A stretch of 37,410 nucleotides of DNA from Desulfobacterales bacterium (lineage in GTDB: Bacteria > Desulfobacterota > Desulfobacteria > Desulfobacterales > SURF-7). A program made the position numbers and the translations under genes. This document shows positions 1 to 37,410 of this stretch, piece by piece. The stretch's first letter is position 1; each line of letters begins with the position of its first letter. The stretch is from contig JABHLN010000028.1 of the NCBI GenBank assembly GCA_018693105.1, positions 1-37,410 of the forward strand, given 5' to 3'. The notes beneath the pieces were generated by a model that was given only the letters and a program-made list of their open reading frames with translations, had not been told where the DNA came from and searched no databases.

Positions 1-356
1 ATATCAGCCATAATATCCGATGCATTTTCCACGGAAATAATTGTCTGAAAAAACAGTATCGGATTATTTATTCGCCATCTGGCAAAGGTATCTACCCATA
101 TGTATTTCTTTTTTAAGGTCGGTAGTTCACCCTTCTCGCCATCCCATTCCCTGAGGTTGGATGGAAATTTGTTCACCATATCTACAATCGGATATTTGAA
201 ATAAAGACCGGGTTCGGATATTGTTTCACCGATTACCTTCCCGAACCTTGTTATAACAACCTGTTCAGTCTCATCAACTGTAAAAGCTGACAATAAAAAT
301 AAAAACACAACTACCGCAAAAATTAAACCTGTTATAGGAAGCCACTTTGATTTCAT
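1..356 (-). CDS. hflC: HflC-like band 7 / SPFH membrane protein, C-terminal part outside window
   Basis: This is the N-terminal 118 residues of an HflC-type SPFH protein; the gene runs off the left edge. Residues about 5-25 form one hydrophobic membrane anchor, followed by the band 7 opening EQVVITRFGKV and EPGLYFKYPIVD. In known bacteria HflC pairs with HflK on the periplasmic face of the inner membrane and modulates the FtsH protease. The start ATG overlaps the stop codon of the upstream hflK gene as ATGA, so the two are translationally coupled. The order hflK-hflC and the shared domain make the call firm; the missing C-terminus cannot be judged. Confidence 0.88.
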   Translation of the reverse strand, partial: MKSKWLPITGLIFAVVVFLFLLSAFTVDETEQVVITRFGKVIGETISEPGLYFKYPIVDMVNKFPSNLREWDGEKGELPTLKKKYIWVDTFARWRINNPILFFQTIISVENASDIMAD

Positions 357-1414
357 TTTATTACACCTTTATTACTTTCAATATTAAGTAACGGCAGAAA
401 GTTTTTCTGACTAGAATCGATCAGGTACTTCTGGCCTAATTTTGGAAAGACATCTATAAACATTTCAAGGTAAAGACGCCTCTTGGTAACATCTTTTGCT
501 TTAGCGTATTCATCATAAAGACTTGTAAATTTTGCCGCATCACCTTCTGCACGATTGACCCGGTCAAGAGCATATCCTTCAGCGGCCCTGATTGTCCTTT
601 CAGCTTCACCTTTTGCAGCCGGAATCGCCTGATTATAGTCCTTTCTGGCGGTTAATATCATTGTTTCCTTTTCCTGTTCTGCCTTGTTTACAGCATTAAA
701 GGAAGGCTGAACCTTTGACGGCACATTTGTTTTTTTCAATTCAAGGTTAACAAGCCTGATTCCTGTTTTCGAATTATCGAGTTCTTTTTGAAGTACTTCA
801 CGGCATTGTGTTGCAATTTCTTCACGTTCATTTATAACCTCGTTAACACTCCTGTCTCCAACAACCAGCCTCATGGCCGCTTCGGAAAGGTCTCGCAAAA
901 GCCCTTCAGCATCATATACTCTGAAAAGGAACTTTTCAGGATCATTTATTTTATACTGAACAATCCATGGAACAATAGCCACATTCAAATCGCCGGTAAG
1001 CATAAGTGCTGCTTCCATCCCCCTTCGGTATGTAACCTCACCCCCGGTCATCCTCCTTTCAGAGCGACCGGTAGTAACGCCGAACTCGGTCCTTCTTGTT
1101 CCGTCAACATTTACTATTGTCAACTTTTCTATCCCGTTTGGCCATTTTAAATGCAGACCGGGATGAGTCTTTCGCACAAACTTCCCGAACCGTTGTATCA
1201 TACCAACTTCACGCAGTTTCACCTGGTAAATCATTGAATATCCTATATATCCCAGTATGATCAATAAAATTAAAATAACTGGACCACCAGGGAAATTAAT
1301 ATTCTTTATTTTATTTCCCAGATCTTCTAAATCAGGTGGTACAATACCGTCAGAGCCCCGGGTCTTTTTACTTTTCTTTTTATTTTTCTGAAGTTTTTCC
1401 CAATCCCAAACCAT
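353..1414 (-). CDS. hflK: HflK-like band 7 / SPFH membrane protein
   Basis: A 353-residue SPFH-domain protein. Residues about 42-64 are a single membrane segment; the band 7 domain follows with VGMIQRFGKFVRKTHPGLH, and the later third is an alanine- and charge-rich helical region (AAKGEAERTIRAAEGYA) typical of stomatin/HflK coiled coils. Known HflK proteins form a large ring complex with HflC around FtsH and control turnover of membrane proteins. AGGA lies seven bases before the ATG. It is the first gene of an hflKC operon and overlaps hflC by four bases. The acidic, proline-rich N-terminus seen in many HflK proteins is short here, with a lysine-rich stretch instead, so a general stomatin-like role is possible. 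Confidence 0.88.
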   Translation of the reverse strand: MVWDWEKLQKNKKKSKKTRGSDGIVPPDLEDLGNKIKNINFPGGPVILILLIILGYIGYSMIYQVKLREVGMIQRFGKFVRKTHPGLHLKWPNGIEKLTIVNVDGTRRTEFGVTTGRSERRMTGGEVTYRRGMEAALMLTGDLNVAIVPWIVQYKINDPEKFLFRVYDAEGLLRDLSEAAMRLVVGDRSVNEVINEREEIATQCREVLQKELDNSKTGIRLVNLELKKTNVPSKVQPSFNAVNKAEQEKETMILTARKDYNQAIPAAKGEAERTIRAAEGYALDRVNRAEGDAAKFTSLYDEYAKAKDVTKRRLYLEMFIDVFPKLGQKYLIDSSQKNFLPLLNIESNKGVIK

Positions 1415-1509
1415 AATGTTATCCTTAGCTTTGTTTTTTTATTCTGAATTTTTTAACCCGTTTTTTATATTCCAAATACTCTTTTAAGTATAGCTGGAAC
1501 AGAAAATCA

Positions 1510-1956
1510 TTATACACAAGAATGGGTTCCTCTTAGGCTCGTCAGAGCTCGAGATGATTTTTCTGCAGGTTTACGGTTTTCATTGCAATAAACCTCCATA
1601 GTGCCAACCCTCTCGCCGTAAATAATGATGTCGTATGCCAGCTTCCATTTGGTTTTTTTAAAGTTTTTTGTCTTGAATTTTATACCATCTATAATAACTT
1701 GTGCACAAGTGATTTCGGGATCACAGCCAATCCTTTTGACCATAGTTGGATTCATATACTTAATACGAAAGTCTGATAAACTAATATATATCGCATCATC
1801 CAAAGCTTCCATCATTGAGCGGTATTTTTCTTCGCTCTCGCGAAGTCTGGCTCCGCTATGTCGAAGTGCCTTTTCGGTTCGTTTGCGCTCAGATTCAGCT
1901 TGCTTTAAATCCCGAATCATTTTTTCTAATTCTTCATAGGTAGGTTTTTTCCCCAT
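1510..1956 (-). pseudogene. PAS sensor protein remnant, internally deleted
   Basis: A 148-residue reading frame that starts like signalling proteins of this group (KKPTYEELEKMI, a short coiled coil, then a PAS domain start SEEKYRSMMEALDDAIYI). At about residue 79 (RIGCD|PEITCA) the PAS domain breaks off and continues as the second half of the GAF-like domain that is complete in the sigma-54 regulator at 6338-8182 (PEITCA, F-T-N-KKT-W, then G-EVY). After EVY the C-terminus no longer matches that domain, so a frameshift there is likely. The natural reading is deletion between two domains of a longer sensor kinase, leaving a relic; expression of a short chimera cannot be excluded. Confidence 0.6.
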
Positions 1957-2052
1957 TGTTTAAATCTCCAATTTCTAAAAAATAGAAACCATTCATAATG
2001 TTGAACAATACCCATCTCGACATTATCTAATTTCGTAAAAAGCAGACAGGCA

Positions 2053-2068
2053 CCGGCCCGAAGGCCGG
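2053..2068. terminator. GC-rich hairpin between two minus-strand genes
   Basis: CCGGCC-CGAA-GGCCGG, a perfect 6-bp stem with a CGAA (reverse strand TTCG) tetraloop. It lies about 70 bases downstream of the kinase-receiver gene read on the minus strand. No uridine run follows directly, so it may be a factor-dependent terminator, an RNA-end stabiliser or a short REP-like palindrome. Confidence 0.4.
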
Positions 2069-2135
2069 CATAATAATACCCATACCAGTTCTATTTCAAA
2101 TAGACCGGCATACCCATAAGGGGCCAGATCTTTCT

Positions 2136-3323
2136 CTATGAAGCATCCTTACCCCTTTTACTCTTTATCTTATCGTATGCATTCTTGATGCTTTCGTTCA
2201 GTATTTCTATATTCACAGGTTTCTGCAAGAAGGCAAAGGCTCCCAACTCCATGCAAAGTTTCTCATCTTTTTCTGAGCCGTGACCCGTGAGAACAATTAC
2301 TTCTATATCGGGATTTGTGTGTTTTACTCTCCGCAGAACCTCAAAACCGTCTACTTCCGGCATCTTCAGGTCAAGAATTATTATTTCGGGTTCTTCACCC
2401 TTAATGAAATCAAGTGCCTCGCCCCCGTCATAAACGACATGGGTACCGACATTCCTCATGCGGAGTCTTTCGGAAAGGGTCTGAACAAACACCCTCTCGT
2501 CATCGACGAGGAGAATTTTTGAGGGAACATCAAAGTCGAACCGCCTGTACGCATCAGCCTTGTAAAAATTTTTCCCTACACCAACTTCCACATCTTTCAC
2601 ACCCGGTATTTTTAAAATGATCGATTTCAATTCATCCTGAAGCCGCGAGAGCATGAGAAAATTCTTGTCTATCTTTAGTTTCACAAACCCGTCATCAGCA
2701 GACACGATCACATCATGCCCATTTTCTAAAAGAATAGTCTCCACCCTTGCCGCAAGGGTGAAATCCTCTACAGCCTCACGGGACGCAGCCGTTTCCTTAA
2801 CCGCATCCTTTAAAAGATTCTCCATAATAAGCCTGACAGCAGATTCCATATCGACCTTATAGGAAGGAATGAGAATATCGAATAGGGAAGAATCCCATGG
2901 TCCCTTTTTAAAGAGGTAGCCAGTCAATGATATGGCCTCTTCATCCCATGGGCGGGTCTTCTTTTCCGCTTCCTTTTCGTTCAGCTCTGTAATCACCAGA
3001 ATCTTTAAAACATGAGATACTTCAGGAGGGATAAGGTGCCCCATTAAACCGTGAAAGATGATATTATCCTCCTTAAGAAACTCCGCAATAATTGACTTCA
3101 TATATGCGAAAGTGCGCTCTTTCTCGTGGGTAAACTGGTTGAATACGAGAGGTTTGCCCCAAAGAAGCCTTTCCGCCTTATCGGTCTTGATATTATGGCG
3201 CCGACAGAGAATTTCAATAAGATCACTATCCCTGACAATCCTACCGCCAGTCTCTGAAGCAAGCTTTTCAACAACATGTTTACCATTCGTAAAAATTCCG
3301 CTGGTAATCGAAACAATAGACAT
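2136..3323 (-). CDS. Cytidylate kinase-like / BON-like / response-regulator receiver fusion protein
   Basis: A 395-residue three-part protein. Residues 1-180 resemble the cytidylate kinase-like P-loop family; the nucleotide loop reads GIFTNGKH (9-16), a GxxxxGK loop with His where Ser/Thr is usual. Residues about 186-255 look like a BON-type domain (VETILLENGHDVIV and IPGVKDVEV). Residues about 268-388 are a complete receiver: D274/D275 pocket, phospho-acceptor D318 (ILDLKMP), T346, K368. The start is the ATG at 3323, eight bases after GAGGAG; a TTG at 3335 would place the Shine-Dalgarno sequence inside the gene. There is no HTH or enzymatic output beyond the kinase-like part, so the receiver probably controls, or is controlled through, the N-terminal domains. 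No histidine kinase is adjacent. Confidence 0.75.
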   Translation of the reverse strand: MSIVSITSGIFTNGKHVVEKLASETGGRIVRDSDLIEILCRRHNIKTDKAERLLWGKPLVFNQFTHEKERTFAYMKSIIAEFLKEDNIIFHGLMGHLIPPEVSHVLKILVITELNEKEAEKKTRPWDEEAISLTGYLFKKGPWDSSLFDILIPSYKVDMESAVRLIMENLLKDAVKETAASREAVEDFTLAARVETILLENGHDVIVSADDGFVKLKIDKNFLMLSRLQDELKSIILKIPGVKDVEVGVGKNFYKADAYRRFDFDVPSKILLVDDERVFVQTLSERLRMRNVGTHVVYDGGEALDFIKGEEPEIIILDLKMPEVDGFEVLRRVKHTNPDIEVIVLTGHGSEKDEKLCMELGAFAFLQKPVNIEILNESIKNAYDKIKSKRGKDAS

Positions 3324-3713
3324 ACTTCTCCTCAATTATATATATTTATTAGTATTTAGTTTTCCATGATAACTCTCAAGACATTCCATAGTATAACTGG
3401 AGACTAACTGAATGAATTGTTCTTAGAGAGGATATCCGTAACGTGTGTGCCAATAGTACTTTAGACGAAAGAAAACCATTTACTATACAATAATATATAA
3501 TAGTTGATAATCTAAATCTATTGTTGATATTCAATAGATTATAAAATATTATTACTTATTATTGGTCCAGTAATGGGGGCAGGTTCAAGTACCCCAAATT
3601 CTAACTTAAAAAGTAGTCCAAAAATATGGTGGCTTAACTCCGACCCCACAATTTTATTGCAAAATCATCCCTTTCCCGGCTATAGGGTAATTTCGTGATC
3701 CAGGCGATCAATT
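3324..3713. other. Gene-free stretch upstream of the kinase-receiver gene
   Basis: AT-rich sequence with no supported gene. It must hold the promoter of the minus-strand gene ending at 2136. Around 3573-3650 are two G/C-run motifs (GGGGGCAGGTTCAAGTACCCC and, on the other strand, TGGGGTCGGAGTTAAGCC) that look like borders of decayed mobile DNA, but no open frame or clear inverted ends accompany them. Confidence 0.4.
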
Positions 3714-3905
3714 TTAGATGTAAAAGATCAAAAAGCGATCATTGGCACAGGGGTGCGTATCTCCGTTAGGATTGGACAATATTTGTGAGTCCCGTCGTAT
3801 CGCCAAAATAGTAACTCCATATCTCTTTCTCAACTCAATCTGAGCCAACGATTTCTCAACCAGGACTGGTGTTACACCAAAGGCGCAATATATTGATTTC
3901 CACAT
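3714..3905 (-). pseudogene. TrkA-C (RCK C-terminal) domain remnant
   Basis: A 63-residue frame whose middle matches the RCK/TrkA C-terminal ligand domain of potassium channel and transporter regulators: VEKSLAQIELRKRYGVTILA, then IRRDSQILSNPNGDTHPCANDRFLIF. The preceding NAD-binding Rossmann half of a TrkA/KtrA protein is absent. A possible upstream piece (DLILQLLDVE) lies in a different frame at about 3906-3935, implying at least one frameshift. No good ribosome site precedes its ATG. It is best read as a decayed fragment of a K+ uptake regulator; no trk/ktr partner gene is nearby. Confidence 0.5.
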
Positions 3906-3967
3906 CGAGAAGCTGAAGTATCAAATCAGAAAAAGATGCCGAGGTCCTAGAAAGGCTTCGGTGTATC

Positions 3968-4258
3968 TCATAATCGTTCATATTTCCACCTGATTCCAAG
4001 AGAGTCCGTTACAAACAGCTCTCTCATTTTTAAAACCCACAGTGTACTTTCTTCGGAAATAATGAAATGTTCTACGAACCCTTGTGTCTCGAGAAGCTCC
4101 AATCTCATTAAAAGTTCTTCTTTGGTCATTTGATGCTTTTTCAGGGCATCGTCTTCGCCAATTTCATACCACAGTTCTATAAACTCCAAACTTCCATAAT
4201 GGGAAATGATATCTAAAATATTTCGATCAACTTCCTCCAAACTTTGGTTTTCTTTCAT
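3968..4258 (-). CDS. Small hypothetical protein, possibly winged-helix
   Basis: A 96-residue acidic protein not recognised as a named family. The pattern of an N-terminal helix (VDRNILDIISHYG), a helix-turn-helix-like stretch (KHQMTKEELLMRLELLETQG) and a short beta-like hairpin (FVEHFIIS, STLWVL) resembles a winged-helix fold, suggesting nucleic-acid or protein binding; this is inference from pattern only. GAGGTG is spaced six bases before the ATG, which supports real translation. It belongs to a run of small minus-strand genes between 3.9 and 5.4 kb with separate ribosome sites and 100-260 base gaps, so they are probably not one tight operon. Confidence 0.6.
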   Translation of the reverse strand: MKENQSLEEVDRNILDIISHYGSLEFIELWYEIGEDDALKKHQMTKEELLMRLELLETQGFVEHFIISEESTLWVLKMRELFVTDSLGIRWKYERL

Positions 4259-4360
4259 ATTGACACCTCAAATGTTCAATAATCAATAAGCTGATATTAG
4301 CTGATAGCCCTATGTTATTCTGGATGACGACACTTTTCTATTCTTGTTATCCATTTTTAT

Positions 4361-4528
4361 TTAAAACACGCCTGAACATTTCTTGATTTTATTCTGATAT
4401 TTTATAATTTTTTCTAACTTCTTAATTGAAACACCGAGCATTTCACTTATTTTTTTATTTGAAAGGCCTTTTCGCTTTAGCCCCGCCAAATCTATATTTT
4501 TAAGTTTTACGTAATGTTTATGTTTCAT
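4361..4528 (-). CDS. 55-residue basic helix-turn-helix-like protein
   Basis: The frame is open to 4576, but GGAGG stands five bases before an internal ATG at 4528, giving a 55-residue protein. It is very basic; residues about 10-38 read LAGLKRKGLSNKKISEMLGV, the arrangement seen in simple HTH DNA-binding proteins (SNKKISEMLGVS as turn and recognition helix), followed by a lysine-rich tail. Function is unknown; a small transcription factor or phage-type regulator is the obvious guess. It is not part of a recognisable prophage. Confidence 0.55.
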   Translation of the reverse strand: MKHKHYVKLKNIDLAGLKRKGLSNKKISEMLGVSIKKLEKIIKYQNKIKKCSGVF

Positions 4529-4786
4529 TATTACCTCCGTTTTTTTAGTTCGGATCAACAAATTCTTTTCTCTCAAGAAGTGGCTCTGTCGTAGAAATAA
4601 TGATTAAGCTAAACTTTTCTACAATTTATGAAACCATGCTACCGAAGAGTAAAAGATTTCTGCTGAATTTTGAACATAATGATTCTGATATAAGTTTCAT
4701 CCATACACCAACTTTTTTCTTTTTCTGGCTTTTGTTTCTATAGAATGTTTTTTTAACTTAAAGGATTTGCTTTATTTCGGATGCTA

Positions 4787-4984
4787 TTAGAAATCCTTTT
4801 CCATTGCTAACTCACCGATCATCCTTTTACGTCTTGAGTGGTGCAGGTGGGAATAACAACCAATTAATCCTGCAATAGTGAAAATGCCAACAAGTGCTGA
4901 CGAAGATATTGTGGGTAAAAGACCGCGAAACCCAAACATACTCAAACCCACTAAAACAAATATTAAAATTATTTTTTCTTTCAT
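4787..4984 (-). CDS. Small membrane protein, two transmembrane helices
   Basis: A 65-residue protein with hydrophobic segments at about residues 4-22 and 27-46, then a polar tail with HLHHSRRKR. GGGGAG precedes the ATG by two to four bases. By the positive-inside rule the tail should be cytoplasmic. The family is not recognised. It sits among other tiny minus-strand genes of unknown role. Confidence 0.55.
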   Translation of the reverse strand: MKEKIILIFVLVGLSMFGFRGLLPTISSSALVGIFTIAGLIGCYSHLHHSRRKRMIGELAMEKDF

Positions 4985-5106
4985 ATCTCCCCATTCCTAA
5001 ACATTGAAAGTGGCAAATCTATCGTCACCTTTTTGTTACTCTTCCTTTCTCGAATATTATACCAATATACACGGAATTCTACTACACCAGGAACTCCCAA
5101 AGCACG

Positions 5107-5367
5107 TTACATAACTGGTGCTGTCCAATTTGAATATGCTTCTACATTAGGGAGCTTGTCCATTTCATTACATAGACTATACGTTTCAAATTCTGAAATA
5201 TTATTTGAACACGATATGGTGCCGGTTAAAAGCCTATGTACTTGAATTAACTTTTTGCAGCTATTCGAGCACTCGGGAAGTTGGTTTATTAGGGAGCAGT
5301 TTCTGCAGGGACTCTCTATTATATAACCACCATCAAGATCGAACTTTTTTTTTAATTTAGCTGACAT
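5107..5367 (-). CDS. Small cysteine-rich protein
   Basis: The frame is open further upstream, but AGGAGA lies six bases before the ATG at 5367, giving 86 residues. The centre holds PCRNCSLINQLPECSNSCKK, a CxxC-x9-C-x3-C pattern suited to zinc or Fe-S binding; three further cysteines lie in the C-terminal half. The N-terminus is basic (SAKLKKKF). The family is not recognised. The neighbour on the 5' side of its transcript is the receiver protein at 5543, 175 bases away. Confidence 0.55.
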   Translation of the reverse strand: MSAKLKKKFDLDGGYIIESPCRNCSLINQLPECSNSCKKLIQVHRLLTGTISCSNNISEFETYSLCNEMDKLPNVEAYSNWTAPVM

Positions 5368-5542
5368 AATATTTCTCCTCTTTCTTGATTTAAGTAAAAA
5401 AGGGGATCCAACATCTTTTCGTATAATTGGATAACGGATCAGGCATCCCACGCCGTTGCCTGAACTAACAACTTCATATACTATATCTTTATGAGTATTT
5501 CATTTTTATAAAACTCACGTTAGAGATAATCTTCTAAAAAGA

Positions 5543-5914
5543 TTATCCAACTGATACTGACTTCTTTTCTACATGATCCAGAAGGTGTGTTAAGTATTTT
5601 TTATCAATGGGTTTTATCATGTAATAAAGAATATCCAAACTTCTAATTTGCATTTCCAATTCGCGGGAATTACGGTCGGTCATAGCGATGATTCCTACTT
5701 TCGGACTGATTGTTTTTATTTTAGATATCAGCAAAGAGCCCGTAGAATCGGGCAAAAAAATGTTGACCAGAACCAGATCAAACGATTTTTGCCTGAGCCT
5801 ATTCTGTGCCTCCTGGGCGTTGCTACGAATCTCAATTCTGTAACCCCTAACCCCAATGTTTTTCTTTAACCATTGAGCGTAAGACATATCATGTTCAATA
5901 ATGAGAATATTCAT
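5543..5914 (-). CDS. Stand-alone receiver-like protein lacking the phospho-acceptor Asp
   Basis: A 123-residue CheY-length protein. The fold pattern is clear: strand 1 with acidic residues (ILIIEHD), strand 3 (FDLVLVNIFLPDSTG), strand 4 with T79 (IIAMTD), strand 5 with K101 (YMIKPID). The residue at the phosphorylation site is N51 instead of Asp, and the first acidic pair is E7/H8. It therefore probably works as a phosphorylation-independent pseudo-receiver, or is decaying. No strong Shine-Dalgarno is visible, and its upstream region is replaced by an IS1595 relic on the other strand, which may have removed the native promoter. Confidence 0.7.
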   Translation of the reverse strand: MNILIIEHDMSYAQWLKKNIGVRGYRIEIRSNAQEAQNRLRQKSFDLVLVNIFLPDSTGSLLISKIKTISPKVGIIAMTDRNSRELEMQIRSLDILYYMIKPIDKKYLTHLLDHVEKKSVSVG

Positions 5915-5919
5915 GTATT

Positions 5920-6122
5920 TGGGTAAATTACCAAAGACTATGCGGATTATTCAACGGTCAATCATCTTCGAAAACAACACTCTCAAAATGACCGTCCACA
6001 CCAACATAGCCGAATCGTTTGGAGAGATGTTGGAAAGAACAAAACTGGGTGTTTTCCACTATATGAGTAAAAAACATCTTTCACGCTATCTCTCTAAAAT
6101 AGGGTTTCGTTGTGACTATTGA
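5920..6122 (+). pseudogene. IS1595-family transposase, C-terminal relic
   Basis: The plus-strand frame ending at 6122 reads VHTNIAESFGEMLERTKLGV, then FHYMSKKHLSRYL and IGFRCDY. This matches the C-terminal end of ISXO2/IS1595-type DDE transposases (VHTN-ES-LKRG-G-HHVS-KHL-RYL-EF-FR-N). The rest of the transposase is missing, and the residues before VHTN do not give a usable protein. It is a truncated insertion sequence; its inverted repeats could not be identified by eye. It abuts the start of the pseudo-receiver gene on the minus strand. Confidence 0.65.
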
Positions 6123-6337
6123 ACTCCTTATATCTTTAATTTGAGCAACAATCGTACCAGAACCCATGATACTTTTTATCCTTTTGATTTTATTTGGATT
6201 ATTCTTGAATGAAAGGGGATTGCCAGAAAGAAACGATATTGAAATTGGGTAGAAAGCGCCCGGTGGATTTACGGAAAGCGTCTTACTTGTTGAATATACT
6301 CTACATATCTGACTTGGGCAAATTGGGCCAAATTGGG

Positions 6338-8182
6338 CTATTTTGGGTCTATTTTTTTCATCTTTCTGAAGAGTGCTTTTCGAGATATACCCAAAAGGTT
6401 TGCAGCTTTACTCCTGTTCCAGTTGGTCTTGCTCAAAGCTTTTGAAATCAGGGCTCCCTCAAGACTTTTAACGGCATCAGGAAGATTCATACCATGCATT
6501 TTTAGTCCTTCTTCCGCCTGAATCGTATGGCTTGCGCCCGGCAAATCCAGTTGCCCAACCGTAATATAGCGTTGAATGACATTTTTAAGTTCACGGATAT
6601 TCCCGGGCCAATGATAATTGTATAACACATCCATAATTTTACCCGGCAAATGACTATGTTTTTCGTCTTCACTGAACAATTCTAGAAAATGGTCAATCAG
6701 GAGAAGAATATCTTCTTCTCGCTCCCTTAAGGGCGGCGAAGTAATCGGGATGACATTTATTCGGTAATAAAAGTCTTCCCGCATCAGTCCCTTATCTACC
6801 TGGTCCCTATAATTTTTGTTTGTGGCAGCGATTATGCGGAAGTCAGACTTTTTGTTTCTATTGCTTCCCACAGGTGTATATTCCCCGCCATCAATGGTAC
6901 GCAGTAGTTTGACCTGCATGTTAAGACTAAGCTCACCTACTTCATCTAAGAACAGGCTTCCACCATCGGCAATGTCTAAGTAGCCTGCCTTATCGATATA
7001 AGCTCCGGTAAACGCCCCTTTTTTGTGTCCAAAAAACTCGCTTTCAAGGAGCAGTTCAGGAATCGCTCCGCAATGAACTGTAACGAATTCTTTATCACGC
7101 CTATTACTCAAGTCGTGTATGGCATGGGCAATCATTTCTTTGCCTGTTCCTGATTCACCATAAATAGAGACAGAAGCAGTAGAATTTGAGGCTTTTAAGA
7201 TGAGATCGTAGACCACTTGCATAGACTTGCTCTTACCAATAATATCACCCAACCGGTAACGCTCCTTCATGGAAGACCTGAGATATATATTTTCCTCTTG
7301 CAACTGCGTAGCCATTTGCCGAGTCGCATTGTCCAAGAGCACCTTTTCCGTAACGTCCCGAATGGCCGAAAGAATGGCGGGCTTGCCCTTAAACTGGATA
7401 ATGGTGTGATGCCCTTCCACCCAAATGTCTTGTCCTTGCAGTTGAATGCATGCCGTTCTAAAAAATTCATCTCCAGGAGCAGCTGACTCAAATGGTCCAT
7501 AAAAACCATCACCTTCTTGATTCATTTTATATTGAAACAAGTCATCAGGCATATTCCCGAGAACCTGTGTCGAATCCTCAAAGTCGAATAAGGAAGCAAA
7601 GGCACGATTTGCATACTGAAATCTCCCATCTTGGAGTAGGGTGACGCCATCAGCCACCTTCTCATTGAGGATACGGTATCGGTATTCGGCCTCTATCAAC
7701 GACTTCTCGGCTGACTTTAGCTGAATGATTTTCCCGACCTTTTCAGCAACAGCGTTTATCAGCTTTCGCTCGTCCTTAAGGAAAGGCCCTTCATCAATGT
7801 CGGATCTCTCTTTCAGGTAATATACTTCCACGGCCCCAATAGGATCATCATCTATAGTAATGTCAGCAACTTGTCTCCAGGCTGTTTTCTTGTAATTAGT
7901 TGTCTGGAACACCTGATGTTTTAAGTCGATACGTGCGCATGTAATCTCGGGGTATTTCCACGCAGCGGGAAGAAGGTTAACGGTCCGTTCTAATATCTCC
8001 TCAATCGAAAGGTTTGGGTTTTCGAAGAGATTCGATATAGCATAGAGGCAAGCCAGTTCTTTAACTCTCTCCTGAAGATCGAGGCTCTTCTTTTTCAAAA
8101 GTTCTTTTAAATGCTTAAAGGATAATTTCTCAAGCCCATTATTCATTTTATTCAATTCTTCATAGGTTGGTTTTTTGACCAT
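6338..8182 (-). CDS. GAF-PAS-AAA+ sigma-54-dependent transcriptional activator
   Basis: A 614-residue bacterial enhancer-binding protein. Order: coiled N-terminus (KKPTYEEL), GAF-like domain about 38-155, PAS domain about 165-285, AAA+ domain about 312-545 with Walker A GESGTGKE (342-349), the sigma-54 contact loop GAFTGA (389-394) and Walker B LFLDEVGE, then a Fis-type HTH near 575-610 (RSKAANLLGISRKALFRKM). It should sense a cytoplasmic ligand or redox signal through GAF/PAS and open sigma-54 promoters. GGAGG is nine bases before the ATG at 8182; a TTG one codon upstream is less likely. It is transcribed alone after a 725-base gap, so the targets are not evident from position. Confidence 0.88.
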   Translation of the reverse strand: MVKKPTYEELNKMNNGLEKLSFKHLKELLKKKSLDLQERVKELACLYAISNLFENPNLSIEEILERTVNLLPAAWKYPEITCARIDLKHQVFQTTNYKKTAWRQVADITIDDDPIGAVEVYYLKERSDIDEGPFLKDERKLINAVAEKVGKIIQLKSAEKSLIEAEYRYRILNEKVADGVTLLQDGRFQYANRAFASLFDFEDSTQVLGNMPDDLFQYKMNQEGDGFYGPFESAAPGDEFFRTACIQLQGQDIWVEGHHTIIQFKGKPAILSAIRDVTEKVLLDNATRQMATQLQEENIYLRSSMKERYRLGDIIGKSKSMQVVYDLILKASNSTASVSIYGESGTGKEMIAHAIHDLSNRRDKEFVTVHCGAIPELLLESEFFGHKKGAFTGAYIDKAGYLDIADGGSLFLDEVGELSLNMQVKLLRTIDGGEYTPVGSNRNKKSDFRIIAATNKNYRDQVDKGLMREDFYYRINVIPITSPPLREREEDILLLIDHFLELFSEDEKHSHLPGKIMDVLYNYHWPGNIRELKNVIQRYITVGQLDLPGASHTIQAEEGLKMHGMNLPDAVKSLEGALISKALSKTNWNRSKAANLLGISRKALFRKMKKIDPK

Positions 8183-8910
8183 CAAAAAAATCCTCCAATT
8201 GACTTAAAAAAAGCTCATTCACTTGTGGTTATCTTAACATGTATGAGCTTTTACAGGTCTAATGGCTATAATTGCTTCATTTCCCTTAGACAAAATCATC
8301 ATGTAATCGGTATGGAATTCTCTTATATATATTTTATTAATTTGGTAATACAGAGAACTTTACGACTATGTATTCTTGCATTATACACGAATATGCCAAA
8401 TTCATTATACTAAATATAGTCTTAAACCGCCTGGCCAATTAACAGACTATAATTATCTGTCAAGGTCAGTAATCAGATCGGGTAGAAACAAAGTGTCGTT
8501 CATAAAATATCTAAGTATAATTGATCCGATGATAATATTCAATATATTGTATATTGGAAAATTCACTTTGGGCGAAAGATATCTTGCATAATAACAAACT
8601 TATCACTCGCATCAAAACATTGTGATATATCCAATTCTTAGCAGAATAGCAGACTTGTGATAACAATATAATATCTGTATTTCAATTCACTTAAAAACTT
8701 TTGATATGTCTGATTGATTCTCGCTTACATTTGATTGCAGATATCTGCATGGTATCGTTTGTTACAAAAACCTTGTGATATAATCGAGAATCAACTTTGC
8801 TATAATTACAGATATTTCATGGATATCTAAAGACTCTTAAGTCATATTTGAGTCAATATCTTTGGATGTAAGGTTGAGTTTTTCCTTATACAATTGAATA
8901 ATAAGCTTTT
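8183..8910. other. Long AT-rich intergenic region
   Basis: About 730 bases without a supported gene, between two minus-strand genes. It should contain the promoter of the sigma-54 activator. A perfect 14-bp palindrome TGCAGATATCTGCA lies at 8736-8749, a possible operator or chance palindrome. No RNA gene or transposase remnant was recognised. Confidence 0.4.
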
Positions 8911-9816
8911 TTATATAAACTTCCCTGACCCGATCCATGCCGCTCCGAATACTCCTGCAGAGTCACCGAGGCTGTTTTTTAGTATGGGAGTTCCGACCTT
9001 CTTGTGGAAAGAGTACTTTTGGACATGACTTACGCCTTTTGTGTATAGTTCGTCAATATTTGAAAGCCCGCCTCCAAGTACGACTGCATCAGGATCAAGG
9101 ATAGAAATTAGTCCTCCAAGACAGCGTCCGAAGTCATCAAGGAAACAATTGAATATATCAGTGCATTGGATATTACCTTTTCTGTAACCGGATAATATTT
9201 CTTCCATGGTCAGGCATTTTTCATACTTTGAAAAAAATGCCGATTCCACACCTGAACCGCTGATTTTTGTTTCAACACAACCCTTATTACCGCAATAACA
9301 TTCAGCGCCATTCGGATCTACGGGGAAATGGCCCCATTCTCCCGAAATACTATGACTGCCTCTGCGAAGTTTACCATCAATTGATATCCCGCCACCGCAA
9401 CCTGTGCCCATGCTTATACCAAAGACAAGTCCGAACCCCTTTGCAGAACCTTTTATTGTTTCAGAAAGTGTAAAGCAGTTAGCGTCATTTTCAATTTCAA
9501 CTATCATCCCGAGTTCTTTTTCCAGATCTTTTTTCAACGGCATATTGTTCAGACAAGTTGTGTTTGCATTCTGGACCACCTGTAATTCCTTATTTATTGA
9601 ACCGGGTATACCAACACCGATGGTATATTTACTGCTTTCAGGAACAAGTGGTACCGTATTCTGGACAAGTTCGCTGATTGTTTTAACTATGGCATTATAT
9701 CCGGCCTCTTTCGGTGTTGAGATCCTTTCCCGGTGAATTGTGTTTTCATCCGGAGCAAGAAGAATAATCTCTGTCTTTGTTCCTCCCAAGTCGACACCTA
9801 TATTATAAATGCTCAT
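8911..9816 (-). CDS. ROK-family sugar kinase (glucokinase-like)
   Basis: A 301-residue ROK protein, the usual length for a single-domain kinase of this family. The N-terminal phosphate loop is DLGGTKTE (9-16); the sugar-binding block is GEWGHFPVD, followed by the ROK zinc motif CYCGNKGCVE. The C-terminal block GGGLSNIDELY also fits. ROK kinases phosphorylate glucose, fructose, N-acetylmannosamine or N-acetylglucosamine with ATP in the cytoplasm; the substrate cannot be fixed from sequence. There is no N-terminal HTH, so it is an enzyme and not a ROK repressor. GAGGT precedes the ATG. It is a lone gene with no sugar transporter beside it. Confidence 0.88.
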   Translation of the reverse strand: MSIYNIGVDLGGTKTEIILLAPDENTIHRERISTPKEAGYNAIVKTISELVQNTVPLVPESSKYTIGVGIPGSINKELQVVQNANTTCLNNMPLKKDLEKELGMIVEIENDANCFTLSETIKGSAKGFGLVFGISMGTGCGGGISIDGKLRRGSHSISGEWGHFPVDPNGAECYCGNKGCVETKISGSGVESAFFSKYEKCLTMEEILSGYRKGNIQCTDIFNCFLDDFGRCLGGLISILDPDAVVLGGGLSNIDELYTKGVSHVQKYSFHKKVGTPILKNSLGDSAGVFGAAWIGSGKFI

Positions 9817-9910
9817 TATCTAACCTCTGTAATTTAAAGTTTAAACAATATACGTGCATTTTGCTGATAAATGGTAAATTTCTCGGCTCTAAAGTTCGGG
9901 TTTCAGTTTC

Positions 9911-10012
9911 ATTGGTTTGATTGGTTCGATTAGTTCCATTGGTTAACTAATAGAACCAATCAAACTAATTAAACTAATTAAACTAATCAAACCAGTTTAA
10001 CCAATTTAACTA
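9911..10012. repeat. Inverted array of degenerate 9-bp repeats
   Basis: The left half is a series of 9-mers of the form GTTYRATTR (GTTTGATTG, GTTCGATTA, GTTCCATTG); the right half carries the complementary series AAACTAATY (AAACTAATT, AAACTAATT, AAACTAATC). Together the halves can fold into a long AT-rich hairpin around GGTTAACTAATAGAACC. It lies between a minus-strand kinase and a plus-strand gene, in the divergent promoter region. Confidence 0.7.
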
Positions 10013-10327
10013 CTCTTTTTATGTTGAATAATTCAACACCGGCGTTGTAAAAAGCAACACTTTCCTAACGTTCTAAAATAAAAAGATATAACCGTTATAC
10101 TAACCTTTATAAATTTCTTATTGAATAGGGCTGTAGTTTATTCCGGCAATCTCAATATTCAATAGGCCAATGATCCCTTTTAAGCGTGTCGATAAAAACA
10201 ATTGTAAAAACAGGTAGATATAATTTATTTCACATTTTTTATAAAAACGGCACCGCCATTGCAAAGTATATTGTCAAACATAAACATAATGGCATGATTT
10301 GAAATCAATAAAAAAGGAGATATGAAA

Positions 10328-11215
10328 ATGGCGACAAAAAATGACAGCAAATCTGGCGGTATGGCAAAAGATTTAAACCCTTGTATATGGATGCAGGCAG
10401 GTGTGGCGAAAAAAAAAAGCTGCAATAATTACTATGATTGCACAACCTGTAAATATGATCTCGGAATGAAGAAAAAAGCCGATTCAGGTAAACAGATAAG
10501 CTGGCAGGACGCTATGAGAAAAAGGGAAGGGCTGGACAGGGTGTGCAGACACAGCCTTACAAATCGAATCATGAACAGGGCCTGTGCTTATAATTATCAA
10601 TGCTCTGACTGTGACTTTGATCAGTTCTTTGAAGAGGTCTGGGCTGCCAGAAATGCAGTGACACCTTCTAATATGGATCATATCAAAGGTTTTAACATGC
10701 CAAAAAATTACTGCTTTCATAACGGGCATACCTGGGCAAAAGTTGAGAGTGGTGGATATATCAGAATAGGAATGGATGATTTTGCTCTTAAACTTCTCGG
10801 TAATGCCGATGGCTTTGATCTTCCGTTAATGGGTAAAGAATTAAATTTGGGTGATATTGGATGGGGAATGAAAAGAAAAGACAACCTGGCGGACATCATG
10901 TCACCTGTTGGAGGTGTAATCGTTGAAGTAAATTCTGATGCAAGGGAAAAACCTGCACTTGTAAATCATGAGCCTTATGGAGAAGGGTGGCTGTTTATGG
11001 TACACACCTCCGATATTAAAGGCAGCATTAAGCAGCTGATGGCCGATGACGACAGTAGGGTCTGGATGAATGATGAAGTAAATATTCTCGAAGATATGAT
11101 TGAAGATGTGGCAGGACCGATGGCAACAGACGGTGGTTTATTCAGCGATGATATATACGGAAAGCTTCCGGGTCTTGACTGGGAAAAGCTTACTAAAACA
11201 TTTCTTAAAACCTGA
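10328..11215 (+). CDS. GcvH-like (lipoyl-type) protein with two N-terminal four-cysteine modules
   Basis: A 295-residue protein. Residues 19-41 and 73-95 each carry C-X12-C-X5-C-X2-C, an exact repeat suited to zinc or Fe-S binding (C19/32/38/41 and C73/86/92/95). From about residue 127 it matches the glycine cleavage H protein: NGHTWAKVE, IRIGMDDFALKLLG, then SPVGGVIVEVN and LVNHEPYGEGWLF. In H proteins the lipoyl Lys lies seven residues before SPV; here that place is Asp, with a Lys one residue earlier, so lipoylation is doubtful. An acidic helical tail follows. The ATG at 10328 is eight bases after GGAG; the ATG at 10322 is too close to it. A paralogue follows at 11304. No gcvT or gcvP is nearby, so a glycine cleavage role is unlikely. 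Confidence 0.75.
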   Translation: MATKNDSKSGGMAKDLNPCIWMQAGVAKKKSCNNYYDCTTCKYDLGMKKKADSGKQISWQDAMRKREGLDRVCRHSLTNRIMNRACAYNYQCSDCDFDQFFEEVWAARNAVTPSNMDHIKGFNMPKNYCFHNGHTWAKVESGGYIRIGMDDFALKLLGNADGFDLPLMGKELNLGDIGWGMKRKDNLADIMSPVGGVIVEVNSDAREKPALVNHEPYGEGWLFMVHTSDIKGSIKQLMADDDSRVWMNDEVNILEDMIEDVAGPMATDGGLFSDDIYGKLPGLDWEKLTKTFLKT

Positions 11216-11290
11216 TTAATGGAGCTGTTAAAATCTCCATCTGCTGCGTTATAGCAATTAATAAGAAGTTCGACATACTACATTTATAAT
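11216..11290 (+). repeat. Truncated copy (D) of the 152-bp hairpin repeat
   Basis: Immediately after the stop codon of the first GcvH-like gene, the sequence follows the left half of the repeat: TCTCCATCTGCTGCGTTATAGC, a changed left stem arm, then the loop core TTCGACATACTACAT. It stops there; the right arm and right end are missing. The remaining AT-rich tail runs into the ribosome site of the second gene. Confidence 0.7.
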
Positions 11291-11303
11291 AAGGAGCATA
11301 AAA

Positions 11304-12227
11304 ATGAATCCGAAACATTTAAATGAAAATATATCTGATAATAATAATCCTTGTGTATGGATGCAGGCAAATGTGATTCGGAAAAAAGACTGTTTACTTG
11401 ATTATGAGTGTAGTGGCTGTCGTTTTGATACTGTAATGCGGCGTGTTTCTGGTGAGAACAGGAAATTAAAAGAGCAGGGAAGAATCCCCCGTGGAAAAAG
11501 GGGTGAGATAGTATTCTGGAAAGATAAATTAAGGGAACTGCCTGTCTGGAAACGTCCCTGCACTCATTATTTAATGGGTAGGATTGATTTTAAAGGTTGC
11601 ACCAATGATTACAAGTGTGGGAACTGCGAATTTGATCAGTTTTTTCTTGATCAGTACAGCGTGCATGCCGTTGTCAAACCTGTTGATGTCCTTGATGTAG
11701 AAGGATTTAAAATACCCCAGGGTTTTTATCTTCATAAAGGACATACATGGATCAAGATAGAAAATGGTTCTTCGGTCAGGATAGGTCTTGACGATTTCGC
11801 ACTTCGATTGATGGGGCCTCTTGATGAGGTTGAGGCTCCCCTTGTCGGAAAAGTAATTGAACAGAATCGTGCCGATATAAAAGTAAAACGAGGAAAAAAT
11901 AAAGCAAAAGTTCTTTCTCCTGTCAGCGGGGTTGTAACAGATGTTAATCACAATTTACGTGACACGGGAAACCTTGCAAATCAAGCCCCGTATTCCGATG
12001 GATGGGTATTGCGTGTTCATTCTGATGATCTTCGCCGTGACATTAAGAATTTAATGATAGGTAATGAAACAATAGGTTTTATTGAAAATGAGGTTGACCG
12101 GTTATTTGATATTATTGAAGAAGAGGCTGGCCCTTTAAGTGTAGACGGTGGTTTACTTACGGAAGATATTTCCGGCAGTCTGCCGCAAATCGAATGGTCA
12201 AAACTTGTAGAGCCGTTTCTTGGATAA
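11304..12227 (+). CDS. GcvH-like protein, tandem paralogue of the preceding gene
   Basis: A 307-residue protein with the same layout as the gene at 10328: two C-X12-C-X5-C-X2-C modules (C17/30/36/39 and C86/99/105/108), an H-protein-like domain (KGHTWIKIE, VRIGLDDFALRLMG, SPVSGVVTDVN, ANQAPYSDGWVLRVH) and an acidic C-terminal helix. A basic insert (residues about 50-70) separates the modules. Here a Lys does stand seven residues before SPV, the lipoyl position, within KRGKNKAK. GGAG is seven bases before the ATG. The pair looks like a duplication with divergence; a repeat relic separates the two genes. The role is unknown; a redox or acyl/lipoyl carrier with metal centres fits the visible parts. 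Confidence 0.75.
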   Translation: MNPKHLNENISDNNNPCVWMQANVIRKKDCLLDYECSGCRFDTVMRRVSGENRKLKEQGRIPRGKRGEIVFWKDKLRELPVWKRPCTHYLMGRIDFKGCTNDYKCGNCEFDQFFLDQYSVHAVVKPVDVLDVEGFKIPQGFYLHKGHTWIKIENGSSVRIGLDDFALRLMGPLDEVEAPLVGKVIEQNRADIKVKRGKNKAKVLSPVSGVVTDVNHNLRDTGNLANQAPYSDGWVLRVHSDDLRRDIKNLMIGNETIGFIENEVDRLFDIIEEEAGPLSVDGGLLTEDISGSLPQIEWSKLVEPFLG

Positions 12228-12854
12228 CTGGTTATAAAGAAGTTAAATATAGTTAATTAAAGTTTCTCCGGTGAAATGTTTCAAATATAATATATCTCTT
12301 TAAGCCCTCAAAGCTTCAGAGGAAAAAATTCTACATTTCTCTACCTGTCCAGTGAAATTCCGAAGGAGCTCTTTCATCGGGGTGAGAAACCCATATTTTC
12401 TTGAGATAGTTCATAGCAATTATTCCCCTACCATATTCCTGCCTGACTTCCTGAAAAAATCTGCTGATTCAACAATGGAAGTCCCTCAGAAAACCAATTT
12501 GACAAAATCTTTTATTAATGTTTAATATTCAGCCGACTTATCAAAGAAGTTATTTTTTTGATTCACGCCATATTTTACTATTATAAAATATCAGATTTTG
12601 TAATATTGAATTTCCAACAATTTTTTCATCAGATATGTATTTATTTTCTGATATAAGCCGCCTAAAAGATCAAATTATTTTTTCTATACGATTGGTTATA
12701 TGCAGCCAACTGGCGTGGTTTTTCAGATTTAATATGACGTATATTTAATTATAGAAGTTTGAAACATTACAACATTTAATTCAAACGATAGACTGATTGC
12801 TAATTCCCATAGCCGAAAATATTCAGTCTATTATAGATTATATGGAAGGAATTA
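12228..12854. other. Gene-poor stretch with one short minus-strand relic
   Basis: About 630 AT-rich bases. Apart from the short coding-like piece at 12331-12414 nothing is recognised. The last 100 bases should contain the promoter of the DUF3795 gene. Confidence 0.4.
12331..12414 (-). pseudogene. Short coding-like relic, C-terminal fragment
   Basis: The minus strand reads MNYLKKIWVSHPDERAPSEF and then HWTGREM before a stop, 27 residues from an ATG with AGGGG ten bases upstream. The same frame stays protein-like for about 13 residues before that ATG (EVRQEYGRGIIA), and another frame continues upstream (SADFFRKSGRN), which suggests the end of a once longer gene with a frameshift. The family is not recognised. 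Confidence 0.3.
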
Positions 12855-13307
12855 ATGAAAGAACAAAACCTCACAGCATATTGTGGATTATATTGTGGCG
12901 ATTGCATTCGTTACAAATGTAAAGCCTCTGAGATAGCTAATGAATTATTAAAAGAAGTCGATACTCATCATTTTTCTGAATATGCTAATGTAAAACGAAC
13001 CCACATGAAAGAATTTGAAAACTTTGATTCAGTCATTTCTTCTTTAAAAGCCATTGTCACAATTAAATGCGAAAAACCTTGTAGAATAGGAGGCAATGGT
13101 TGTGAAGGGGAATGTGAAATAATCAAGTGTGCAGAGAAGAAATCAATTGAAGGTTGTTGGGAGTGCGATAAATTTGAAAAATGTGAAAAACTCGATTTTT
13201 TGAAACCATTCCATGCTAATGGTGCTATAAATAATTTGAAACTAATAAAAAAACACGGTCTTGATAACTGGTCGAAGTACAGAGATAAATGTTATCCATG
13301 GTTGTAG
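12855..13307 (+). CDS. DUF3795 cysteine-rich protein
   Basis: A 150-residue protein starting with the DUF3795 hallmark YCGLYCGDC, followed by about fourteen cysteines overall, including CGDCIRYKC, CRIGGNGCEGEC and CWECDKFEKC. DUF3795 proteins are small cytoplasmic proteins common in anaerobes; their function is not established, and metal binding is the usual assumption from the cysteines. GGAAGGA is close before the ATG. It is a single gene with a non-coding stretch on both sides. Confidence 0.8.
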   Translation: MKEQNLTAYCGLYCGDCIRYKCKASEIANELLKEVDTHHFSEYANVKRTHMKEFENFDSVISSLKAIVTIKCEKPCRIGGNGCEGECEIIKCAEKKSIEGCWECDKFEKCEKLDFLKPFHANGAINNLKLIKKHGLDNWSKYRDKCYPWL

Positions 13308-13439
13308 TTTTCATAAAACCAATGGATGCACTCCGACCACAATAACTCGCTGTTAGAGTGTTTGCATATTTTTTTAATTAACGACTTGTCGCAAATGCAC
13401 AGTTGCATTGTGGCGGGTGATCCATGCGTTATAACCAAT

Positions 13440-13730
13440 CTATTGATGGAGATATTTACTTAATTCACGGTAAAAGTTTTGATGAGATCCAAATGTATAC
13501 AGATATAAGGTGGATTCATCTACTTCATAAGCAAGTAAAATTAGATTGTTATCAAATTTGTATTTATAAACCTGGACTCCTTTCAAATCACCAGATTTTG
13601 CAGTACCAACAGTTGGATCAGCCATTATAGCCTTGATTGCATCATCAAGTTTTTGAATTTGGCCCTTTTTTAGTTTCTTTTTTTGACGGGCAAAGAGCGG
13701 AGACTGAATGACTTCAGTAATCAGACTCAT
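13440..13730 (-). CDS. RelE/ParE-family toxin of a type II toxin-antitoxin pair
   Basis: A 96-residue protein with the RelE/ParE pattern: a basic helical N-terminus (FARQKKKLKKGQIQKLDDAI), ADPTVGTAKSGDLKGVQVYK and a C-terminal beta part (LLAYEVDESTLYLYTFGSHQNFY). RelE-type members cut mRNA at the ribosome and ParE-type members block gyrase; which applies here is not visible. Two ATGs are possible: 13736 overlaps the antitoxin stop as ATGA but has GGAG one base away, while 13730 has GGAG seven bases away and is preferred. It is transcribed after and coupled to the antitoxin. Confidence 0.8.
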   Translation of the reverse strand: MSLITEVIQSPLFARQKKKLKKGQIQKLDDAIKAIMADPTVGTAKSGDLKGVQVYKYKFDNNLILLAYEVDESTLYLYTFGSHQNFYRELSKYLHQ

Positions 13731-13732
13731 GA

Positions 13733-13954
13733 TCATTCTCCAAAAACATATGGAGTACCTTGACCAGATTTAATTTGCTCTTTCCCGATTAAAATATCTT
13801 GAATCATTGGTAGTGGAAGATCAGGGTTGTCTTCTACAATTTGACCAATTTTGGCCCAATACTCTATTTGACCGGCGACTGATCGTTTAAACACTTTTGA
13901 CTTAATTTTTGCTTTTGCAACCAAATCATCCGAAATCTTTACAGCTGTGGGCAT
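13733..13954 (-). CDS. ParD-like antitoxin
   Basis: A 73-residue protein opening MPTAVKISDDLVAKAKIKSK, the ribbon-helix-helix-type start of the ParD-like antitoxin family, with SVAGQIEYWAKIG as the second helix and a proline-rich, likely disordered C-terminus that would wrap the toxin. It should bind the operon promoter and neutralise the toxin encoded directly downstream. AGGAGG is four to five bases before the ATG. Antitoxin-first order and the tight junction with the toxin gene are typical of type II systems. Confidence 0.8.
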   Translation of the reverse strand: MPTAVKISDDLVAKAKIKSKVFKRSVAGQIEYWAKIGQIVEDNPDLPLPMIQDILIGKEQIKSGQGTPYVFGE

Positions 13955-14120
13955 AATGCCTCCTAATTGAATTATTTTTTTAATATGGTTTCATTTTATT
14001 TAATTAGGTTGTATAATGCAACCATTAATTTCAAAATGCTACAACATCAGTATTCACCGGGCCCAGATTCACCATATAAAGTTTTAATTCTGTAGTTTAA
14101 TATTTAAAGAGGACAAAACT

Positions 14121-14738
14121 ATGAAATTATATTATGCACCTGGAGCTTGTTCACTGGCTTCACACATAACCATTAGAGAACTAAATTTAGAAGTAGATAT
14201 TATCAAAGTTGATATTTTAAAAAAGTATAAGACTGAAAGAGGGGAGGATTATTATAAAATCAATCCAAAAGGGTATGTGCCGTATCTGACCATTGACCCA
14301 GATACAAGTATATCAGAAGGGGCAGTAATACTACAATATTTAGCTGACCAGAAACCTGAAGGGAAAATGTCTCCACTTGAAGGAACCCCTGAACGATATA
14401 AGATTCAAGAATGGTTAACATTTATAGCGACCGAACTTCATCACCTTATAGACTCATTCTTTGCTAAATATCATTTTACAGAAGCTGGTCTGAAATTCCA
14501 AAAAGCTAAACTTCATAAGAGATTAGCGATTCTTGAAACTCAGTTTACTGATAATGATTTCCTGATGGGCGCTGACTATACTATTGCAGATGCATACGCA
14601 TTTACTGTTATGAACTGGATATCTGCATTTGGTCTTGATGTTGATATAAGCGACTACAAAAACATAAGCGCATACATGAATAAAATTCAATACAGGGAAG
14701 CGGTTCAAACAGCCATGAAAGAAGAGGGGTTGATATAG
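14121..14738 (+). CDS. Glutathione S-transferase, beta-class-like
   Basis: A 205-residue two-domain GST. The N-terminal thioredoxin-like domain begins MKLYYAPGACSLASHI with Cys10, the catalytic-site cysteine of beta-class GSTs, and contains NPKGYVPYL (cis-Pro) and ISEGAVILQYLAD for glutathione binding; the C-terminal helical domain carries the hydrophobic staple region (LMGADYTIADAYAFTVMNW). Members conjugate or use glutathione in detoxification or redox repair. GAGG precedes the ATG by eight bases. A GST in a strict anaerobe is unusual and suggests acquisition; gene neighbours give no pathway. Confidence 0.88.
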   Translation: MKLYYAPGACSLASHITIRELNLEVDIIKVDILKKYKTERGEDYYKINPKGYVPYLTIDPDTSISEGAVILQYLADQKPEGKMSPLEGTPERYKIQEWLTFIATELHHLIDSFFAKYHFTEAGLKFQKAKLHKRLAILETQFTDNDFLMGADYTIADAYAFTVMNWISAFGLDVDISDYKNISAYMNKIQYREAVQTAMKEEGLI

Positions 14739-14869
14739 TAAATAACAATTTATAGACAAAAGAAAATAAAGGGTTCTAACCTACACAATTGACAAGTGCT
14801 GTAATTCAGTCTTGATGATTCTCCATGCAGTCTTTGGTAAAAATCTCAAAACATAAAAGATAATAAAAA

Positions 14870-14989
14870 ATGGCACGTCCTTTAAGAATTCAGTGTCCTG
14901 GGGCTTTTTATCATGTTTCATCCCGTGGGAATGCCCGTGGGAATGAAAGTAAAAAAGTTTCTAAAATCAAAACAAAACTAAGTTTGTAA
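14870..14989 (+). pseudogene. REP-associated Y1 (IS200-like) transposase, N-terminal relic
   Basis: Thirty-nine codons reading MARPLRIQCPGAFYHVSSRG and NARGNES before running into a stop. This is the near-invariant start of REP-associated tyrosine transposases (MARPLRI-PGA-YHV-SRGN). All catalytic parts (HUH motif, Tyr) are gone. The hairpin at 15025-15105 next to it is the kind of palindrome such enzymes are known to mobilise in other genomes. Confidence 0.8.
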
Positions 14990-15024
14990 ATTGTGTGGGT
15001 TTGGCCCCCCCTTTTTTTATTAAA

Positions 15025-15105
15025 ACCACAAGAGCACGAGGCACACGAAGATGGGAATTGATTAGTATTATTCTATACCCCTTCGTGCTCTTCGTGCCCT
15101 GTGGT
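15025..15105. repeat. REP-like palindrome next to the Y1 transposase relic
   Basis: Left arm ACCACAAGAGCACGAGGCAC then ACGAAG (15025-15050) pairs imperfectly with CTTCGTGCTCTTCGTGCCCT then GTGGT (15081-15105), about 25 bp per arm with a 30-base AT-rich loop. It also lies 3' of the acyl-CoA dehydrogenase operon and could act as its transcription terminator. Confidence 0.65.
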
Positions 15106-15169
15106 GAAATACAGACTTTTTACATGAATTAATATTCATGTAACGGTTGAATTTTTTCCGCTTTTTATA

Positions 15170-16306
15170 TTAATCCAGCAACAAAGGCGCCAACCGTTTA
15201 CGGTGGTGGTAGGCATCCCCGAACAGTTGCTGTGACCACTGGGCGCGCCGGATATAAAGCTGGGCGTCGCACTCATAGGTAAACCCCATGCCGCCATGGA
15301 ACTGGACGGCACGGTCCCCGGCAAACGCAAGGGCATCCGAAGCCTGTGCCTTAGCCATGCGGCAGGCAATTTCCATGTCTTTGTCTAATGGACCCTCGCC
15401 CACAATGGTGGCGGCATGATAAAGAAGGTTTCTTGCCGCTTCCATTGAATTCAGCACTTTCACCGTTGGATGTTTTAGGGCCTGGTAGGAACCGATGAAT
15501 TTGCCGAACTGTTTTCGGTTTTTCAGGTATTCCACCGTTACATCCAGTGCGGCTGCGGCACTGCCCGTGGCTTCCGCGGCAATGAGCAGGGCCCCGACGA
15601 GCTTGAGGTCAAGCAACGCCGTCACTGATTTTTCAGGATCAAGCATGGCGGATTTTTCAACGACAACCCCTGTAAAATCCACTTTAAATGCCCGCTTGGT
15701 CTCATCAATCAGGATTTGCCGAACTATAGCATCTTCCGATAGTTGATCACTGTTGACGATGATAAAGGCCGGGGCCTTGTCCAAATTTACCAGAACGACA
15801 AAAAGCTCGGCAACGCCGGCATCGGTAACAAATCCTTTTATGCCTGTAAGTGCCAGCTTACCGTCCTGCTCTTTAGCAACACATGAAATGGTGTCGTTTC
15901 CCCAGTCCTCATTATCCAGAAGGGCAACGGTGCCTATGGTTCCATCGGCAATTTTCGGCAGCCAGGTGTTTTTCTGGTCCTCGGTTCCTGCGCGCAAAAT
16001 AGCCTGGCCTGCCAGTATGGTTGAAATAAGCGGGGGAGTAAACATATACCGCCCCATGCTTTCGGTGATGGAAATCACCGACTCGATGCCAAGGGCGAAT
16101 CCGCCGAAGGCTTCGGGAAAACTTACCCCCGGCCAGCCGAGTTCCACAATCTCATCCCATAGCTTGGGATCATAACCATTGACGGTTTCCAATTGCTCCC
16201 GGACTTCGGAAACCGGGGATTTCTTCCGGCAGAACTCCCGGGCCGATTTCATAATCATGGCCTGCTCATCATCAAATTTCATCGCATTATTTGCTTCTTT
16301 TAACAT
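15170..16306 (-). CDS. Acyl-CoA dehydrogenase, second subunit of a pair
   Basis: A 378-residue acyl-CoA dehydrogenase. It shows the N-terminal helical domain (FDDEQAMIMKSAREF), the beta domain, and the C-terminal FAD block AVQFHGGMGFTYECDAQLYI. Family members oxidise acyl-CoA to enoyl-CoA with FAD and pass electrons to ETF. The start is the ATG at 16306, six bases after AAGGAG, ten bases after the stop of the upstream dehydrogenase. Its beta-domain FAD motif is weak compared with the partner, so the two probably form one heteromeric enzyme, as in steroid and bulky-acyl systems. The actual substrate is unknown. Confidence 0.85.
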   Translation of the reverse strand: MLKEANNAMKFDDEQAMIMKSAREFCRKKSPVSEVREQLETVNGYDPKLWDEIVELGWPGVSFPEAFGGFALGIESVISITESMGRYMFTPPLISTILAGQAILRAGTEDQKNTWLPKIADGTIGTVALLDNEDWGNDTISCVAKEQDGKLALTGIKGFVTDAGVAELFVVLVNLDKAPAFIIVNSDQLSEDAIVRQILIDETKRAFKVDFTGVVVEKSAMLDPEKSVTALLDLKLVGALLIAAEATGSAAAALDVTVEYLKNRKQFGKFIGSYQALKHPTVKVLNSMEAARNLLYHAATIVGEGPLDKDMEIACRMAKAQASDALAFAGDRAVQFHGGMGFTYECDAQLYIRRAQWSQQLFGDAYHHRKRLAPLLLD

Positions 16307-16316
16307 AACCGTCTCC

Positions 16317-17522
16317 TTAACTCTTGGGCAGGCCGAGTACATGCTCGCCGATAATGTTTGCCTGGATTTGACTGGTCCCCCCGCCTATTGTAGCTGAAAA
16401 ACTATTGAAGTAGGCGCGCTGCCAGAAGCCGCCTTCGACGGCATCTGCATCGCCCACATAGAGGCCGCCTTTGGCTCCCTGTATGGCAACTGCGTATTGT
16501 CGCATGCGTCTGAAGAGTTCCGACGCCCGCAGCTTGCCGGACAATGCCAAAGACAGAGGATAGTCCGAGCAAAGGGCCGGAATACCAGCCCGTACAGTTG
16601 ACAGTTTCAGGGCCTTTTCTTCCATCATGAAGGTAACCAGGTTATCCCGAACTACGGGATCATTCAATAGGGGCTCTCCGTCCCGCATGATTGTCTTTGC
16701 ACTCTTCATCAGGTCATCCATGGTGACCCTTTCGGCGAAATATTCAGACGCCTGCCCCCCTTCGGCAGAGCGTTCAAACTGAAGGGTCTGCATTGCAATC
16801 CCCCAACCCTGCCCCTCTTCACCCATCAGGCAGTCTGCGGGTATACGGGCGTTATCGAAAAAGGTTTCGGTAAAGCCATACTCTCCGGTGATTTTCTGGA
16901 TGGGAACCGCCTTGACTCCAGGCACTTCCATGGGAGAAAGAAAATATGACAACCCGGCATATTTTCTTTCCGCATCCGGATTGGTCCGGGCCAGCAGGAT
17001 CATGTATTTGGCGTAATTACCAAATGTTGTCCATATTTTAGTGCCGTTTATAATATATTCGTCTCCATCCCGGACAGCAGTCGTCTGGGAATTGCCCAGA
17101 TCGGATCCGTGATCCGGTTCTGAGAATCCCTGGCACCAGATATCCTCCCCGGTTAGGATCCCTTTGAGGTATCTGTGTTTTTCCTCATCAGACCCCATCT
17201 TTAAAATCAAAGGGCCAGCCCAGCCAAGTCCGATGACGTTAAACATGATGGGCACCCGGTGAACCAGCATTTCCTTATCGGCTATTCTCTGGTATGCCAC
17301 AGGCATTTCACGTCCGCCGTATTTAACCGGCCAGCTCATTCCCAGATATCCCGCATCATAGACTTTGCGCTGCCATTTGAGAAGGAAATCAAGCTGCTCT
17401 TCAGACCCAACTTCCATAAACGTCTGGGGCAGCAGAAATCCGGGGTCCGCCGGTTTGTTCTCCTTCATCCATGCAGAAACCTCCGCGCGGAATTCCTGGA
17501 GTTCTTTTGTACTGTCTGTCAT
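16317..17522 (-). CDS. Acyl-CoA dehydrogenase, first subunit of a pair
   Basis: A 401-residue acyl-CoA dehydrogenase. The beta-domain motif WCQGFSEPDHGSDLGNSQTT and NGTKIWTTFGNYA contact FAD and substrate. The classical C-terminal catalytic Glu position reads IGGGTSQIQ (Gly), so the base is more likely the Glu of LQFERSAEG, as in the isovaleryl- and long-chain-type enzymes. AGGAGG precedes the ATG. It is the first gene of a two-gene operon with the dehydrogenase at 15170, suggesting a heteromeric enzyme. No thiolase, hydratase or CoA ligase is nearby. Confidence 0.88.
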   Translation of the reverse strand: MTDSTKELQEFRAEVSAWMKENKPADPGFLLPQTFMEVGSEEQLDFLLKWQRKVYDAGYLGMSWPVKYGGREMPVAYQRIADKEMLVHRVPIMFNVIGLGWAGPLILKMGSDEEKHRYLKGILTGEDIWCQGFSEPDHGSDLGNSQTTAVRDGDEYIINGTKIWTTFGNYAKYMILLARTNPDAERKYAGLSYFLSPMEVPGVKAVPIQKITGEYGFTETFFDNARIPADCLMGEEGQGWGIAMQTLQFERSAEGGQASEYFAERVTMDDLMKSAKTIMRDGEPLLNDPVVRDNLVTFMMEEKALKLSTVRAGIPALCSDYPLSLALSGKLRASELFRRMRQYAVAIQGAKGGLYVGDADAVEGGFWQRAYFNSFSATIGGGTSQIQANIIGEHVLGLPKS

Positions 17523-17659
17523 TTAAATTCCTCCTGTTCAGTTTTCATCCAGTGATGTTCTGAATTATGCGGATCTTTTTGCATAAAGTTGTTCCGCATG
17601 CCTGTTTACCAATTCTATACTATCCGCCCTATACTTATCGGTTTTCATTTATGAATATT

Positions 17660-18970
17660 TCAATGAGGTTTGTTAGAAAGTTTTTTTGCAAGTGCCTCAA
17701 ATGCTTTAGTATTAAATGCGTGTGTAGCACGGTTGCTCATAACCGGGTGAGACGATAATTTTACGACCACCATTTGTGCACCCGGGCTGATATGTAACGT
17801 CTGGCCGCTCACTCCAAGGGCTTCATAAGCACCATAAGCATTGTGAGTTATCCACCACTGATTATTATACGAGTATCCTATTCTCCAGTCATTTCCCTTT
17901 TTAAATTTTTTGCGATCGGCACCTTTGCGGATTTCATCTACTACTTCTTTTGCTAAGATTTGCCGACCGTTGAACTTGCCTCCCCGACGAAGCATTTCAC
18001 ATGCGCGAGCCAGATCCCGAAGAGTGGCGTTCAGACCTGCCCCCATCAGTTCAGCACCCAAAGTGTCTACCCATACATAAGCGTCTTCTTCAGCACCTAT
18101 TGGCTGCCAGATACGTTCCGACATAATCTCTGCAAAAGACTTGCCGGTAATACGGCGCACAAGCCATCCTATTACTTCGGAATTTACAGTTCTATACTTA
18201 AATCCCAGGCCGTGTTTCCCGTTCTTCTTTAGTGTTTTGAGGAAGTCTGTCACCCCCTTAGGCCCTGTATAACCAGGTGGTGATGGAGCCATACCGCTCG
18301 CTATAGCGTAGCCCACTATATCAGAATTAGGATCAGTGTATACCTCAGTGAAAGCAACGGCTGCTGTCATGTCGAGTGTTTGCTGCACGGTCGCATCTCC
18401 CCATGCAGAATCTTTTAGCTCGGGAATATACCTGGATACTAAGGCTGTTGGATTAAGATTGCCTTCATGGATTAATTGCGTGGCAAGTAGGCCTGTAAAG
18501 GATTTGGTTACAGAAAAAAGGACATGCTGATATTCCGGCTGCATTGCATGATAGTACTTTTCATAAATGATTTTCCCTTTGTGTAAAACAATCATTGCAT
18601 CAGTAAAGGTGTTTTTCTGCCATTCATCAATGGTTGTTCGGTTTCCCTTGTCGTCGTTGAATTCAATTGTGCCAAGGTTTTGAATATCACGTTTAAAAAT
18701 TGAAGGGGCTCCGGAACCGCTCCAGATATTCTTTGTGGGTTTAAACTCGCGAAGATGATGGAACGTCCATCGGCTATTGGGAAATTTAAAAAAATTAGCT
18801 GCGGTTATCTGTTTGTCAGGTGGCGTTGGAAATCCCTGCATAAGTTTTAGCGAAATCGGATCAGTACCGCCAGGTGTCGGGAGTTCAGGTTGGGCATAAG
18901 CCGGAAAGTGAGACGATAGTAGAACTGCACATAGTATTACAATTGTCGAAAAATGAATCAAACGTTTCAT
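17660..18970 (-). CDS. Secreted serine hydrolase, beta-lactamase / 6-aminohexanoate-dimer hydrolase family
   Basis: A 436-residue protein with a signal peptide (MKRLIHFSTIVILCAVLLSS, cleavage near AYA-QP). The active-site SxxK is SVTK (153-156) within LFSVTKSFTGLLATQLI; a tyrosine block follows (FKYRTVNSEVIGWLVRRITG), and GVSGQTLHISPGAQMVVVKL is the third motif strand. This arrangement is that of class C-like esterases and nylon-oligomer (NylB-type) hydrolases and not of true beta-lactamases, which would have KTG. It probably hydrolyses an ester or amide in the periplasm; the substrate is unknown. GAGG precedes the ATG. It is a single gene. Confidence 0.85.
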   Translation of the reverse strand: MKRLIHFSTIVILCAVLLSSHFPAYAQPELPTPGGTDPISLKLMQGFPTPPDKQITAANFFKFPNSRWTFHHLREFKPTKNIWSGSGAPSIFKRDIQNLGTIEFNDDKGNRTTIDEWQKNTFTDAMIVLHKGKIIYEKYYHAMQPEYQHVLFSVTKSFTGLLATQLIHEGNLNPTALVSRYIPELKDSAWGDATVQQTLDMTAAVAFTEVYTDPNSDIVGYAIASGMAPSPPGYTGPKGVTDFLKTLKKNGKHGLGFKYRTVNSEVIGWLVRRITGKSFAEIMSERIWQPIGAEEDAYVWVDTLGAELMGAGLNATLRDLARACEMLRRGGKFNGRQILAKEVVDEIRKGADRKKFKKGNDWRIGYSYNNQWWITHNAYGAYEALGVSGQTLHISPGAQMVVVKLSSHPVMSNRATHAFNTKAFEALAKKLSNKPH

Positions 18971-19298
18971 AGTTCAGCCCTCATTATTTAGTAAAAAAAA
19001 ATTAATAGTCTCCTGTTGTTTGTAAAACACCCGTTTAACACCCTGTGAAGAATGAAGATTTCTTATGATTTTATTTTAGAAAGTATATAGTTCAGGGAAT
19101 TAGCAATTAGCATTGTTAATATCAACATTTTTATTTTTGATGATTTGAAAACCTTGAATACCGGAGCTTAAAAAATACAAATTTCATTTTGTCTGATATG
19201 AAGATTGCTTAGACACAGGATATATCTTTTTGAGTATATCATATACTTTAGCAGTTTATTAATAAAGCCAAAATACTTTCGAGAAAGTCTTGAAAATT
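18971..19298. other. Intergenic region between divergent genes
   Basis: AT-rich spacer between the serine hydrolase (minus) and nudC (plus); it should hold the hydrolase promoter. Nothing else is recognised before the repeat element at 19299. Confidence 0.4.
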
Positions 19299-19450
19299 GA
19301 TAGCGTCGTAAAAAGTCTCCATCTACTGCGTTATAGCGGTTGATCAGAAGTTAGACATACTACATGTATGCCTTCACTCCTGATCAACCGCTAAGCCTTG
19401 TATATGAAGATTTCTACTTAGCCATCGTTAGTACTTTTAACGAGTTCATC
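19299..19450 (+). repeat. 152-bp mobile hairpin repeat, copy A
   Basis: Ends are GATAGCGTCGTAAAAAGT and, inverted, GATGAACTCGTTAAAAGT. The six bases AAAATT directly precede (19293-19298) and follow (19451-19456) it, a target-site duplication. Inside, TAGCGGTTGATCAGAAG (19334-19350) pairs with 19377-19393 at 16 of 17 positions around a 26-base loop that itself contains CATAC-TACAT-GTATG. There is no open reading frame, so any mobility must use an enzyme supplied in trans. Confidence 0.88.
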
Positions 19451-19587
19451 AAAATTGAATGATATAGAATTTTATGTTATATACTTTGGACACAAAAATT
19501 TTCCAGGGATTTAAAATCAGTATTTATGTCATCGATATAGGAAAAGACAAGGGCGTGAAGTCCTGAGACTTGAAGGTTATATCAAAA

Positions 19588-20493
19588 ATGAAAAGAGAAA
19601 ACATTGCAACAAATGGTTTGGACCGTTCTTCTTTACACCGAAGTGATAAAAGCTGGATTCTTGATAAATTTAATGATGAACAGACCCGAATTATACCGGT
19701 TCATAATTTGACTGTTTTATGTGATAATACGAAACAACCCAAGGGTGTTTATCTTACACTCAAAGACTTCGTTAAGCCTTTAGATATAGTGGATTCCATG
19801 ATATTCTTGGGTTTTTATGATGAGATGCCGTATTTTGCGGCCGACATAAACTCAGATGAATTGGCCTCAAATTTGATTAAACAGAAAAATGCCGTCTTTC
19901 AGGATCTTCAATCGGTTATTTCTTTACTTGACGATCGGGATTGCGAATTATTGACTATATCGCGTTTTATGATCTTTTGGCATTTAAGAAATCAGTACTG
20001 TGGTAAATGTGGTAATAAAACTAAAAGTTCAGATTCCGGTCATGTTAGAATCTGTCAGAATAAGGCCTGTAAAGAGCATTATTTCCCGAGTATGGATCCT
20101 GCTGTTATAGTTCTTGTTACATATGGAGATCGATGTTTACTGGGACGAAAGAAAGAATGGCTTGAAGGAATGTATTCTACACTTGCCGGATTTGTCGAAC
20201 CTGGTGAAACGATTGAAGATGCTGTAGTTCGTGAAGTTCGAGAAGAAGCCGGAATAATTATTAATCTTGATGATGTTAAGTATCAACATTCCCAACCCTG
20301 GCTTTTCCCAAGTTCATTAATGCTGGGTTTTACTGCTAAAGCAAAAGGAAAAGAAATTATTCTCGATAAGAAAGAACTTGATGATGCTTGCTGGTTTACT
20401 AGAGATGAAATTAAATTAAATCCACGTATTGTCCCATTCAAAGTATCAATTGCTTATAAACTTATTAATGAATGGCTGAATAAAGGTGATTAA
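19588..20493 (+). CDS. nudC: NADH pyrophosphatase NudC (Nudix hydrolase)
   Basis: About 301 residues from the ATG at 19588 (an in-frame TTG at 19570 is the alternative; neither has an ideal ribosome site). The zinc ribbon uses C138/C141 and C156/C161. The Nudix box is GFVEPGETIEDAVVREVREE-AGI (201-223), with the NudC signature SQPWLFPSSLM (235-245). NudC cleaves NADH to NMNH and AMP and also removes NAD caps from RNA. The N-terminal domain (1-130) matches the family only loosely. It is followed by DUF3010 with a 125-base gap. Confidence 0.9.
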   Translation: MKRENIATNGLDRSSLHRSDKSWILDKFNDEQTRIIPVHNLTVLCDNTKQPKGVYLTLKDFVKPLDIVDSMIFLGFYDEMPYFAADINSDELASNLIKQKNAVFQDLQSVISLLDDRDCELLTISRFMIFWHLRNQYCGKCGNKTKSSDSGHVRICQNKACKEHYFPSMDPAVIVLVTYGDRCLLGRKKEWLEGMYSTLAGFVEPGETIEDAVVREVREEAGIIINLDDVKYQHSQPWLFPSSLMLGFTAKAKGKEIILDKKELDDACWFTRDEIKLNPRIVPFKVSIAYKLINEWLNKGD

Positions 20494-20505
20494 AAGGAAG
20501 CGTAC

Positions 20506-20556
20506 ATGAAAACTATTGAGCTTGTTTTCACTTTGAGTATTCCATTGTGCCCCTGA
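20506..20556 (+). other. Possible 16-codon peptide after nudC
   Basis: AAGGAAG sits six bases before an ATG opening a 16-codon frame (MKTIELVFTLSIPLCP) that ends inside the palindrome TGCCCC-TGA-GGGGCA (20548-20562). It may be a leader, a decayed gene start, or chance; the hairpin could terminate nudC transcription. Confidence 0.25.
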
Positions 20557-20618
20557 GGGGCAAGTTTAGTTACGACACAAGTGACCTTGTCGTTCGGCAA
20601 ATAAATAATGGAGAATAT

Positions 20619-21035
20619 ATGAGAGTTTGTGGTGTTGAGATTAAGGGTTCAGATGCCATTGTTGTTGTGATTGATGGGACAAAAGATGATTTCGAGATTA
20701 TTGACACAGGAGTCCAAAAGATAAAACTTGGTGATTCTAATGAATCTGAAGATGTAAAAATTTTTAATGAAAAATTTCATTTGTTCGTTAGAAATAACAA
20801 TATCAACAAAATTGGTATAAAAAAAAGGAATACTAAAGGACGGTTTGCAGGTGGCGCCGCAAGTTTTAAAATTGAAGGAATAATTCAATTATCAAAAGAT
20901 TCAATAGTAGAACTTATCGCCCCGGTATCGATATCATCGACAATAAAAAAACTACCGCCACCGTCAGCAAATCAACTATTTGAATATCAAAAAGGTTCCT
21001 ATGAAACTGCATATGTCTTTTTGGCGGCATTATAA
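20619..21035 (+). CDS. DUF3010 family protein
   Basis: The protein is 138 residues from the ATG at 20619, which has GGAG five bases upstream; a longer frame to 20547 lacks a start of comparable quality. MRVCGVEIKGSDAIVVVIDG is the DUF3010 start, and KRNTKGRFAGGAASFKIEG is its conserved centre. The fold suggests an RNase H-like/Holliday-junction-like strand order (VCGVEIKG, IKKRNTKG), but activity is not established for the family. It stands between nudC and a DUF2235 hydrolase with large gaps; no functional link is evident. Confidence 0.75.
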   Translation: MRVCGVEIKGSDAIVVVIDGTKDDFEIIDTGVQKIKLGDSNESEDVKIFNEKFHLFVRNNNINKIGIKKRNTKGRFAGGAASFKIEGIIQLSKDSIVELIAPVSISSTIKKLPPPSANQLFEYQKGSYETAYVFLAAL

Positions 21036-21257
21036 TATATATCAGCCAGGCCATTTTTCTGTTGCTGATCCGATAAGCTACTTTGGTTAATACAACTATA
21101 ACCTATTTAATAAATATCTATTGTACGATGCATGTGTATCCGCCGGTTTAAAATGCTCACTGACTTAGTGTATGCTGCGCTTTCTCTTTGGTAGATGCCT
21201 TGCCTTTAAACCCATCTGTTTTTTTGGATTGGTTCTAATTATGTGAAAGGGGGGCAT

Positions 21258-22295
21258 ATGAAAAAAAGAATTGTTATTTGTGCAGACGGCACATGGAATA
21301 AACCGGAAAGTGATCTTAAAAAGGACTTTCCAACAAATGTACTAAGGTTGGCCCGTGCGGTTAAACCTATCGGTGCAGATCAAGTTTCACAGCAGGTCTT
21401 TTATGATTGGGGAGTTGGCTCTTACTATGCTCAGGTTTCCGGTGGTGCAACCGGAAAGGGGCTGCACAAAAACATCATGGACAACTATCGTTACATTGTA
21501 CAAAACTATTCGTCTGGAGACGAGTTGTATCTATTCGGTTTCAGTAGAGGTTCCTACACTATAAGGTGTTTGTGCGGTCTGATTAATAATTGTGGAATTA
21601 TCAAAAGACCGGAGGCCTCATTGATACAAAAAGCTTTTAATCACTACAAAAGAAGCGGTGAGTCTTATTCACCCGGTGGAAAGGAATCAATAAAATTCAG
21701 AAATAAACATTCATACAAATCCCGGGATATAAATTTTGTAGGTGTCTGGGACACTGTGGGAGCCATGGGTATCCCTATGTCTTTTTTAGGACTATTTGAA
21801 GACAAAGATGAGTTTTACGATACAAAAATCGGCAGTAATGTTTGTATAGCAAGGCACGCCTTAGCTATAGATGAATATCGGAGTGATTTTATACCCACCA
21901 TATGGAACCCAAAAGAAAATATGGATATACAGCAGGTATGGTTTGCAGGTGCTCATAGCAACATAGGTGGAAGCTATAAACCGGATAAAGACGGCTCACT
22001 GCTGTCAGATAGTCCATTGGCATGGATGATAAAACAGGCACGTGAATCAGGTCTTACAATTGAGACTCATTTAGAGAAAAGTATAAATGAAAATCCTTTG
22101 GCAACTCTTCATAATTCAAGGAGAAGCTTTTACAGGATTAAGGGAAAATACCATCGTAAGATTGATCATGGAAAAGGCCCAGTATTAATACATCAGTCAG
22201 TAAAATTACGCTGGGATAAAGATCCAAAATACAGACCGCCCCAATTAGTGAAATATGTAAATGAAAATGGATGGCCTGATAATCTTGTGAAGTAA
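21258..22295 (+). CDS. DUF2235 alpha/beta hydrolase (phospholipase-type)
   Basis: A 345-residue protein starting KKRIVICADGTWNKPESDL, the DUF2235 opening. The catalytic triad can be read as S96 in GFSRGSY, D165 in VGVWDTVGAMG and H233 in WFAGAHSNIGGSY. Characterised relatives include Tle1-type phospholipase effectors of type VI secretion, while many are stand-alone cytoplasmic hydrolases. No VgrG, PAAR or immunity gene is near and there is no signal peptide, so a housekeeping or storage-lipid role is as likely. The ATG at 21258 follows AGGGGGG; a GTG at 21243 is possible. Confidence 0.88.
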   Translation: MKKRIVICADGTWNKPESDLKKDFPTNVLRLARAVKPIGADQVSQQVFYDWGVGSYYAQVSGGATGKGLHKNIMDNYRYIVQNYSSGDELYLFGFSRGSYTIRCLCGLINNCGIIKRPEASLIQKAFNHYKRSGESYSPGGKESIKFRNKHSYKSRDINFVGVWDTVGAMGIPMSFLGLFEDKDEFYDTKIGSNVCIARHALAIDEYRSDFIPTIWNPKENMDIQQVWFAGAHSNIGGSYKPDKDGSLLSDSPLAWMIKQARESGLTIETHLEKSINENPLATLHNSRRSFYRIKGKYHRKIDHGKGPVLIHQSVKLRWDKDPKYRPPQLVKYVNENGWPDNLVK

Positions 22296-22332
22296 CAAAT
22301 TGCAATAACGAAAAATAAACCGGCAAATATTT

Positions 22333-22484
22333 GATGGCGTCGTAAAAAGTCTCCATCTACTCCGTTATAGCGGTTGATCAGAAGTTCGACATACTACATG
22401 TATGCCTTCACTTCTGATCAACCAATATGTCTTGTATATGAAGATTTCTACTTAGCCATCGTTAATGCATTTTACGAGTTCATC
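22333..22484 (+). repeat. 152-bp mobile hairpin repeat, copy B
   Basis: Ends are GATGGCGTCGTAAAAAGT and, inverted, GATGAACTCGTAAAATGC; the direct repeat ATATTT flanks it (22327-22332 and 22485-22490). The stem GGTTGATCAGAAG (22372-22384) pairs perfectly with 22411-22423 around the 26-base loop TTCGACATACTACATGTATG-CCTTCA. It lies between the DUF2235 gene and the hemolysin III gene. The 3' edge is about 80 bases upstream of the latter. Confidence 0.9.
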
Positions 22485-22564
22485 ATATTTAAACTTTAGT
22501 TGAAAAATTGAAGAAGTAATAATAATAATAAAGATGGAACTATAGCTGAGGATAATATAAATGT

Positions 22565-23191
22565 GTGCTAACGATGTATGAACGGGAGTGGTTTAATAGT
22601 ATTAGTCATCTGATTGGTACTGCATTGGCACTTGTCGGTATGGTGCTGCTGGTTGTAATGGCTTCGCGTCAGGGTGATCCGTGGAAGATAGTAAGTTTCA
22701 GCATATATGGAACTACTCTGCTGTTGCTTTATACTTTTTCAACGCTTTATCACAGCATGCAGGGGAAGGCAAAAAAGGTTTTTCGTAAATTTGATCATCT
22801 CTCAATTTATCTTCTGATTGCCGGTAGTTATACCCCTTTTACTCTCATAACCCTTCGTGGTGGCTGGGGTTGGTCAATATTTGGTACTGTCTGGTTCATG
22901 GCGATTCTGGGGATTATACTCGATTCTTTACCTCAAAAAGGGCAACGAGTCTTACCGGTAATTATTTATATTATAATGGGCTGGTTCATTCTCATAGCTC
23001 TAAAACCCTTATTGCGGACTTTACCCCCTATGGGTTTCGCCTGGCTCCTCTTTGGCGGAGTATTTTATTCCGTTGGCATAGTTTTTTACTTGTTGGATGA
23101 GAGGGTACCCCATTCTCATGGTATATGGCATTTGTTCGTGTTGGCGGGCAGCATCAGCCACTATTTTACCATGTTCTTTTATGTGGTTTAA
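22565..23191 (+). CDS. Hemolysin III / YqfA-type (PAQR-like) membrane protein
   Basis: A 208-residue protein with seven hydrophobic helices. The family residues are present: an N-terminal ISHLIG, STLYHS in helix 2, HLSIYLLIAGSYTPF in helix 3, and HGIWHLFVLAGSISHY near the end; in PAQR relatives the three His of these blocks bind zinc and the activity is hydrolase-like (ceramidase in receptors). The bacterial role is unsettled, with membrane homeostasis most often proposed. The start is unclear: GTG 22565 or ATG 22574. The best-spaced ATG (22561, nine bases after GAGG) is out of frame and encodes only six codons that overlap this start. Confidence 0.85.
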   Translation: MLTMYEREWFNSISHLIGTALALVGMVLLVVMASRQGDPWKIVSFSIYGTTLLLLYTFSTLYHSMQGKAKKVFRKFDHLSIYLLIAGSYTPFTLITLRGGWGWSIFGTVWFMAILGIILDSLPQKGQRVLPVIIYIIMGWFILIALKPLLRTLPPMGFAWLLFGGVFYSVGIVFYLLDERVPHSHGIWHLFVLAGSISHYFTMFFYVV

Positions 23192-23251
23192 ACAGGATAC
23201 TTTTAGAAACACTTTACATGCAGGTACAGCTGTTAAAAACAGGAAAGGTTT

Positions 23252-24490
23252 ATGGTTAAATTTAAAAAACTGAAAATTCTTCACCTTCTTAGTCAGAGAC
23301 CGGATTCAACCGGTAGTGGTATATATGTGCAGGCCATGATTCGTGAAGCAACCGCCTGTGGGTATGATAATTATCTGGTTGCAGGTGTTCGTTCGGATAG
23401 TTGCGATGATACAGAATGCATTGAGCAGGATAAATCCATGTTTGTGAATTTTCATAAGGCTGATGTTTCATATCATATCCCCGGAATGAGTGATGTAATG
23501 CCTTATGAAAGTACCAGATTCTGTGACCTGTCCGAAAATGATCTTAGTGAGTATGAAAGTGCTTTTTCAGAAATAATTAAAAATGCTGTTCGTAAGTTTA
23601 AACCTGATATTATTCACAGTCACCATCTATGGATCGTCAGCTCCATGGCTCGTCAGCTGTTTCCGGATATTCCCATGGTAACTACTTGCCACGGCTCAGA
23701 CTTACGGCAATTCCAGAATTGTTCCCACCTGCAGGAAAGAGTTTTAACCGGATGCCGGGAAATTGATGTTGTAATGGCTTTAAGTGAGGCACAAAAAAAA
23801 GATATTATCCGTTTTTACAATATAGACCCTGAAAAAATTATTATTGCCGGTGCGGGATATAACGACAGTCTCTTTTATGTGGAATCAAAACCAGATTCTG
23901 ATCCGGTAAAATTGGTATATGCAGGAAAGCTTAGTAACGCAAAAGGCGTACCCTGGCTTTTACGTGCTTTGAAATCAATTAGTTCTCCTGCATGGGAATT
24001 ACATCTTTTGGGTAGCGGAACAGGTGAAGAAAAAGAGCATTGCATCATGCTGGGAAAGGAATTAGGTGAAAAGGCTCGATTCTACGGTGCACTTCCACAG
24101 GAGAGCCTGGCTGAGATAATGAGACAATCTCATATTCTGGTGCTCCCATCTTTTTACGAAGGGTTACCGCTTGTTCTTTTAGAAGGGCTGGCCAGCGGTT
24201 GCCGGATTGTTGCTACTGACCTTCCGGGAACTAAAGAAATACTTGGTGCTCATGAAACAGACATTATAACTCTTGTCAGGACACCACGGTTACATTTTAT
24301 CGATCAGCCATGCCAGGAAGATGAATATTCATTTGAGCAAAATCTGAAAAAAGCTATTCAACAGCAGATTATTGCTGCATCAGGTTGTGCGGAAATTGAT
24401 TTATCACAAATTCAGGACAAAATTGACTCTTATACCTGGACAGGAATATTTAAAAAAGTAAGAGAGGTTTACCTGACATGCTTATACTAG
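23252..24490 (+). CDS. Glycosyltransferase family 4 (group 1)
   Basis: A 412-residue GT-B glycosyltransferase. The N-terminal half has KILHLLSQRPDSTGSGIYVQ for the acceptor side and DIIHSHHLW; the C-terminal donor half has KLVYAGKLSNAKGVPWLL, then the EX7E-type block LPSFYEGLPLVLLEGLASG and TDLPGTKEI. It transfers a sugar from a nucleotide-sugar to an acceptor, with retention of configuration in known family 4 enzymes. GGAAAGG precedes the ATG. It follows the hemolysin III-type gene by 60 bases and may share its transcript. There is no polysaccharide cluster around it, so the acceptor is unknown. Confidence 0.88.
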   Translation: MVKFKKLKILHLLSQRPDSTGSGIYVQAMIREATACGYDNYLVAGVRSDSCDDTECIEQDKSMFVNFHKADVSYHIPGMSDVMPYESTRFCDLSENDLSEYESAFSEIIKNAVRKFKPDIIHSHHLWIVSSMARQLFPDIPMVTTCHGSDLRQFQNCSHLQERVLTGCREIDVVMALSEAQKKDIIRFYNIDPEKIIIAGAGYNDSLFYVESKPDSDPVKLVYAGKLSNAKGVPWLLRALKSISSPAWELHLLGSGTGEEKEHCIMLGKELGEKARFYGALPQESLAEIMRQSHILVLPSFYEGLPLVLLEGLASGCRIVATDLPGTKEILGAHETDIITLVRTPRLHFIDQPCQEDEYSFEQNLKKAIQQQIIAASGCAEIDLSQIQDKIDSYTWTGIFKKVREVYLTCLY

Positions 24491-24973
24491 GATATTATCT
24501 TAAGAACCTGTCAACGTGAATTTAAAGATAAATTGAAAAAGATGACTTTCGAGGGTAATAGGATAGCCGATACTAAAGTGTTTACCTCTGCCTTAACCGG
24601 AAACCAAGCTTAAACATCTGTTTAGTAATAAAGGAAAGGGAACTGATAAATATTAGAACCTATTTCAAAAATACATCTATTACCCGATCTTAGTGTTATA
24701 TGCCGATTCAAAATGATCACATACTAAATATCTGCTACGTATTCTATTTAGGTATATGCAATTATTAACAGTTTTCATATACCTATCAAATCCAATATTG
24801 TTATCCTAATAAAATTCTGCTAACCAATATTTGTAAAATATCGATTCAACAGATATTAGAAGTCTGTTTCTGTATGACCCGAAGTTTTTATATGTTTCAA
24901 ATTGATTTTGTATAGAGGTTGATACCATAATAATAATCCTGTTGTTTGAGACTTGGTTTATTGGAGATTTAAG
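24491..24973. other. Intergenic region without recognised content
   Basis: About 480 AT-rich bases; short frames only, and no transposon ends or hairpins that stand out. GGAG at 24963-24966 is the ribosome site of the following methyltransferase. Confidence 0.4.
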
Positions 24974-25729
24974 ATGAGAGAGATTCTTTATGGTTTTTAC
25001 GGAACTATGATATACCTCCCATTGTCAGGTTTATCTAGGAAATGGCGAAGGTTTTCTATGCGTATTAATAATAAAGAAGGTGGATTTCTTCAGCAGATTA
25101 ACTTGCCTGGTATTTCATGGAAACAATGTACCAATAAGAAAATAATAGAAATACGGGAGCATGATGAAGTAAATGGAAATATTAGAATAAGCGAGCTTGG
25201 CGTTATTAATGCCATAGCAGCAGATTGTGAGGATGGAACAAATATATTTGAAATTGGTACATTTGATGGCCGAACTTCATTAAACATTGCTTTCTCATCA
25301 CCTTCTAATTGCAGCATATATACACTTGATCTTCCGGCGAAAACTGATACTCAATTTTCGTTAGCTCCTGGTGAAGAACATATGGTGGAAAAAGAGAAAT
25401 CAGGTGCGAGGTTAGAAAAATATAGAGAATCAGATAGCTCAATTGTATCAAAAATACACAATTTGTTTGGTGATTCAGCATCATTTGATTATTCACCATA
25501 CTATAAGTCCTGTTCACTGATTTTTGTTGATGGTTCACATGCATATGAATATGCACTGTCCGATACCTATGCAGCAATGAAAATGGTAAAAAAGGGTGGG
25601 GTAATTATATGGCATGACTATGGTATATGGGAGGGTGTGACGAGAGCACTTGAAGAAATCGAAGAAAAGGAAAAAATAGGGTTGAAAAATATTCGAGGTA
25701 CAAGTCTTGTTTATTGGAAGAAGGAATAA
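24974..25729 (+). CDS. Class I SAM-dependent methyltransferase (Methyltransf_24 type)
   Basis: A 251-residue protein from the ATG at 24974 with GGAG seven bases upstream. Motif I is FEIGTFDGRTSLNIA, motif II-like IYTLDLPAK, and the catalytic-domain end LIFVDGSHAYEYALSDTYAA followed by VIIWHDYG. This DGSHxYE/HDY signature is typical of methyltransferases acting in sugar or surface-polymer synthesis. The N-terminal 60 residues include a hydrophobic and basic stretch that may touch the membrane. Its position after a glycosyltransferase fits surface glycan modification, but the 480-base gap makes a shared operon doubtful. Confidence 0.82.
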   Translation: MREILYGFYGTMIYLPLSGLSRKWRRFSMRINNKEGGFLQQINLPGISWKQCTNKKIIEIREHDEVNGNIRISELGVINAIAADCEDGTNIFEIGTFDGRTSLNIAFSSPSNCSIYTLDLPAKTDTQFSLAPGEEHMVEKEKSGARLEKYRESDSSIVSKIHNLFGDSASFDYSPYYKSCSLIFVDGSHAYEYALSDTYAAMKMVKKGGVIIWHDYGIWEGVTRALEEIEEKEKIGLKNIRGTSLVYWKKE

Positions 25730-25745
25730 ACCTCCTTTCAGGATA

Positions 25746-25937
25746 TCAAGAAATCATGACATTCCCAAAGTTATTACCACTTTCTATTGATTCAGCTTTG
25801 AAATTACAGTTTAGTTCAGGATGAAATTGAATAAATCCAAATGGTGGGTCAAGACTTAAACTAAGTTTTCTTGCTTTATGTACTAAGGACTCCAGATTAA
25901 TAAGATTACCCAAAGGCACCTTTATTTCAGCCTGGAT
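25746..25937 (-). pseudogene. Degenerate coding remnant of unknown family
   Basis: On the minus strand 63 codons stay open without an ATG and look coding: EIKVPLGNLINLESLVHKAR and KLSLSLDPPFGFIQFHPEL. A second piece (FGTFDLIDRYLDNSKLLQNI) lies just upstream in another frame, at about 25938-26030, so a single protein with a frameshift is likely. The family is not recognised. Confidence 0.35.
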
Positions 25938-26085
25938 TTACCCGATATTTAATCTTTATATTTTGCAATAGTTTGCTATTATCTAAATATCGATCAATAA
26001 GATCAAATGTGCCAAACTTAAATGTCAGTTCCTTCCGATGAACTTATTTTTCCAGAGTCCTAATAAGTATAGATATTTATACCAT

Positions 26086-26922
26086 TTATAACATGTAGCT
26101 TTCACCACTGGCCCTTACGGTTATATCACTGATATTTACTCCCCATGGTTGATTGATACAGTATATAATATTTTCTGCTATGGCTTCAGGGTGAAGTGTA
26201 AAATATTTGATACTGTTGACATCCATCAAGCCGGGATCCATTTCATCTGTACCTAGTGTGTTGAAACTTTCAAAAAATTCTCCAACAAACTGACCCAATG
26301 CACCTGTAATTGCTTCCTGGTTGACTACCGAGCCTCCAAGTCCTGTCGCAGGTACTCCTGTGGGTTTTACAACACTTGTTTTGATAACTCCACGGGCTTC
26401 CTGTCTTAATACACCAGTTAAAGTTATAACCGCGGCCTTTGTTGCTTCATATACAGCCCCTCCCACTACAGGGTAATTGGCATAAATTGATGAAATGTTA
26501 ATTATTTGTCCCTGATCCTGCTTTATCATTTGATCATATACAGCTATTGTGCCGTAAAGTACGCCCTTCATATTAATGTCAATGCACTTTTCCCATGCTT
26601 CCCATGCATTTTCATGGTCTGCATAATATGCCAGAGGCATTATACCTGCATTATTAATCAAAACATCAATTCTTCCGTATGTATCTAATGCAAATTTAGC
26701 CATATCATCCATTTGGCTTTTTACACTTGCGTCTGTTACTATATATTCTGCCTGGCCACCTTTCGCTTTAATACCTTCAACTACTATTTTTAAACTTTCT
26801 TCATTAATGTCGGCACAAATGATTTTTCCTCCCATTTCTGCTGCCATTTCAGAAGTTAACTTTCCGAATCCGGAACCGGCGCCAGTAATAACAATTATCT
26901 TTTCATTAACATAGTTTTTCAT
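26086..26922 (-). CDS. Short-chain dehydrogenase/reductase
   Basis: A 278-residue classical SDR. The nucleotide loop is TGAGSGFG (13-20), with D38 after strand 2 (ICADIN), which favours NAD over NADP; NNAG is at 90-93; and the catalytic set is S144 (NISSI), Y158 and K162 (VYEATK). It should oxidise a secondary alcohol or reduce a ketone in the cytoplasm. GGGGGT is close before the ATG. A SnoaL-like protein is encoded divergently 465 bases away, a pairing often met in steroid or polyketide-like metabolism, but the substrate is open. Confidence 0.88.
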   Translation of the reverse strand: MKNYVNEKIIVITGAGSGFGKLTSEMAAEMGGKIICADINEESLKIVVEGIKAKGGQAEYIVTDASVKSQMDDMAKFALDTYGRIDVLINNAGIMPLAYYADHENAWEAWEKCIDINMKGVLYGTIAVYDQMIKQDQGQIINISSIYANYPVVGGAVYEATKAAVITLTGVLRQEARGVIKTSVVKPTGVPATGLGGSVVNQEAITGALGQFVGEFFESFNTLGTDEMDPGLMDVNSIKYFTLHPEAIAENIIYCINQPWGVNISDITVRASGESYML

Positions 26923-26979
26923 TTTACCCCCTGAATAAAATTGTTTTTGTTATTTTAATTATTACTTTAAATAGTTATT

Positions 26980-27132
26980 GAAAAATCATTGTGTTACAAT
27001 GTCTAACTTTAATACAATAAACATATAATAAATTCGCTTTCCGAAACGATAGAATCATATGTTTATCTTATAAACAAGAGGAATATAAGAAAATTTTACA
27101 TAGCCATCGGATAAACTTTTTACGAGTCAATC
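26980..27132 (+). repeat. Degenerate copy (E) of the 152-bp hairpin repeat
   Basis: The right third is clear: ACATAGCCATCG, then CTTTTTACGAGTCAATC, matching the right end of copies A and B. Upstream, ATAAACATAT (27017-27026) pairs perfectly with ATATGTTTAT (27057-27066) around 30 bases, in the place of the variable stem but with a loop unlike the conserved one. The left end (GTGTTACAATGTCT) matches weakly. The total span agrees with the 152-bp unit; the left boundary is uncertain. Confidence 0.5.
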
Positions 27133-27387
27133 AAAGTTGGATTTCAGAATGTATCAATAATCGGAGAAAATCGTTCCTTTTAAAAAATGACCTCTTAAAT
27201 ATAGATTCCTTAATAGCGAAAACTGCTTGTGTTTGTAACGGAAAAGATGTAATTCAAATTTATTAAAAACCAATAAATACGTTTAAGTAAGGGCTTTATA
27301 TTTTCCTGTAAAACTTTAAAATTTCAGGGATATAAACTTCGTGCTTATTCCTTTTACTCAAACCTGCTTATCAGAAAGGAAAAAGAA
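27133..27387. other. Upstream region of the SnoaL-like gene
   Basis: AT-rich spacer that should hold the promoter of the gene at 27388. No other element is recognised. Confidence 0.4.
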
Positions 27388-27849
27388 ATGGACATAACAA
27401 TAGTTGAAGATACACTGAAGATCCAACAACTTTATGCCAGGTACTCAGATGCAATCATGCGTGGTGATGCTGAAACCTTCGGGTCCTGCTGGTGTGACGA
27501 TGGTTTCTGGTTTTTACTTGGCAAGGAATATCGTGGAAAAGATAATGTTGTGGCAGCTTATTCCAAAACGACTACTGGAACTGATTTTGTAATGCACCTG
27601 GCAATTTCACCTTTAATATCCTTAGACGGGGATAAAGCTAAAGTGCGTACACAGGTCCAGGAAATAGTGCATTTTGAAAGCGGTATGGCGGTTCTTATTC
27701 TTGGTAATTATAATGATGAGCTGCATAAAGTTGATGGGCAATGGTTGTTTGCTGACCGCCGTATCAGCATTCGTTATTCGGGTCCGTATAGTATGGATGA
27801 TAATGCCTTTGTGCCATTACCTCCTGAAGCTGATAAACCCTTAGCTTAA
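27388..27849 (+). CDS. SnoaL / NTF2-like fold protein
   Basis: A 153-residue protein of the SnoaL-like cystatin-fold group: the N-terminal helix IQQLYARYSDAIMRGDAETF, then CWCDDGFWFLLGKEYRGKD and C-terminal strands (AVLILGNYNDELHKVDGQWL, FADRRISIRY). Relatives include small isomerases, dehydratases and cyclases with a polar pocket; the reaction is not predictable. AAGGA is eight bases before the ATG. An SDR gene lies divergently upstream, so both may act on one alicyclic or polyketide-like substrate; this is inference. Confidence 0.75.
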   Translation: MDITIVEDTLKIQQLYARYSDAIMRGDAETFGSCWCDDGFWFLLGKEYRGKDNVVAAYSKTTTGTDFVMHLAISPLISLDGDKAKVRTQVQEIVHFESGMAVLILGNYNDELHKVDGQWLFADRRISIRYSGPYSMDDNAFVPLPPEADKPLA

Positions 27850-27875
27850 AACATAGCTTTGTAATTATTCAAAAT

Positions 27876-27906
27876 CATCAAATACCTGTTTTACAGGTAT
27901 TTGATG
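27876..27906 (+). terminator. Perfect 13-bp hairpin after the SnoaL-like gene
   Basis: CATCAAATACCTG-TTTTA-CAGGTATTTGATG, 27 bases after the stop codon. There is no long uridine run on the plus strand (AAAACC follows); on the minus strand ATTTT follows. It is likely an end-of-transcript hairpin. Confidence 0.55.
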
Positions 27907-28072
27907 AAAACCGTCTGAAAATAGTTCGCAGGAGCTCTCCGGCGAACTAAAATATACCTGATTATTATTATAAAATATTTTGTTGTGATTTTTATCGCTA
28001 CCTATTTTAGCATACTTTCTGATTAGAGGTAGCTTTTCCATATAACCAGCTTATAGTGTGATTAATGATAAA

Positions 28073-28645
28073 TCAGGAACCGCTTATCTTTTTTAATAAC
28101 CTCTTTTTTTCATCATCCAGAAGAATTTTACAATACCTGCAAAGCTGATCTGATTTTTGATCAACATCTTTTATACTTCTGCAATAGTGCATAATGCATG
28201 AAGGGTCCTTGCAATGTAGGAGCTTAAAGGTGTGACCCAACTCGTGGATTGCTTCTTTTATTACCCTGGAATAAAAAATATCCTTTGAAGTTTCTGCCGA
28301 TAAGTCTTTTGTCAGTCTGCAGGTTGAAATTATGCAGGATGTTCCTCCAAGCTGTGCTTCACCGTATACAAATGTCAGAATAGGAATGAAAAGGTCGATG
28401 TCGGTAATTGCAAGAATTCTTGATGTATCAGGAGTGGCTTTTAAAGCAAGTTTTTCAAGAATTGGGGTTGAATAGTATTGTTCGCGTTTTGTATCAAAAG
28501 CAAAATCCACATTATTAACAAGTTTTTTTCTTTCAACAGGGAAACCGAATAATCTTTTAACCTCTTTGCCGATTGTATCAAGCAAATCAGTATCATGATC
28601 ACCCATGGGGGAAATAATAATTTTATGTTCTATTGTATCATTCAA
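28073..28645 (-). CDS. amzA: Archaemetzincin-type zinc metalloprotease
   Basis: About 190 residues. The zinc site is HELGHTFKLLHC (134-145), followed by C150, M152 and C169xxC172, which matches the archaemetzincin pattern HEXXHXXG-X3-C-X4-C-X-M with a second structural zinc. Lys141 replaces the usual Gly of the third motif position, while His144 remains. The family is an aminopeptidase-like metalloprotease group of unclear substrate. The only in-frame start before the first conserved strand (KIIISPMGD) is TTG at 28645 with no Shine-Dalgarno; an in-frame stop lies three codons upstream, inside a mobile repeat (copy C). Expression may therefore be altered. Confidence 0.8.
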   Translation of the reverse strand: MNDTIEHKIIISPMGDHDTDLLDTIGKEVKRLFGFPVERKKLVNNVDFAFDTKREQYYSTPILEKLALKATPDTSRILAITDIDLFIPILTFVYGEAQLGGTSCIISTCRLTKDLSAETSKDIFYSRVIKEAIHELGHTFKLLHCKDPSCIMHYCRSIKDVDQKSDQLCRYCKILLDDEKKRLLKKISGS

Positions 28646-28649
28646 CTTT

Positions 28650-28801
28650 GATTAACTCGTAGAAAGTATCACCGATGGCTAAGTAAAAATCTTCATATAC
28701 AAGACATAGCGTTTGGCCAGGCGTGAAGGCATACATGTAGTATGTCGAACGTCTGGCCAAACGCTATAACGCAGTAGATGGAGACTTTTTACGACGCCAT
28801 C
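28650..28801 (-). repeat. 152-bp mobile hairpin repeat, copy C
   Basis: Reverse orientation relative to copies A and B. Ends are GATTAACTCGTAGAAAGT (left) and, inverted, GATGGCGTCGTAAAAAGT (right); flanking direct repeats are AACTTT (28644-28649 and 28802-28807). Stem arms 28707-28723 and 28750-28766 pair at 16 of 17 plus one G-T wobble. The 26-base loop is identical to that of copy B, but the stem (TAGCGTTTGGCCAGACG) differs from copy A at four positions, all compensated in the other arm. Confidence 0.9.
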
Positions 28802-28832
28802 AACTTTCGTATTCACTGAATTGGTAAAGTCG

Positions 28833-28879
28833 GTTAACTAGTGCCCATCCAGAAATGGTTTTTTTGGATGGACATTAAC
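28833..28879. terminator. Imperfect inverted repeat downstream of the NtrC-type regulator
   Basis: GTTAACTAGTGCCCATCC and GGATGGACATTAAC pair (core CCATCC/GGATGG) around a T-rich loop, about 90 bases 3' of the response regulator gene on the minus strand. It probably acts at the end of that operon; no uridine tract is adjacent. Confidence 0.35.
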
Positions 28880-28970
28880 TACTATTCTTAAATTAAGCAG
28901 CTTTGGAGCAATTTCAGAGTTTATTCCCGTATTTTACGGAAAGGACCGCTAATAGAAAAATAAAGTTGAG

Positions 28971-30320
28971 CTAAACCCCATCCTGTTTTTTTATGTTATA
29001 AAGTTTTATCTTTTTGTAAAGTGTTGAGCGGTCAACGCCTAATGCCTTGGCGCTTCTGGAAATATTCCACGAGCATTTATCAAGTATCTGAACGATATGT
29101 AACTTTTCCATTCCCTTGAGCGAGTCATCTGATGTGGGAACCGAATATTCAGGGCTAAAAATAGGCAGATTTTCAGGTTGAAGTGATCTTTCTTTTCCAA
29201 CAACCACAGCTCTTTCAATAGAATTTTCAAGCTCTCTTATATTGCCGGGCCATTCGTACAGCATTAATTCATCCATGGCCATACGGCTGATTCGATCTAT
29301 CGGTTTGTTTATTTCCTGAACAAAACGGCTTAGAAAGTGTTCTGCAAGAAGCGGAACATCTTCCTTGCGCTCACGCAGCGGAGGCATAGTAAAGGATATT
29401 ACGTTCAGGCGGTAAAATAAATCTTCGCGGAAAGCTCCATTACTAATTGCTTCATCGAGGTCCCTGTTTGTTGCTGCAATAACACGAAAATCGGCTTCTA
29501 TAGGCTGCGTGCCGCCGACACGGTAAAAAACACGGTCTTCAAGAACACGCAAAAGATCAATCTGCATTCTCATGCTAATTTCACCTATTTCATCAAGAAA
29601 GAGCGTACCCCTGTGAGCCAGTTCAAGCCGTCCCTTTTTTGTTTCCTTGGCATCAGTGAATGCACCTTTCTGATATCCGAAAAGTTCGCTTTCCATAAGA
29701 TGTTCAGGAATAGCACCGCAGTTAACCGTGACAAACGGACCGGCGCTTCTTGGGCTTTTTGTGTGCAGTGCTTTTGCAGCAAGGCCTTTGCCGGTACCTG
29801 TCTCACCGGTTATAAGAACAGTGGAATCAACAGGGCCGACATCCTCAATGAGATCGAATATACTCTGCATGGCCCCTGACTGGCCGATCATACTTTCAAA
29901 CCTTGTTCTTTCCCTGAACTCTTCCTTAAGGAATATATTTTCCCGTACATGTTTTTTGTAATCTATGATTTTTTCTATAAGAACTCCCAGATCATCTGGA
30001 TCAAACGGTTTAAGGAGGTAATCATATGCCCCTTTCTTTATCGCTTCAATTGCTGAAGTTATTGAGCCGTAAGCTGTAATCATAACTATAGTTATATCGG
30101 AATCATCTTTTTTAACTATGCCGAGGAGTTCAAGGCCGCTCATGCCTTCCATCTTTATGTCGAGAAGCATGATATCAAATTTAACGTTCTTTAATTTCTC
30201 AAGTGCTTCCTCACCGCTTACAGCCATTTCCACATAATGACCGTCACGTTCAAGCCAAGCCGCAAGTGATTCCCGTATAATAAGCTCATCATCGACAATA
30301 AGGATCTTTGTACTGTTCAT
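28971..30320 (-). CDS. NtrC-type sigma-54-dependent response regulator
   Basis: A 449-residue three-domain regulator. Receiver: D10/D11, phospho-acceptor D54 (LLDIKM), T82, K104. AAA+: Walker A GETGTGKG (172-179), Walker B LFLDEIGE (240-247). Fis-type HTH near the end (ISRSAKALGVDRSTLYKKI). The sigma-54 contact loop reads GAFTDA (219-224) in place of GAFTGA. GGGGAGG is close before the ATG. It lies 13 bases after the histidine kinase gene at 30334, so the two form a two-component operon. Targets are not apparent nearby. Confidence 0.88.
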   Translation of the reverse strand: MNSTKILIVDDELIIRESLAAWLERDGHYVEMAVSGEEALEKLKNVKFDIMLLDIKMEGMSGLELLGIVKKDDSDITIVMITAYGSITSAIEAIKKGAYDYLLKPFDPDDLGVLIEKIIDYKKHVRENIFLKEEFRERTRFESMIGQSGAMQSIFDLIEDVGPVDSTVLITGETGTGKGLAAKALHTKSPRSAGPFVTVNCGAIPEHLMESELFGYQKGAFTDAKETKKGRLELAHRGTLFLDEIGEISMRMQIDLLRVLEDRVFYRVGGTQPIEADFRVIAATNRDLDEAISNGAFREDLFYRLNVISFTMPPLRERKEDVPLLAEHFLSRFVQEINKPIDRISRMAMDELMLYEWPGNIRELENSIERAVVVGKERSLQPENLPIFSPEYSVPTSDDSLKGMEKLHIVQILDKCSWNISRSAKALGVDRSTLYKKIKLYNIKKQDGV

Positions 30321-30333
30321 TAATGCCTCCCCA

Positions 30334-31896
30334 TTAACTTAAATTTTTCAAGACTTTCTCATTTCCTATCAGGTGAAACCTGATATAAAATATGGTCCCT
30401 TTACCAGGGGACGAATTAACGTTTATTGAACCGCCGTGTTCCTTAATAATTCCATATGCAACTGAAAGACCGAGTCCAACGCCCTTTCCCTTTTTTTTTG
30501 TAGTAAAAAACGGTTCAAATAGTTTTGAAAAATTTTCCTCCTCTATTCCTGTACCGGAATCTTCAATAATTATTTCAATATATTTTTCTTTTTCAGAATA
30601 TGTTGTTTCAATTATCAGGTCACCACCTTCGCTTGATGACATACTTTCAACCGCATTGGAAATAAAATTCATCAAAACCTGATGCAGCTGGTCCTCTGAT
30701 CCTATGAACCCCGGCAGATCCGGTTGTAGTTTTGTTTTTGCCTTGACCCCGTTTATTTTTAAAAGATTTGAGTTAAGCATGAGAACCTGCTCAATCAGCA
30801 TATTAAGATTAAGACTCTTAAGTTCCATTTTAGATTGCCTTGAAAAAGTCAGAAGGTTTGAGACAATCCTGCTGATGCGTCGTGTTTCAGATTCAACAAG
30901 ACCTACATATTTCTGAAACTTTTTTATTTCCGCATTACTTTCAATATCTTCTTCGATGATTCGGTTCATTAGCATAGTCAGGTTTAGTACACCTGCAAGC
31001 GGGTTATTAATTTCATGAACTACAGATGCTGCAAGTTTTCCCAGGGAAGCCATTTTATCCTGATGTAAAAGTTTGTCATGGGTTTCTTTAAGTTCACCTG
31101 TACGTTCTTCCACCATCAATTCGAGACGACGTGTTATTTCTTCAGATTTGATTTTTTTCTCTGTTATATCACGACTAACTTCAATAAATTTGGATATTTT
31201 CCCGTTTTTTTCCCATACAGGAAATGTTGAAAGTTCTACATATCGTGTTTTTCCTTTTTTACTTACACGTGTCAGTGTTTGGCGGTGAGGCCTTTTATTT
31301 TTTATTACCTCGCTTAGAGGGCAGATCATGCCATTGTCAAAAATGCAGTCTGTGTCTGAATTCTGGAAAATCTTGTGACATTTTTTCCCGATAACCTCTT
31401 CAGGAGAATAGTCCATTTTCTCAAGAAAAGAGATGTTTGCTTCTATGATTTCCTTTTCAGGGTTAATAACAATTATGAAATCGTCAATGCCGTTTAAAAT
31501 AGTCTCAACTTCAAAGTTCCTTTTTTTCAGTTTCTGCTCATCGACTGCAATGGCTTTCCATATGAATTCAAACGATTGATATGACAAGAGTCTGATATTA
31601 TTTGGTTTAGTTTTTAATATGTCTTCAAGTATGCTAACTTCGGGGGATAGAATTGCAATCAGGTCAATTTCATATTCTTTTTTATATAGTTTATGATAGT
31701 TATCAACTGTTACAAGACCGATTTTTTTTGCAAATGTAATTCCGGGAGAGTTCGGGTCAGGGTCTGCAACTGCAGATATCCTTGCATGAACCTCACTTTT
31801 TTTGTAGTCGCTGAAACTTTTTTCAAGAAGTTCCCTGCAGTAAGTCCCACCGCCGACAATGGCAATATTTATGAATGGTGAATTCATATTCTGCAT
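30334..31896 (-). CDS. Sensor histidine kinase with N-terminal Rossmann-like domain and PAS domain
   Basis: A 520-residue soluble kinase. Residues 10-120 look like an NAD(P)-binding Rossmann domain of the oxidoreductase type (NIAIVGGGTYCRELLE; ISAVADPDPNSPGI). The PAS domain is at about 130-250 with cysteines C173, C184 and C192 (CHKIF, DCIF, ICPL), which might bind metal or heme or sense redox. A coiled linker is followed by HisKA with H294 (VVHEINNPLAG) and HATPase (EDSGTGI, GKGVGLGLS). There are no transmembrane segments, so it should sense a cytoplasmic signal, perhaps the NAD(H) state or a dinucleotide-linked metabolite. AGGA precedes the ATG. Its partner is the NtrC-type regulator directly downstream. 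Confidence 0.85.
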   Translation of the reverse strand: MQNMNSPFINIAIVGGGTYCRELLEKSFSDYKKSEVHARISAVADPDPNSPGITFAKKIGLVTVDNYHKLYKKEYEIDLIAILSPEVSILEDILKTKPNNIRLLSYQSFEFIWKAIAVDEQKLKKRNFEVETILNGIDDFIIVINPEKEIIEANISFLEKMDYSPEEVIGKKCHKIFQNSDTDCIFDNGMICPLSEVIKNKRPHRQTLTRVSKKGKTRYVELSTFPVWEKNGKISKFIEVSRDITEKKIKSEEITRRLELMVEERTGELKETHDKLLHQDKMASLGKLAASVVHEINNPLAGVLNLTMLMNRIIEEDIESNAEIKKFQKYVGLVESETRRISRIVSNLLTFSRQSKMELKSLNLNMLIEQVLMLNSNLLKINGVKAKTKLQPDLPGFIGSEDQLHQVLMNFISNAVESMSSSEGGDLIIETTYSEKEKYIEIIIEDSGTGIEEENFSKLFEPFFTTKKKGKGVGLGLSVAYGIIKEHGGSINVNSSPGKGTIFYIRFHLIGNEKVLKNLS

Positions 31897-32456
31897 GGAT
31901 ATAATTCCTGTTTTTTAGTTTAGGAATGTATCACAGTTGAAATTTGACATCTTATTGAAAAACAACTTTAATAAATAATTCGAGAATGAAGGTGGTTCTA
32001 ATTGAATTAACTGTAATTACTATGTATTTGAGAGACAGTTTGAAACGATATCATGTAGGGAGCCTTATTTCAAGGATGATTTTTTTATACTTGATTGATG
32101 TCTTTCCCGTGATTTAAATTAAACTCAATACTCAATGTATTCCTGTGTTTAAAATTTTCGCCTTCCTTGAACTTGAACAAAAATGAACACTCTGCAAAGG
32201 TCTCACTTTTTGTGAAAGCATCAATGATGAACCAGAAACTAAGGATCATGGGAAAATTAAGTACCCTCTTAAGTATCTCGGACCAGGGTTGTATATTATG
32301 GGCTTTCAATATCAATTTTTTGGAATAGTTTCATATAAGTTCATTATTGCTTAATCATATTGATCAAATACAGCATATATATGAATGTTTTTACAGGCAC
32401 TTGATTTTTTTTCATCGACTTAAAGAAAAAACAAATAAAACCAATTGAAAAAATTC
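31897..32456. other. Gene-poor region upstream of the two-component operon and IHF/HU gene
   Basis: About 560 bases between divergent genes. A 76-codon minus-strand frame (TTG start at 32315, to 32085) has no ribosome site and no recognised family; it could be a fragment of an old gene. The rest is AT-rich promoter sequence. Confidence 0.35.
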
Positions 32457-32485
32457 TTGACAAAGAATCGTATCAACATTAATCT
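32457..32485 (+). promoter_or_regulatory. Sigma-70-type promoter of the IHF/HU gene
   Basis: TTGACA (32457-32462), a 17-base spacer, and TAATCT (32480-32485), about 48 bases upstream of the start codon. It is the closest match to a vegetative promoter seen in the window. Confidence 0.65.
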
Positions 32486-32533
32486 TTCAGCGATTATATC
32501 AAAAACTTTTATTATCACAGGAGTTTATACCTC

Positions 32534-32815
32534 ATGGCATTAACAAAGGCAGATATTGTAGAAATAATTCAGGAGAAAACCGGTAATCCTAAAAACCTTT
32601 CAGCCGACACTGTTGAAACAATTATAGAAATCATTAAGAATTCCCTACAAAATGGTGATGATGTACTGATTTCAGGTTTTGGAAAGTTTTGTGTAAAGGG
32701 AAAGAATAAAAGAAGAGGCCGTAATCCCGCCACTGGTGAAGATTTGATGCTTCAACCAAGGAAGGTAATTACTTTTACGTGCTCAAATAAGCTGCGTGAA
32801 AAAATTAACAGGTGA
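32534..32815 (+). CDS. IHF alpha / HU family DNA-bending protein
   Basis: A 93-residue histone-like protein. MALTKADIVEIIQEKTGN is the family start, closest in wording to IHF alpha; SGFGKFCVKGKNKRRGRNPA and TGEDLMLQPRKVITF include the DNA-intercalating proline arm (RNPATGE). It binds and bends DNA as a dimer; an IHF would assist the sigma-54 activators encoded in this window. AGGAG is ten bases before the ATG. Whether it is a true IHF subunit or an HU paralogue cannot be settled without alignment. Confidence 0.85.
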   Translation: MALTKADIVEIIQEKTGNPKNLSADTVETIIEIIKNSLQNGDDVLISGFGKFCVKGKNKRRGRNPATGEDLMLQPRKVITFTCSNKLREKINR

Positions 32816-32966
32816 TTATAAAAGTTTTAGATTTATTTAATTCGTTTGCAAGTATTTTAATGATAATATCGGATCTCTGATCCGTAAGCAGACTTTCGGT
32901 CCTTGGTTTCAACCTGTCTTATTCAACCGGTCTTATTCACTTGGTGGTAGTTGTTTTAATAAGATT

Positions 32967-33310
32967 TTAAGGTCCTTTTTCCAGTTTTTTAAATATTTCT
33001 TCTGCATCAGCGCCGGGATTATTAGCAATAAAGTTTGCAATAAAATTAGCAAAAAATGCGGCAGAGATTGACGTCCCGTATAAATACCAGATTCACCTTT
33101 ATACCCTACAGGCATATCTGCAACATCAGGTGCATAAAGTCTGACTGAATCACCAAAATTAGATTTTTCCCAGTATTTGCCGTTTTGATCCAGCGCTTCA
33201 ACACTGATAACAGATGAATAGGCAGCAGGATATGAAGCCTTTCCTGTTGGTTCATTGCCTGCAGATGCTACAATAATCAGTCCTTTTGAACTTTTATCCC
33301 CTGATCCACC
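32967..33310 (-). pseudogene. Subtilase (S8 peptidase) C-terminal relic with frameshift
   Basis: The minus strand reads GLIIVASAGNEPTGKASYPA, AYSSVISVEALDQNGKYWEK and SNFGDSVRLYAPDV, the S8 oxyanion-Asn and core region. A frame change at about 33080 then gives GTSISAAFFANFIANFIANN, containing the catalytic Ser in GTS, and a stop at 32967. The N-terminal half with the catalytic Asp and His is missing. It is therefore truncated at one end and frameshifted internally. Confidence 0.75.
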
Positions 33311-33439
33311 ATTTTTTTATAATATTAAAAGAAATTGTTTTTGAACCCAAGATATTTGTATTAATAATAGATGATTCTGGTATTGATCATTTAGATGGAA
33401 GAGGATGTTTTAAGATGTTGAATATCATTTTATAAGGCT

Positions 33440-33598
33440 GATGAGTTTGCAAAATATTTAACTGATGTTTATGTAAAATCGCCTTTGAGGGTATATGTAA
33501 GACTTACCGGTTAGCCTGATGTAAAAGAATATACATAGTATGCCGACATCCGGCTAATTATTATAAAATAGTGGATGGAGACTTTTTATGACACCATC
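33440..33598 (-). repeat. Divergent copy (F) of the mobile hairpin repeat
   Basis: Reverse orientation, about 159 bp. The right end, GTGGATGGAGACTTTTTATG then ACACCATC, and the left end GATGAGTTTGCAAAATATTTAAC both match the family. Arms TTAGCCTGATGT (33511-33522) and ACATCCGGCTAA (33546-33557) pair at 11 of 12 with a sequence unlike the other copies; the loop retains the CATACTA-GTAT core. No flanking direct repeat is evident, so it is an old copy. Confidence 0.72.
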
Positions 33599-33787
33599 TA
33601 ATTTGGTCTTTGACAAAGGTTTGATTTTCTGCCACATAATTTAAGCGATTATTCAGGGGTATGAAATCCCTAAAGAGGATCAGCCATTTTACTGAAAATA
33701 CATTGATAGCGTCTCTAATACAAAACAGGTCACTGAATGCATGTAAAATAAAAATATACATTTTAAAAATTTAAGGAGATTGAATCT

Positions 33788-35083
33788 ATGACAGCAGAAC
33801 CGAAAACAAAACCCGGATTTTACGGATGGGTAAATGTCGCAATCCTTTTTTTTATTTACTTTTCAGCTTTTGGAGGAGTTTTTTATTCCTTCTCGGTAAT
33901 ATTTCCAGCCATGATAAAAGATCTCGGATGGAGCAGGGCTGATGCGTCTATTGCCCATACGAGCTGCATATTTATGATGGGCCTTCTTACACCTGTCCTT
34001 GCTGTTTTGATAAAAAAAATAGGAATGAAGAAAACAATTATTCTTGGCCTTTCGGTCAGTTCCATCGCCCTTGTTCTGCTCAGCACAGTTACAAACAATA
34101 TTTATATGTGGTTTGTCCTCTGGGGCCTTCTCATACCGATAGGTTTTGCTTTTGCCGGTTATATTCCGATTATGACTATGATTATGATGTGGTTCAGCGT
34201 CAAACGAGCCACAGTGCTTGGTATAGTTCTTACATCCTCAGCTATATCCGGATTTCTGGCCCAGCCTGGGTTTGCATGGCTTATGGGGAAATATGAATCA
34301 TGGCAGATTGCCTGGGCAGTGTGTGCCGGTTTTACAATTCTAGCGCTTATCGCTTCATTTTTCCTTGTAGGTTCACCTTCAGATGTCGGCCAGCATCCTG
34401 ACGGAATTTCTCCTGAAGAAGCAGCCGAAGCTGCGAAAAACACTTCCGGTCAGACCATGACATACCGTTCTCCTGTTGACTGGCCGTTAAAAAACGTCTT
34501 CAAAAATCCGGTAATATGGTTTATCACAATTATGAATATCGGTCATATCCAGGGACTGATGCTGGTAACATCGCACGGAATTATGCACTTTACCGACCAG
34601 GGTTTTTCAACAATGCAGGCCGCTTCCGTATTGAGCATAATTATTCTATCCGCAGGAGCAGCCCGATTTCCCGTTGGCTGGTTGGCAGATCGTATCGAAC
34701 CTCAAAAGATTGCCTTCTGCGCAATGTTTTTAATGTTTTTCGGACTGATTGGAATATGGAAGGCACCTTCTTTGGGTTTATGCACTGCCGCGGGTGTTGT
34801 TTACGGCTTTTGCTACGGAGCTGTACTGGTTCTCGGTCCTTTATTATCCGGAAACTATTTCGGTCCGGAAGCGTTCCCGAAAATAAGCGGTGTTTTAGGA
34901 CCTCCTTTAACAGTTTTTACAGCAGTTGTTCCTGTATTTGCCGGATTTATCGTTGAAAAATTCGGAAACTACAATATTGCATTCGCTACTGTTTCAGCCA
35001 TTATTTTAGTTGGTACCATATGCATATTATTTGCTTCTCCGCCCAAACCGGATTTCATTGAAGAGACTGTTGCTGAGGTTTAG
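33788..35083 (+). CDS. Major facilitator superfamily transporter, OxlT/monocarboxylate-like
   Basis: A 431-residue protein with twelve predicted hydrophobic helices. GFYGWVNVAILFFIYFSAFG starts like the oxalate/formate antiporter and monocarboxylate group; GWSRADASIAHTSCIFMMGL and the mid-loop acidic/alanine stretch (GISPEEAAEAAK) also fit, and the second half repeats the pattern (AGAARFPVGWLADRIEPQK, GNYFGPEAFPKISG). It probably exchanges or imports a carboxylate across the inner membrane. AAGGAG is nine bases before the ATG. It is a single gene ending in a strong terminator. Confidence 0.85.
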   Translation: MTAEPKTKPGFYGWVNVAILFFIYFSAFGGVFYSFSVIFPAMIKDLGWSRADASIAHTSCIFMMGLLTPVLAVLIKKIGMKKTIILGLSVSSIALVLLSTVTNNIYMWFVLWGLLIPIGFAFAGYIPIMTMIMMWFSVKRATVLGIVLTSSAISGFLAQPGFAWLMGKYESWQIAWAVCAGFTILALIASFFLVGSPSDVGQHPDGISPEEAAEAAKNTSGQTMTYRSPVDWPLKNVFKNPVIWFITIMNIGHIQGLMLVTSHGIMHFTDQGFSTMQAASVLSIIILSAGAARFPVGWLADRIEPQKIAFCAMFLMFFGLIGIWKAPSLGLCTAAGVVYGFCYGAVLVLGPLLSGNYFGPEAFPKISGVLGPPLTVFTAVVPVFAGFIVEKFGNYNIAFATVSAIILVGTICILFASPPKPDFIEETVAEV

Positions 35084-35221
35084 GATTTGCAGTCATGTCT
35101 TTTTCGAAAATTCCTGTTTCAACAGAGATATTTATTAGGAAGGACTGAAAAATAATGGCTGGCAGAAATAGATTTTTTTAATGACATGCAGTTAATAAAA
35201 ATTAATTAGAGATAATATTAT

Positions 35222-35288
35222 AAAGCCGGGCTGATTACTCTTGTTAAGAGTGCCGATTATTGTTTCAGCCCGGCTTTAATTGTTTTTA
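35222..35288 (+). terminator. Nested-hairpin intrinsic terminator
   Basis: Outer stem AAAGCCGGGCTGA (35222-35234) with TCAGCCCGGCTTT (35265-35277), 13 perfect pairs, followed by AATTGTTTTT. Inside the loop is a second hairpin ACTCTT-GTT-AAGAGT (35237-35251). It terminates the MFS transporter transcript about 140 bases after the stop codon. Confidence 0.8.
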
Positions 35289-35420
35289 GTTTCTCTATGT
35301 GTTTTTCAGGATATCCTTCCATTTTTTTATAGTAAAAATAATAACTAATGTGACTGCGGGTTCCAAAAATGAACGCCTAATATAAATTTAAAAAGATAAA
35401 ATATTTCGAGAGATTAAATT

Positions 35421-36206
35421 ATGACAGAAGTAAAATTTGAAGGTGAAACAGGCCGTCTTCATCGTGCATTGGCTCAATGTCACGATATGGTTGTCAGGAG
35501 GAGTGCAGTATTCGAGTCTCTCAATTTAAGTACAGGTGAAAAGGTTCTGGACGTTGGTTGTGGTGGTGGATTCTACACTTATGAAGCTGCACAATTTGTC
35601 GGTTCTACAGGCCAGGTATGTGCTATTGATATAAGCGAAGATCAGATTGGTGCTGCCCGTCAGAAATGCACTGACTTTCCATGGGTTGAGTGCCGCGCGG
35701 CTGATGTTTTAGACCTTCCCTATGAAGACTCAGCATTTGATGCGATCTATGGGGTTCAGGTATTGGAGTTTGTGGCCAATGCGGATGATGGACTCAAAGA
35801 GTTGTTACGAGTTCTAAAGCCCGGGGGGCGATTGGTCATCCTGTCTACAAATTGGAACTCTCTGGTATGGTTTTCAACCCAACCGGAACGAATGAAAAAA
35901 ATGCTTACTGCTTTTGATCAACATGCACCTTATCCTGATTTTCCTGCAGAGCTTCCATCAAAGCTTCGGAAGATTGGTATGAAAGCGGTAATTCAGAAAC
36001 CTCTTTCAATTCTGAATATGTCTTACAACGAAAATAGCTACAGTTATTGGATTGCAAAAGGGATAAAACAATTTGTACTTGGCCGTGAATTGGTCGATGT
36101 GGCTGAAGTAGAGGACTGGTTTGAAGAGTTTGAAAAACTTGAGAGAGAAGGGGCTTTTTTCTTTTGCTCAACATCGGTAATCACTGAGGTTTTGAAGACT
36201 TCGTAG
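35421..36206 (+). CDS. Class I SAM-dependent methyltransferase (Methyltransf_11 type)
   Basis: A 261-residue protein. Motif I is VLDVGCGGGFYTYEAAQFVG, motif II-like VCAIDISEDQI, then CRAADVLDLPYEDSAFDAIY and ELLRVLKPGGRLVILS. This is the UbiE-like layout; the substrate is not visible. An insert after the core (FDQHAPYPDFPAELPSKLR) and a helical C-terminus may bind it. GAGAG is eight bases before the ATG, a modest ribosome site. It stands alone between a terminator and the cytochrome genes. Confidence 0.85.
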   Translation: MTEVKFEGETGRLHRALAQCHDMVVRRSAVFESLNLSTGEKVLDVGCGGGFYTYEAAQFVGSTGQVCAIDISEDQIGAARQKCTDFPWVECRAADVLDLPYEDSAFDAIYGVQVLEFVANADDGLKELLRVLKPGGRLVILSTNWNSLVWFSTQPERMKKMLTAFDQHAPYPDFPAELPSKLRKIGMKAVIQKPLSILNMSYNENSYSYWIAKGIKQFVLGRELVDVAEVEDWFEEFEKLEREGAFFFCSTSVITEVLKTS

Positions 36207-36510
36207 TTATAAAATTTAAATTTTTAGTTTAAAGGGGTATACAAAAACCGAGTGTTCACAGAAGAGGTTCCATCCGTCTTTTGCCCTCAATTAAGATTTT
36301 TTACGATGTCATTAATATTTATTATCTTGACAAAAGGAAAGCTTATACATTAATTTATAAAATCTTATTCAAATTCAACAATATATCGAATATAAAAATC
36401 TTATTACAGTTCAAGAATATCAAAGATAGTGTGGTTCCATAGAATGTTTAATTAGTGATAAAAACAGGTCGTAGCTTTTTTTATCGCAAAAATTCAAAGG
36501 AAATGATGGG
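36207..36510. promoter_or_regulatory. Upstream region of the cytochrome operon
   Basis: TTGACA lies at 36327-36332 with TTAATT 17 bases further on, a possible promoter about 155 bases before the gene at 36511. At 36293-36315, GATTTTTTACGATGTCATTAA resembles the right end of the hairpin repeat (inverted GATGGCGTCGTAAAAAGTC) and may be a last trace of another copy. Confidence 0.35.
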
Positions 36511-37080
36511 ATGGCACCTTCACAAAAAACTCAGGAATCAGGGAAAAAAAAGGGCTGGCTCTTTGGCCTGATCATCGGAGTGGTGCTTATGACCCTTACG
36601 GTGCTGGCTTCGGGCTTTATGATTGAAACCACCAACACCGATACCTTTTGTGTATCATGTCATGCCATGAATCCCTTTCGCAATGCCTGGACACAGTCAG
36701 TTCACGGAGGGCAAAATCCCCAGGGGTTTGCAGCCCAATGCGTGGATTGCCATTTACCCCACGGAAATTTTGTCGAGTATGTCACCGCCAAGGCTATCAC
36801 AGGCACCGGAGACGTTATCCAGAACATAATTCTTGATGTGGAAAAATTTGATTGGATGATGAATTCTGAAAAACGCAGGACAAAGTTCACCTATGATTCA
36901 GCCTGTCGTCGATGTCATCATAAGTTGGATGCAGCACCGGGAATGCCCAGAGGCGGATTTTTGGCACACCGTGCTTATCTGCGGGGAGATACAACGAAGA
37001 AATGTGTAGAATGTCACCCGCATGTAGGACACAAAAATATGGCTGATATGGTGAATCGTTACTTTAAGAAACAAATATAG
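36511..37080 (+). CDS. Tetraheme NapC/NirT-family cytochrome c, quinol dehydrogenase
   Basis: A 189-residue protein with one N-terminal membrane helix (about 15-38, GWLFGLIIGVVLMTLTVLAS) and four CxxCH sites: CVSCH (47-51), CVDCH, CRRCH and CVECH. This is the NapC/NrfH/cymA layout: menaquinol is oxidised at the membrane and electrons pass to a periplasmic multiheme partner. The next gene, 61 bases downstream with a strong ribosome site, starts a HAO-like cytochrome, a pairing described in Campylobacterota as HaoC-HaoA. AAGGAA precedes the ATG. The partner is the reason to prefer an N-oxide or hydroxylamine-type role over nitrate. Confidence 0.88.
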   Translation: MAPSQKTQESGKKKGWLFGLIIGVVLMTLTVLASGFMIETTNTDTFCVSCHAMNPFRNAWTQSVHGGQNPQGFAAQCVDCHLPHGNFVEYVTAKAITGTGDVIQNIILDVEKFDWMMNSEKRRTKFTYDSACRRCHHKLDAAPGMPRGGFLAHRAYLRGDTTKKCVECHPHVGHKNMADMVNRYFKKQI

Positions 37081-37141
37081 GTTCAATATATAAAGTATAA
37101 CCAGACTCAATGAATGTGCATCAGACAATAAGGAGGAAAGT

Positions 37142-37410
37142 ATGAAGCTGACGCCAGGCAAAATAGGGATTTTCACCCTTTCAATGCTACTGATTGGTAT
37201 GGCCGCATTAATCGGCGCAGAAGAATATTTAAACATTCCCAAGGAGTTGGTCATTAAACGAGGCTTTACCAAGGAGGCTCTCAGCTGTATCGAATGCCAC
37301 GCCCAAAAAATACCCGGAACCGTGGAAGGATGGAAAACCAGCCGTATGAGCCATGCCGGAGTGTCATGCTATGACTGCCATGTCGTCGACAAGTCTTCTC
37401 CAATGGCCAG
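37142..37410 (+). CDS. Multiheme cytochrome c, hydroxylamine oxidoreductase-like, N-terminal part
   Basis: The first 89 residues of a longer protein cut by the window edge. A signal peptide ([20 protein letters not shown], ending near IGA-EE) is followed by two heme sites, CIECH (49-53) and CYDCH (76-80). The spacing and wording between them ([20 protein letters not shown]) fit the start of octaheme HAO-family proteins. Without the rest, the cross-linking Tyr that separates hydroxylamine oxidisers from reductases cannot be checked. AAGGAGG is five bases before the ATG. It is co-transcribed with the NapC-type gene, which suggests an electron-accepting (reductive) role. Confidence 0.72.

Follow-up and report, generated by a model that had tools for sequence, protein, structure and literature searches.

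Two neighbouring genes on the plus strand of a 37,410-nucleotide stretch of Desulfobacterales DNA (the window) encode paired H-protein-like proteins, P1 and P2, that carry two four-cysteine modules each and probably no lipoate. The reading that we favour, to which we give about an even chance, is that P1 and P2 are sigma-54-induced, lipoate-free, metal-binding accessory subunits with an H fold that belong to Hdr-type electron-transfer complexes. The features on which this reading draws are listed in Table 1.

Table 1. Features of the window assigned to P1-P2 and to the associated cassette.
Feature	Position	Strand	Basis or remark
Predicted sigma-54 (-24/-12) promoter of P1-P2, ACGGCACCGCCATTGCA	10247-10263	+	exact GGCAC-N5-TTGC at 10249-10262
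P1: double four-Cys module and GCV_H-like domain, Asp at lipoyl site	10328-11215	+	
P1 Cys module 1	10382-10450	+	sequence
P1 Cys module 2	10544-10612	+	sequence
P1 GCV_H-like domain	10715-11059	+	PF01597 match
P2: P1 paralogue, Lys at lipoyl site (non-conserved among orthologues)	11304-12227	+	
P2 Cys module 1	11352-11420	+	sequence
P2 Cys module 2	11559-11627	+	sequence
P2 GCV_H-like domain	11730-12080	+	PF01597 match
M54 archaemetzincin-type metallopeptidase	28073-28645	-	PF07998, E 5.7e-22; HELGH...HC motif HELGHTFKLLHC; nearest relatives adjoin P1-P2 orthologues
Sigma-54 response regulator, associated cassette	28971-30320	-	70-73% identity to regulators beside P1-P2 pairs (L002, L046, L048, L050, L051)
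PAS histidine kinase with Rossmann-like N-terminal domain	30334-31896	-	HisKA/HATPase/PAS; orthology

In the open reading frame listing of the window, P1 can start at an ATG at 10322 (frame 10322-11215) or at a second in-frame ATG at 10328; we prefer the latter because it is better placed behind an AAGGAG ribosome-binding site. Both proteins contain two modules with the exact spacing C-x12-C-x5-C-x2-C ahead of a GCV_H-like domain. The modules hold 16 cysteines over the pair, and P1 has one extra cysteine outside them. The domains match PF01597 above the Pfam cut-off (E 3.6e-20 for P1 and 1.9e-21 for P2), and both proteins have a conserved C-terminal tail. An earlier sequence-only reading of this DNA had described two identically spaced modules per protein, 16 cysteines and a GcvH-type domain, and both reading frames match that description. 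In relatives, the spacing is exact in 111 of 114 modules (the other three have x13), and all eight module cysteines are invariant in an alignment of 17 diverse sequences. Thus, the spacing is a family trait and not chance. Module 1 follows roughly the pattern C-x-W-M-x-A-G-V-x3-K-x-C-x5-C-x2-C-x-[FY]-D, and module 2 roughly C-x-H-x10-C-x5-C-x2-C-x-F-D-Q. A profile of the modules found no recognisable solved relative in the PDB; its single hit, to cofilin (E 0.08), is attributable to chance. Structures predicted with eight sequences had mean pLDDT values of 54 for P1 and 50 for P2, with the modules below 50, and display no metal site because they are too poor over most of the cysteine region (pLDDT <50). 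The invariant modules look metal-binding and may hold Zn or an Fe-S cluster.

H-proteins are the lipoate carriers of glycine breakdown. When 86 family domains were aligned with two canonical H-proteins, Asp fell at the lipoyl position of P1 and Lys at that of P2, as had been noted from the sequence. In the 86 domains this column holds G in 31, D in 16, E in 14, S in 9 and K in 6, and an Arg lies two residues upstream in 73. The P2 lysine thus appears incidental, being rare in the family and replaced by Ser in two orthologues (L001 and L003). The host assembly (3.24 Mb, 91.8% complete) has no match to LipA, an LplA/LipB-type ligase (PF21948), GcvP or canonical GcvH, with positive controls detected; the search for lipoylation genes covered LipA and the ligase. 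LipS1/S2 are lipoate synthases (PMC10332631). LipA above the cut-off is also missing in 18 of the 58 other genomes with the family. The GCV_H-like domain of the family is therefore very probably not lipoylated and, given the variability of the P2 lysine and the lack of LipA and ligase matches in the assembly, probably neither P1 nor P2 is. For these same reasons we rejected the suggestion, made in the sequence-only reading, of one lipoylated and one non-lipoylated partner. If P2 were a lipoylated carrier of the LbpA or GcvH kind, with P1 as its inactive partner, the Lys at the aligned position would be accounted for, and there is a precedent in LbpA, a lipoylated H-like protein that an Hdr-like pathway cannot do without (PMC6067878); but the change to Ser in two P2 orthologues, the presence of Lys in so few members and the missing LipA and ligase make this very improbable.

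No glycine cleavage genes lie near P1-P2 and no GcvP (PF02347) match occurs anywhere in the host assembly, which bears out and extends the earlier remark that such genes are not nearby. GcvP above the cut-off is found in only 20 of the 58 other genomes with the family and not in 38; where it is present, gcvP lies on a contig other than that of the family gene or about 21 kb or more away from it, so the consistent adjacency in relatives that would have spoken against the sequence-only reading was not seen. The lack of LipA and GcvP in many relatives and the distance of GcvP in the others indicate that the family is independent of glycine cleavage. A role in glycine cleavage was rejected because the genome has neither GcvP nor canonical GcvH and the genes are not adjacent in relatives. 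P1 and P2 share with GcvH (PF01597, TIGR00527) the fold family, a domain of approximately 115 residues and the conserved H-x-W, G, P, G and PY-x-x-GW motifs, but they have no conserved lipoyl-lysine, carry the cysteine modules and C-terminal tail in addition, and come from a host without GcvP. They score 78.9 (P1) and 72.9 bits (P2) against the TIGR00527 GcvH equivalog, whose cut-off of 115.85 is not reached. Two named families of GcvH-related proteins outside glycine cleavage were also tried and rejected: NF045810 (GcvH_rel_desulf; 33.4 bits for P1 and 27.8 for P2, far below the cut-off of 150) and TIGR03077 (not_gcvH; 37 and 46 bits, far below 144).

A family search for the cysteine module combined with a GCV_H domain, which had been proposed along with the sequence-only reading, covered 395 genomes of the phylum Desulfobacterota. 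Full-length proteins of this kind, here called Cys-H, occur in 59 of them, in addition to many shorter relatives, and the host has a third copy on another contig (C88). In the phylogenetic tree, P1 forms a clade with support of 0.995, P2 one with only 0.25, and the two together one with 0.997; P1 and P2 are adjacent in 12 sampled genomes. The two clades and this adjacency suggest an old paralogue pair that has been kept together. Variants carry four modules in a single protein (L061, L068), one or no module, an N-terminal membrane helix, or fusions to other domains. The Cys-H family appears to be undescribed: we found no description in the open literature, most subscription papers lying outside the search. 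Of the earlier proposal of a metal-binding, lipoyl-like carrier pair in sulfate-reducer-like bacteria, the pairing, the undescribed H-like family and the metal-binding look of the invariant modules stand and the lipoyl carrier does not.

The promoter motif upstream of P1 points to sigma-54 control. With both strands of the window counted, GGCAC-N5-TTGC occurs once (0.18 expected), and this copy precedes P1 by about 60 nt. With a scoring scheme built on the general sigma-54 consensus and not on a cited table, we found a -24/-12 site within 250 nt upstream of 20 of 43 family genes versus 10 of 435 other genes (p 1.7e-16). Of the 23 family genes without a site, 11 come second in a P1-P2 pair. Further upstream, between a ROK-like kinase gene (8911-9816) and P1, lies an AT-rich stretch (9905-10011) with direct repeats spaced by 9 nt and imperfect inverted repeats of 31-40 nt, which may act as a terminator, bind a regulator or represent a small repeat element.

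A survey of gene neighbours, likewise proposed earlier, showed that a kinase, a sigma-54 regulator, an M54 peptidase and HdrA/HdrL recur beside the family in relatives. At 36 loci that were picked from the best matches and are not a random sample, a sigma-54 regulator lies within 8 kb of module-bearing genes in 28, a PAS kinase in 28, an M54 gene in 24 and HdrA/HdrL in 24; a "FlpD-fus" label was disregarded in these counts because it mostly reflects the shared H domain. M54 is present in 57 of 59 Cys-H genomes versus 89 of 336 others (Fisher p 4.6e-26, a value that is only indicative because genomes are not independent), and at least 45 of the 86 Cys-H genes are within 6 kb of an M54 gene. The recurring electron-bifurcation neighbours are HdrA/HdrL-MvhD-HdrBC genes. 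In L078 and L058, Cys-H is co-directional with hdrC, hdrB and hdrL, and the kinase, regulator and M54 genes are divergent. On host contig C88, the third Cys-H gene adjoins an M54-regulator-kinase set opposite a gene for a 1345-aa HdrL-like protein. The window has an orthologous set on the minus strand (28073-31896), at a distance of 16 kb from P1-P2, and hdr genes are absent from all of its 37,410 nt. The M54 protein of the set has both the PF07998 match and the HExxH...HC archaemetzincin motif, and the best matches of the set are the sets beside P1-P2 pairs at five loci (L002, L046, L048, L050 and L051). Another sigma-54 activator-like gene, which has a PAS-like region and differs in type from that of the cassette, is located 2.1 kb upstream of P1 (6338-8185, minus strand).

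Fusions of the family's GCV_H-like domain occur with HdrA-like proteins in L061 and L068 and with an FlpD-molybdopterin-binding-domain protein in L065, with similar proteins in L060 and L063. In L081, a HoxU-like subunit carries the domain, and NuoE- and NuoF-like and indolepyruvate-oxidoreductase-like genes lie next to it; this gene set is shared by L082-L084. Membrane-anchored H-like versions adjoin NrfD and Fe-S subunits in L089, with a like layout in L087 and L092. Receiver (REC) domains are fused to a double cysteine module without an H domain in L085 (9432-10190, minus strand) and L086 (5718-6497, plus strand), where these genes sit beside a kinase and a sigma-54 regulator. As separate observations, the HoxU-like [2Fe-2S]/[4Fe-4S] subunit of L081-L084 and L091 carries a cysteine module as well as the H-like domain beside NuoE/NuoF-like genes, and the layout in L081-L084, with its indolepyruvate-oxidoreductase-like neighbour, is that of an unusual NADH-linked oxidoreductase; in L087, L089 and L092, genes for a 4Fe-4S protein, for NrfD, for an H-like protein with a membrane anchor and for more H-like proteins form an operon-like series, next to M54 and a sigma-54 regulator.

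The nearest functional analogue is LbpA of the sHdr sulfur-oxidation pathway, an H-protein-like protein that is encoded with Hdr-like genes and serves an Hdr-like complex. In LbpA the Lys that carries lipoate is strictly conserved, and two types, LbpA1 and LbpA2, are found together in some genomes (PMC6067878). LbpA has this Lys, two lone conserved cysteines and its own ligase, whereas the P1/P2 family has lost the Lys and carries four-cysteine modules, in a host without matches to LipA or LplA/LipB. In the P1/P2 family, linkage to Hdr genes is seen at 24 of the 36 relative loci and for the host paralogue on C88, but P1-P2 themselves lack it. Desulfobacterium autotrophicum is the species in which HdrL was defined (PMC2702500), and HdrA/glutamate-synthase-type fusions and MvhD partners of the same type as in its HdrL/HdrA-MvhD loci lie beside P1/P2 relatives. 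We found no mention of glycine cleavage or lipoate in the text of that paper; H-like proteins are thus not described there under those terms. In-frame TGA codons occur in HdrA-like frames of host (G000) contig C88 (10726-11022 and 15999-16289) and of L050 (4579-4824), consistent with selenocysteine as reported for D. autotrophicum HdrA/HdrL (PMC2702500).

Under the reading that we favour, P1 and P2 would be a co-inherited pair accessory to HdrA/HdrL-MvhD-type electron-bifurcating complexes. The H fold would retain the beta structure and, probably, the docking function, and would have lost the lipoyl-lysine. The two modules of each protein would hold metal, either as a structural docking arm or as an electron or thiol relay in place of the lipoyl arm. 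The sigma-54 promoter would be turned on by the dedicated pair of histidine kinase and NtrC-type regulator, with the M54 metallopeptidase as part of the control. The kinase possibly senses NAD(P)(H) through its Rossmann-like domain, which is a guess because the similarity of its N-terminus to Gfo/Idh/MocA Rossmann domains is weak (E 3.6e-4). What we read from sequence comparison is the invariance of the modules, the loss of the lysine, the missing lipoylation and glycine cleavage genes in the assembly, the promoter motif, the neighbourhoods of relatives and the fusions; we infer that the proteins bind metal and make direct contact with Hdr, and likewise what the signal is and what the peptidase does. 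Counting against an Hdr subunit are the lack of hdr genes near P1-P2 in the window, the position of the kinase, regulator and M54 genes 16 kb off on the other strand, the NrfD/Fe-S or NuoEF-Ior-like genes that some relatives have in place of Hdr, and the REC domains joined to the cysteine pair, which point to a signalling role.

Such a role is the core of the main rival, in which P1 and P2 are regulatory adaptors whose modules bind metal or sense redox or thiol state. They would act on the kinase-regulator-M54 cassette, which then controls Hdr-type operons, and might for instance inhibit it, scaffold it or be a substrate for proteolysis. The M54-regulator-kinase neighbours are at least as constant as Hdr, M54 co-occurs with the family, the REC fusions are direct and the contig of the window has the cassette without hdr genes, all of which suit an adaptor. 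We nevertheless consider it unlikely, given that, by the promoter motif, it is the Cys-H genes themselves that are regulated, that the fusion partners of the H domain are electron-transfer subunits and not kinases or regulators, and that Cys-H shares its direction with hdrCB-hdrL in L078 and L058. The same fusion partners argue against a supply of zinc or another metal to the M54 protease or to Fe-S enzymes with the H fold as scaffold only. Invariant modules and tight linkage to a metallopeptidase would fit that function, but no recurring metal-dependent regulator was seen in the neighbourhoods and we regard it as improbable. More tentatively than an Hdr subunit, we propose a general electron-transfer adaptor that evolved from an H-protein, dropped lipoate, recruited four-cysteine metal modules and serves unrelated HdrA, FlpD/MvhD, HoxU-NuoEF-Ior-like and NrfD-Fe-S machines under its own sigma-54, kinase and archaemetzincin control.

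If P1 and P2 are lipoate-free H-fold subunits of this kind, a large lineage of H-proteins that is paired and fused to electron-transfer subunits would broaden the role of the H fold. The energy metabolism of sulfate-reducing bacteria and their relatives would gain a name for a part that has so far lacked an explanation, and the bacterial archaemetzincins linked to the family would be placed in a physiological setting. Elsewhere in the window, a 98-aa reading frame (13440-13736, minus strand) resembles a RelE/YafQ-type toxin.
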